Origin: an uncultured Pseudomonadota bacterium
GTDB lineage: Bacteria; Myxococcota_A; Bradymonadia; Bradymonadales; Bradymonadaceae
Assembly: GCA_950059285.1 (NCBI GenBank)
Contig: CATLTV010000019.1
Span: 1 to 44,211, forward strand
DNA: 44,211 nt
Direction: 5' to 3'
Shown: positions 1 to 44,211 of the stretch, piece by piece
How the letters are laid out: the number at the start of each line of letters is the position of its first letter
Numbering within the stretch: the first letter of the stretch is position 1
Translations under genes and position numbers: made by a program
Notes under the pieces: model-generated
The model's input: the letters and a program-made list of their open reading frames with translations, nothing else
Database searches by the model: none
Told to the model about the DNA's origin: nothing

Positions 1-53
1 AAAAAATCGAATTTTTTTTTCCGCCCCTCTTCTTATATATAAAACATTTTAGC
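1..53 (-). other. Window edge: downstream region of the first gene, possible cut-off terminator
   Basis: The 53 bases after the first (minus-strand) gene contain an A/T-only 7-bp hairpin at 1-17 and a GC-rich CCGCCCCTCTTCTT stretch at 21-34. That stretch resembles one arm of the hairpins found elsewhere in the window, but no matching second arm is visible, so a terminator may be cut by the edge. No gene seen. Confidence 0.25.
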
Positions 54-593
54 TCAGGACTTCTCTTCCGATCCTTCTTCATCGGTCTTGGACTCGGCTT
101 CTTTCTTCTCTTTCTGAAGCTCCCTCCACTCATCTTTTTCCATCCTGCTGACAAGACGCCAGCCTGACTGCTGACGATCCCAACGCTCAATAAAGCGCTC
201 CTTCTGCACCGTCATGTTGGGCTCCTTGTACCAGTGCTGCTCCACATCCACGATGGCATGCACAGGCTCTTCTTTTTCACGATCGGCGGACTTCATCTCA
301 AGGTCCTTGATCTCCAGCAACGTGATGTGGAAATCCTCTCCATGCTCCTCATAACGCCCAAGGAAGCTCTGCTTGAAGTCCTCGGCGACAAAGTAAGCAG
401 CCTTCTCATACCTGGCCCAGCGAAGGTTCTTGTGAAATCCGCGTAACGCGGACTCAAGCTCTGTACCATCCTCAATACTTGGTGGACGGTTCATGGTTTG
501 ACACCCTGTGTTTCCCATCAGCGCCAACGCTCCACCTATCAGCGTCACGCACACACATAGCCTTACGAGATGCCTGAAGAGACCTCTTTTCAT
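54..593 (-). CDS. Small predicted lipoprotein of unknown function
   Basis: A 179-residue protein starting MKRGLFRHL, with a hydrophobic stretch ending in GNTGC around residue 31, which looks like a weak lipoprotein signal. The mature part is charged and ends in a Lys/Glu-rich tail. Its middle (about residues 40-150) has the look of an NTF2-like or DUF4440-type small alpha+beta domain, but I cannot assign a family. The ATG at 593 is preferred over the TTG at 635 or the ATG at 614 because GAGAAGG lies 8 nt upstream of it. The gene follows the flippase gene on the same strand with a gap of about 50 nt, so the two are probably co-transcribed. The role is unknown; an envelope location is inferred from the signal. 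Confidence 0.6.
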   Translation of the reverse strand: MKRGLFRHLVRLCVCVTLIGGALALMGNTGCQTMNRPPSIEDGTELESALRGFHKNLRWARYEKAAYFVAEDFKQSFLGRYEEHGEDFHITLLEIKDLEMKSADREKEEPVHAIVDVEQHWYKEPNMTVQKERFIERWDRQQSGWRLVSRMEKDEWRELQKEKKEAESKTDEEGSEEKS

Positions 594-644
594 ATCATTT
601 GCCTTCTCATCCATGAGTTCAAAAACCTTTATCAAGTCATTCTA

Positions 645-2450
645 TTATTTCTTCTTTTTCCTCAGAAGAACGCTCGCCACACGTTGACGATCCTCTGCTG
701 ATAGCTCGCCAGTCACGGCCAACACAACCAGGAACGCCACCCCGAGAATGGCCATCTTACCTGCAACCGCTCCAAGTGTCACAACTTTTGCCAGACCTCC
801 TGTCAAACCTGCACCTGCAAACCACAACGCAGGCTCGGGAATCACCAGATCCAAACCAAATAACACCAGCGCTCCTGCCAGCACTCTCAACACGGTCTTC
901 CAGGGAGGGAGCGCGCCGTAGCGCTTCCAGATAAAGCCAAGTGAAAGCACACAGCCAACACCCATCGCGATCGCGGTCGCAGTCGCAGCGCTCAACATAA
1001 AGTCAGGTGCAAACTTCAAATATGCTGCGGCAAAATCAGTCGCACCACCAGAGTATGCCACTGCCTGATGAACCTGGCTCATCGCCTCGCCTGCCATGGA
1101 AGGCAGCTGCACTGCATGCTCCTGTTGAAGAATGCTCTGCCAGACCTCCTCACGTCGCATACTCAGGAACCACCAGTTCAACGTGGCACTCACGCCAAGA
1201 CTTATCGCCATCAACCACGCGGTCACACCTGGGCGGCCTGCCCCCGTGATGATGGTCGCGCCCACAAAAAAGAGTGAGAAAAAGATGATCGCCACGGTCA
1301 TCACCGAAAGCGCACCTGCAACTGCCGTGTAATCAGAGGAATACAACGCACCAATCAGAGAGTCCGAGTTGAAAATCAATGGCAACGCCACGGCAGCAAT
1401 CAACAACAAACAGTACCTGAATGTGGTTTCGATATAACCTTTTGTACGCTCCTTATCCTCCTTGAAGGTCGCTTCACTGATGAGAGGAAACACCACAAAG
1501 GTGATCGCAATCACGCCCTGATAAGGCAACCTTGAGATGTTGAGAGCAGCACCATAAAACCCAGCAAATTTATCACTCACTGTGCTGAACTGATCGCCAA
1601 ACATCGCCAACGACTCGGGCGGCACACTCGTCATCGACTTCAACATAAACAGGTCTGCGCGAAGCAATCCGTTGAGAGCAAAGGTATATGCCATGACAAG
1701 GAGCAAGAACTTCAACAAGGAGCTGCCACCAACCTCCTGCGAGGAGGTCGCACCAGCGCCCTGCTGCACAGCCTGTAAGTGCGCACCCTGTTTAAGCATT
1801 CTCCACACCATGACGCCCGAAATTAACGCGATCGCGCCCGCTGCACCCACAAAACCCGCCACAGCGCCACCCACGCCAAAGCCGATCCAAACAAGGCCCA
1901 ACATGCCAATGGTCTTCATCGTCTGGAATGCGATATCGAGCGCAGCCTGACGCACAAAGCTCTTGATGCCGTTCAAGTACCCCACAAACAACGCATAAAA
2001 TGCATAAAACGCAATGATCAAACTCGAGAACCGCATCATGCCTGACAACGACGCGTCATGAAAGATCTCACCTGCAATCCAGGGACTTGCTAGCGCATAA
2101 CCCACAGCGACAGGGACGCCAAGCAAGAGCTGAAGTTTGAGCGCCTGATTCACAAGCTCCTTGGCTCGTGCTGGCTGCTCACTGATCACCTTGGCCACAG
2201 CTTGAAGTGTGCCTGTAATCATCACCATGTTCAGCAAGCCAATCGCCTCGGTGACGATCTTGAACTGGCCAAACAGCTCCGCAGAACCAAAGAACAACGG
2301 GAGTCCAAGCTGCGTTAACGCACCCGTGACCATAAACCACAACTTGGCTGCCGTGATCACCAGGAACCCTCGCCCTGTCTTTCTTACTGTATCGTCCTGA
2401 ACCTCATTGGATGACTCAGAAACATCAACTTTATCAATAGAATCAGACAT
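645..2450 (-). CDS. Polysaccharide/lipid-linked oligosaccharide flippase (MOP superfamily, Wzx/MurJ-like)
   Basis: A 601-residue integral membrane protein with about 12-14 hydrophobic segments spread over its whole length. After a short charged N-terminus (about 25 residues) it enters GFLVITAAKLWFMVTGALTQ, typical of the polysaccharide transport branch of the MOP (MATE-like) superfamily. Such proteins flip lipid-linked sugars across the inner membrane. It is longer than the usual 430-500 residues because of extra loops (about residues 225-245 and 430-470) and additional C-terminal helices, and it ends in a run of four lysines. Which substrate it carries (O-antigen, capsule or a peptidoglycan precursor) cannot be told, because no glycosyltransferases lie nearby. 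It is followed by a small lipoprotein gene in the same direction. The family call is by overall pattern; there is no short diagnostic motif. Confidence 0.75.
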   Translation of the reverse strand: MSDSIDKVDVSESSNEVQDDTVRKTGRGFLVITAAKLWFMVTGALTQLGLPLFFGSAELFGQFKIVTEAIGLLNMVMITGTLQAVAKVISEQPARAKELVNQALKLQLLLGVPVAVGYALASPWIAGEIFHDASLSGMMRFSSLIIAFYAFYALFVGYLNGIKSFVRQAALDIAFQTMKTIGMLGLVWIGFGVGGAVAGFVGAAGAIALISGVMVWRMLKQGAHLQAVQQGAGATSSQEVGGSSLLKFLLLVMAYTFALNGLLRADLFMLKSMTSVPPESLAMFGDQFSTVSDKFAGFYGAALNISRLPYQGVIAITFVVFPLISEATFKEDKERTKGYIETTFRYCLLLIAAVALPLIFNSDSLIGALYSSDYTAVAGALSVMTVAIIFFSLFFVGATIITGAGRPGVTAWLMAISLGVSATLNWWFLSMRREEVWQSILQQEHAVQLPSMAGEAMSQVHQAVAYSGGATDFAAAYLKFAPDFMLSAATATAIAMGVGCVLSLGFIWKRYGALPPWKTVLRVLAGALVLFGLDLVIPEPALWFAGAGLTGGLAKVVTLGAVAGKMAILGVAFLVVLAVTGELSAEDRQRVASVLLRKKKK

Positions 2451-2661
2451 TTAAAACCCTAACAAGAACCCATAACCTGTGCTCAACGCACATCAGACTT
2501 ACTACGCCCCTCTCCCATAGCTCATGCGTTCACAAAAAACCAACCTCAACAGACTGTAAAAAATCAATTTTTCTTTGCCTCACCACTGTTCGTGCACATG
2601 ATCGACTCTCGTCGGTCAGGTTACATTATCCGTTTTCTTATATTTCCTTTTGGAGAATCTT

Positions 2662-3351
2662 ATGAATTATCTCATTACAGGCGCAAACAGGGGCATTGGC
2701 CTTGAATTCGTCAAACAACTTACATCTCGTGGAGAAACTGTCCTTGCCACATGCCGCTCTCCAAAACAGGCCGAAGAGCTTAACACCTTGGCCAACACAC
2801 ACAAGGATCTGCTGACCATCATCAAGCTTGATGTTGCCGACACAGAGAGCATCGATAACCTCCTGAGTTATGTCAAAAAAGAAGACCTCACATTTGACGT
2901 CCTCATTAACAACGCAGGCATCAACCCTCAAGCAGGGCAGCTTGGGGAACTTGATTACGATGTATTCTTGAAAGGTTTTGAGGTGAATAGCATCGCTCCC
3001 CTCCGCCTGGCCGAAGCGCTCCTGCCACGACTCACTGGAGCCAAAAAGATCATCAACCTCACCTCCAAAATGGGCAGCGTCGAGGACAACACCAGCGGCG
3101 GCGCCTACGCGTATCGTATGAGCAAAGCTGCTCTGAACATTGGCTTCAAAAGCTTCGCCATTGATACAAAGTCCAAAGGCGTCACTAGCCTTGTCATGCA
3201 CCCAGGCTGGGTCATGACTGATATGGGCGGACCCAATGCCCTGATCACCGTTGAGCAAAGCGTCAGCGGACTGCTCAACACCATCGACAATGCCACCCTT
3301 GAACAAAGTGGTAACTTCTACGGATGGGAAGGCAACATCATCCCTTGGTGA
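2662..3351 (+). CDS. Short-chain dehydrogenase/reductase, C-factor/CsgA-like
   Basis: A 229-residue classical SDR, an NAD(P)-dependent oxidoreductase with a Rossmann fold. Visible motifs are the cofactor-binding TGANRGIG at residues 6-13, NNAG near 83-86, the catalytic Ser135 (LTSKMGS), and Tyr151 with Lys155 (YRMSK). The length and the MNYLITGANRGIGLEF start resemble the small cytosolic SDRs that include carbonyl reductases and the Myxococcus C-signal protein CsgA. The substrate is unknown. The ATG at 2662 is chosen because TTGGAG lies 6 nt upstream; an in-frame TTG at 2650 is part of that ribosome-binding region. It stands alone on the plus strand, divergent from the flippase gene. The nearest downstream structure is the long hairpin at 3448-3510. 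Confidence 0.88.
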   Translation: MNYLITGANRGIGLEFVKQLTSRGETVLATCRSPKQAEELNTLANTHKDLLTIIKLDVADTESIDNLLSYVKKEDLTFDVLINNAGINPQAGQLGELDYDVFLKGFEVNSIAPLRLAEALLPRLTGAKKIINLTSKMGSVEDNTSGGAYAYRMSKAALNIGFKSFAIDTKSKGVTSLVMHPGWVMTDMGGPNALITVEQSVSGLLNTIDNATLEQSGNFYGWEGNIIPW

Positions 3352-3389
3352 TCTATCGTGTCTCACAAACGCAAAAAAGGAGGCTCATC

Positions 3390-3542
3390 ATGAGCTCCTG
3401 TGGTCGTAATACCATGGGTCTACGATTCACCACCATGGATCGTAAGCAATTGTCATCAAAGAGAAAACCCCAGGGGCGACACCCCTGGGGTTTTCTCTTT
3501 GATGACAATTACTTAAATAAACTCTTCACCTCATTAATGTAG
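3390..3542 (+). CDS. Doubtful 50-codon ORF with a perfect ribosome-binding site running through a hairpin
   Basis: AAAAAAGGAGG at 3374-3384 sits 6 nt before an ATG at 3390, one of the strongest Shine-Dalgarno sequences in the window. The reading frame runs straight through the palindrome at 3448-3510 and ends inside the 3' end of the opposite-strand gene. The encoded peptide (MSSCGRNTMGL...) resembles nothing I know. It may be a leader-like peptide whose translation would unwind the hairpin, a decayed gene start, or chance. Confidence 0.2.
   Translation: MSSCGRNTMGLRFTTMDRKQLSSKRKPQGRHPWGFLFDDNYLNKLFTSLM
3448..3510. terminator. Palindrome 1: 29-bp perfect stem between convergent genes
   Basis: Arms 3448-3476 and 3482-3510 are perfectly complementary with a 5-nt loop (CGACA). 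The core is CCCCAGGGG/CCCCTGGGG. It is flanked by AAAGAGAAAA/TTTTCTCTTT, so a U-rich tract follows the core in both directions, and then by ten more paired bases. It lies between the SDR gene and the convergent gene that stops at 3509; its right end overlaps that stop codon. A bidirectional intrinsic terminator fits, but the outer ten base pairs go beyond what one needs. Confidence 0.85.
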
Positions 3543-3949
3543 CGCGTCTCTTGCTCGCTCACATCCTCTCCTGTTCCAAGCAAACCTCCTCCTGCGCTCT
3601 CAGCAACAGCCGTCAAACACGAGACGATAAACTCACCATACAGACGTACATCCTCCTCACCAAAATGCTCGGTCACCGCCGCATGCACTGTGGAGAGCAT
3701 ACTCGCAGTATAGGTCTGAAAGTCCTTGTCCGCATCCACTACGATCTTTTCCTTGCTGTCTGGCTGCTCATCAATCAACGCAAAGAGAGGCTTGCCCTTG
3801 TAAGGCGCTGACTCCAACAACGCCCTCTTGGTCTGCAAAAACGTGACAAACTCATCTCCCCACTCCAGTGGATTACTTGAGTCTCCAAACAAACCCATGG
3901 ATGCGATCATTGGGCCTTCTGCTATCAGTTTCTTTGTGGGTTGATCCAT
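3509..3949 (-). CDS. Conserved-looking protein of unknown function
   Basis: A 146-residue soluble protein with no signal peptide or membrane segment. It begins MDQPTKKLIAEGPMIASMG and looks mainly alpha-helical, with a helical stretch from about residue 70 (KDFQTYTASMLSTVHAAV) and a Gly-rich turn (SAGGGLLG) near 118. I do not recognise a family. The ATG at 3949 has AGAGGT about 7 nt upstream. It is a single-gene unit, convergent with the SDR gene and divergent from the large exported protein gene at 4347. Codon use and composition match the neighbours. Confidence 0.6.
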   Translation of the reverse strand: MDQPTKKLIAEGPMIASMGLFGDSSNPLEWGDEFVTFLQTKRALLESAPYKGKPLFALIDEQPDSKEKIVVDADKDFQTYTASMLSTVHAAVTEHFGEEDVRLYGEFIVSCLTAVAESAGGGLLGTGEDVSEQETRYINEVKSLFK

Positions 3950-4346
3950 GATTAGTACCTCTTGTGTTATTCAATATGACGTTTCTGTTTTAACAAAACC
4001 TCCATCAGGTTTCGACACTCGACAACCTATGAATCACCCCGAAGAAAAACAACCTCTCAAAAAACCATTTAATCCGTCAAACCAGCCACTTAACCACTCT
4101 TCACCAGGCACAGTGCACAATAACCAGACACACCGTCCTCCCTTGTGCTCATCGACAGTTAATCCTGTGCTCAAGATTAACTCCAAGGGCCTAAAATTAA
4201 ATAATTCACACGGCCCACCACCACACATCCTCCAAATAAGGGTACAATAACAAGCTGAAAAGCTTCATTTTTATTGAATACCTCTCACATGTTGCTCGTC
4301 GATGTAGTGTATTAAAAACTTCAACAGTTTAGCAGGAAACTACATC
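3950..4346. other. Divergent intergenic region, 397 nt
   Basis: Lies between the starts of the genes at 3949 (minus) and 4347 (plus), so it should hold promoters for both. It is A/C-rich on the plus strand. Open frames on both strands here have no ribosome-binding site or recognisable composition, and I see no convincing -35/-10 pair, repeat or RNA gene. Confidence 0.4.
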
Positions 4347-6062
4347 ATGAAGACCCCACGCCATACACTCTCCTTACTCGCTGCGCTCACCATCCTGACC
4401 CCATCTATTGCCATGGCACAGGGCGCTCTTGACACCTTGCGAGCTACACAATCCCCACGCCATGTCACGACACAACGCATCCAGGAGCAGGGACACTCCA
4501 TGGAAGACATTGAGCCTGGTCAGACCATCAAGCTGGCATCTCAGCGCACATCGCTTCGCACGATCAATGTCAAGACCTCGGAGTTCTTGCGCCCCGCCAA
4601 GGGTCATCGTTACATCGCCGCGCGCACCACATGCCACGATTACCTTCTGGTCGTGGAGTACGCACATCGCAAGGCGCTCAACCTCCATCCTCACACCAAA
4701 AAGATCAAAGGCTATGTCCTTAACCTCAAGGACAACTCTCGCTCTGAAACATTTTTTGCGCCATCCGAGGACATCATCTGCCAGGATGACCGTATGCTCA
4801 TACGACGCTACGATGGAGCGCCCGCAGTCTTCTCCTTTGAAGACCAGAGCATTCACATTCCATCGTTCTCACTGCCCAACAATGACACACTCAGCCACAT
4901 GGATGATCCCACACCCATTATGCCCGAGGATGGATCACAAGCCACACACTTCCTTGTGCGCGCCGTGTCCAAGGACAAAAAATTCTACTTCTCACTGTGG
5001 TCCCCTGATGATGGGCACATGGACTTCACAGAGCTTCCTTTTGATGGTGTAATCTCTGCTCAATTTAACAATGATACCATTGACATGGCGGGATTTACCG
5101 TACACACATCACAAGTCACAGATGCCTTCAGCGATAACCCCCGAACCTACAGCAACACGCAAATTCATCGCCACGCTTATAATGTAGGTGATGATATCAC
5201 GCGTATTCATGAGGGCTCTGCAAACACCGAAGTCAGCCTGATCAAGGGCGGCTATATTGCCATCTCGGAGTACAACTCACAGCGCATCCTCTACCCTGAT
5301 AATACAGAGATCCAAATCTCCTCGGAGGACTGTGATCCACGCAGCAAACTCAAACTTGCAGATGTGTCACGTACTACCACAGCTGCACTGTTCACATGCA
5401 GAACCTCCGAAGACACCACACAGTATCAACTCGTGTACTGGACCCCCGAACAAACATATACACTCAATGCCTCTGGCAACTCGTTCCAAAGCCCAAGACC
5501 TGCCCAAAACTGGGAGTTCGCAGATGGTCCCGTGCCAATTGTTGTCATTTCGGAATCCACATGGGACCCCAAACGATGGGAGTACAATCACAAGTATTTT
5601 GATATTGATCGCGGCGTCCTCTGGCATGGAGATGCACAGTATGAGCTCAGCATCTCTCCTGGCCGCAGCCCACGTGTGTTCCTTGCAGCAGACAAGGAGC
5701 ACAAACGAGAAGAGATCCAAAAAGGCAAGAGAATCAAGCTCTTCAAAGTGGACCTTGATCGCGGCACAGAGACATTAATCCACACCTACACCGACTGTCC
5801 TGGTCAACTTGTCTCCTCTCATCGAAACGCTGGCATCACCGAAGTCCACTGTGTGACAAACCCCAACAAGGGCAAGTTTGAATACATCCAGCAGTGGTCT
5901 GAAGTCATCGACCTTGAAAACTACACACGCTTCAGGGTGCCCAAAAACCGCTACGTGAGCGACATCCTGCCCGATGGACGCTTCGTGATTAACACCGCCG
6001 ATAAAGGCGATAACCTCCTCTACCACAACGCCTCAAAGCTCTGGATTGGTAGCATGCGATAA
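4347..6062 (+). CDS. Large exported protein of unknown function
   Basis: A 571-residue protein with a clear Sec signal peptide: MKTPRH, a hydrophobic core to about residue 24, and a likely AMA|Q cleavage site. The mature part has no transmembrane segment. Repeated short beta-strand-like stretches with periodic Asp/Asn turns, such as ILYPDNTEIQ and LYHNASKLW, suggest a beta-propeller or other all-beta fold, but no family motif is visible. Cysteines are few (about eight), so it is unlike the Cys-rich lipoproteins nearby. It is probably periplasmic or secreted. CAGGAAAC about 8 nt upstream supports the ATG at 4347. It is monocistronic and ends 2 nt before a perfect 40-nt palindrome shared with the convergent downstream gene. 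Confidence 0.65.
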   Translation: MKTPRHTLSLLAALTILTPSIAMAQGALDTLRATQSPRHVTTQRIQEQGHSMEDIEPGQTIKLASQRTSLRTINVKTSEFLRPAKGHRYIAARTTCHDYLLVVEYAHRKALNLHPHTKKIKGYVLNLKDNSRSETFFAPSEDIICQDDRMLIRRYDGAPAVFSFEDQSIHIPSFSLPNNDTLSHMDDPTPIMPEDGSQATHFLVRAVSKDKKFYFSLWSPDDGHMDFTELPFDGVISAQFNNDTIDMAGFTVHTSQVTDAFSDNPRTYSNTQIHRHAYNVGDDITRIHEGSANTEVSLIKGGYIAISEYNSQRILYPDNTEIQISSEDCDPRSKLKLADVSRTTTAALFTCRTSEDTTQYQLVYWTPEQTYTLNASGNSFQSPRPAQNWEFADGPVPIVVISESTWDPKRWEYNHKYFDIDRGVLWHGDAQYELSISPGRSPRVFLAADKEHKREEIQKGKRIKLFKVDLDRGTETLIHTYTDCPGQLVSSHRNAGITEVHCVTNPNKGKFEYIQQWSEVIDLENYTRFRVPKNRYVSDILPDGRFVINTADKGDNLLYHNASKLWIGSMR

Positions 6063-6064
6063 CT

Positions 6065-6104
6065 AAACAAGAAGAGGCCCCTCATGAGGGGCCTCTTCTT
6101 GTTT
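6065..6104. terminator. Palindrome 2: 40-nt perfect palindrome between convergent genes
   Basis: The sequence is its own reverse complement from 6065 to 6104: AAACAAGAAGAGGCCCCTC followed by its mirror. It would form about 18 bp with a 4-nt CATG loop. The 3' arm ends CCTCTTCTTGTTT, giving a U-rich tract in either direction. It fills the gap between the stop at 6062 and the convergent stop at 6116. Confidence 0.88.
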
Positions 6105-6115
6105 GGCTATAAATA

Positions 6116-6382
6116 TCACTTGCATCGATCATTTTTGGATGATTCGAAGCGACATAGAATCTCGGGGTCACTTGAGTCATCACACACGAGCGCCGCAGAT
6201 TTATCAGGACAGCTGTAATAACGCCCCTTGTTACAGCACTCATAACGTTTGCCACTGCCATCATCATCGTAGTCATCAAGACCACCACAGGCCCATAACA
6301 CAATGACAGAGAGCAACAGCCCACACAGAGCAAACCCCAGGGATAGCACAGACATACGTTTTTTTGCTGGAATAGCGTTCAT
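6116..6382 (-). CDS. Small Cys-rich predicted lipoprotein
   Basis: An 88-residue protein with a type II signal: MNAIPAKKRM, a hydrophobic core, then the lipobox LWAC with the lipidated Cys near residue 32. The mature part is only about 57 residues. It opens with an acidic segment (GGLDDYDDDGSG), then has six cysteines including a CC pair (YECCNKGRYYSC...VC...LC...RC), so it is probably a small disulfide-bonded domain. Function unknown. The start has AAGGAG 8-9 nt upstream. The acidic spacer followed by a Cys-rich module repeats, in miniature, the design of the larger lipoproteins at 10859 and 43302. It lies 64 nt downstream of the FHA-ABC gene on the same strand... that is, the large gene stops at 6447, so read-through co-transcription is possible. 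Confidence 0.65.
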   Translation of the reverse strand: MNAIPAKKRMSVLSLGFALCGLLLSVIVLWACGGLDDYDDDGSGKRYECCNKGRYYSCPDKSAALVCDDSSDPEILCRFESSKNDRCK

Positions 6383-6446
6383 GTCACGAACTCCTTGTGA
6401 AACACGTTCTTGATCCTCAATTTGCCCACCGAGTTTAGCATATGAA

Positions 6447-9383
6447 CTACCGCTCGCGAAGCCTCAGCGACGCAGAGGTTGTCACCAACGTAAACGTCAT
6501 AAAAGCAAGTATTACCAGCATGTTCACGGGCAATGATGTCTCGGCATCTCCGAAGAAACGGTCCAGCGGATTGGGTGGCGGCGGCGGCGCTGGCAACCCT
6601 GGCGCAAAGGGTTTTGGAAGTTCACTGGCAGATAACTCATAGCCGTCTGAAAGGTGCTCAATTTGCAAGGCCCCTTCAAAACCCCAGCGACTGACAGTGG
6701 TTTGCGCAATCGTCCAGCTTGGATCTTCCATACGGTCAATCGGCATGATCGCACCACCAAGAATCACCTGCGGAATCAACAACATGGGAACAAGCGCAAG
6801 CGACGCAGCAGGCGTTCTCACCGCAGCAGAGAGCGTCAGCCCCATGCCCGTCGCAGCGAGCGTACAACCCCACAACACAGCAAGATGCAACAGAGGATTT
6901 CCCACCATATCAAGCCCAACGTATGTAATCCCCAACAGAGCCATGCATTGCGCAAGCGCAAGACCTGCGAGCACAATGAACTTGGAGCCCACATAAGCTG
7001 GGATCGAGAGGTTCACCATACGCTCACGCTGATAAATCGCCTGCTCGGACACAATCTCACGCGCTGCGTTTGAACATCCAAACCAGATGGCCGAAATCAC
7101 GAGAAGAAACAGCGCGAAAGGCATGTATTCCATACGATTAAGCGCGCCATGCTCCTGTCCCATAAAGACCAGCGCCACAAAAATCGCGATAATTGGTGCC
7201 TGCAACAACAAGATCGTCGTGCCAAGCCTGTCCTTGAACTTGATGTTCAGATAACGCCTGGAGAGCACAAAAAGCTGATGAAAGCGAAAACGCACAGCCT
7301 TCTTGGGAGCCACGGGTGTGAGGTTCACATCAGCCTGATTCTTCCTGCGCTCCTCCACATACTCACGGTGATATGAGCTCTGCCTGTAACGGGCCGCGAA
7401 GGTCTCCATCGGTTCGCCCGCACGCTGCGCCTCCACCATCGGCTTCAAACAGGAGCCAGGATCAGCAAGAATTTCTTCGGCTTGTGGTGTGCCAGGCTTC
7501 ACACGAGGAAAGAAGTACAGGATGGAGTCTGGATAGGTTGGCCCATAATAAACCTGCTCTCCATCAGCCAGATAAATCACATTATCAAGCAACCTGTAGA
7601 CCTGAAGTGAGGGCTGGTGAATGGTCAAAAGGATGGTGCGTCCCTCATCAGAGAGTCGTCGCAGCAGGCGCATCACATTGGCGGCATCCTCACTGGCAAG
7701 ACCACTTGTGGGCTCATCCAGACAGAGCAAACTTGGCTCGGTCAACAGCTCCATCGCCAGGTTGACACGCTTGCGCTGCCCCCCAGAAATCCCCTTCTTT
7801 GTAGGCGAACCAATCTGTACGTGCGCTGTCTTTGCAATCTCCAAGCTCGCCAAAACATTAGCAATACGCTGGTCAATCTCCTCATTCGAGGTGTCCGCAG
7901 GGAGCCTGAGCTTGGCGGTGTAATAAAGCGCCTCGTACACGGTCAGCTCGTCGTGAATGATATCTTCCTGTGGCACGTATCCAATCGTGCCACGGTAACG
8001 ATCATAGTGCGCGTTCAGCTCGTCGCCGTTGAGCAGCGTGCGGCCTGTAGACGGTTTAATGTAGCCAATCAAGGACATCAGGAGCGTGGTCTTACCTGCG
8101 CCACTCGGCCCCATAAGACCAATAAACTCAGTAGGATACGCCGTAAAAGAGATATCATCAAGCAAGCGCTTCATCCCACCAGACTCGCCCTTGACATCCA
8201 CACGGATATTCTCGGCTTGGAGGATGATATCGCCTTGATAGCTCTTCTCAATCGCACCTCTGGCGAGGTCGAGCTTCACGGCATAGGTGCCAAAACTCAG
8301 GGTATCATCAGCAGATATTTCGGAGCGACCAACGCGCTTACCATTGAGGAAGGTGCCATTGGCACTGGCGAGGTCCTCAATAAAGATTTTCTTGTCCTTA
8401 CGAATCAAACGCGCGTGATGGCGAGAGATTTGCGGCGCATCAAGCACAATATCGTTGTCCTCACCACGCCCGATGGTGATGATCTTCTTGTTGAGCTGCA
8501 TCGCAAGCGAGCTACCAGAGAGAGGATCACGCGCATCATCAAGTCCCATGAAGTCGGCGATACGACTTAACGGGAAGCGATAGCTCCCCATATAAAGGAT
8601 GTCATTGGAGGAGGCTTCAATCGGACCACTCAGAGGAGAGGAGCTGCGATCATTGAGGAAGGTGCCGTTTGCGCTGGCGAGGTCTTCCACAAGCCAGCTT
8701 CCATCAGGGAGACGATTGAGTTTGACGTGTCTGCGAGAGATTTGAGGTGCATCAAGGACAATATCACATTCGACATCACGCCCAATCACGATGGGTTTCA
8801 TGACAGCGCTTACCGCCGAGATCGCCTGTGTCGCAGCGGGGTCCTTGGCGCTTGTCTTGACCAGCTTTTGAAGGAGGTCCTCATCTAGCGTGAAGGAGTA
8901 GCTTCCAAGCCCAATAAGATCGCCCTGTCGAACGATGGCGCAGGAGACCTCTTGATGGTTGACCGTGGTGCCATTGGTGGAGTTCAGATCCTTGATGTAG
9001 ACTTTTCGCGTGGAGGGAGAGAACGCCATTTGAGCGTGATAGCTCGAGATGTTTGGGCGAGGGATGACGAGGTCGTTGTCAGAGTTGTAACCGATGCTGA
9101 GTTTTCGGGCATCAAGGGGGATAGACTCGACAGTTGGTGCGGACGGCAGGAGCGAGCCAATGTCCTTTTCCGATGTATTTTCAGACACTTCCGCATCTGT
9201 GCTTTGGTCACCAAGTTCACGAACCTGTTTTTCCTGGTGAGTTTCAGCGTTGTAATGCAGCTCGGGGCGAGTGTTTTGAGGGGCAACACGAGGCAAGCGT
9301 GCCTGACACCGTGTGCAAGACACAGAATCAGACGAATTGGCGTGTCCACACTGGGGACAGAAAACATTGTGTGTGGTGGACAT
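6447..9383 (-). CDS. Zinc-ribbon / triple-FHA / ABCG-type ABC transporter
   Basis: A 978-residue fusion. Order: an N-terminal zinc ribbon with Cys9, Cys12, Cys23 and Cys26; a linker; three FHA domains starting near residues 93, 196 and 300, the latter two with the typical IGR...ISRxH...SANGTFLN pattern; an ABC ATPase with Walker A GPSGAGKTT (about 422-430), signature ISGGQRKR (about 530) and Walker B LLCLDEPTSGL (about 551-561); and an ABC2-type membrane domain with about six helices (roughly 720-975). ATPase before permease in one chain is the ABCG half-transporter order. FHA domains bind phosphothreonine, so its activity or assembly is likely governed by Ser/Thr kinases; a receiver-kinase fusion lies at 39486. 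FHA domain 1 lacks the canonical IGR (it reads IGYNSDND). The substrate is unknown. ATG at 9383 has AGGA about 6 nt upstream. Confidence 0.9.
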   Translation of the reverse strand: MSTTHNVFCPQCGHANSSDSVSCTRCQARLPRVAPQNTRPELHYNAETHQEKQVRELGDQSTDAEVSENTSEKDIGSLLPSAPTVESIPLDARKLSIGYNSDNDLVIPRPNISSYHAQMAFSPSTRKVYIKDLNSTNGTTVNHQEVSCAIVRQGDLIGLGSYSFTLDEDLLQKLVKTSAKDPAATQAISAVSAVMKPIVIGRDVECDIVLDAPQISRRHVKLNRLPDGSWLVEDLASANGTFLNDRSSSPLSGPIEASSNDILYMGSYRFPLSRIADFMGLDDARDPLSGSSLAMQLNKKIITIGRGEDNDIVLDAPQISRHHARLIRKDKKIFIEDLASANGTFLNGKRVGRSEISADDTLSFGTYAVKLDLARGAIEKSYQGDIILQAENIRVDVKGESGGMKRLLDDISFTAYPTEFIGLMGPSGAGKTTLLMSLIGYIKPSTGRTLLNGDELNAHYDRYRGTIGYVPQEDIIHDELTVYEALYYTAKLRLPADTSNEEIDQRIANVLASLEIAKTAHVQIGSPTKKGISGGQRKRVNLAMELLTEPSLLCLDEPTSGLASEDAANVMRLLRRLSDEGRTILLTIHQPSLQVYRLLDNVIYLADGEQVYYGPTYPDSILYFFPRVKPGTPQAEEILADPGSCLKPMVEAQRAGEPMETFAARYRQSSYHREYVEERRKNQADVNLTPVAPKKAVRFRFHQLFVLSRRYLNIKFKDRLGTTILLLQAPIIAIFVALVFMGQEHGALNRMEYMPFALFLLVISAIWFGCSNAAREIVSEQAIYQRERMVNLSIPAYVGSKFIVLAGLALAQCMALLGITYVGLDMVGNPLLHLAVLWGCTLAATGMGLTLSAAVRTPAASLALVPMLLIPQVILGGAIMPIDRMEDPSWTIAQTTVSRWGFEGALQIEHLSDGYELSASELPKPFAPGLPAPPPPPNPLDRFFGDAETSLPVNMLVILAFMTFTLVTTSASLRLRER

Positions 9384-9778
9384 GGGGATCCTAACTCAAA
9401 TAAATTCGACGCCCAAAATAGCAGGTATTCAGGAAAACAGGGTTCACAAGAGATGAGACTCTACTTTACTTGGAACAGAAGTCAAAGTGTCGAAATGGTA
9501 TGATATCGATCACAGGCGAGGAAAGGAGCTGATGTGAATTTCTGTGATAGCAGGGTTATTTCGTTTGTATTTTGACAAGCTGACAGTATGAGGGCTATAA
9601 ACGAGACAGACAGTTGTTTTGAGGTTTGGATCAGGTCGCAATCAGTCAAAAACATCTGGCAAGAGCGCAGGTCGTCACCCTGTACGACACAACGCAGTGC
9701 ATAACAGAGCGCCTGGGCCAGATGAAGGACAGACACAACCAAACATCACACATATCATCCAAGGTGAGAAAGAATATT
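9384..9778. other. Divergent intergenic region, 395 nt
   Basis: Lies between the FHA-ABC gene (minus) and the Gfo/Idh gene (plus). It contains a good sigma70-type promoter for the plus strand at 9572-9601, annotated separately, and then a 5' leader of about 170 nt. The frame of the downstream gene stays open upstream to a TTG at 9626, but that extension is not like the family. No other gene is seen. Confidence 0.45.
9572..9601 (+). promoter_or_regulatory. Sigma70-type promoter candidate for the Gfo/Idh-lipoprotein-lipid kinase operon
   Basis: A perfect -35 TTGACA at 9572-9577 is followed after 17 nt by CTATAA (9595-9600), or after 18 nt by TATAAA. The transcript would start near 9607 and carry a leader of about 170 nt before the ATG at 9779. 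Confidence 0.55.
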
Positions 9779-10849
9779 ATGTCCAAGCTCAAAGTTGGGA
9801 TCGTTGGAGCAGGGAGCATCGCAGAGCTTCACGCACTCGGATACGAACATGATGACCGCGCTGAGATCGTCGCGATCTGTGATCCAGATGAAGACCTCGC
9901 GATCAAGAGGGCGTTGGATTGGGGTGCTCGCGCGTACTACACAAACTTTGATCAGATGTTAGCTGATCCAAAGATTGATGCGGTTGAGATCCTCACACCA
10001 AACCACCTCCACGCGGAGCAAGCGATCAAGGCACTTCAGGCAGGAAAGCATGTCTGTGTTGAGCGCCCCATCGCCATTAGCATTGAAGATGCACGACGTG
10101 TACAACAAGCTGCGGCTGCATCTCGCAGAGTGCTCCAGGTGTATGAGCCCAGTCTGTATTACAAGCCTCTTCTTGACGCACGCAGTTTGATCGACGCAGG
10201 AGAAGTTGGCGAGGTCACAGGATTGCGCGTGGACGCCGTGGTGGGTCAGAGCGAGCAAGGCAAGTGGGACTTTACCAGCAATGATCAGGCATGGCGCTTT
10301 GATCCAGCCAAAGCAGGCGGCACACCGATGCTTTATGAGGTCGGTTACCAGGCGTTCTGCATTGGCCTGTTTCTTGTGGGCTCCATCGAGAAGGTCAGCG
10401 CATGGAGCTCATCCTCCACGCTCAAGAATGGTCGCGTCATCGATGCACCGACCGTGGCGATGTGGAAGCACTTTGAGCAAGAAAGCTACGGCACATTGCA
10501 CCTTACCTACGCACCTGATCGTGTGATGCGTTCAGGCAACAGCTTCCCCATTGAGTTGGACATTCTGGTCAGCGGCACACGTGGTGAGATTCGTATCATC
10601 CGCAGCCCCGACGCAGGTCGTCCAGATGCACCCGTGGAATTGCGTCGCAGCAACAGGCGCGTCAACTACGGTCAACGCACCACCTTTGAAGACAGCTTCA
10701 TTCGCGCGACCAAGAACTTCATCAGCGCATGCCTTGGCAAGGAAGAGCCACTTCTTCGTGGTGCCGAGGCGCAGCAACTTCTTGTACTCACGCTGGCTTA
10801 CCATGAGGCAGCCAAGCGTGGACGAGCCATCTCTCTTCAACACGGATAA
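9779..10849 (+). CDS. Gfo/Idh/MocA family oxidoreductase with an ERP instead of EKP motif
   Basis: A 356-residue NAD(P)-dependent sugar/cyclitol dehydrogenase-type protein. The N-terminal Rossmann domain has GIVGAGSIAELHA (about residues 7-19). The family's EKP motif appears as Glu95-Arg96-Pro97 in HVCVERPIAI, so the usual catalytic-site Lys is replaced by Arg. The C-terminal alpha/beta domain follows (GKWDFTSNDQAWRFDPAKAGG, about 160-185). The start at 9779 (MSKLKVGIVGAG) is chosen because it gives a normal N-terminus and has AAGGTGAG about 10 nt upstream. It is first in an operon with a lipoprotein (9-nt gap), a lipid kinase (15-nt gap) and a helical protein. The substrate is unknown, and the Lys-to-Arg change makes ordinary catalysis uncertain. 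Confidence 0.87.
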   Translation: MSKLKVGIVGAGSIAELHALGYEHDDRAEIVAICDPDEDLAIKRALDWGARAYYTNFDQMLADPKIDAVEILTPNHLHAEQAIKALQAGKHVCVERPIAISIEDARRVQQAAAASRRVLQVYEPSLYYKPLLDARSLIDAGEVGEVTGLRVDAVVGQSEQGKWDFTSNDQAWRFDPAKAGGTPMLYEVGYQAFCIGLFLVGSIEKVSAWSSSSTLKNGRVIDAPTVAMWKHFEQESYGTLHLTYAPDRVMRSGNSFPIELDILVSGTRGEIRIIRSPDAGRPDAPVELRRSNRRVNYGQRTTFEDSFIRATKNFISACLGKEEPLLRGAEAQQLLVLTLAYHEAAKRGRAISLQHG

Positions 10850-10858
10850 GTAAACGCC

Positions 10859-11680
10859 ATGCTCTCTCGTTCTTCTCTTCAAAATACAGTGCTCGCCTTG
10901 ACACTCTCCATCAGCGCAGGAGCCTGCGCTGACAATCAGGCAGCAAGTCAAGACCCCGCATCTGAAGGCTCTGGGTGGAGCATTGATGGCGAGACCTTTG
11001 ATCAAGGTGCTCAGGATCAAGGCACGGAAGACGCGCTCGACATGTCATCTTCACGTGCAGATATGACTCCTGCCCCAAACGACATGGCCTTACTTATCGA
11101 CCTTGGTCCAGAACCGATCGACATGGCTCCTGTGCCCGAAGAGGACATGCCTGCTACTCTCATTGACTTTGGTGTGGACCCCACGCCCGACATGCCCGCA
11201 GATGTGGACATGTTTACGCCTGAAGATATGTCGGGCGGCCTGATGGAAGGCGATGGCTGTGGTAACACCAATGAATGTGGCGATGGACTCCTGTGCTGCG
11301 CATCACGCAGCGGACAGTACGAGTGCACCACAGAGCGTCGCTGCTTTACAGGTGGCATCTGTGAGATCTCCGAGGACTGCCCTGATCAACAAGAATGCTG
11401 CGATCTGAGCGACCTTGGTCTGCCTAACAACATCTGTCGTGATCGTTGTCGTGGCATGGGCGGCGGTGGTGGCGGAAACACTGGCTGCACCAACAACACC
11501 GAATGCACTGGTGCAGATGAAGTGTGTTGTCCAAGTTTCCAGGGCGCTGCCATGTGCGTACCTTCTTCCCAGTGCCAGACTGGTGGAAGCTGTGCCACAG
11601 ATAACGACTGCCTCAACAACCAGGCATGCTGTGACTTCTTTGGGCAAACAGCTCTTTGCCTCGATCAATGCCCCTTCTAA
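10859..11680 (+). CDS. Lipoprotein with Asp-Met-rich linker and four CC-type disulfide modules
   Basis: A 273-residue protein with a type II signal (lipobox AGAC, lipidated Cys near residue 23). Residues about 25-125 form an acidic linker with recurring DM pairs (ALDM, RADM, NDM, IDM, EEDMP, TPDMP, VDM, PEDM). The rest is four tandem Cys-rich modules of about 30 residues with the pattern C-x5-C-x5/6-CC-x8/11-C-x3/5-C: CGNTNEC..., CEISEDC..., CTNNTEC... and CATDNDC.... A Gly-rich hinge (GMGGGGGGN) separates modules 2 and 3. The pattern is reminiscent of WAP/Dickkopf-like disulfide folds, but I do not claim homology. It is probably anchored in the outer membrane and displayed by the linker. It starts 9 nt after the Gfo/Idh stop, consistent with coupling. 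Function unknown. Confidence 0.8.
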   Translation: MLSRSSLQNTVLALTLSISAGACADNQAASQDPASEGSGWSIDGETFDQGAQDQGTEDALDMSSSRADMTPAPNDMALLIDLGPEPIDMAPVPEEDMPATLIDFGVDPTPDMPADVDMFTPEDMSGGLMEGDGCGNTNECGDGLLCCASRSGQYECTTERRCFTGGICEISEDCPDQQECCDLSDLGLPNNICRDRCRGMGGGGGGNTGCTNNTECTGADEVCCPSFQGAAMCVPSSQCQTGGSCATDNDCLNNQACCDFFGQTALCLDQCPF

Positions 11681-11695
11681 CCTCGTGAGCTTGGC

Positions 11696-12718
11696 TTGAC
11701 ACACAAAATTGTCAAAACTCCTTCACGCTACGCAGTCCTTCTTAATGCTCGCGCAAAGGGCTGGACGGGCTCGGTGCACGAGTCCGTTCTGCGTTATGTA
11801 TCACGTGAAGACCTCTATCTGACGGACAACTTTCACCAGGCTCAACGCACGGTCGACAAGTTGCTCTCCTCGGATTACGACGCGATCTTCACGGGTGGCG
11901 GCGATGGCACCATTGTCTATTTGATCAATGAGGTTGAAAAGCGCATTCGCAACGGCACACTTAACCGTCAGGACGCACCTCCTATCGGTGTGCTCCGCCT
12001 TGGCACAGGCAACGCGCTGGCGACCTACCTCGGCTCGGACAACATCATTCGCGATCTTCGCGCGTTGCGCTCGGGCGCTCAGCTCACCGTGTACGATGTG
12101 AACATGATCGAAAACTCACGCGAGCTTTTTCCATTTGCTGGCATGGGTTGGGACGCGGATATCCTCAACGATTACGAGTTCGTCAAGGATATGTGTCGTG
12201 ACACCTCGGTTGAGAATTATGTCACGGGCCTTGGTGGTTATGCTGCGGCTATCGCGCTTCGCACCATCCCCCGTGTCATCAAACAAAAGCCTCTCCATGT
12301 ACGCATCACCAACCTTGGTGAACGCGCGCTCGCAGTGAACTATCAAGGCGACATCCTCAAGGAGTTCGCTCCTGGTGATGTGCTCTATGATAACAAGGCC
12401 CGCATCTGTGCAGCCGCATCGGTCCCCTTCTGGGGATTCCAGGTACGCATGTTCCCACATGCGGATAGCTACCCTAACCTCTTTCAGGTACGTTGCTACT
12501 CGGGCAACGTACCCGAGGTTCTGATCAACCTGCGAGACTTTTGGCGAGGAAAACTTCGTGATGAAGTCATGCACGACTTCCTCGTGCAACATGTACGTGT
12601 TGAAGTCGACGGCGAGCCCGTACCCTACCAGCTCTCGGGAGATGCCGCTGGCGTTGAGCGCGAAGTGGAGTGGTCCATTACGCCTCACCCCATCAAGCTC
12701 GCTGTCCCTGTCTACTGA
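11696..12718 (+). CDS. Diacylglycerol/sphingosine kinase-like lipid kinase (YegS/DagK fold)
   Basis: A 340-residue protein with the diacylglycerol kinase catalytic signature. It has an N-terminal NAD-kinase-like nucleotide-binding domain with ILLNARAKG-type start (AVLLNARAKG), the hallmark GGGDGT loop near residues 66-71 and LGTGNA near 103-108, then a beta-rich C-terminal domain. Family members transfer phosphate from ATP to a lipid such as diacylglycerol, at the cytoplasmic membrane face. The exact lipid cannot be told. The only reasonable start is the TTG at 11696 (GTGAG lies 6 nt upstream); the first in-frame ATG is deep inside the conserved domain. It is third in the operon that begins with the Gfo/Idh protein. 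Confidence 0.83.
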   Translation: MTHKIVKTPSRYAVLLNARAKGWTGSVHESVLRYVSREDLYLTDNFHQAQRTVDKLLSSDYDAIFTGGGDGTIVYLINEVEKRIRNGTLNRQDAPPIGVLRLGTGNALATYLGSDNIIRDLRALRSGAQLTVYDVNMIENSRELFPFAGMGWDADILNDYEFVKDMCRDTSVENYVTGLGGYAAAIALRTIPRVIKQKPLHVRITNLGERALAVNYQGDILKEFAPGDVLYDNKARICAAASVPFWGFQVRMFPHADSYPNLFQVRCYSGNVPEVLINLRDFWRGKLRDEVMHDFLVQHVRVEVDGEPVPYQLSGDAAGVEREVEWSITPHPIKLAVPVY

Positions 12719-12774
12719 GTTCATGACCAACTCTGTGTCATCCCCCCACCCCTCACATTACACTGGAACTTACC

Positions 12775-14337
12775 ATGAACGCTCTGGAATCATTGCGACA
12801 ACGCATCCTCTCATCCAAAACACCCAAGCAACCCGAGCAGGCCATTGCTCAGGCCATGGATGAAGCCCCTGACCTTGTCGCGCCTCTTATCCTTTGCGCC
12901 GAGCATCCCGACTGGATTGCCGCCTACTACACCCATCAAAAACTCTCATGGAAAACACTCGATCAGGCTCACCCACTCCACGCTCTGATCATGGCATCAA
13001 GCCAACATCCATCCCATGAAGATGCCCTTGATCAAGCGCTCTCAAAAAATACAACCTCCACACAAGCACTCGATGCGCTCGCACGTAGCCTCACGCCATG
13101 GGAACACAAGCTCTTCAAAAAAAGCATCGCCAACAAGGAGACACAACTGTCTACCTGCGCGGTGCTTGCCATGGCAGACCCGGAACGTCTCCTCCAGTGG
13201 AGCTTCAATGGACCTCGCGAGGAGTCCGACGTGATCAACGCCCTGCTCGCGCTGATGCACTTTGATGAGCTTGACACCGAGCTACTGGTGGATGTCATTG
13301 ATGCCCTTCGACAGGAGAGTGATGGCAACAAACCAAACAGCTCGCTCTCACGGCTTCAATCCCTGCTCGCAGCACATGACCCGCTCCTCTTTGCGCGCGG
13401 CGCCCTGGAAGGCGAGTTTGAGCTCAACTGGACAGAACGCTCTGAATGGGTCGCCGATGTGTTGACCCTCCATCACGAGACGTCATGGCTTGAGACGCTC
13501 GCCATTTTGGAGCTCTCCAACGCACGTCAAGCGTTTGGTTTTGCCTCCATCCTCGCCATTTGTGCAGCGACCGCACACAGCGTACTTGCTCTGAACGACA
13601 ACCCAGAAAAAGCCGAGCAACATGCTGAACTTCTTGATCTTTTGCGTGCACAAAAGACATGGGAACCCCTGGCAACCTCGCTCAACCTTGAATTCCCACT
13701 CGCTGTCGCCGATGAGGATCTCACCCCATTGCTCGTAGAAATTGCCATTCACGAACGCCTCGTACAGGCTCATATCACCTCACCTGGTGTCATGGGGCTC
13801 CCACTGAGCGCCACGCTTGACGAAGCGCTCGATATTGAGCAAGCAAAACAACTCCTTAAAGAGGCTCAGGACCTCATCAAACCCGACGATGAGACACTCT
13901 GCGTCCTGGTACGCACCATCTGCGATCTACGCAACCTCCTGGCCGATGAAAACCCCACCATTCAAAACCACACCTCCGAACTTCTCGCTTTGCTTGAACC
14001 GCTCACCACACACTCACAGCGTGCCATCGCGATGAGCGCAAAGCGTACACTCGCACAACAAGAACATTACAACGCCCTGCTCGCACCCGAACCCGAGAGC
14101 TTCCTTGATGCCGCCATTGCTGGTGTCGATGTCCCCGGGGCACAAACACTCCTGGCAAAACTCGCTGCGCGTGAAGGTGTCGCTGCACTCTGGGCTCTCA
14201 ATGAGCTCACCGAGCTCACTCTGGATGAATCACTTCCACACATTGCGCTCGCTTACAGTGAGTGCCACATTCCACGAGCACCCTATATCAAGCAACTCAT
14301 GGAAGAACTCGTTCAGGAAGAGACGTTGATTTTGTAA
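12775..14337 (+). CDS. Large alpha-helical protein of unknown function
   Basis: A 520-residue soluble protein, Leu/Ala/Glu-rich throughout and predicted almost wholly helical, with no signal peptide or TM segment. Successive helix pairs (for example DEAPDLVAPLILCAEHPDWIAAY and SDVINALLALMHFDELD) suggest a HEAT-like or other alpha-solenoid scaffold, but repeats are too divergent to delimit by eye. It is last in the plus-strand operon, 56 nt after the lipid kinase. Its TAA stop is the first base of a 73-nt palindrome. The role may be structural or protein-binding; this is inference from composition only. Confidence 0.65.
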   Translation: MNALESLRQRILSSKTPKQPEQAIAQAMDEAPDLVAPLILCAEHPDWIAAYYTHQKLSWKTLDQAHPLHALIMASSQHPSHEDALDQALSKNTTSTQALDALARSLTPWEHKLFKKSIANKETQLSTCAVLAMADPERLLQWSFNGPREESDVINALLALMHFDELDTELLVDVIDALRQESDGNKPNSSLSRLQSLLAAHDPLLFARGALEGEFELNWTERSEWVADVLTLHHETSWLETLAILELSNARQAFGFASILAICAATAHSVLALNDNPEKAEQHAELLDLLRAQKTWEPLATSLNLEFPLAVADEDLTPLLVEIAIHERLVQAHITSPGVMGLPLSATLDEALDIEQAKQLLKEAQDLIKPDDETLCVLVRTICDLRNLLADENPTIQNHTSELLALLEPLTTHSQRAIAMSAKRTLAQQEHYNALLAPEPESFLDAAIAGVDVPGAQTLLAKLAAREGVAALWALNELTELTLDESLPHIALAYSECHIPRAPYIKQLMEELVQEETLIL

Positions 14338-14409
14338 TCGCCAAGAAAAGAGAAAGGGGGGCGAGGTTTGCTGCGCAAACCTCGCCCCCCTTTCTCTTTT
14401 CTTGGCGAT
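14337..14409. terminator. Palindrome 3: 35-bp perfect stem exactly filling a convergent gap
   Basis: Arms 14337-14371 and 14375-14409 pair without mismatch around a 3-nt TGC loop. The left arm starts at the last base of the TAA stop (14335-14337) and the right arm ends directly beside the opposite TAG stop (14410-14412). The core is GGGGGGCGAGGTTTGC, flanked by AAGAAAAGAGAAA/TTTCTCTTTTCTT. It shares core and loop with palindrome 11 at 40926. Confidence 0.9.
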
Positions 14410-15306
14410 CTAGTTGAACCTGAATCCGAGCATTCCTGTAATGCCCTGCAACCTCGCCTGAGAGATATCAAGATCATTAAGATCCACAATATCTCTGTAG
14501 TCATAGACAGCCTTCACAAAAATACGTGGTGTAATCCTGTACGCGCCACCCAAACGCATATGATAGTTCCACTGTCGGTTGATATAACCAAGCATGGGCT
14601 CAAACGATAACACAAGGCGTCTCAAGTGAAGGTCTGTGTAACTTCTCACGCCCACACCATACAGCGTATCCACGTCAGACGCAGAAGAGATCAACAAGGA
14701 TGGTTGCAGACCAAAGGTCAAACCAAACCCCAGCGATGACATGTAAAAGGTGGGGCCAAGATCTGTCTCGGTGAGATCTGTTTCGGAGTCACGCAAATGG
14801 CTCACCTGAGCGCTGGCGCCAAACCAGTTGTAGCGAAGCTTGGTGGTCCCTGTAAACTGGGCCACGTTATCAAACACGTAACCCACACCAACCTCGGCGA
14901 TGGCGCTTGGAGCCTTCCAGTAAATCGTATACTCATCAGGTTTTGCAGCACCTTTGGGGAGGTTCTTTTCAGCACGCTTGGCAAGCATCACCACAGCTCC
15001 ACCAGCGACCACAGAGGCACCCTTGGCAACCACGCCTGCCTGCTTACGACGTCGACGTTTTGTACGTGCCTTACAAAACGTTGGAGCCTCAGCCTTACAC
15101 TGTTGCGAACAAGACACCGCGCTCGCGGTACATTGCTGTTCACAACGGTTGATGTACTCCTGCTCACAGGTCTGTTTGGTGACCTTTGGCGCTTGTTTTT
15201 TGTGTTTCTGCCCCTTGTAATCCGAGAGCCCTTGAGCAAACGCCATCGACGGGATGGCTGCCAAGGCACTGATAAGTAAAAACATTCCTACAATTTTCTT
15301 CATCAT
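14410..15306 (-). CDS. Exported protein with Cys-rich basic segment and predicted outer-membrane beta-barrel
   Basis: A 298-residue protein (or 297 from the second of two adjacent ATGs) with a Sec signal peptide ending AFA|Q near residue 25. Residues about 40-85 hold eight or so cysteines (TCEQEYINRCEQQCTASAVSCSQ...), then a basic stretch RTKRRRRKQ and a hydrophobic segment VVAGGAVVMLA (about 92-108). From about residue 130 on, alternating hydrophobic strands (VGVGYVFDN, KLRYNWFGASAQVSH, FGLTFGLQPSLLIS, MLGYINRQW) end in GFRFN. That fits a small outer-membrane beta-barrel. AGGTG lies about 7 nt upstream of the start. It is convergent with the helical protein gene. Function unknown; the barrel is inferred from strand periodicity. 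Confidence 0.65.
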   Translation of the reverse strand: MMKKIVGMFLLISALAAIPSMAFAQGLSDYKGQKHKKQAPKVTKQTCEQEYINRCEQQCTASAVSCSQQCKAEAPTFCKARTKRRRRKQAGVVAKGASVVAGGAVVMLAKRAEKNLPKGAAKPDEYTIYWKAPSAIAEVGVGYVFDNVAQFTGTTKLRYNWFGASAQVSHLRDSETDLTETDLGPTFYMSSLGFGLTFGLQPSLLISSASDVDTLYGVGVRSYTDLHLRRLVLSFEPMLGYINRQWNYHMRLGGAYRITPRIFVKAVYDYRDIVDLNDLDISQARLQGITGMLGFRFN

Positions 15307-15591
15307 CTAACGCACCTGTTCTCTGATACGGCAACACCGCATTGATTGTGTGTGTAACTACCGAGTTTTTCCTCCATTCAACACTTACTTAGGCGCATCA
15401 TTCGTACATTTATTCAATCAAGCGGGCGTTTTTATGGGGCGGCTGCTGATATATCAGCAGCCGCCCCATAAAAACGCCCGCTTGATGTGCATTTCCAGTA
15501 TTGAACTGTTATAAGTAATAACGCCTCGCTTTCACTGAAGTTTGCACCGTCTATCCCTGTGCCTCCCTGTTGTTTTTACGAGTATTGTATC
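15307..15591. other. Divergent intergenic region, 285 nt, containing a 70-nt palindrome
   Basis: Separates the barrel gene (minus) and the esterase gene (plus), so promoters for both should be here. The palindrome at 15417-15486 splits it into an upstream half for each gene (about 110 and 105 nt). I see no clear -35/-10 pair. Confidence 0.4.
15417..15486. repeat. Palindrome 4: 70-nt perfect palindrome between divergent genes
   Basis: Every base from 15417 to 15451 pairs with 15452-15486, giving 35-bp arms with no spacer. The core is GGGGCGGCTGCTGAT, with an ATAAAAA/TTTTTAT tract and an outer AAGCGGGCG arm. It lies upstream of both flanking genes rather than downstream, so it is not an ordinary gene-end terminator. 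It could insulate the two promoters, terminate an unseen small RNA, or act as a DNA cruciform or protein site. Confidence 0.85.
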
Positions 15592-16668
15592 ATGAGTCTG
15601 AAAAACCATCTGCCCACCACATTGTGTTGCATTGCGCTGATTCTCTCACTTATTGCCTGCACGGGCGATGACCTCCCCAATCAAGCGCAAACAGACCAGG
15701 ATCAGAGCACTCTCAGCGACGATATGACACTGGACATGAGCACAGATGCATCACGCGATGCAGATAAAGACAGGATCGACGCGACACAAGACATGCCTGA
15801 TGCATCCACACAACCCGAGGATCAACCTGCCGATCTCGACACTCCCGATCTGGTTGATGTCCCCGACATGACTGCCGATAAAGATCTAAGCCCGTTCCTT
15901 CCCTCATCTCCGTGTGTAGAACAAGCACGCGAACTTGCGTGTGAGTACAATACAACCGAGGTAGACGCTGATGGGCTCACACGCGATGTGCACTGGCAGG
16001 TTCCAGCAGGCGAGCCTCCTCTTTCGGGCTGGCCCATTGTTGTATTCTTTCAGGGTTCGCTTTATTCATCCGAGCTTGCCTGGGATAACACCGAGGGAAG
16101 CCTCTATGGAGCCTACCAGCTCACACGCACAATCAAAGAACTCCTTGATCGCGGCTTCGCAGTCCTGGCTCCAGAAGCAAGCTACGGAGGCTCCACGTAC
16201 TGGGACACAAACATCTGGCCCTATAATTACAGTTGGGAAAGCTCCAACGATCATGATCTGATGCTGGCCATCTTTGACGCTGCCGAAGAAGGCACATTTG
16301 GTCAACTCAACACTGATCGTTGGTTTGCCATGGGCATCTCCAGCGGAGGCTACATGACTAGCCGCATGGCCGTGGCATATCCTGGCAAATTCACCGCGCT
16401 TGCCATTGCAAGTGCATCCTACGCCACCTGCGGAGGATATTATTGCAGCGTACCCGATGCAGAAGATCTGCCACAGGATCACCCTCCAACGCTCTTCCTC
16501 CATGGCTCACTTGACAGCACCGTTCCCCTCTACACCATGGAATACTACTTTGATGAGCTACAGCTCCTGAACGTCGCCACAGAACAAATCGTGGACGACA
16601 CGGCTGGACATGAGTGGATTCCCGCCGCAGTCGAAGCTGTCCCTCGCTGGTTCACCACCATGAACTAG
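15592..16668 (+). CDS. Lipoprotein alpha/beta-hydrolase (esterase/depolymerase-like)
   Basis: A 358-residue protein with a type II signal (lipobox LIAC, lipidated Cys near residue 23). An acidic linker with DM pairs (DDMTLDMSTD, TQDMPDAS, VPDMTADKD; about residues 25-105) leads to a globular domain. The hydrolase domain shows the nucleophile elbow GISSG with Ser250, Asp308 in HGSLDSTVP and His340 in AGHEW, matching the Ser-Asp-His order of alpha/beta hydrolases. The nearest look is the PHB-depolymerase/feruloyl-esterase (LpqC-like) group. Substrate unknown. It probably acts at the cell surface on an ester or polymer. The ATG at 15592 gives the proper signal peptide. It ends 2 nt from the convergent gene at 16671, a convergent pair without a hairpin. 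Confidence 0.82.
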   Translation: MSLKNHLPTTLCCIALILSLIACTGDDLPNQAQTDQDQSTLSDDMTLDMSTDASRDADKDRIDATQDMPDASTQPEDQPADLDTPDLVDVPDMTADKDLSPFLPSSPCVEQARELACEYNTTEVDADGLTRDVHWQVPAGEPPLSGWPIVVFFQGSLYSSELAWDNTEGSLYGAYQLTRTIKELLDRGFAVLAPEASYGGSTYWDTNIWPYNYSWESSNDHDLMLAIFDAAEEGTFGQLNTDRWFAMGISSGGYMTSRMAVAYPGKFTALAIASASYATCGGYYCSVPDAEDLPQDHPPTLFLHGSLDSTVPLYTMEYYFDELQLLNVATEQIVDDTAGHEWIPAAVEAVPRWFTTMN

Positions 16669-16670
16669 GC

Positions 16671-17156
16671 TCACCATTCAAGGCTTACCATCGCGCCCGT
16701 CATACCAGGGCGCACCACAGGCACAAGCTGCAAGTTCACCTTGTAACGCAAGCGCAACGCATCGTTATAAGCCAACGCATCATAATAACTGGTGATGGCG
16801 GCGGCTGTGTAAATCGATGCAAAAGCCCCCCCTCCAATGACAATAAAGGTGGTGTCTTTTCGCACCACACCACCAAGCCCAAGAGCAAGGCCCATCCCTG
16901 CGCCGCTCATAAATAACATGCCCTTGAACACGCGATCCGCATAGATATTACCCAGCCCAGGAAACATGAGGCTGCGCTTGATCGCATCGCCTGGCTCCAG
17001 ACGAGCTTGCTCATAAAGCTCCAATCGTCGCTCAGGTGTAATCTTGTACTCAGCAGGAACATCTGAATACTCCTGAGCAGATACAGGCAACGACACACCA
17101 CACATACACATGATGCTCAGGGCAATCACACCCAGTTGTTTGACGCTCAACCTCAA
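16671..17156 (-). CDS. Predicted small membrane protein with signal peptide
   Basis: A 161-residue protein. It has an N-terminal hydrophobic signal ending VSAQ near residue 28, then a charged helix (PERRLELYEQARLEPGDAIKR), then FPGLGNIYADRVFKG, GMLFMSGAGMGLALGLGGVV and a second hydrophobic stretch (FIVIGGGAFASIYTAAAITSY). The PGxGxxY-hairpin pattern recalls DUF5683/TM2-like proteins; family uncertain. A perfect AAGGAGGT overlaps the stop of the upstream gene; it is 6 nt from the TTG at 17156 and only 3 nt from the TTG at 17159, so 17156 is preferred. It is clearly co-translated with the DUF2752 gene upstream. Confidence 0.65.
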   Translation of the reverse strand: MRLSVKQLGVIALSIMCMCGVSLPVSAQEYSDVPAEYKITPERRLELYEQARLEPGDAIKRSLMFPGLGNIYADRVFKGMLFMSGAGMGLALGLGGVVRKDTTFIVIGGGAFASIYTAAAITSYYDALAYNDALRLRYKVNLQLVPVVRPGMTGAMVSLEW

Positions 17157-17168
17157 CAATGACCTCCT

Positions 17169-17579
17169 TCAAATCCCCATCTTGTACAGGTAAACCCAGT
17201 TCAAGACAGGAATCAAGACCACCAAGACCTTGATCAAAGTATCCTCCCAATCTGCGAGGTGAAGCACCAGTCGTTGACGTGTCACAAGCCCCCAGAGGCT
17301 CGCTGCACCCCACACAAGCAGCAGCAGGTAAATCATCATCATCATGGGTTGGAACGCGAGCGCGCCAAAAAGATCGCCATGAAATAGCCGCAGCGTGCCA
17401 CGTGTCGCACCGCAGCTCAAACAGGGCACGCCAAACTGACTTTTCATCGCGCACTGACTAAACGAGGTGTGGCCATGCTCAAGCATCCAGCCTCCTAACG
17501 GAAGGCCAAACAATGGCAGCATGAGCACCGCTCCAAGAGGAAACTCCCCAAGCCTTCTTGGTCGTACATAGATTTGCAT
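17169..17579 (-). CDS. DUF2752 family membrane protein
   Basis: A 136-residue inner-membrane protein. It shows the DUF2752 signature: a first Cys (QCAMKSQFGVPC), then PCLSCGATRG and FHGDLFGALAFQP. Three or four hydrophobic helices are seen, one near the N-terminus, one following the motif (MMMMIYLLLLVWGAASLWGL) and one near the C-terminus. The family's function is not established; the CxxCG motif suggests metal or thiol chemistry. Start: the ATG at 17579 has AAAGGTAGAG about 8 nt upstream, better than the ATG at 17603, which has no ribosome-binding site. It is first of a two-gene operon, with its stop overlapping the Shine-Dalgarno of the next gene. Confidence 0.75.
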   Translation of the reverse strand: MQIYVRPRRLGEFPLGAVLMLPLFGLPLGGWMLEHGHTSFSQCAMKSQFGVPCLSCGATRGTLRLFHGDLFGALAFQPMMMMIYLLLLVWGAASLWGLVTRQRLVLHLADWEDTLIKVLVVLIPVLNWVYLYKMGI

Positions 17580-17670
17580 GAACTCTACCTTTTCTTGTGA
17601 CATCAAGACATCATCACGAACACACCCAGACTAACATAAACGCGACATGCGTTCATACTACCCATGGGCA

Positions 17671-18738
17671 TCATGCGTGCCACACCTTGAGCAACATTCC
17701 GACAAGCTCTTCTGCGCTCAATTGAGCAGCATCACCAGGAGAAATCCCCGTCCACACAGCACGATACGCCACATCAAGCAGTGATAATTGCTGTCCCATG
17801 GGTTCATCGCGAGGAGTCATAATATCTTCATACACAAGGCTTTTTAAGTCGACCGAGGCGTCCTCATCCACGACAGGTTGCAATCTGGCCACCTCAAGCG
17901 CGCGCTCAAAAGACTCCCTGATTATGCTCAGAGACACACCAAACCAGATGGCACATTCACCCTGTTCAAGCGTCTCCCGCGTCGACACAGGCATCCAACG
18001 CCGCCACTGGCCAGGTAATTTGTGCGCTGTATCCTCATAAAAAGGAAGCTCGGGAGCGGGTGTTTTCAACAACTCCAACCACACCACATCCTCTTTACGA
18101 GCCTCCTCAAGCTCACGTTCATTCAGAGCATCAGACAGCACATTCTCATAGTCATCCCCAAGAACAACCCACATCCCCTCAGCGAGCTTTTCAACAAAGA
18201 ACGCATCCTCAGGGTCGTCCATATCTTCCCAATCGCAATACAGCTCATAAAGCGCCTGCTTGAGCGAGAAATAGCGACCAAGCCGCTCAACTACAAGATC
18301 ATCAGTAAGGTCCTGCTCTTCCAAAACCTTTACTGCCTGATCGGGTTCAAACACGGGCTGAACTTGTGGATCAAGTCGTCGCTGTTCGAACAATTGAGCA
18401 CAGATGACAGGCCCATCAATCACACCAAAATCGCGCATAAACAACACGATCTCACCAGCATCATCGGCAAAAGCAAAGCGCACTACCGCACGCTGCACAT
18501 CCTTCGCGCCTACCTGTTCGCCGCAGTTCTCACACACATAATCGGCGACCTCATGGGCTGTGCTGGCGATACGAAGTAAGGAGTAAAGATCAAAGGAATG
18601 AAAGCTCGTGGAGTGATAAAAGCGTTGTATTTGAGGGTGTCCGCACACACCACAACCACAGAGCACATCGTGGATATACATCTGCTCCGGGTGACCTGAG
18701 CTATCAGGTCTAAAATGAAAAACAAACGGCTCAGCCAT
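17671..18738 (-). CDS. Soluble protein with two Cys clusters, unknown function
   Basis: A 355-residue cytoplasmic protein. Near the N-terminus it has CGCGVCGH (about residues 27-34) and then CENCG (about 69-73), a spacing fit for a zinc ribbon. The rest is acidic and mixed alpha/beta, with a helical section rich in Asp/Glu (CDWEDMDDPEDAFFVEKLAEGM). No family recognised. The ATG at 18738 has AGGT 9 nt upstream. Only 26 nt separate the start from the 22-bp palindrome at 18765-18812, leaving no room for a normal promoter, so expression probably depends on read-through from the protease gene or on a promoter inside the palindrome. Confidence 0.65.
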   Translation of the reverse strand: MAEPFVFHFRPDSSGHPEQMYIHDVLCGCGVCGHPQIQRFYHSTSFHSFDLYSLLRIASTAHEVADYVCENCGEQVGAKDVQRAVVRFAFADDAGEIVLFMRDFGVIDGPVICAQLFEQRRLDPQVQPVFEPDQAVKVLEEQDLTDDLVVERLGRYFSLKQALYELYCDWEDMDDPEDAFFVEKLAEGMWVVLGDDYENVLSDALNERELEEARKEDVVWLELLKTPAPELPFYEDTAHKLPGQWRRWMPVSTRETLEQGECAIWFGVSLSIIRESFERALEVARLQPVVDEDASVDLKSLVYEDIMTPRDEPMGQQLSLLDVAYRAVWTGISPGDAAQLSAEELVGMLLKVWHA

Positions 18739-18764
18739 GATAAAAAGACCTGTAAAATAAAGAA

Positions 18765-18812
18765 GATAAAAGAGGGGCGCGGTTGCATCCGCAACCGCGC
18801 CCCTCTTTTATC
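18765..18812. terminator. Palindrome 5: 22-bp perfect stem between tandem genes
   Basis: Arms 18765-18786 and 18791-18812 pair perfectly with an ATCC loop. The core is GGGGCGCGGTTGC, flanked by GATAAAAGA/TCTTTTATC. It lies 18 nt after the protease stop (18831) and 26 nt before the next start (18738), both on the minus strand. Confidence 0.85.
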
Positions 18813-18830
18813 ATTCATGAGATGAGCGAT

Positions 18831-20390
18831 CTAGTATGTAATCTCGATGCTCCAACCAAGAAGCTTACCATCATCCTGACGAGAGTTGTCAGCGATGTCG
18901 ATGACCCAGTCACCCTTGGCGTTTTCACCGTTGAAGTCTTCGAGCACGAAGGTGTCCTTGATGCTCTTACCAGCGGAGCCGTCGTTCTCGGAGATCACAG
19001 CGACGTCGCCTTCAGGAGAGATCACAAGGATATCAAGGTCGCCGATCCAGGAGTGTTCCACATCAAGTGTCACTTTCACGAGTGCAATACGCTCATCAAG
19101 CTCCACAGAGATCTTGTCCTGAACGCCCATGGGGTCGTTGTCAGGGATAGCAACTTCACCAGTCATGCTGCTGAATGTAGCAGTCTGAGCCATGGCAGAA
19201 CATGTCATGTTTGCAGAACATGCAGAGTCTTCACAGTCGATGAGACCGTTGGAGTCGTTGTCCAGGCCATCGCCACAGATTTCGACCACTGGCTCTTCAA
19301 GCTCGGGCTCGGCAGCGCTGACGCTGCGACCGAATTCCTGAACGTACTTGTAAGAGAGCCAACCGAAACCAGGACCGAATTCGTTCTTGGAGCCCCAGGA
19401 ACCGCCTGTACCCCAGCTGTTCTTGAACAGGAAGAAGCCCTTGTCGTACACAACTTCGCCGTTGTCATCAAGCAGTGGCTTACCATCTGTACCAAGACGA
19501 GGGAATGTTTTCTCGTCGTCCCAACCCACAAGGAGGATGGAGTGACCTGCTGGCTTCTCTTTACCTTCCTTGATCGCTTCGGGACCGGGGTAAACCACAG
19601 CACCTGCGGACTTGTTACCAGAGTTCAGGCCGAGGGAAGAACCACCGTGGCTCCAGGACTGGTAGTAGAAGTCCATACCAGACACCACAGCGCGCTTGTT
19701 CTTGAACATGTAGGTCTTCAAGGAGTTGGTGTAGCTGGAGACATACTCGCGGCGAGGCAAGAAGTACTTCTTGGCGTCGCGTGTCATCTGGTCAGGATCG
19801 CCGTTTGTGAAACACTTGGTGGGGACTTCATAGTCATCGCCCATTTTGCCACACTCGGGATCATCAGAAGCGCTCCACTTGCTACCCTCGTAGGGCCATG
19901 CGGACTCCTCTGGGATACCGTAACGGTTGATTGTGGAGATGTTTGCGTTGCCCGAAGAACCACCAGTGTGGGGGAAGTAACCGCCCTGAACCTTGGTGGA
20001 CCACTGCAAGTACTGCTCGGAGAAGTCAGGATCTTGCATGCCAGCCTTGATGTAAAGGTGCTCCATCAAACCCACGGTGGAGAAGATTGAACAGACACCA
20101 CGGCTACGCTGGTTTCTCACGGGGCTGAGTGTCTCAACCACGTTGAAGGATGCAGGCAATTCAAGGTCGTACTTGCTGTCAAAGCGAGCAAGCTCTTTAC
20201 CCTGTGACACAGGGTGATCGCCCACGAGCACATCAAGGTCTTCCAGAGGGAAGTTTGTATCATCCTCAATCACAGAGTTTTCTGTATCTGTGTTGCTACC
20301 TTCATCACCTTCTTCAGGTGTACAGGCTGCCATCAGAGTAAAAAGTGCACACACACACCAGAGACCGTACTTCAGTTCTTTTTGCATCAT
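18831..20390 (-). CDS. Papain-like (C1A) lipoprotein protease with P-domain
   Basis: A 519-residue protein with a type II signal (lipobox MAAC, lipidated Cys23). The C1A peptidase domain spans about 75-365: Gln94 (oxyanion hole) and Cys100 in PVRNQRSRGVCSIFS, His283 in AGHSILLVGWDD, Asn324 in FKNSWGTGG. The usual CGSCWAFS box is altered to RGVCSIFS, but all catalytic residues are kept. A short CGDGLDNDSNGLIDCEDSAC motif (about 378-397) follows, the Asp-rich disulfide motif common in Myxococcota surface proteins. The C-terminal 115 residues are a proprotein-convertase P-domain (GDLDILVISPEGD...GDWVIDIADNS...GWSIEI). Likely a surface or secreted protease. GGAAG upstream supports the double ATG at 20390; a promoter candidate lies at 20475-20504. 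Confidence 0.88.
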   Translation of the reverse strand: MMQKELKYGLWCVCALFTLMAACTPEEGDEGSNTDTENSVIEDDTNFPLEDLDVLVGDHPVSQGKELARFDSKYDLELPASFNVVETLSPVRNQRSRGVCSIFSTVGLMEHLYIKAGMQDPDFSEQYLQWSTKVQGGYFPHTGGSSGNANISTINRYGIPEESAWPYEGSKWSASDDPECGKMGDDYEVPTKCFTNGDPDQMTRDAKKYFLPRREYVSSYTNSLKTYMFKNKRAVVSGMDFYYQSWSHGGSSLGLNSGNKSAGAVVYPGPEAIKEGKEKPAGHSILLVGWDDEKTFPRLGTDGKPLLDDNGEVVYDKGFFLFKNSWGTGGSWGSKNEFGPGFGWLSYKYVQEFGRSVSAAEPELEEPVVEICGDGLDNDSNGLIDCEDSACSANMTCSAMAQTATFSSMTGEVAIPDNDPMGVQDKISVELDERIALVKVTLDVEHSWIGDLDILVISPEGDVAVISENDGSAGKSIKDTFVLEDFNGENAKGDWVIDIADNSRQDDGKLLGWSIEITY

Positions 20391-20601
20391 CTTCGATTTC
20401 TTCCTTTCTTATAATTATCACAACACGTGAACGTGAGCTTTACTTATGTCACACAAGGGTTTCTCTGAGCACGATCTATACCAGAGTTCCTATGAAAATA
20501 ACAAGATTAACTTAACGCACAAAAACAACAGCAAATACAGCATGTTGGGCAGCACACACTACAAACACTCAAAATATTGCCACGCAAGATGTGGCAACTG
20601 T
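20391..20601. other. Intergenic leader of the protease gene
   Basis: About 210 AT-rich bases between the protease start and the palindrome at 20602-20667. It holds the promoter candidate annotated at 20475-20504. No gene or RNA is recognised. Confidence 0.35.
20475..20504 (-). promoter_or_regulatory. Promoter candidate for the papain-like protease gene
   Basis: On the minus strand TTGTTA (20504-20499) is followed after 18 nt by TATAGA (20480-20475), with a TGG just before the -10 box that could act as an extended -10. The leader would be about 80 nt. Confidence 0.4.
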
Positions 20602-20667
20602 AGTAGTCAGTCAAGATAAGGGGTGTGGCAACTAAAGTTGCCACACCCCTTATCTTGACTGACTACT
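20602..20667. terminator. Palindrome 6: 31/32-bp perfect stem after the YbjN-like gene
   Basis: Arms from 20602 and 20667 pair perfectly to a 4-nt TAAA turn. The core is AAGGGGTGTGGCAAC, with an outer AGTAGTCAGTCAAGAT arm. It begins 8 nt after the stop of the gene at 20676 and lies upstream of the next gene on the same strand. Confidence 0.87.
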
Positions 20668-20675
20668 TGTGTTTC

Positions 20676-21164
20676 TTACTCAGCGTCGTAAAGCTCGGTC
20701 CAGCACTCCTCAAGCGTGCGGCGTCCATAAGCGACATCCATGATCACAGGAAGGTAACGTCCCATCTCGGCCCAGTTAATAAACAGGGTATGAGCGATCA
20801 CTTCGACAGAAAGCTCTGAAGTATCCTCGTAGATCAGACCCGTGCGCATGGTAAGCTCGTGATCAAGATCGATCTCAAAGCCTCCCACCGTCAGAAGCTG
20901 TGAGTTGATGCGGTTGAGAAGTTGAAGCGTCTCAAGAAGATGACCCTCATTAGGCAACGCTTCGGGTGGACGGCTAAACATCAAGAGCGCGTTGACATCC
21001 TCACTCAACGGAGCAGCCTCAACAACGCACTCCCAGGAGAGGTCATCATCAATGCTCATCCCTGTCTTCACAGCGACACCCTCATCAAGGACCACACAGT
21101 CCAGCTCTTCTTGTTCAAAAATTTCAGCAACAACGGCGATCGGATCAAGTTTGGAATCAGACAT
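20676..21164 (-). CDS. YbjN-domain-like protein
   Basis: A 162-residue acidic cytoplasmic protein (MSDSKLDPIAVVAEIFEQ). The arrangement of a beta-rich N-terminal half, LLETLQLLNRINSQLLTVGGFEIDLDHELTMRTGLIYEDTSELSVEVIAHTL and a C-terminal MDVAYGRRTLEECW matches the YbjN / type III secretion chaperone-like fold, seen as short proteins that bind partner proteins. Function is not known for most members. The ATG at 21164 has GGAG 8 nt upstream; an upstream extension to 21278 would run through the hairpin at 21203 and has no ribosome-binding site. Only 38 nt separate that hairpin from the start codon. It is closed downstream by palindrome 6. Confidence 0.68.
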   Translation of the reverse strand: MSDSKLDPIAVVAEIFEQEELDCVVLDEGVAVKTGMSIDDDLSWECVVEAAPLSEDVNALLMFSRPPEALPNEGHLLETLQLLNRINSQLLTVGGFEIDLDHELTMRTGLIYEDTSELSVEVIAHTLFINWAEMGRYLPVIMDVAYGRRTLEECWTELYDAE

Positions 21165-21202
21165 TCGAGGTCTCCAACACAAGTTAAATGAAGCAAAATG
21201 AA

Positions 21203-21236
21203 AGCCAGGAGGATGACTTAAATCATCCTCCTGGCT
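21203..21236. terminator. Palindrome 7: 14-bp stem after the DUF1552 gene
   Basis: AGCCAGGAGGATGA pairs with TCATCCTCCTGGCT across a 6-nt CTTAAA loop. It lies between the DUF1552 stop (21312) and the YbjN-like start (21164), both minus strand, and has no U-tract. Confidence 0.75.
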
Positions 21237-21311
21237 CTGAATTATCACGATATAGTGCAAAGCATGATCAACACGCAATAGCGATCTTCATGTGAATGCG
21301 TTCATGAGGCT

Positions 21312-22670
21312 CTAAACCAGAATCTCGGACAGCACGCCTGTGGAGTCTGCACCAAAACTTGATGAGCTCACGCCCACATTTTGAAGCATGGTAAGGAACA
21401 GGTTTGCGACAGGCGTTTTATTCGGAAGCTGGATATGCTCGCCAGACTTGATTTGGCCACCACCACGACCTGCCAACAGCACAGGAAGGTTATCGTGGTT
21501 GTGAGCGTTTCCGTCCGAGATTTCGGAGGAGAAGAACACCAGAGAGTTGTGAAGGAGCGTATTACCATCCACATCCGTCTTGCTGTTCAACGCGTTCAAG
21601 AAGTATGCAAACTGAGTGACCTCCCATTTCGCGATCTGGACAAGCTTGGCATAGTTCTCCGCCTTGCTCTCGTGGTGAGAGATCTGGTGGTGGTTTCCTG
21701 ATACCTCGACGCCTGGCTCGCTCTGGTAGTTACGACCACTGCCCGCATTGCTGAGCATGAATGTAATGACACGAGTCATATCACACTCAAAGTTTGCAGC
21801 CATGATATCAGCCATCATCCTTGCCTTGTCAGCAAATGAGGTCGCTGCACCTGGCTCTGATGGAGGCGTACACACAGGACCATTAAGATCCATTTCCACA
21901 CGACGCTCAAGCTCACGCACACCATCCATGTATTGTTCAAGCTTGATCTTGTCTTTTTGCCCAAGTTGCTGCTGGAGCTTGGTGGTATCTTCCTTCACAT
22001 AATCAAGCACGCTCTTTCGCAACGCACGACGACGCGCGATCGCCTCGGCAGACTGTGTGGAATCAAATGACGCAAAGGTGTAATCAAACGCCTGACGCAC
22101 ATCGGTGATCTTGGGAAGAGGCGTGGTCTCGTTGGCCCAAGAGATATTACGTGAGTACGCACAGCTGTAGCCTGAATCACAGTTTCCTGTGGACCCACCA
22201 CCATCCATACCAAACTGAAGTGAGGGATAACGGGTCTTGTCTTTGAGGGCATCTGCGGCGACCTGATCCATGGAGACGCCGTTCTGAATATCAGAGCCAT
22301 CCGTCTTACGAATACGACGCGCGGTGATAAAGGTTCCTGTACCACGCGCGTGATCACCAGGACCATCACCGCCTGACCACCCTGAACTATTCTCAAGACC
22401 AGAGAGAACAAGGAAGTGTTCGCGTAAGCTCTCAAGCGGAGCAAGGATTTGCTTGGCAGCCCAGTTGCGACCTGTCGCCTCAGGCTTCCACTCCTGCATA
22501 TGGATACCGTTGGGCACATAGAAGACAGCCATTCTGCGGGGAACATCCATGCCCTGTGCAAAAGCGACACGCGAAGGAAGCATCGCCTCCAAAAACGGGA
22601 GTGCCAAGGTGGCTCCTGCCCCTCTCAAAAAGGTACGACGCCCCAGTGGTTTACGACGATATGTACTCAT
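21312..22670 (-). CDS. DUF1552 family protein with Tat signal
   Basis: A 452-residue protein. It begins MSTYRRKPLGRRTFLRGAGA, a twin-arginine signal (RRTFLRG) with hydrophobic region to about residue 37 (AFAQ). The mature part has the DUF1552 pattern: FYVPNGIHMQEWKPEATG, LSGLENSSGWSGGDGPGDHARGTGTF, SYSCAYSRNISW, and a C-terminal HHQISHHES...NTLLHNSLVFFSSEISDGNAHNHDNLPVLLAGRGGG. DUF1552 resembles sulfatase/alkaline-phosphatase-fold proteins (DUF1501-like) found next to DUF1592/1585 genes in planctomycetes and myxobacteria; reaction unknown. It lies 63 nt downstream of the DUF1592 partner in the same operon. Export folded by Tat implies a cofactor or metal. A TatA-like gene is at 30921. Confidence 0.9.
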   Translation of the reverse strand: MSTYRRKPLGRRTFLRGAGATLALPFLEAMLPSRVAFAQGMDVPRRMAVFYVPNGIHMQEWKPEATGRNWAAKQILAPLESLREHFLVLSGLENSSGWSGGDGPGDHARGTGTFITARRIRKTDGSDIQNGVSMDQVAADALKDKTRYPSLQFGMDGGGSTGNCDSGYSCAYSRNISWANETTPLPKITDVRQAFDYTFASFDSTQSAEAIARRRALRKSVLDYVKEDTTKLQQQLGQKDKIKLEQYMDGVRELERRVEMDLNGPVCTPPSEPGAATSFADKARMMADIMAANFECDMTRVITFMLSNAGSGRNYQSEPGVEVSGNHHQISHHESKAENYAKLVQIAKWEVTQFAYFLNALNSKTDVDGNTLLHNSLVFFSSEISDGNAHNHDNLPVLLAGRGGGQIKSGEHIQLPNKTPVANLFLTMLQNVGVSSSSFGADSTGVLSEILV

Positions 22671-22733
22671 AATTTCAAGACCTGTGAAAGAGTGATTAAA
22701 TCCAGAAGTTCTGATGGTGGTTCAAGTGCGTGA

Positions 22734-24923
22734 TTAACGAGGCTCTGGCGTGCGCTTACGGAAAGCATCGCTCAAGACAACCTGCATGATAAGCTCACGA
22801 CTTGAATAGTCATTTTGAACCAGGGCATCAGCCACAAGCTCGACCTGGGGAGCATCCACACCGTTGTTCACTGTGGCTCCAGGCGTGCGTACGTCAAACC
22901 CACGGCCTGTTGCATAGGTGAGCATTTTCTCAGCAAGACACTCCGAGTAGAGAGGATCACCAGCGAGCGTATCAGCGAGCTCACGCGCGCCAAGGAAGGT
23001 CCTCCCATCGGGAAGTTCTCCGAGCGCATCCACAGGTTTTCCATTATCCATATCACGCCACTTTCCTGTTGGGTCGTAGTGCTCCATGGCAAAACCGATC
23101 GGGTCCATGATCTTGTGACAGGAGTAGCAGCTCGCACCTGAATCGCGGTGAAGCTCAAGGCGCTCACGTAAGGTGAGGCCCTCGGTGGCCATCTGATCAT
23201 CAATGCTCTCGACGTTCGCGGGAGGGGGGGGTGGCGCGCTGCACAGAAGCTCCTCAAGGACCCACACTCCACGCAACACGGGAGAAGTCCTGTTGGGGTA
23301 AGAGCGCGCGGTCAACAGACCACCCTGTGAGAGAATACCGCCACGCTCATCACCATCAAAGGTGTGCTTGACGAAGTCATCGCCTGTCACACCAGGGATC
23401 TCGTAATGTGCGGCGAGCGTACCGTTGATGTAGGAGTAATCTGCGGTCAGCAACTCTCTGAAATCTCTATCATCAAGGATGAAGTCCGAAGCAAACATGC
23501 GAGCTTCCTGACGCATGGCAACAGCAAGTTCCTCGTTGTATTCGGGGAACAGCACATAATCAGGCTGGGCCTCAAGTACAGCGTCTGTGTAGAGCCACTG
23601 TGTCACAAAGTTATCCAACAACGCCTGTGCTTTCTCATCCTCAAGCATGCGCACCACCTGTTGCCTCAAGACATCATCCTTGAGGATCTCGCCTGAATCA
23701 GCAAGCTCCAGCAAGGTGTCGTCTGGCGTGGAACTCCAGAGGAAGTAGGAGAGGCGAGTGGCAAGCTCGTGCGCAGACACGAGATGTGTCTGGCCGACTG
23801 CGGCCTGATCAAGTTCGGGCTTGAAGATAAAGTGTGGTGAGAGCAGGATCGCCTTGATACCAAGACGGATACCATCCTCAAAGGTCAGCTCCTGCGCTGC
23901 TGCAACACCGAGGAACTGGGTCAAACGATCGACCTCCTCGGTGGTCACAGGGCGACGCCATGCGCGCTTTGCAAACGTCTCAAAGATGTCGCGTGCACAT
24001 GCCTGACTCTCTTCGGTACATACCATGATACGCTCGCGCGCAGCGCTCTGATCGGGAGACGCATCAATGGGCCCCTCGATCTCGATCCAGTCCACATACA
24101 GGTTCCTGTCTGTACCTGCTGCTGAGTCCAGATAATCGTTCAGGAAGGATACACCAAGATACTTGGTGCCCGCAGTGACAGTCGCTGTGAACTCATAGAC
24201 CTCGGGGGAGCCACTGGTCGCTGCGACCTCAACCTCATGCACCTGATTGGAGTTTACCATAAAGCCCATACGGGCAAGATCATCACCCGACTGCGAGGCC
24301 CACGCCCTGGCACGGATGATATATTTGCCATCGGCGGGAAGATCCTTACTTACCAACAACTCACCGTTGCTCCAGAGGTTCCAGCTGGTGCTGTTAGCCG
24401 CTCCCACGGAACCTGTCAGAGACTCACCCTCATGGAAATCCTTGAAGGGATCGATCGCTGGCTTGAGCGCTTCCTCCACAAGCTCGTCGGCAGCTTGCTC
24501 ATAAAGCTCGACATGCAATGGAGAGATTGTCAGCGTGTCACCGATATTGTTGAATCCATAACCAAAATCATCCGCAGGGAACGCATCGGCAGGCGTCGCG
24601 TCTGTAAAGAGCAAATCCTTGACTGTGTTGTTGTACTCCGCACGGTTCAAACGGCGAATCGTCACACGACCAGACACAACACCACCTGGTTCAACCTCAC
24701 CACCTGGTTCTCCTGGCTGCCCAGGTTCGCCAGGTTCGCCAGGACCACCAGGCTCGCCGGGTGTACCCGTGCCGCCTCCTGATCCTGTTCCAGGCACCAT
24801 CTGATCCGAAGACTCGCCGTCCAAGACCCTGGCTCCCATACTGCCATCCATGCAGGATGACCCCATCAAAACGAGTAAGGCGCTCACCCCTATTAACGTA
24901 TGAACCTGACTATGCCTGACCAT
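22734..24923 (-). CDS. DUF1587/1592/1588/1585 lipoprotein with c-type-heme-like CxxCH and collagen-like stalk
   Basis: A 729-residue protein with a lipoprotein signal (lipobox SSC, near residue 24), then a Gly-X-Pro repeat stalk (PGEPGGPGEPGEPGQPGEPGG, about 53-75). Domains in order: DUF1587 (RLNRAEYNNTVKDLL), a carbohydrate-binding-module-like beta segment (about 155-255), DUF1595 (FAKRAWRRPVTTEEV), DUF1592 (GIKAILLSPHFIFKPEL), DUF1588 (GGILSQGGLLTARSYPNRTSPVLRG) with the CYSCH heme-binding-type motif, and DUF1585 at the C-terminus. The family is seen paired with DUF1552 proteins; it is thought to be extracytoplasmic, function unproven. Start: AGGAGG lies 10 nt upstream of the ATG at 24923, and too close to the ATG at 24932; the ATG at 24956 is a further alternative. 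Confidence 0.88.
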   Translation of the reverse strand: MVRHSQVHTLIGVSALLVLMGSSCMDGSMGARVLDGESSDQMVPGTGSGGGTGTPGEPGGPGEPGEPGQPGEPGGEVEPGGVVSGRVTIRRLNRAEYNNTVKDLLFTDATPADAFPADDFGYGFNNIGDTLTISPLHVELYEQAADELVEEALKPAIDPFKDFHEGESLTGSVGAANSTSWNLWSNGELLVSKDLPADGKYIIRARAWASQSGDDLARMGFMVNSNQVHEVEVAATSGSPEVYEFTATVTAGTKYLGVSFLNDYLDSAAGTDRNLYVDWIEIEGPIDASPDQSAARERIMVCTEESQACARDIFETFAKRAWRRPVTTEEVDRLTQFLGVAAAQELTFEDGIRLGIKAILLSPHFIFKPELDQAAVGQTHLVSAHELATRLSYFLWSSTPDDTLLELADSGEILKDDVLRQQVVRMLEDEKAQALLDNFVTQWLYTDAVLEAQPDYVLFPEYNEELAVAMRQEARMFASDFILDDRDFRELLTADYSYINGTLAAHYEIPGVTGDDFVKHTFDGDERGGILSQGGLLTARSYPNRTSPVLRGVWVLEELLCSAPPPPPANVESIDDQMATEGLTLRERLELHRDSGASCYSCHKIMDPIGFAMEHYDPTGKWRDMDNGKPVDALGELPDGRTFLGARELADTLAGDPLYSECLAEKMLTYATGRGFDVRTPGATVNNGVDAPQVELVADALVQNDYSSRELIMQVVLSDAFRKRTPEPR

Positions 24924-25308
24924 CGCCTTCATTCCTCCTGTATCACCCTCAATCATGACCTGAGAGTCAATCTCTTGACACCTGACACTCTAGTAACAGC
25001 CGTCAAACTACCATTCAGAGGCACTTTCCACAACAAAAAAACACAGCAACTCCAGACGCATAAACCACTATCTAATTGTAGACCACCTCTACGGACTTGT
25101 GATTCTGTATCAAAAGTTCTAAGCTCTCCGCGGTGCGTTCTGAGTGTGTGCAATCATCTGACACTCAAACCACCCCAAAATGATTTCCATTTATGTGCAT
25201 GCACATCAACGTATAAACTTTAAGGGTACGGCCTTCTTCTTTACTTCTTGCACTCGCTTGCCGCCCCCTTAAATGTATAGCTAGATTTTACCAGAAGTAG
25301 GAGTAGAC
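24924..25308. other. Divergent intergenic region, 385 nt
   Basis: Lies between the DUF1592 gene (minus) and the receiver-PATAN gene (plus) and should contain promoters for both. It is AC-rich with several TTGAC-like pieces but no -35/-10 pair with proper spacing that I would defend. No gene or repeat seen. Confidence 0.35.
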
Positions 25309-28300
25309 GTGGCGCAGGAAAAAATCCTCGTTGTCGACGCGGATGAAAAAAGTCAAAAGTTGCTTGAAGTGAGCTTCAAAAAAGAGGGCTATCAAGTCCT
25401 GCTCACCGAGTCCATGAAAGACGCGATCAAGACCATCGGTACCGAAAACCCCGACCTGATCATCTGCGACTCTGCGCTCCCCGATGGCGATGGCTTCACC
25501 CTCTGCCAGCAGCTCAAACTTAACCCCAAGTTTGCCACCATCCCCTTTATCTTCCTCACCGAAGATGTAGAGCTCTCTCGTAAGATGAAGGCCTTTGAAC
25601 TTGGTGCCGCCGAATACCTCCAGAAGCCCATCTTCATCAAGGATGTCACCTCACGCGTCAAACTCCAGCTCCAGGAGCTCAACAAATCAAAGCTCCACGA
25701 CGCTCAGGATGATGAACAAATCACTGGCTCACTTGAAGATATTACCGTCATCGACCTCCTCCAGACCATCGAGTCCAAGGACCGCAGCGGCATCCTTGAA
25801 CTTGAACGCGAAGCTGGCATCAACGCCGAGGTCTCCTTTGAAAAGGGTAACATCCTTGATGCACAGTGCGGCCCTCTGCGCGGTGAAGAAGCTCTCTATC
25901 GCCTGATGCTATGGCCCAAAGGCACCTTCAAGCTCGAATACAAGGAGATCCACAGCGCAGATCACATCGAGAAGGACTCCGCAGCTCTCCTCATCGAAGG
26001 GATGCGTCGCTTCGAACGCTGGAATGACATGGTCCAGACCCTCCCTCACCTGAGCCGAAAATTCAGAGCGGTCTCCGAGGCCAAGGACCAACCCCTCCCC
26101 CTTGAAGTCCAGCACATCGTGGACCTGTTTGAACAGGCCCAGACACTACGACATGCCGTCGACCATAGCCCTGTGGATGACCTCACCACGCTTCGCATCA
26201 TTCGCAAGCTCCTTGATGAGACACTCCTTGAAGATGTCACCACAAGCGAAGACTCACTCCGACAGAGCGCACAACACACAAACCTTGCAGCATGGCTCTC
26301 AGAACGCACCGTGCACACCCCTGCCGCTGCCACATCACGACCACGCAGACAGACCATGCGTGCTCGTCGCGGTGACGCACGCCTCTTTGATACCACGCCT
26401 GGCTTCAAAAGCGTCCCTGGCCTGAACGCAGACTCCCTCGTGGAGAGCGATGAGGATATCCAAACCCTCGCAAGAACCATCGAAGAGATCTCATCCCCTC
26501 AGCAGGATCACGACTCTCTTGATGAAAACACACAGTCCGAATTTGGCCTGGATAACGACCCATCCCCCGAGCTTGAAGAGGGCCTCCCCCCTGAAGAAGT
26601 TGAGCTCGCCCAGAATGCAGAAGGCGATGATGTCACACACTGGCGATTCCACTGGGACAAGGAAGCTGGTCAGGCCGTCGCAACACCACGTGAGCGCCCC
26701 GAAGATCCATTTGCGCTCGAAGACCTTGAACAGGATCTCCAGCGCATTGAACAAATGCGCCGCGAAGAAGAAGCTCGCCGCATCGCTGCCGAACGCGCCT
26801 TCGCCGAAGAAAATCAACCTCCTGTCAAAACCGTCGAGCCTCAAGACACCACCACACAGACAGAGGAAGACGCACAGGAACCTCAAGAACCTCGCGAAAT
26901 CACCAAGGAGCTCCACCGCGAGAGCGTCCTCGCCGAGGTCGAGCGCAGAAAGAAAGCAGAAGAAGCCAAAAACGATCCTCGTCAGGGCATCGAAGACCTG
27001 ATCGAAAAAGCCGAATCAGGACGTAAAAAAGACACCACAGAATCATTTGCCGAGAAGGTCGCCAAGGACTACGAGCAAGAACCTTACACCTCCCGTCAAC
27101 GCACCGATCAGTTCATCCCTGTCCTTGATGTCCCCGATCAGGATGACATCGAAACGGCTGAAATCCCACGTCAGGATGATGCTCAGGACATCGCCGATGC
27201 ATCTGATGCACCGTCTCAAAACCTTGTCCCCCTTGGCGCTCCCGAAGACACACAGGAAGAAGAACCCACCGTATCTGAAGAGGAAGCCGAAGCATTCAAG
27301 GCCAAGACAACCTCGCCAAAAGATGCCTCCATCAGCGAAGATGAAGACACCGCTGAACAGGAACGCGAAGCACAGGAACCCCCTGCTGACACAAATGACT
27401 CGGCCGCCGACACGTCAGACTCTCAAGATGAGCCCGACGTAGAGGAGCCACACGACGAAGATGAGGACGTTGAGCTTGAAGAAATTCAGGTTGAGGACCC
27501 TGCCGGTCTGTCCCAAACCTCTCAGGCTGAGGACATCATCGCGCACCGCACACCTCGCAACCAGGAGATCGTACACGCCGAGGTCGAGCTCAAAAAAGGC
27601 TCTGAACACACCGATGATGACGCTGATAGCGAGGATGAAGAGGAAGATGCAATCGCCACAGCGATCGCTGATACCTCTGATGATGACGCACCAGAAACCA
27701 AGGACGACGTCGCCGACGCGGATGAAGCTGAAACTCAAAAAGAACCTGATGCCAGTAGCGCACAGGACTCCGATGAGGACGAAAAAGACGACGAGCCCAA
27801 AGAACCTGAAGACACCAAGGAAACCACCGAGGACGAGCAGAAAGAAGAGGACGCAGAAGAGGAAGGATACCTCCTTGATGCCCCCCTGTTTGCCGATGAA
27901 GAAGAAGGATTTAACAAGGCTGGCCTCTTTGCCGCTGTCCTTGTCATCGCTGCCGTCATCGTCGTGGTCTTCATGTTCATGGGTGATGACAAACCCAAGG
28001 AACCTGTCAAAAACCCCACAGTGGCAACCACGGTTGATGCCACCACGGACACCACCGTGGCTCAAAAAGAACCCGATGCTACCCCCGATCTGAGCGACGC
28101 CATCGCACAAGCCAGCGAGATCGTGGACGCCGCACAGGACATGCCCGCCACGGACATGGCCAGCGCCGCACTCTCCGCCGAACTTGCTCCAGACGCAGGT
28201 CAGGACACCGCATCCCACGCACACCAACAAACAGCATCCATGGTCCTTGCACTCAAAGGTCAGGACCCTGCGGCTGTCGAAGATCCCATCAAAGCACTTG

Positions 28301-28776
28301 ACACATTGCCTCCAGAAGAGACAGCTCCCGAGGAGACAACAACCACAACAGCTCCCGTAGAAACCACCAAACCTGACACCTCCACAAAGGTCGAGGACAA
28401 GGCCCCTGCAAAAGAAAAGACCATTGAAGAACGCACCAAGGAAATCGCGAGCCTGATCCGCAGAGAGCGTTACAAAAACGCGCTCAAACCTGCACGTCAA
28501 CTCGTTAAGGATGACCCCAAGAGCGGTCAGGCTGCTGCCCTCCTCGGCAGCGCGGAGCTCAACGGTGCCAATGATGCTGGCTCCGCGATCAAAAACTTTG
28601 AACGCGCTCAGTCTCTGGGCTACCGCTCATCCAGCATGTACCTTGACATGGCCACGGCCTACTTCATGACCAACAACCGCGCCAAAGCCAAGTCGGTCTA
28701 CCAGAAGTTCCTCAAGGCATACCCCAAACACAAGATGGCCAAAGAGGTCGAATCCATCCTCAACAACCAGTTCTAA
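25309..28776 (+). CDS. Receiver-PATAN(DUF4388) protein with long acidic linker, one TM segment and C-terminal TPR
   Basis: A 1155-residue modular protein. Residues 1-125 are a response-regulator receiver with phosphoacceptor Asp54 (IICDSALPDGDGF), Thr84 and Lys106 (QKP). Residues about 138-235 are a DUF4388/PATAN domain (ITGSLEDITVIDLLQTIESKDRSGILEL). Then a very long Asp/Glu-rich, probably disordered region with coiled-coil-like parts (about 240-866), one transmembrane helix (about 871-893, LFAAVLVIAAVIVVVFMF), a Thr/Pro/Asp-rich stretch, and a C-terminal TPR-like domain (about 1040-1155, ALKPARQLVKDDPKSGQAAALL). The receiver would be cytoplasmic and the TPR periplasmic. No kinase partner is adjacent; the CheA at 37047 is a possible one. 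GTG start with AGGAG 5 nt upstream. The family name for the full-length architecture is unknown to me. Confidence 0.8.
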   Translation: MAQEKILVVDADEKSQKLLEVSFKKEGYQVLLTESMKDAIKTIGTENPDLIICDSALPDGDGFTLCQQLKLNPKFATIPFIFLTEDVELSRKMKAFELGAAEYLQKPIFIKDVTSRVKLQLQELNKSKLHDAQDDEQITGSLEDITVIDLLQTIESKDRSGILELEREAGINAEVSFEKGNILDAQCGPLRGEEALYRLMLWPKGTFKLEYKEIHSADHIEKDSAALLIEGMRRFERWNDMVQTLPHLSRKFRAVSEAKDQPLPLEVQHIVDLFEQAQTLRHAVDHSPVDDLTTLRIIRKLLDETLLEDVTTSEDSLRQSAQHTNLAAWLSERTVHTPAAATSRPRRQTMRARRGDARLFDTTPGFKSVPGLNADSLVESDEDIQTLARTIEEISSPQQDHDSLDENTQSEFGLDNDPSPELEEGLPPEEVELAQNAEGDDVTHWRFHWDKEAGQAVATPRERPEDPFALEDLEQDLQRIEQMRREEEARRIAAERAFAEENQPPVKTVEPQDTTTQTEEDAQEPQEPREITKELHRESVLAEVERRKKAEEAKNDPRQGIEDLIEKAESGRKKDTTESFAEKVAKDYEQEPYTSRQRTDQFIPVLDVPDQDDIETAEIPRQDDAQDIADASDAPSQNLVPLGAPEDTQEEEPTVSEEEAEAFKAKTTSPKDASISEDEDTAEQEREAQEPPADTNDSAADTSDSQDEPDVEEPHDEDEDVELEEIQVEDPAGLSQTSQAEDIIAHRTPRNQEIVHAEVELKKGSEHTDDDADSEDEEEDAIATAIADTSDDDAPETKDDVADADEAETQKEPDASSAQDSDEDEKDDEPKEPEDTKETTEDEQKEEDAEEEGYLLDAPLFADEEEGFNKAGLFAAVLVIAAVIVVVFMFMGDDKPKEPVKNPTVATTVDATTDTTVAQKEPDATPDLSDAIAQASEIVDAAQDMPATDMASAALSAELAPDAGQDTASHAHQQTASMVLALKGQDPAAVEDPIKALDTLPPEETAPEETTTTTAPVETTKPDTSTKVEDKAPAKEKTIEERTKEIASLIRRERYKNALKPARQLVKDDPKSGQAAALLGSAELNGANDAGSAIKNFERAQSLGYRSSSMYLDMATAYFMTNNRAKAKSVYQKFLKAYPKHKMAKEVESILNNQF

Positions 28777-28822
28777 CATCTTGTAACGTATCTCAAATTA
28801 TACAGTTCCACGCACAATCGTG

Positions 28823-28852
28823 AGGGGGCGCTCTGGACACAGAGCGCCCCCT
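28823..28852. terminator. Palindrome 8: 13-bp stem before tsaD
   Basis: AGGGGGCGCTCTG pairs with CAGAGCGCCCCCT across a GACA loop, without a U-tract. It lies 46 nt after the stop at 28776 and 42 nt before the tsaD GTG start. Confidence 0.7.
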
Positions 28853-28894
28853 GTAGCATTACCTGACATCCCCCAAAACACCACGAGGTCCAAC

Positions 28895-29950
28895 GTGCTC
28901 ATCATGACTCTTGAATCCAGCTGCGATGAAACAAGCGCCGCGATCATCAAGGACGGCGACACGATCCTCTCCAATGCCATCTCCAGCCAGATCCCCATCC
29001 ACCGACGCTTTGGCGGCGTCGTCCCCGAGCTCGCATCTCGCAACCATGTGCTCGCCATTAATCAGGTCATCGATGACGCGCTGTCCGCCGCAGGCTGCAC
29101 GCTGCAAGATCTTGAGGGCATCGGCGTCACAAGTGGACCTGGCCTCATGGGAAGCCTCCTTGTAGGTATCGAAACAGCCAAGGCCCTCGCCTACGCCCTT
29201 GATATCCCTTGCGTGGGCCTCAATCACCTTGAAGGACACCTGACCGCTGTACTGCTGCAACAACCCAACTACACCACACCAACCTTCCCCTATATCGGCC
29301 TCGTCGCAAGTGGTGGCCACTCGGACCTCTACCTCGTACGCGCCATGGGCGATTACACCATCCTCGGACGAACACGTGATGACGCCGCAGGAGAAGCCTT
29401 TGACAAGGTCGCCAAGATGCTTGGCCTGCCCTACCCTGGTGGTGTTGAGATCGATCGCCTCGCTGCCTCTGGCGACCCTGAAGCAATCGCCTTTCCTCGA
29501 CCCATGTGGACACGCAAAAATCTCGATTTTTCTTTTGCTGGTCTCAAAACCGCCGTCCTCACACACCTCCAACAACACGGCATCCCCGAAGGACAACAGC
29601 TCTCCGACCTGTGCGCCTCATTTCAGGCTGCGGTCGTGGATGTCCTCGTGATGAAGACCATCGCAGCAGCAAAACAACAGAAAGTCCCGCGTATCATTCT
29701 CTCAGGTGGTGTCGCCTGCAACAGCATGTTGCGACAGCGTATGCAGGAACAGGCTCACAAGAAAAAACTCGAAGTGTTCCTTGCCCCACCCTCCCTGTGT
29801 ACCGATAATGCTGCCATGCTCGGACCTGCCGCCTATTACAAACTCAAAGACTCCAGCGGCACAGGCTTCTCACACTTTGATCTTCAGGCTAGCTCCAGCA
29901 TGGCTCCTGGCAAGGACGCGCGCCAACCTGTCAAAGGCCCCCACCGCTAG
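28895..29950 (+). CDS. tsaD: tRNA N6-adenosine threonylcarbamoyltransferase TsaD
   Basis: A 351-residue member of the Kae1/Qri7/TsaD family, which with TsaB and TsaE transfers the threonylcarbamoyl group from TC-AMP to A37 of ANN-decoding tRNAs. Motifs: LESSCDETSAAI at the N-terminus, metal-binding His111 and His115 in NHLEGH, VASGGHSDLYLV, GEAFDKVAKMLGLPYPGG, SGGVACNSMLR, and LCTDNAAMLG. Length is typical (about 340). Start: the GTG at 28895 (with GAGG 7 nt upstream) gives M-LIMTLESSCDE; the ATG at 28904 is too far from the ribosome-binding site. It is followed by a small Roadblock-like gene after 87 nt. Expression upstream must pass a hairpin only 42 nt away. Confidence 0.96.
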   Translation: MLIMTLESSCDETSAAIIKDGDTILSNAISSQIPIHRRFGGVVPELASRNHVLAINQVIDDALSAAGCTLQDLEGIGVTSGPGLMGSLLVGIETAKALAYALDIPCVGLNHLEGHLTAVLLQQPNYTTPTFPYIGLVASGGHSDLYLVRAMGDYTILGRTRDDAAGEAFDKVAKMLGLPYPGGVEIDRLAASGDPEAIAFPRPMWTRKNLDFSFAGLKTAVLTHLQQHGIPEGQQLSDLCASFQAAVVDVLVMKTIAAAKQQKVPRIILSGGVACNSMLRQRMQEQAHKKKLEVFLAPPSLCTDNAAMLGPAAYYKLKDSSGTGFSHFDLQASSSMAPGKDARQPVKGPHR

Positions 29951-30037
29951 GTTCTGTCGACATTGGCGGACAAAGGGAGGCAGTGGAAGATTTTCCGCTC
30001 AGTTCTTTATTACGCTCCAAACACAAGGAACAGTCTC

Positions 30038-30331
30038 ATGAAATCTTCGTTCACACCGCTCCTTCACGCGCTCAACGAAAATAGCCTCGTGAAAGCTGCT
30101 GCCATCGTGAACCACAGTGGCACCATTATCGAAAAGGTGGGCTCCGCCAAGGTCTTTGATCTCACTGGACCTCCACCCACAAAAAAGCCCAACGAGAACG
30201 TGTATCTCGTTGAGCTGAACACACACGACATGTTGATCGCAGTGTTTGAGGAACATATTGATTTTGAACGGCTACGCAGCAGCGTCGACACACTCATTGC
30301 ACATCATGGATTGGAGCAGCCCGACGCCTGA
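30038..30331 (+). CDS. Small Roadblock/LC7-like protein
   Basis: A 97-residue protein (MKSSFTPLLHALNENSLVKAAAIVNHSGTIIEKVG). A helix at the start, then a VKAAAIVNHSGTII strand pair and a YLVELNTHDMLIAVFEEHIDFERLRSSVDTLI strand-helix end are the outline of the Roadblock/LC7 (MglB-like) fold, which regulates small Ras-like GTPases by dimer formation. The central part is shorter than usual, and no MglA-type GTPase gene is in the window, so this is a fold guess. AAGGAA lies 7 nt upstream of the ATG at 30038. It ends 6 nt before the convergent gene at 30338, without a hairpin. Confidence 0.5.
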   Translation: MKSSFTPLLHALNENSLVKAAAIVNHSGTIIEKVGSAKVFDLTGPPPTKKPNENVYLVELNTHDMLIAVFEEHIDFERLRSSVDTLIAHHGLEQPDA

Positions 30332-30337
30332 TCATGG

Positions 30338-30835
30338 CTACTCGCCTTCCTCAAGCGATTGATCCACCTTCTTCTTGGTGTGCTCATACAGATCCTCTTC
30401 GCTTCCCAGAGGCTCCTCATCAAGACCATCCTGGAAGGCGCTCACAAAACCGCCCACTTGCATGGATGTCAGCGGTGTGCGTGGCATCAAGAATGAGCCA
30501 AGACCTGCATAAATCACAATGCAAACACCTGTCATCACAAGTGAGCGCAGCGCATCTCCTGCGGATACAAACAACAATGAACCAAAGAGCGTGGAGCCTG
30601 TAATCATCAGGCCCACTAACCCCATGTCACGGGTCATCACGCCTGCCACGCCTGTCGCGATCGCCACAACCACGGCGCCCACAAACATGTTGCTCTCCAT
30701 GTCGGCGTTCATCAGCTTGAATCCCAACAAAATCGCGATCAAATGCGCAATCGCTACTGCAATATAAAACGTGTTCACAGTCCATGTGATCAGCGCCTTG
30801 GCAATCAATGGATCAGCCATAAAAGCATCCATCAT
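30338..30835 (-). CDS. Four-TM membrane protein of unknown function
   Basis: A 165-residue protein with about four hydrophobic helices (ALITWTVNTFYIAVAIAHLIAILLG, VGAVVVAIATGVAGV, GLVGLMITGSTLFGSLLFV, SLVMTGVCIVIYAGLGSFL) and a charged cytoplasmic tail ending KKKVDQSLEEGE. No recognised family; perhaps DUF4956-like in outline. GAGGAG about 7 nt upstream supports the ATGATG start. It is the last of three minus-strand membrane genes (CPBP protease, TatA-like, this one), with 86 nt after the TatA-like stop, so co-transcription is likely. Confidence 0.65.
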   Translation of the reverse strand: MMDAFMADPLIAKALITWTVNTFYIAVAIAHLIAILLGFKLMNADMESNMFVGAVVVAIATGVAGVMTRDMGLVGLMITGSTLFGSLLFVSAGDALRSLVMTGVCIVIYAGLGSFLMPRTPLTSMQVGGFVSAFQDGLDEEPLGSEEDLYEHTKKKVDQSLEEGE

Positions 30836-30920
30836 ATCTCACTCCTCTTTCTCCGACTCGCGGTCTTGTGTTCCTGTGGGATGACCCCAAACCACGCGCT
30901 GACATTGAAACCGTACGATA

Positions 30921-31157
30921 CTATCGCTCTTCAATCTCGGCGTCCTCAACACCTGGGTGCCGAGTCCCTGGCTTGGGCTCCTTGTTTGTTGATCCCTGTG
31001 TGGAGGGTGGCGTGATGTCAATCACAGAAGGTCCTGCGGGTACAGCCTTCCTTCTGGATTGCGTCCGCTTGCGACCTATCCAACTCGCTATATTGGGCAA
31101 CTTCCCCGCACCAAAAACAGCCACTACAGCAATAATAATGATCACAATCTCAGCCAC
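30921..31157 (-). CDS. tatA: TatA-family twin-arginine translocase subunit (TatA/TatE-like)
   Basis: A 78-residue protein with one N-terminal TM helix (MAEIVIIIIAVVAVFGAGKLPNIASW), the FGxxxLP hinge (FGAGKLP) and an amphipathic helix followed by a basic, then polar Pro/Glu-rich tail. This is the TatA/TatB/TatE layout; the short length favours TatA/E. It would form the protein-conducting pore of the Tat pathway, of which the DUF1552 protein at 21312 is a predicted substrate. No tatB or tatC lies nearby. GTG start at 31157 with AGGTAGAG about 8 nt upstream. It sits between a CPBP protease gene and a four-TM gene. Confidence 0.75.
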   Translation of the reverse strand: MAEIVIIIIAVVAVFGAGKLPNIASWIGRKRTQSRRKAVPAGPSVIDITPPSTQGSTNKEPKPGTRHPGVEDAEIEER

Positions 31158-31343
31158 GTCTCTACCTTACCTTCTCTTGATCTGGTCTGCCCCTGTGCAC
31201 ATCAACACAACACGCTCACGGACAAACCATGTCAACCGCTCAACGCTATCACATTTTATGTGCCAAAACAAAACTTTATCACTTCTCCTCGAATCCCTAT
31301 CAGGCCGTTATCTCCGCGCGTATATGACTTTTGGTCATGCCAC

Positions 31344-32117
31344 TTAACCCCCCTTGAATACCATCACGATAATGTCATAAATCGCATGTGTATACACAGC
31401 CACTGCAAACCCTCTCACATAAAACAGCACAGCAAGCAAGATTCCAGCAAAAAATCGGAAGAAAAAACTCCCCAGTGTAAACGCATCACCCATCGATCCC
31501 ACATAGTGAATCGCGCTGAACACAATGCTCGTGCCCACCACAGCTATCACTGCCCTCAATGCCTTGGGCCAGCTCCCAACAACCTTACCAAGCGCCCAGA
31601 ACACACCGCCCACACCAATCAGCCTGAACACAACCTCCTCGTACAAGCCCGCGCCAAGACTCAACACAAGCTTCTGCACAAGGCTCAACTCCTGCACGCT
31701 ACCAGTCCCTTGTGCAAGTGTTGCATCAAGGCCAAACACGGACATCAACTGAATCACCGCCGTACCAAAGAACATCGCATAAATGGTGCTCTCCACAAAT
31801 ACCGCAGGCCATAGCCTGGGAGACATCAACCCCTTGCCCTTCATCGCGAATACAGCCCCCAAAAACACTGCAAAGATCACAGCGTTAATCCCAAGATAAC
31901 CCGCCATACTTCCTTGCGCTGCCCACCACATGCCGCTGGTGACAAAGTCCACGCCGTTGCGTATCCCTCCTGTAAACAACACGCCAAGCTGGTACAACAG
32001 AAATAACGGGAGCACCAACACTAGCCCTGTCCGAAGCTCACTGCTTTGCTCCAGGTAACTCTTGATACCACCTGTACTCTCCACAACCTTGACCTTCTTA
32101 CTCTCTTTCTTAGCCAT
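31344..32117 (-). CDS. CPBP family intramembrane metalloprotease (CAAX protease-like)
   Basis: A 257-residue membrane protein with about seven hydrophobic segments. The CPBP (ABI) motifs are visible: Glu160-Glu161 and Arg165 in YEEVVFR, Phe200 and His204 in FSAIH, and His244 with Asp248 in THAIYD. Family members are CAAX prenyl proteases or bacteriocin-immunity-like intramembrane proteases; bacterial substrates are mostly unknown. GGTGAG lies 7 nt upstream of the ATG at 32117. First of a three-gene minus-strand operon with the TatA-like and four-TM genes (187 nt to the TatA-like start). It is divergent from the M20 peptidase gene. Confidence 0.88.
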   Translation of the reverse strand: MAKKESKKVKVVESTGGIKSYLEQSSELRTGLVLVLPLFLLYQLGVLFTGGIRNGVDFVTSGMWWAAQGSMAGYLGINAVIFAVFLGAVFAMKGKGLMSPRLWPAVFVESTIYAMFFGTAVIQLMSVFGLDATLAQGTGSVQELSLVQKLVLSLGAGLYEEVVFRLIGVGGVFWALGKVVGSWPKALRAVIAVVGTSIVFSAIHYVGSMGDAFTLGSFFFRFFAGILLAVLFYVRGFAVAVYTHAIYDIIVMVFKGG

Positions 32118-32336
32118 AATATCTCACCGCCTGTGCTTGATAACTTCTGGTGCTCTTTTCTCACCACACCACATCTGTACAATTTATTCAACGTACAAGA
32201 CCTACACATCTAATCCCACTTACGGCCTCATGTTTTTCAAGCAGACAACCGTTCGGACTTGATCTCTTCCCTCCTCTTGCGTCATCATCCCCATCCCTCA
32301 TGGATCTCGTCTACTCTCTCACCCAGGGCCATCATC

Positions 32337-33725
32337 TTGAACTCGCTTGACCTCGACTGGAACTCGCTCAATCACGAATCTCTGGAACTCTTTAAAGCCC
32401 TCCTTAGACTCAACACCACGAACCCACCTGGCAATGAAGTCATCGCGACCGAGCTGCTCGCCGAGAGCCTCCGCGAAGACAACCTTGAACCCTTCATCGT
32501 TGAAAGTGCCAAAAATCGCTCAAACCTCGTGGTCAGACTCCCTGCAAACGTACCACAGGATCAAGTCACGCAAGGTCCTCTGCTCCTCGCGGGCCACACA
32601 GATGTGGTCCCAGCCAACGCCTCTCAATGGACCCACGATCCGTTTGGTGCCGTCGAGGCCGATGGCATGATCTGGGGACGAGGCGCACTCGACATGAAGA
32701 ATATGGTCGCCATGAGCGCGATGACCATCAAACTCCTTGCACGTTATGACCAGATCCCTCGCCATCGTGATGTCATCTTCGCCGCCGTCGCCGATGAAGA
32801 AGAAGGCTGCACCTATGGCTCCTCCTTTCTTGTCAATGAACACCCCGACAAGGTCCGTGCACAAGATATGCTCGGTGAGGTTGGTGGCTTCTGGTTAAAT
32901 CTTGGCTCACATACATTCATCCCCGTGATGGTCGCTGAAAAAGGGCGTGCTCATCTCAAACTGCGTGCGTCTGGCCCTCCTGGTCATGGCTCCATCCCCC
33001 ACGAACAAGCCGCACCACTCAAGCTTGCAAAAGCCATTACAAAACTCGCTGAACAGGGACTCCCCTACCACTTGACGCCCGTTGTGGAGGACTTCATTCA
33101 CGCGCTCGCAAGCAAACAACCTGCGGCGCAAAAGATCGGTCTCAAGGGCCTGCTCAGCTCAAAGCTCTCTCCCGTGATCCTCAAAAAGCTCTTCCCCGAT
33201 CGTAACAACGCGCGCGCATTTTATGCCATGCTCCACAACACCGCTGTGCCCACCATCGTGCGCTCGGGTGAAAAGCTCAACCTCATCCCCGATGAAGCAT
33301 CCTGCGAACTTGATGGACGCATTCTGCCAGGATTCTCCTCCAGCGATCTTATCAACGAAATTAAACATCTGTTGGATGACCCTGACATCGCCGTGGAAGA
33401 ACTCTCGGCATCACAACCCGTGTCACTCACCGACTACAAGAACAGCTCCGTGTTTCACACCATCTCCTCGGTCCTCCAAAAACACGCACCACAAGCGACC
33501 TGTGTCCCCTACATGATCACAGGTTTTACCGATGCGCGTGCATTCAGCACCCTTGGCACACACTGCTACGGATTTGCTCCGCTAAAGCTGGAACCCCACC
33601 ATAACCTGAGCTTCTCTGCACTCTTCCACGGCATTGATGAACGTGTACCCGTTGATGGATACACCTGGGGCCAGGAAGTGCTCTTTGATACAGTGTGCGC
33701 GTTGCTCTCAAAACAAAGCAACTAA
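32337..33725 (+). CDS. M20 family metallopeptidase (ArgE/DapE/ACY1/CPG2-like)
   Basis: A 462-residue cytoplasmic zinc peptidase/deacylase. Metal ligands and catalytic residues: His87 in AGHTDVVPA, Asp119 in RGALDMKN, Glu154/155 in VADEEEG, and later HGSIPHEQA in the dimerisation domain. Length and motifs match M20 members that cleave short peptides or N-acyl amino acids. The precise substrate is unknown. The start is uncertain: the TTG at 32337 has AGGG about 9 nt upstream and gives a normal N-terminus; an upstream TTG at 32259 would add 26 atypical residues. It lies just upstream of the chemosensory cluster, 60 nt before the CheW gene. Confidence 0.87.
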   Translation: MNSLDLDWNSLNHESLELFKALLRLNTTNPPGNEVIATELLAESLREDNLEPFIVESAKNRSNLVVRLPANVPQDQVTQGPLLLAGHTDVVPANASQWTHDPFGAVEADGMIWGRGALDMKNMVAMSAMTIKLLARYDQIPRHRDVIFAAVADEEEGCTYGSSFLVNEHPDKVRAQDMLGEVGGFWLNLGSHTFIPVMVAEKGRAHLKLRASGPPGHGSIPHEQAAPLKLAKAITKLAEQGLPYHLTPVVEDFIHALASKQPAAQKIGLKGLLSSKLSPVILKKLFPDRNNARAFYAMLHNTAVPTIVRSGEKLNLIPDEASCELDGRILPGFSSSDLINEIKHLLDDPDIAVEELSASQPVSLTDYKNSSVFHTISSVLQKHAPQATCVPYMITGFTDARAFSTLGTHCYGFAPLKLEPHHNLSFSALFHGIDERVPVDGYTWGQEVLFDTVCALLSKQSN

Positions 33726-33785
33726 CACACTGATACAAAACACATTTTCATAAAAACAACCTTTTCAACCTCCGAAGGAGCCCCC

Positions 33786-34331
33786 TTGAGCCACGACGAA
33801 AAGGACAACTCTGACGACTCGCTTGAAGAGTTCATTACATCGATTTACTCGTCGCCCTCCACATCGTCCCTCAACGAGGAGGACGACGCCTCACGAGAAG
33901 TCGTCGCGTTCTTGCACTTCCAACTTGGCGATGACAACTACGCCATTCGTGGGGAACATATTCAGGAGATCATATTCTCTGAACAGATCACACCACTGCC
34001 TGGCGCACCCGATTATATTCGAGGTGTTGTCGTGCACAGACGACATGTCATCGGTGTGCTCGATCTTTCCACCTGGCTCAAACGCCCTGGTGTGGTGAAC
34101 TGCGCAGAGCGTCTTATCCTTGTGGAGCATGGCGATATGACCGCTGGCATTTGTGCGGGCTCCTTGACTCAAATCATCAACATCCCCTTGCAACAACTCA
34201 ATACCGCGACTGAACAACAGGCCAAACGACAGACGTCACCTTATATTGATGCTGTCATCACCATGGAGGATCGCTCCCTGCTTATCCTGAACACGTTCAG
34301 AATTCTTGAAGACGCTGCGGTTCAACATTAA
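33786..34331 (+). CDS. cheW: CheW-type chemosensory coupling protein
   Basis: A 181-residue protein. About 40 acidic N-terminal residues precede a CheW domain: FLHFQLGDDNYAIRGEHIQEII, LPGAPDYIRGVVVHRRHVIGVLDL, and SLLILNTFRILE at the end. CheW couples chemoreceptors to the CheA kinase. The N-terminal extension makes it longer than the usual 150-160 residues. TTG start at 33786 with GAAGGAG 5 nt upstream. First gene of the chemosensory cluster. A 27-bp palindrome begins 2 nt after its stop, separating it from the remaining genes. Confidence 0.92.
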   Translation: MSHDEKDNSDDSLEEFITSIYSSPSTSSLNEEDDASREVVAFLHFQLGDDNYAIRGEHIQEIIFSEQITPLPGAPDYIRGVVVHRRHVIGVLDLSTWLKRPGVVNCAERLILVEHGDMTAGICAGSLTQIINIPLQQLNTATEQQAKRQTSPYIDAVITMEDRSLLILNTFRILEDAAVQH

Positions 34332-34333
34332 CA

Positions 34334-34399
34334 GCAAGAGGAGGCGACCTGGGCGAGCACCTGCTTCCGCAAGTGCTCGCCCAGGTCGCCTCCTCTTGC
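34334..34399. terminator. Palindrome 9: 27-bp stem inside the chemosensory cluster
   Basis: Arms 34334-34360 and 34373-34399 pair perfectly; one C-A mismatch and three more pairs lead to a TTCC loop. The core is GGCGACCTGGGCGAGCAC, flanked by GCAAGAG/CTCTTGC. It starts 2 nt after the CheW stop and ends 24 nt before the next start, so it probably reduces expression of the CheW-like gene relative to CheW. Confidence 0.85.
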
Positions 34400-34423
34400 G
34401 CCTGCATCATACAACAGCACCCA

Positions 34424-34840
34424 ATGCCCTACCCTCAGTTCAAACTCCTGTGGTTTCAGATCGGCTCAAGTTCATACGCAGCTCCTGCGCACTACTTCTC
34501 GTCGATCACACCTGTGCACGCCCTCCCGCACGACGCGCATGTGTATGAGGCATACAAGCTTTTGCTCGTTGACAGAACCCCACAACGCATCAAGAAATCA
34601 AAACAATTCGCAAAGATACCCACACTGGGAGGCAACCTCATCTGGGTTGGACTTGGCGATCGTGTTGAGCTGCTCACGTGCCCAAAAGAGCAGCTTCTGG
34701 CGCTGCCTCCCTGGGTCGCAGCCAATACCCCTTCCTATCTTCTGCCTGCCTGCCTGCTTGATGCACAACCCTTTACACACCAGATTACATGGCTGATTGA
34801 CATCAAAAACTTGGCAAATCTCTTGCTATCCAGCGCATAA
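34424..34840 (+). CDS. Divergent CheW-like protein
   Basis: A 138-residue protein. Its start, FKLLWFQIGSSSYAAPAHYFSSI, and its end, HQITWLIDIKNLANLLL, match the edges of a CheW fold (FxIGxxxYxxP... and ...WLIDI..L). The middle (about 40-110) is less like CheW and carries GNLIWVGLGDRVELLTCP. It may be a second coupling protein or a degenerate one. The ATG at 34424 has no good Shine-Dalgarno, and only 24 nt separate it from the palindrome. Another start further upstream would lie inside the palindrome. 72 nt later the MCP gene begins. Confidence 0.6.
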   Translation: MPYPQFKLLWFQIGSSSYAAPAHYFSSITPVHALPHDAHVYEAYKLLLVDRTPQRIKKSKQFAKIPTLGGNLIWVGLGDRVELLTCPKEQLLALPPWVAANTPSYLLPACLLDAQPFTHQITWLIDIKNLANLLLSSA

Positions 34841-34871
34841 AAGCTAGTGTAGCTCATCACGCCCTGAACGG

Positions 34872-34900
34872 TTGAACTTCAATTTTCACCACGCTTTAAT
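34872..34900 (+). promoter_or_regulatory. Promoter candidate for the MCP-CheA-kinase part of the cluster
   Basis: TTGAAC (34872-34877), a 17-nt spacer, then TTTAAT (34895-34900), each close to the sigma70 consensus. Transcription would start near 34907, only about 6 nt before the MCP start codon at 34913, with no Shine-Dalgarno, so the transcript could be leaderless or nearly so. Confidence 0.5.
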
Positions 34901-34912
34901 ACGGCCCAGATC

Positions 34913-37021
34913 ATGTTTAAAACCCTGCAAGCCAAGACGCTCCTCCCTGTTGTACTGCTCGCTATTTTTGCGGTGCTCATGACCATCCCTCCAGTGCAAC
35001 AAAGCCTGAATATTACGCAGGATAGCTGGATTCTTGCGCTCACCCTTGGCGCAGCAGGTATTCTTGCCGTGATCCTTCAAAGTCGCTCACTTGGCGAGCT
35101 TCATAACCTTCGCGAGCGCATGCAGCGCACCGCCGATCATGTGCCCATTGGAGAACCCTCTCTGGCGCACTCCGAGGAGCTCCACGACATCTGGCAAGCA
35201 GCACACACGTTGCAACAGCGTCTCGAGCAACAACGATCCTTGCAGTCTCGCAGTGAGCGTAACATCGAACGCCTCAGCATCGCCATTGAGCACATGTGCC
35301 AGGGCCTGGACGCCACTGAAAAGCTTGATGTCAAACTTGATGATCCTGTCTTCAAAGCACTTCTCTCAAGTCTTCAAGATATGAACTCTCAGCTCATTCA
35401 AACGCGCTCATTGATTGAACATATGAAACGTGGCGAGCTTGGCGCTGAAGACTTCAAGAAAAAACACCTTGATATTAAAAGACTTACAGAATCAGACATC
35501 CCCATCCCACGTGAGGCAGATGGTCTCCTTGAAGACCTCCTTGAGCTTCAGAACGCGCTCCGCCGACTCACGCTCCAAACACACCTTGTGGCCAGTGATA
35601 AGCTTGAAAGCCCACTGCTCAATGAAACCGTGGTTGGCGATCTGGGCGATGCCTACGCATCAATGATTGATAACCTGCGCATTCTTGGACATCGTGCACA
35701 ACAAATCGCCCGTGGTGATCTGAGCATCAAGTCAGACCTTGATGGAAGTCTCCATAACGCCTTCAACTCCATGGTCGAAGGACTACGTGGCATCGTGTCA
35801 CAGATCACACAAACGGCGGTGCGTATCTCCACCAGCGCAGAAGAAATCCTCGCTGTCCTCCACGAACAGGAACTCAGCGCATCTCACCAGGCAAGCGGTG
35901 TTGAAGAGACACAACGCACCATGGAAACCTTGCTCTCCTCGGCCAAGAAAATCGCCGAAAGCGCTCAAACCGTGTTCAAATCCGCCGAACGTACACAGGC
36001 CAATAACCGTATCATCTCCGATCGCGCCAGCGAGCTTAAAAGTCACACCGAACGCATCGCAGAAATCCTGGAATCCATCAAGGAAATCGCCGATCGCAGC
36101 GACTTGCTCGCGCTCAACGCAAGCCTTGAGGGACTGCGCGCAGGTGAGGCAGGAAAAGGGTTTACACTTGTCGCAAACGAAATGAGACGCCTCGCTGAGA
36201 ATATCAAAGGTAGCGTCGGCGACATCAAAGATCTCCTTGGAAACATTAGGCAATCTGCGCTATCCAACATTATGGCAATCGAAGAAGGCTCCCGTTTAAG
36301 TGAACGCACCACCGATTCGGCGCTCAAGATTACGCTCATCACACAGCAGCAGCAGTCAGGCACCGAGCAAGTCACACAATCGATGGAAGAACTCTCCCAC
36401 CTGATCAATCAGGGGCTCGCAGGCACGCGACAGGTCACCACCGCAGCAAGCGAACTGGCTGGCCTCTCGGACGATATGCGTGGATTGGTAGACACCTTCA
36501 ACATCCACGAACCCACACCCTCCACCCCACAAAACTGGTCACAACCCACCACGACCAACAAACCGATGGCGTCCTCACGCATGCACATGCGCCCCTCGCA
36601 TTACACCCCCGCACAGGGAATCTCCACCAGTCCTCGCCAATCATCAAGCCCCCGACAGGCCGTGCCACAACACAAGGAGGCCGAACCTGCAAACAAACCT
36701 GCACCCAAAAATAACACGCAGGAAAAAAGCGCGCTTGAAGCCACACAGCTTGCCATTCACACACAGCTCCCCAACATCTCTGGCAAGGAACAGCTCAACG
36801 CAACCATGCGCTTTGTTGGTTATGGTGATACAAAACCCAAGACAAAGGACACCTCCCCCACCCTTGATATCAGTCAGATGAGCTCCGAACTCCTCGCCTC
36901 GGACTACGAAGATATGGACTCACTGTTTCACGAGCTTGACGCCTCTCCCAACCCGTCCAAACCTGGCCTGCATGTCACCAGTGAACCAGACACCTCTGAA
37001 TTTCCCACTGACGAAGATTAA
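34913..37021 (+). CDS. Methyl-accepting chemotaxis protein with almost no periplasmic domain
   Basis: A 702-residue chemoreceptor. TM1 (about 8-24) and TM2 (about 39-55) are separated by only about 14 residues, so there is no periplasmic sensor domain. A HAMP-like stretch and a helical linker follow; around residues 300-520 is the MCP signalling domain with its hairpin tip near 394-415 (RSDLLALNASLEGLRAGEAGKGF), matching the canonical LLALNAxxExxRAGExGxGF. The residues from about 530 to 702 are a Pro/Ser-rich, probably disordered tail; a C-terminal CheR-docking pentapeptide is not seen. It likely forms an array with the CheW proteins and CheA of this cluster. The stimulus may come from the cytoplasm or a partner membrane protein. 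Confidence 0.9.
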   Translation: MFKTLQAKTLLPVVLLAIFAVLMTIPPVQQSLNITQDSWILALTLGAAGILAVILQSRSLGELHNLRERMQRTADHVPIGEPSLAHSEELHDIWQAAHTLQQRLEQQRSLQSRSERNIERLSIAIEHMCQGLDATEKLDVKLDDPVFKALLSSLQDMNSQLIQTRSLIEHMKRGELGAEDFKKKHLDIKRLTESDIPIPREADGLLEDLLELQNALRRLTLQTHLVASDKLESPLLNETVVGDLGDAYASMIDNLRILGHRAQQIARGDLSIKSDLDGSLHNAFNSMVEGLRGIVSQITQTAVRISTSAEEILAVLHEQELSASHQASGVEETQRTMETLLSSAKKIAESAQTVFKSAERTQANNRIISDRASELKSHTERIAEILESIKEIADRSDLLALNASLEGLRAGEAGKGFTLVANEMRRLAENIKGSVGDIKDLLGNIRQSALSNIMAIEEGSRLSERTTDSALKITLITQQQQSGTEQVTQSMEELSHLINQGLAGTRQVTTAASELAGLSDDMRGLVDTFNIHEPTPSTPQNWSQPTTTNKPMASSRMHMRPSHYTPAQGISTSPRQSSSPRQAVPQHKEAEPANKPAPKNNTQEKSALEATQLAIHTQLPNISGKEQLNATMRFVGYGDTKPKTKDTSPTLDISQMSSELLASDYEDMDSLFHELDASPNPSKPGLHVTSEPDTSEFPTDED

Positions 37022-37046
37022 ACCCGCTTGGCCCTAAGGTACGCTC

Positions 37047-39434
37047 ATGAGCATTGGCGCGCTGATCGAAAAATTTAGAGCTGTCGCACTTGATCGCATT
37101 GAGGCCATGAATCTGGCCATGATCAACCTCGAACATGATCCTCAGGATGCACAATCACAGGAAGAAATCCTGAGAGAAATTCATACATTGAAGGGTGAAG
37201 CAAAGATGATGGGGTTCGCCGATGTGAACCTTGTGGCACACCAGACAGAGCACTTGCTCATTCTCGCAAGCAAACATGACTGGCTCATTCCCCACATCGC
37301 CAGAGATCTCATCTTTGAGGGCTTTGATCTGATCCGTACACTGATCACCAAACAAGCAGGCTCCAATGATACACCTGTCGACCTCTCAAGTTACGTGGAT
37401 CAGGTTCAAAATTCACTGACACTTATTGAGACATCCAGCATCGCTGTCGATGATCAAAACTACACACCTCCCGCACCACAAGACGACAGACCCAAACCTG
37501 CTGAGCCCAAAGAACCCGTGATAGCAGCTGCCTCGGTTGAACCGTCGACAACCACCTCCACGGGCGCCTCTGATGCATCTCAACTGTCCACATCCCTGAA
37601 CGACTCTGGCCAACATGCTCGCATCACTGCCTCACTTGGGGAAGACGCTGAAACAACCACTGTCAAACCAGGAGGAAACCTCTCAAGCATGCTCCGACTT
37701 CAGTCGGACAACTCAATTCGCATTAACCTCGACAAGCTTGAGCGCCTGAGCAACTTCGCCAGCGAAGTGCACCTGATGAGCCGCCGTGCAGCCTATGATC
37801 TTGAACAATTAACCGAAATTCGCCAGCGCCTCAAATCCTGGATGCGCAACTCAGGAGAGCTTCTCCCAAAGAGTCACCTCGCAAGTCTACGTGAACTTGG
37901 CCATAATCTTGATGCGATCTCCTCAAAACTCGTTGAGGAGACTCACCTCGTCAGTTTGCGCTCGGATACCCTTGATGAGCAGGTCCGTAGCCTGCGCCAT
38001 ATTCCTCTGGCACAGGTGTTTAGCCACTACCCTCGCGCCGTCAGAGATCTCGCGCGCTCGCAGGGCAAGCGCATCAAGTTAAGCATGGATTTTGGCAACA
38101 TTGAAGTCGATCGCAGCATCCTCTCTGCGCTGTCTGATCCGCTCCTTCACCTGGTGCGCAATGCCGTGGATCATGGACTTGAGCCCACACACGAGCGCAC
38201 ACGCAAGGGCAAACCTGAAGATGGAGAGCTGATCCTTGAAGCCGAGCTTGTTGGCGACAGTCTCCGTGTCACGCTAAGTGATGACGGCCGCGGCCTTGAT
38301 CCCGAGATGCTCAAGCGCAAAGCCATTGAGCGTGGTGTCATCACATCCGAGCTCGCCAATCAGCTTGATGATCAACGCGCCATGGCATTGATCTTTGAAC
38401 CTGGCTTCTCCACACGTCAGGAAGTGACCGACGGGAGCGGACGAGGCATTGGCATGGACATCGTGCTCAGACAGATCACAATGCTTGGTGGTGTGGTGGA
38501 GTTTGAAAGCGAGCTTGATCAAGGAACCACATTCACAATCATCATCCCTCTCTCATCGGCGGTCATTGAGGTTCTACTGATCAAGGTTGGGGAAGACACG
38601 TTTGCCATTCATGCCAAGGATGTCGAACGCGTCACCACATGCAAACGACGCGAACTTGCCATGGTGCACGACACGCCTTATCTCAAGGAAGCTCAAGGAT
38701 TAACACCCGTGTGTGCATGGCATGGCCTGTTGTCCGTCAATAAAAAAGAGGACGTCCCCTCCCCTGAAAACCTTGCGCATCACGACAACCTGACGCTGCT
38801 GCTCATTGAAAAAGGAAACACACGCATCGCAGCACATGTAGATCATGTGCTTGGCGAACGCGACGCCTTGAACCGACCCCTTGGTGAATTCTTACGTGGC
38901 GTACGCCTGTGCAGAGGGATAGCGCTCACAGGCGCGGGTGAGGTGATCCCATTGCTGAATGTCGTCGAACTGCTCAACCGATCGCTACAAGGTCACAGCA
39001 AACGAAAGCAGGCCAAACCCAAGGCTCGACAGTCCTGGAGTACACTTCAACTGTCGAGTATTCCAACAACGCGTACAATTCTGGTGGCCGAAGACTCAGA
39101 TGTGACGAGAACTCTGATCTCTGGCATCTTGCGCAACCTCGGCTATCGCGTTCTTGAAGCAGGCGATGGCGCAATTGCATGGGAGATGCTGCACTCATAT
39201 CGTGTAGACCTTGTCATGACAGATATGCAAATGCCCAATCTTGACGGACTTGGCTTGATAAAACGCATAAGAAAAGATAATGATTTTAATGCCCTCCCAA
39301 TTATAGTTCTCTCTACGTTGGGTGCACAACGTGATAAAGAGAACGCAATGCACCTGGGAGCGGATGCTTACCTCGTAAAACTGGACTTCCGAGAAAAAGA
39401 TCTTGTTGAACTGATAGGTAGACATCTGTCCTGA
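37047..39434 (+). CDS. cheA: CheA-type histidine kinase with C-terminal receiver
   Basis: A 795-residue hybrid CheA. Order: HPt domain with His46 (EIHTLKGEAKMMGF); a Pro/Ser/Thr-rich linker (about 125-210) with no recognisable P2 domain; dimerisation domain (about 225-300); HATPase domain with LVRNAVDHGLEPTHER (N box), DDGRGLD and GRGIGMDIV; a CheW-like domain (about 500-650); and a receiver at about 670-795 with phosphoacceptor Asp726 (VMTDMQMPNLDG). Receiver-bearing CheAs (as FrzE of Myxococcus) typically serve non-flagellar outputs. The receiver may act as a phosphate sink or relay. ATG at 37047 with AAGG 8 nt upstream, 25 nt after the MCP stop. Followed after 51 nt by the receiver-kinase gene. 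Confidence 0.95.
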   Translation: MSIGALIEKFRAVALDRIEAMNLAMINLEHDPQDAQSQEEILREIHTLKGEAKMMGFADVNLVAHQTEHLLILASKHDWLIPHIARDLIFEGFDLIRTLITKQAGSNDTPVDLSSYVDQVQNSLTLIETSSIAVDDQNYTPPAPQDDRPKPAEPKEPVIAAASVEPSTTTSTGASDASQLSTSLNDSGQHARITASLGEDAETTTVKPGGNLSSMLRLQSDNSIRINLDKLERLSNFASEVHLMSRRAAYDLEQLTEIRQRLKSWMRNSGELLPKSHLASLRELGHNLDAISSKLVEETHLVSLRSDTLDEQVRSLRHIPLAQVFSHYPRAVRDLARSQGKRIKLSMDFGNIEVDRSILSALSDPLLHLVRNAVDHGLEPTHERTRKGKPEDGELILEAELVGDSLRVTLSDDGRGLDPEMLKRKAIERGVITSELANQLDDQRAMALIFEPGFSTRQEVTDGSGRGIGMDIVLRQITMLGGVVEFESELDQGTTFTIIIPLSSAVIEVLLIKVGEDTFAIHAKDVERVTTCKRRELAMVHDTPYLKEAQGLTPVCAWHGLLSVNKKEDVPSPENLAHHDNLTLLLIEKGNTRIAAHVDHVLGERDALNRPLGEFLRGVRLCRGIALTGAGEVIPLLNVVELLNRSLQGHSKRKQAKPKARQSWSTLQLSSIPTTRTILVAEDSDVTRTLISGILRNLGYRVLEAGDGAIAWEMLHSYRVDLVMTDMQMPNLDGLGLIKRIRKDNDFNALPIIVLSTLGAQRDKENAMHLGADAYLVKLDFREKDLVELIGRHLS

Positions 39435-39485
39435 TTTTTATTTCATATAAGACCTGCTATCGGTTTCATCTCAAAGGCTCCTATC

Positions 39486-40907
39486 ATGACTGTAGACAAA
39501 GCTCATCTTCTTGTCGTTGACGACAATGAGCTTAACCGTGACATGCTTTCACGTCGTCTGGAACGCAAAGGCTATACCGTTGATATTGCAGAAGACGGTT
39601 ACAAAGCTCTCGAGCTCATCGATCAAAATACTTATGACCTGATGCTCCTGGATATCATGATGCCTGGAATTTCAGGGATTGATGTTCTGGAACAGCTCCG
39701 CAAAACTTACTCCATTACAGATCTGCCCATCATCATGGCCACTGCCAAAAATGATGGGCAAACCATTGTGCAAACGCTCCAGCTTGGTGCCAACGATTAC
39801 GTCACCAAACCCCTTCAGTTTGCCGAAGTCCTTGCTCGCGTCCAGACACAGCTCAGCATCCGCCAGCAGGCCCAAAGAAGCCAGACGCGCACCTCGGGCT
39901 CGTTCCACAAGCTCGAAGACAATGACTCCCACAAGACCTTTGATACAAAGATCTTTTGCTCAAGCTGCCGCTCTGCATTGCTCCATGATGAGCCCAAATG
40001 CCCCACATGCAACAGCCTCCGCCCACCCGAAGGATGGCCTAGCCGCAGCAACACACTCTATCCTCATCTTGGCACCACCATCGGCGAGCGCTTCTTCCTT
40101 GAGCAGTTCATCGACAAGGGCACAACAGGTAGCGTGTATGCTGCTCGTGACCTCGATCTCAAGCGTATCTTTGCCGCCAAGATCATCTCTCTGGATGGCA
40201 CCGCCATGGGGCTCTCCTCTGAAGAGGTCAAACAGCGCACTCGCCTTGAAGTCGAGGCCATGGTCAGCCTTCAAAACCCCCACGTGGTCAAGATCTACGA
40301 GGTCACGCAGATCTCCGACACCACGTTTGCGCTCGTCATGGACTTTGTCAAAGGTTTGAGCCTTGGCTCCATCCTCAAACGTCTTGGTAGCCTCAAACCC
40401 ACACTCGCCCTGAACATCACACGTCAGGTCGCGCAGGGACTTTATGAAGCACACCAACTCAACATGATTCACTGCGACATCAAGCCTGATAACATCATGC
40501 TCGAAAAGCTTCCTGCGGGCGGCTACTTCGCTCAAATCCTCGACTTTGGCATCGTGCATATCCTCGATAAGCCAATGAACGCGGAAGGATTCTATGGCAC
40601 GCCGCTGTATAGCGCACCTGAACGTATCCGCGAAGACATGGACGTCGACCACCGCGCCGACATCTACTCTCTTGGAGCCATGCTCTACCATATGATCAAG
40701 GGAAGCCCTCCCTACATCGATGACAACATCTACAAGGTCTTTAACCATCACATCCACACGCCGCCCCCCACCATTCAGGGCGCCATCAACGATCCTGCTC
40801 TTGAACAAGCTCTTAACAGGATCATCCAACGCACCATGGCCAAAGACCCAGATCAACGCTTCAACTCCTTGCGCGACCTGATCAAAGAGATCGATGCAAT
40901 CATCTAA
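39486..40907 (+). CDS. Receiver-zinc ribbon-Ser/Thr protein kinase fusion
   Basis: A 473-residue protein. Residues 1-125: receiver with Asp56 (LMLLDIMMPG) and Lys107 (TKP). Residues 157-174: zinc ribbon with Cys157, Cys160, Cys171 and Cys174. Residues about 195-473: Hanks-type kinase with Gly loop GTTGSV (211-216), catalytic Lys231 (FAAKII), Glu254, His328-Cys329-Asp330 (HCDIKPDN, instead of HRD), and Asp352 (DFG). It is the last gene of the chemosensory cluster and the natural acceptor of phosphate from the CheA at 37047, linking histidine-aspartate signalling to Ser/Thr phosphorylation. The HCD motif makes it a non-RD kinase, which usually implies no activation-loop control. AAAGG upstream supports the ATG at 39486. 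Substrate unknown; no TM or sensor at the C-terminus. Confidence 0.93.
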   Translation: MTVDKAHLLVVDDNELNRDMLSRRLERKGYTVDIAEDGYKALELIDQNTYDLMLLDIMMPGISGIDVLEQLRKTYSITDLPIIMATAKNDGQTIVQTLQLGANDYVTKPLQFAEVLARVQTQLSIRQQAQRSQTRTSGSFHKLEDNDSHKTFDTKIFCSSCRSALLHDEPKCPTCNSLRPPEGWPSRSNTLYPHLGTTIGERFFLEQFIDKGTTGSVYAARDLDLKRIFAAKIISLDGTAMGLSSEEVKQRTRLEVEAMVSLQNPHVVKIYEVTQISDTTFALVMDFVKGLSLGSILKRLGSLKPTLALNITRQVAQGLYEAHQLNMIHCDIKPDNIMLEKLPAGGYFAQILDFGIVHILDKPMNAEGFYGTPLYSAPERIREDMDVDHRADIYSLGAMLYHMIKGSPPYIDDNIYKVFNHHIHTPPPTIQGAINDPALEQALNRIIQRTMAKDPDQRFNSLRDLIKEIDAII

Positions 40908-41255
40908 GCAACGGTCAAAAAAGAGAAAAGGGGCGAGGATTTGCTGCGCAAATCCTCGCCCCTTTTGGTGTTCTCTTTCTCACGTAAAATCAATGGCCAT
41001 AAAGTTTTAAATGCTGATAGCCTGTGTTCATAAACATCCAGGCGCATGCTCGAAACCATCTACAGCATCACCATTTTAAGACGCTGAAATGTATCAAGTG
41101 CTCAAGAGAGCAAGAACTCTTAACAAAGATCAAAACCTTGTTTGCTGACTTTGTAGATGGAATGGAATCATAATACAGCGGTTGAACCAACGCACAACGG
41201 CGAGCGAGCTTACGATTGATTTTGAAACACCTGGCAGAGTCTTAGTTTTTCACTC
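40908..41255. other. Convergent intergenic region, 348 nt, containing palindrome 10
   Basis: The hairpin at 40926-40966 lies near its start. The remaining 290 nt hold no gene with a ribosome-binding site or recognisable product. Confidence 0.35.
40926..40966. terminator. Palindrome 10: 19-bp stem after the kinase gene, with interrupted extension
   Basis: Arms 40926-40944 and 40948-40966 pair perfectly around a TGC loop (core GGGGCGAGGATTTGC). Further out, AAGAGA (40921-40926) could pair with TCTCTT, but a 5-nt insert GGTGT on one side breaks the stem. Core and loop match palindrome 3 at 14337; this copy looks like a slightly decayed version. Confidence 0.83.
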
Positions 41256-41714
41256 TCATGATTCACTGTCCTGCCACATATCGTTCTCTGATTTGAACTT
41301 CAAAAGCTCTCGTTCATATTGCAACGCATTAAACACAAGCGTTGTTGAAACGCCCAAGAGCGGCGAAATCTCTGCTTCGTCAAAACCTTGACTAAACTTG
41401 GACCAATACACACATCCGTCTTGTTTGTTGATATTTACGACGATCAAATCACACGTGAAATCAAGATCGTCAGGACACATTAGAACAGGACAGGGTTGGG
41501 GTTGTACATCATCAGAAAGCAAACGCCCCCACACCAGAACTCGTTCAGCAGGAACAGGAGACCAGGGCAACGCTGTAGGAACCAACCCTGCTATCTTTTT
41601 CATGCCCGTACGTTTCGCCAACCATAGATCAAGACGCTCCTCATCAATGAAAATACACAGATGGGGCTCGTAAAAATCATTGGGTTGGCTCTCTTTCACT
41701 TCAAAATGATTCAT
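41256..41714 (-). CDS. Small protein of unknown function, accessory region
   Basis: A 152-residue soluble protein (MNHFEVKESQPNDFYEPHLC). A central CPVLMCPDDLDFTCDLIVVNINKQDGCVYW segment and a C-terminal helix (VFNALQYERELLKFKSEN) suggest an alpha/beta domain. In outline it recalls small immunity-type proteins, but I make no claim. No signal or TM. A TTG 6 nt upstream of the ATG is an alternative start; the ribosome-binding site is weak (GTGAG). It stands alone, convergent with the kinase gene across a 348-nt gap. Confidence 0.5.
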   Translation of the reverse strand: MNHFEVKESQPNDFYEPHLCIFIDEERLDLWLAKRTGMKKIAGLVPTALPWSPVPAERVLVWGRLLSDDVQPQPCPVLMCPDDLDFTCDLIVVNINKQDGCVYWSKFSQGFDEAEISPLLGVSTTLVFNALQYERELLKFKSENDMWQDSES

Positions 41715-42254
41715 ACTCAACTCACGTGCTATTCAATGTACTTGCTTCGCAACGCACCTACTTACAGATCTTCAAATAGGTGTAGTGCTCATTCACAGCC
41801 TAACAGTTTTCAACCACACACGTCGAATTTGCATGTCGTCATCGCAAGCAAGTCACAAATATGAAGACAGAAACACTATTTAAACTAGCAGGATATGACC
41901 CCTTCACGTGGAGGTCACAACATGAACGAATAACATCTACCTGGATACTTCAGTCAATATACAGGCTTTGCCGCAGAACAACTCGTCGCACCATACATGC
42001 AAACTCGCCACGCACTATAGTTTTATGCTATATTATGTTTAAAGTGCTATACTGAACCGCGCAATTCAGTCGGGACCAGCCTCAGAGCTTATTATATTCA
42101 AGACCAAACCTCTATGAGAACGACATCCATCATGATTGAAGGCGAGCAAGTCTCGCAACATTTTTCCATTGATGAAACATGAGCAAACTCCGAAGCCACA
42201 CAAAAATTAATCATGTTCTTCAATGACATAGAAAACAGACAAAACGAAGTAGCG
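41715..42254. other. AT-rich intergenic region, 540 nt
   Basis: No convincing gene: short frames such as 41861-42055 (+) lack a ribosome-binding site. Two extended -10-like elements are seen on the plus strand, TGC-TATATT at 42026-42034 and TGC-TATACT at 42045-42053, upstream of the lipoprotein gene at 42255. The region is visibly more AT-rich than the rest of the window. Confidence 0.35.
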
Positions 42255-43004
42255 ATGAGTATAAGTATAAATTTCAATTCACTTTTATTGGTGTGTTTCA
42301 TTGCATACAATATTGGATGTTCACCCGATGAAAAAGCCAAGCATAATAACCCAAATAATGACTGGGGTGTCTCTGAAAAAGGTTATGTCATTACTCAAGG
42401 GTTATATAAAGCTAATTATGAAATTACAAATGATGGTTGCTCGCCATCTCTCGCTTCAATTAAAGGTGAATTACCAGATTGGCCACACGATATTTTATTC
42501 GTTCCACGTGATGAAGATTCAGCCTCAGTTACACTTGAACCTTTTGGGTTGAGAGGACCTGGAGGAAATTCATTATCTTTAGCAAGCATGAGACTTGATA
42601 AAGAGGACGCAGCATATTTTGCTATTATCAAAGACAAAAATATAAGTCATCGGGAAGATGTCTATTGTAACGGAGATCTATCAGAAATTGCGTATTCGCT
42701 GTCGTGGGACTACGATTATAGATTTGAATCAGTATCTGACAATGTACTCGAACTTAGGATCACCTCATCGTGGGATGTACCAGAACGATGTGGCAATGGT
42801 ACGGATTTTTGGCGAGGACCTGCAATGAACATGTGGATTCCTGAATCGACCTGCACAGAGTCTTACACAATAAGCTATACGCTTGATGAGCGTTGCCCTG
42901 ACACGTGTGAGGTCAATGTTGAATATATCGAAGGCGAACAAAGTGATCCAAACAATTTATACATCATACCAAACACCAGCGATGGTTGGTGTATCTGTGA
43001 ATAG
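42255..43004 (+). CDS. AT-rich orphan lipoprotein
   Basis: A 249-residue protein with a short type II signal (MSISINFNSLLLVCFIAYNIGC; lipidated Cys near 22). The mature protein has beta-type stretches, about nine cysteines (including CSPSLAS, VYCNGDL, RCGNGTDF, CPDTCEVN and a C-terminal WCICE) and many Asn/Ser/Asp. No family recognised. Its codons (AAT, TTA, GAT, ATA) differ from those of the neighbours, which suggests acquisition from elsewhere. The ATG at 42255 is chosen for the signal peptide; the ribosome-binding site is weak. It is followed by a 32-bp palindrome and an isolated CRISPR-like repeat. Confidence 0.62.
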   Translation: MSISINFNSLLLVCFIAYNIGCSPDEKAKHNNPNNDWGVSEKGYVITQGLYKANYEITNDGCSPSLASIKGELPDWPHDILFVPRDEDSASVTLEPFGLRGPGGNSLSLASMRLDKEDAAYFAIIKDKNISHREDVYCNGDLSEIAYSLSWDYDYRFESVSDNVLELRITSSWDVPERCGNGTDFWRGPAMNMWIPESTCTESYTISYTLDERCPDTCEVNVEYIEGEQSDPNNLYIIPNTSDGWCICE

Positions 43005-43024
43005 ACCATTAGTTCGTTAGTTTT

Positions 43025-43090
43025 GAAAACGTAAGAAGGTATGCGTAACACTGAGCTTGCTCAGTGTTACGCATACCTTCTTACGTTTTC
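43025..43090. terminator. Palindrome 11: 32-bp perfect stem after the orphan lipoprotein
   Basis: Arms 43025-43056 and 43059-43090 pair without mismatch, with a 2-nt TT turn (31 bp with a CTTG loop). The sequence (core CGTAACACTGAGC, outer GAAAACGTAAGAAGG) is unrelated to the other palindromes. Its last six bases, GTTTTC, are also the first six of the CRISPR-like repeat at 43085. Confidence 0.87.
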
Positions 43091-43114
43091 CCGCGCACAC
43101 GCGGGGATAGTCCC
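43085..43114. repeat. Isolated type I-E-like CRISPR repeat unit
   Basis: Thirty bases: GTTTTC, then a CCGCG/CGCGG stem around CACA, then GGATAGTCCC. This is the layout of the 28-29 nt repeats of type I-E (Cas3/Cascade) arrays, whose form is GTxTTCCCCGC-x4-GCGGGGATxxxCCC; here it matches apart from one inserted G in the stem. Only one copy is seen; no second unit lies at about 61-nt spacing on either side and no cas gene is in the window. It may be a relic, a solo repeat, or a chance GC-rich hairpin. Confidence 0.45.
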
Positions 43115-43301
43115 CACTACAAAAATGATTCAAACCAAAGATAGAGGTATGACTTAAACAATCAAGTACACGAGGGATTCCTGCCAACCTCTTGCTTCCA
43201 GATTGTGATCATAGTAGCCTCCGACGAATGTGCTTCGTTCATGAACTGCACATTCAGAAACACTGTACAACCTCTCAAAACAACCCCTCCAAGTTACTGA
43301 T
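43115..43301. other. Intergenic region before the repeat-bearing lipoprotein gene
   Basis: About 190 nt downstream of the CRISPR-like repeat. No further repeat copy, promoter pair or gene is recognised; a minus-strand frame at 43154-43453 overlaps the lipoprotein gene and is judged a shadow. Confidence 0.35.
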
Positions 43302-44132
43302 ATGAAAAGACATTTAACCATAAGTCTCGCCTCTTGCCTCACGCTCATCATGGCATGTTCCACAGATGACGTATCCCCTCGTATGAACGATGACAGCTCG
43401 GATATGTCGACACATGATATGCCTGGCATGCCTGTTGATATGAACTCCACCACAGATCAAGGCACCGTGGTCACCACAGATATGGGTCAGCAAAATACGC
43501 CTGACCAGTCTGAGGACGTAGATCAGGGCTCCACCTCTGACGTAGACATGAATGGTGATGAGGACATGACAGATATGGGCTCCTCACCTGTCGATATGAC
43601 TGATCCTGTCGACATGACTGATCCCGTAGACATGGCCGATCCTGTCGATATGGCCGATTCTGTCGACATGGCCGATTCTGTCGACATGGCCGATTCAACG
43701 GATATGGCTACAACCATGGATATGGGTTCCATGTCTTATGATGACCGTGTGCAGGGCGATTGTGTGGCGACCAGTGACTGTGGCTCAAGCGACTTTTACT
43801 GTGAGCGCAGCGCTGTGGGTGGCACCTGTTCTGGATGCACCAACAACTGCGATGACATGCCTGGCTCAGGTAGCTACCAGTGTGTCTTTGGTACGTGTGT
43901 CGCCGAGTGTAGCGCTGATTCAGAGTGTCCTCCTGGACGTTTCTGCAACACACGACGTGGTCTGTGTCAGGTAGAGACCTGCACCAATGATGTGTGTCCT
44001 GTCCCATGGTTTGGTTGCTCCGAACCTGATGGTATCTGCGTGCGTCTCTCCTGTGATGCTGGAGAAGCATGCCCCACAGGTACACAATGTGATGGCACCT
44101 ATTGCATTGAGGATCATATCTCCACGCCCTGA
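43302..44132 (+). CDS. Lipoprotein with hexapeptide Asp-Met repeats and Cys-rich tail
   Basis: A 276-residue protein with a type II signal (MKRHLTISLASCLTLIMAC; lipidated Cys19). Residues about 20-145 form an acidic linker ending in six tandem hexapeptides, VDMTDP x2, VDMADP, VDMADS x3, followed by TDMATTMDMG. The C-terminal 125 residues are Cys-rich (about 19 Cys) with C-x5-C modules and SECPPGRFCNTRRGLC, in the style of the disulfide repeats of Myxococcota surface proteins. It probably projects a small disulfide domain on an extended acidic stalk. The ribosome-binding site is weak. A T-rich 22-bp hairpin follows the stop. Same design as the lipoproteins at 10859 and 15592. Confidence 0.78.
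   Translation: MKRHLTISLASCLTLIMACSTDDVSPRMNDDSSDMSTHDMPGMPVDMNSTTDQGTVVTTDMGQQNTPDQSEDVDQGSTSDVDMNGDEDMTDMGSSPVDMTDPVDMTDPVDMADPVDMADSVDMADSVDMADSTDMATTMDMGSMSYDDRVQGDCVATSDCGSSDFYCERSAVGGTCSGCTNNCDDMPGSGSYQCVFGTCVAECSADSECPPGRFCNTRRGLCQVETCTNDVCPVPWFGCSEPDGICVRLSCDAGEACPTGTQCDGTYCIEDHISTP
43590..43697 (+). repeat. 18-bp tandem repeat, six units, in frame
   Basis: Six consecutive 18-bp units (GTC-GAT/GAC-ATG-ACT/GCC-GAT-CCT/TCT), each coding VDM(T/A)D(P/S), with a few silent and single-base differences. In-frame slippage here would lengthen or shorten the stalk of the lipoprotein without a frameshift. Confidence 0.9.
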
Positions 44133-44152
44133 AACTTGTTCTAAAGACAAAC

Positions 44153-44200
44153 AAAAAAATGGCGAGGGCGATGCTGAAGCATCGCCCTCGCCATTTTTTT
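44153..44200 (+). terminator. Palindrome 12: 22-bp stem with long T run at window end
   Basis: Arms 44153-44174 and 44179-44200 pair perfectly around a TGAA loop; core GGCGAGGGCGATGC. The T run continues to 44211 (18 T's in all), giving the most typical intrinsic terminator of the set. It ends the lipoprotein gene at 43302. Confidence 0.93.
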
Positions 44201-44211
44201 TTTTTTTTTTT

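Follow-up and report, generated by a model that had tools for sequence, protein, structure and literature searches.

Gene Content and Signals of the Locus

The window, the whole stretch of 44,211 nucleotides that was analysed, corresponds to contig C19 of an assembly of 6.65 Mb in 441 contigs. On its plus strand lie five genes in the order CheW, degenerate CheW, MCP, CheA-receiver and RSTK, the last encoding a receiver, a zinc ribbon and a Ser/Thr kinase in one protein. This gene content, order and strand had been claimed in an earlier note made from the DNA letters and are confirmed by Pfam domains, the CheW-like nature of the second gene by hhalign and a structural model. The features of the locus are the following.

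33786..34331, plus strand: CheW, an FrzA-like coupling protein (Pfam CheW 7.7e-25), with a TTG start and an AAGGAG ribosome site
34334..34399, unstranded: 31-bp near-perfect hairpin in the cheW/cheW2 intergenic region
34424..34840, plus strand: degenerate second CheW (FrzB-like); the ORF is open from 34373, the first ATG lies at 34424, and relatives keep an ortholog
34913..37021, plus strand: MCP (Pfam MCPsignal 1.9e-24)
37047..39434, plus strand: CheA with a C-terminal receiver (Pfam Hpt, HATPase_c, CheW, Response_reg)
39486..40907, plus strand: RSTK (Pfam Response_reg 4.7e-32, Pkinase 2e-43)
40926..40966, unstranded: 19-bp hairpin 3' of the RSTK stop codon

CheA and RSTK are spaced by 51 nt, and within this gap no terminator-like hairpin is present. 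Since the 19-bp hairpin, which is likely the operon terminator, lies beyond RSTK, we infer that CheA and RSTK are co-transcribed. The hairpin between the two cheW genes is a possible attenuator or terminator.

Many near-perfect hairpins of 20–40 bp with loops of 0–5 nt and differing sequences were seen, mostly in intergenic positions. The long ones of the window lie at 3443-3515, 14337-14409, 15417-15486, 20602-20667, 34334-34399, 43025-43090 and 44149-44204. In the window genome their density is ~1.4 per 10 kb, counted over the window and a further 73 kb from elsewhere in the assembly, vs. ~0.1 in the loci of relatives, and they might represent real terminators, a novel element or an assembly effect. 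Elsewhere in the window (25309-28776) a receiver-DUF4388 protein of 1155 aa is encoded. Its middle part is long and acidic, TPRs lie at the C-terminus, and it apparently has one transmembrane stretch.

Proteins of the Array

The first CheW has an ortholog that is the first gene of the cassette in relatives as well. For the second CheW no Pfam match was obtained. Here, the family profile aligns with the CheW profile in hhalign (93%, E 2.5e-7), and the AlphaFold model (pLDDT 81) has CheW proteins as its best Foldseek matches, the strong PDB matches being solely CheW and CheA-P5 structures. At the level of the profile alignment, an apparent gap of ~18–20 residues lies opposite the TPLPGAP...GVLDL region.

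The MCP, the sole one found in a search of the genome, contains two N-terminal hydrophobic, presumably transmembrane, segments according to hydropathy (residues 10-28 and 37-55) and has no periplasmic sensor domain. Its C-terminal tail is long and Ser/Thr/Pro-rich from ~residue 540 on.

CheA consists of P1 with the phosphorylatable His46, P3, P4, P5 and the C-terminal receiver; no P2 domain was recognised, and the linker is variable and poorly conserved. His46 is conserved across all aligned orthologs. Comparing the window lineage with its relatives vs. the relatives among themselves, conservation is 61% vs. 64% for P1, 60% vs. 70% for P4 and 54% vs. 65% for the receiver, with no special drift of any domain in the window lineage; P1 has diverged no more than in relatives without RSTK. 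A decay of the CheA receiver after a takeover by RSTK was considered and rejected, since the receiver has kept its residues and has diverged to the same degree as the remainder of CheA.

The Response Regulator Kinase RSTK

RSTK starts with a receiver, in which D12, D13, D56 and T86 are invariant in the family alignment, and the Lys of the TKP motif is present in the window protein. Asp56, named in the earlier note, is the phospho-acceptor; this residue and the acids of the pocket are invariant in the RSTK family. A Cys4 zinc ribbon follows (C158, C161, C172, C175; all four invariant across the alignment), and thereafter a Hanks-type Ser/Thr kinase, whose K232, E255, D331, N336, D353 and P378/E379 are likewise invariant and whose catalytic motif reads HCD in place of HRD. 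The AlphaFold model reaches a pLDDT of 84 and matches PknB with a TMt of 0.91. By its domains and motifs, RSTK is a predicted response regulator with a Hanks-type Ser/Thr kinase as effector.

The receivers of RSTK proteins represent a separate clade in the receiver comparison. The first helix of a receiver carries partner specificity. In RSTK it starts with NELNRDMLSRRLERKGY, in the single receivers of the satellite loci described below it reads NEMNRDMLARRLQRKGY and in the receiver of CheA SDVTRTLISGILRNLGY; the RSTK helix resembles that of the single receivers, which belong to HisKA loci, and not that of the CheA receiver. Since the helix carries partner specificity, this argues for a HisKA partner, although the partner may also be CheA.

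In the kinase tree the other family f1 RSTKs form the sister group of the window RSTK (support 87/84); some outgroup kinases in this tree were read on the wrong strand and have long branches, which leaves the RSTK clade unaffected. A recent import of RSTK is not supported, as the tree groups it with the family's own copies. The RSTK of a genome from the sister family (G021) is slightly more identical to the window RSTK (56%) than these copies are, and its receiver groups with the window RSTK receiver (88/83). Scanning the contigs of the window genome with the RSTK kinase returned generic kinases and receivers only.

Conservation of the Array in Related Genomes

Conserved gene order in relatives had been suggested as a check, and the outcome differs for the two parts of the locus. 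Bradymonas sediminis (G008) and Persicimonas caeni (G010) are among the relatives from the same family, which places the window in the Bradymonadales. The array cassette is widespread: 20 other genomes of this family were compared, 16 of them have an ortholog of the window CheA, mostly at ~50% identity, and among these the order CheW, CheW2, MCP, CheA-REC is kept wherever the contig is long enough, with a shortened cassette containing a single CheW in G005. RSTK after CheA, on the contrary, was found in none of the 14 relatives with sequence past CheA (G002, G004, G005, G006, G007, G008, G009, G010, G011, G013, G014, G016, G017, G018; in G019 and G020 the contig stops within CheA). There, the gene downstream of CheA is usually convergent, and in G006 it encodes a co-directional PAS hybrid kinase. 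Among the genomes sampled, the adjacency of CheA and RSTK is confined to the window genome.

The cassette is present in both Bradymonas sediminis, which lacks flagella and shows weak gliding, and Persicimonas caeni, which has flagella as well as gliding. This indicates that the cassette is independent of flagella, and it may control pilus or gliding motility.

Further Chemosensory Genes of the Window Genome

The statement of the earlier note that CheY, CheB and CheR are missing is correct for the operon and does not extend to the genome (C10, C169, C204, C112, C99). The end of contig C10 carries a REC-CheB gene and the first part of a CheR, whose remaining part with TPR lies at the end of C169; this CheB/CheR-TPR pair is conserved and dispersed in relatives. 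Three CheW-domain matches were found in the genome, one of them within a ChpA-like CheA on C204, which is followed by a second CheB. On the same contig (L117:6377-11068) the ChpA-like CheA and an OmpA outer-membrane protein are encoded together in one 1563-aa ORF, which would be a remarkable fusion unless the contig is misassembled there. C112 encodes a CheY-like receiver beside CheX-like genes. At this locus (L118) the receiver and the two CheX-like genes are flanked by two genes of nearly 2000 aa each, with matches to Ser/Thr kinase as well as to CheA/HATPase regions. Furthermore, C99 holds, behind a PAS-HisKA kinase, a single receiver of the satellite type (66% identity), and C47 a membrane HK-REC-REC homologue. 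The refuting case of the earlier note, a CheY encoded elsewhere as sole acceptor, is thus conceivable.

RSTK Loci in Other Genomes

Within the class (57 genomes), full-length RSTK is encoded in G000, G008, G009, G010 (two copies), G021, G024 (three copies) and G025, and four more divergent copies are present in G022. A profile search of 379 genomes of the phylum adds G161 and a weak match in G080, which reads as two adjacent genes. The short contigs of G009, G021 and G025 show part of the RSTK neighbourhood only.

In B. sediminis (G008) and in P. caeni (G010, copy b) RSTK is located ~1–4 kb from a second MCP. In the former, RSTK and an MCP-receiver pair are arranged convergently, and the MCP of this pair shares 45% identity with that of the window; in the latter, RSTK lies near the orthologous pair. 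For P. caeni copy a, an overlap with the end of a single satellite-type receiver was seen. PAS-HisKA-REC-REC kinases are found near RSTK in G008 and near both G010 copies. In G161, a member of another Myxococcota class, the gene directly 5' of RSTK (L188:2456-5731), on the same strand and ~108 nt away, encodes a PAS-HisKA hybrid kinase with a fused ammonium-transporter-like domain. RSTK is found together with HisKA hybrid kinases in more genomes than with CheA, and the older partner of RSTK looks like a kinase of this type, as judged from these neighbourhoods.

The satellite locus comprises a PAS-HisKA-REC-REC kinase, alpha/beta hydrolases, an MCP and a single receiver, and is devoid of CheA. 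It occurs without RSTK in G013 and G016, rearranged in G011 and in parts in G009. As a module without CheA, it is conserved in B. sediminis, P. caeni and relatives (L048, L050, L114, L115, L113), and one guess is an RsbQ-like hydrolase-PAS sensing pair.

Since MCP genes are few in these genomes of 5–8 Mb, a chance neighbourhood of RSTK and an MCP is improbable (~1 in 1000 per genome by estimate). The window locus and the satellite loci are different places and are therefore counted as two independent associations. Judged by gene neighbourhood, RSTK is a family separate from the cassette and recurrently linked to chemoreceptor loci.

Relation to Known Systems

The order CheW, divergent CheW, MCP, CheA-receiver equals that of frzA, frzB, frzCD and frzE of Myxococcus xanthus. 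FrzB lacks ~20 residues (beta4-beta5) relative to CheW (PMC6952110), and the apparent loss of ~18–20 residues in the second CheW of the window is of the size reported (PMC6952110). Shared with Frz are the receiver fused to CheA and a CheR-TPR encoded in the genome. In contrast to the cytoplasmic FrzCD, the MCP has two transmembrane segments; the counterparts of FrzF (CheR-TPR) and FrzG (CheB) lie outside the operon, on C10/C169, and the gene after CheA encodes a response regulator with a Ser/Thr kinase. Since the MCP is membrane-anchored and CheB/CheR are encoded elsewhere, the locus, which resembles Frz in order and domains, is filed as Frz-like and not as Frz. Candidate frz loci in G178 and G200 turned out to be CheR-CheW-MCP-CheA-CheB-REC/HK systems and not frz. 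FrzB has been described as acquired together with A-motility in the Cystobacterineae (PMC4546325); a FrzB-like divergent CheW (window 34424-34840 and its orthologs) is widespread in Bradymonadales, by either an older origin or convergence.

According to the earlier note, no chemosensory system is known to end in a receiver-Hanks kinase fusion. Such a fusion as chemosensory output was not found in the open-access literature, and within this literature the operon with RSTK is on this evidence a new variant. A receiver-bearing kinase in this position, however, has a precedent: in the Che3 system of Rhodospirillum centenum the hybrid CheA3 phosphorylates the receiver on CheS3 (PMC3868531). This alternative-function cascade (CheA3, CheS3, CheY3) likewise attaches a receiver to another kinase; CheS3 is a histidine kinase with measured transfer (PMC3868531), whereas the window kinase is of the Hanks Ser/Thr type and transfer to it is predicted. 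No Ser/Thr kinase is listed in a survey of the receiver-fused outputs that occur close to systems with CheR-TPR (PMC3447774). With the ACF pathways that use multidomain response regulators (PMC3447774), the window genome shares a receiver-fused enzymatic output beside CheA, here 51 nt past it and missing there in relatives, and a CheR-TPR. RSTK resembles the Hanks-type kinases PknB, PknA and Stk1 in kinase fold and catalytic residues, and differs from them in its N-terminal receiver and zinc ribbon, in HCD for HRD (family f1) and by having no transmembrane segment.

Proposed Mechanism and the Phosphoryl Donor

The chances are about even that a Frz-like alternative-function array has captured a phospho-switchable Ser/Thr kinase, which would thereby be functionally tied to chemoreceptor signalling. 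The first four genes represent a conserved array operon of the Frz/ACF type, with adaptation enzymes and stand-alone receivers encoded elsewhere, and RSTK would have been inserted or retained at its end in the window lineage. The state of the receptor would set the autophosphorylation of CheA at His46, and the CheA-fused receiver would take most of the phosphate as a sink. In Frz, FrzE serves its fused receiver, which acts as a sink, and in addition FrzZ and possibly RomR (PMC4546325). Excess phosphate would reach Asp56 of RSTK, either directly or through a branch of HisKA hybrid and receiver. Phosphorylation of Asp56 would then relieve or impose control over the kinase domain, and this switch would alter the Ser/Thr phosphorylation of putative targets. 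That chemosensory input is converted via CheA and RSTK into Ser/Thr phosphorylation, directly, with RSTK as a mobile output module of Bradymonadales that has joined chemoreceptor loci repeatedly, is put forward tentatively, and a direct transfer from CheA to Asp56 is likewise conceivable, if somewhat short of probable.

In the earlier note the gene order was taken to imply transfer from CheA. Part of this interpretation is supported: the tight co-directional gap, the intact domains, the sole MCP and the proximity of RSTK homologues to an MCP in B. sediminis and P. caeni make the link plausible. Since a single CheA was found in B. sediminis, the MCP adjacent to RSTK there probably signals solely via this CheA. 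Gene order in one genome, however, does not imply transfer, and the missing CheA adjacency in relatives, the HisKA neighbours, the first helix and a P1 without unusual divergence count against it. The same observations can be read differently, namely that RSTK is not wired to CheA and serves a HisKA hybrid kinase encoded elsewhere, e.g., the HK-REC-REC homologue on C47; its position would then be a lineage-specific rearrangement and the outputs of the array the CheA-fused and stand-alone receivers. This alternative is less likely than not. In its favour, the G161 copy of RSTK sits directly 3' of a HisKA hybrid kinase, and PAS-HisKA-REC-REC kinases lie near the G008 and both G010 copies; the close spacing of CheA and RSTK within one operon of the window genome speaks against it, and the HisKA loci of B. 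sediminis and P. caeni also hold an MCP, so that the two kinases are not cleanly separated.

The co-location of RSTK with MCP genes in three genomes would also fit a kinase that acts on the array, phosphorylating array proteins such as the Ser/Thr/Pro-rich tail of the MCP as feedback or extra input, while the output of the array or of a HisKA kinase would be sensed by the RSTK receiver. Such a long tail is present in the window MCP, but most orthologous MCPs are extended at the C-terminus in genomes without RSTK, which makes this reading improbable. That the contig joins a CheA and an RSTK which are apart in the chromosome is very improbable. The assembly is fragmented and the OmpA-ChpA ORF on another contig is suspicious, but the composition is unbroken across the junction, the two ORFs are intact and normally spaced, and the window RSTK groups with the family f1 RSTKs.

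Implications

The comparison of the loci suggests that a Frz-like gene set gained RSTK in the window lineage only, and that the array may turn on eukaryote-type protein phosphorylation. The relatives with RSTK beside an MCP, Bradymonas sediminis FA350 and Persicimonas caeni YN101, are cultured predators, which makes the question testable. Should the donor prove to be a HisKA kinase, the locus would be a caution against deriving signalling links from the gene order of one genome. If CheA phosphorylates RSTK, Ser/Thr kinases would join the outputs of chemosensory systems, and the two main phosphorylation systems of bacteria would meet in one short pathway.
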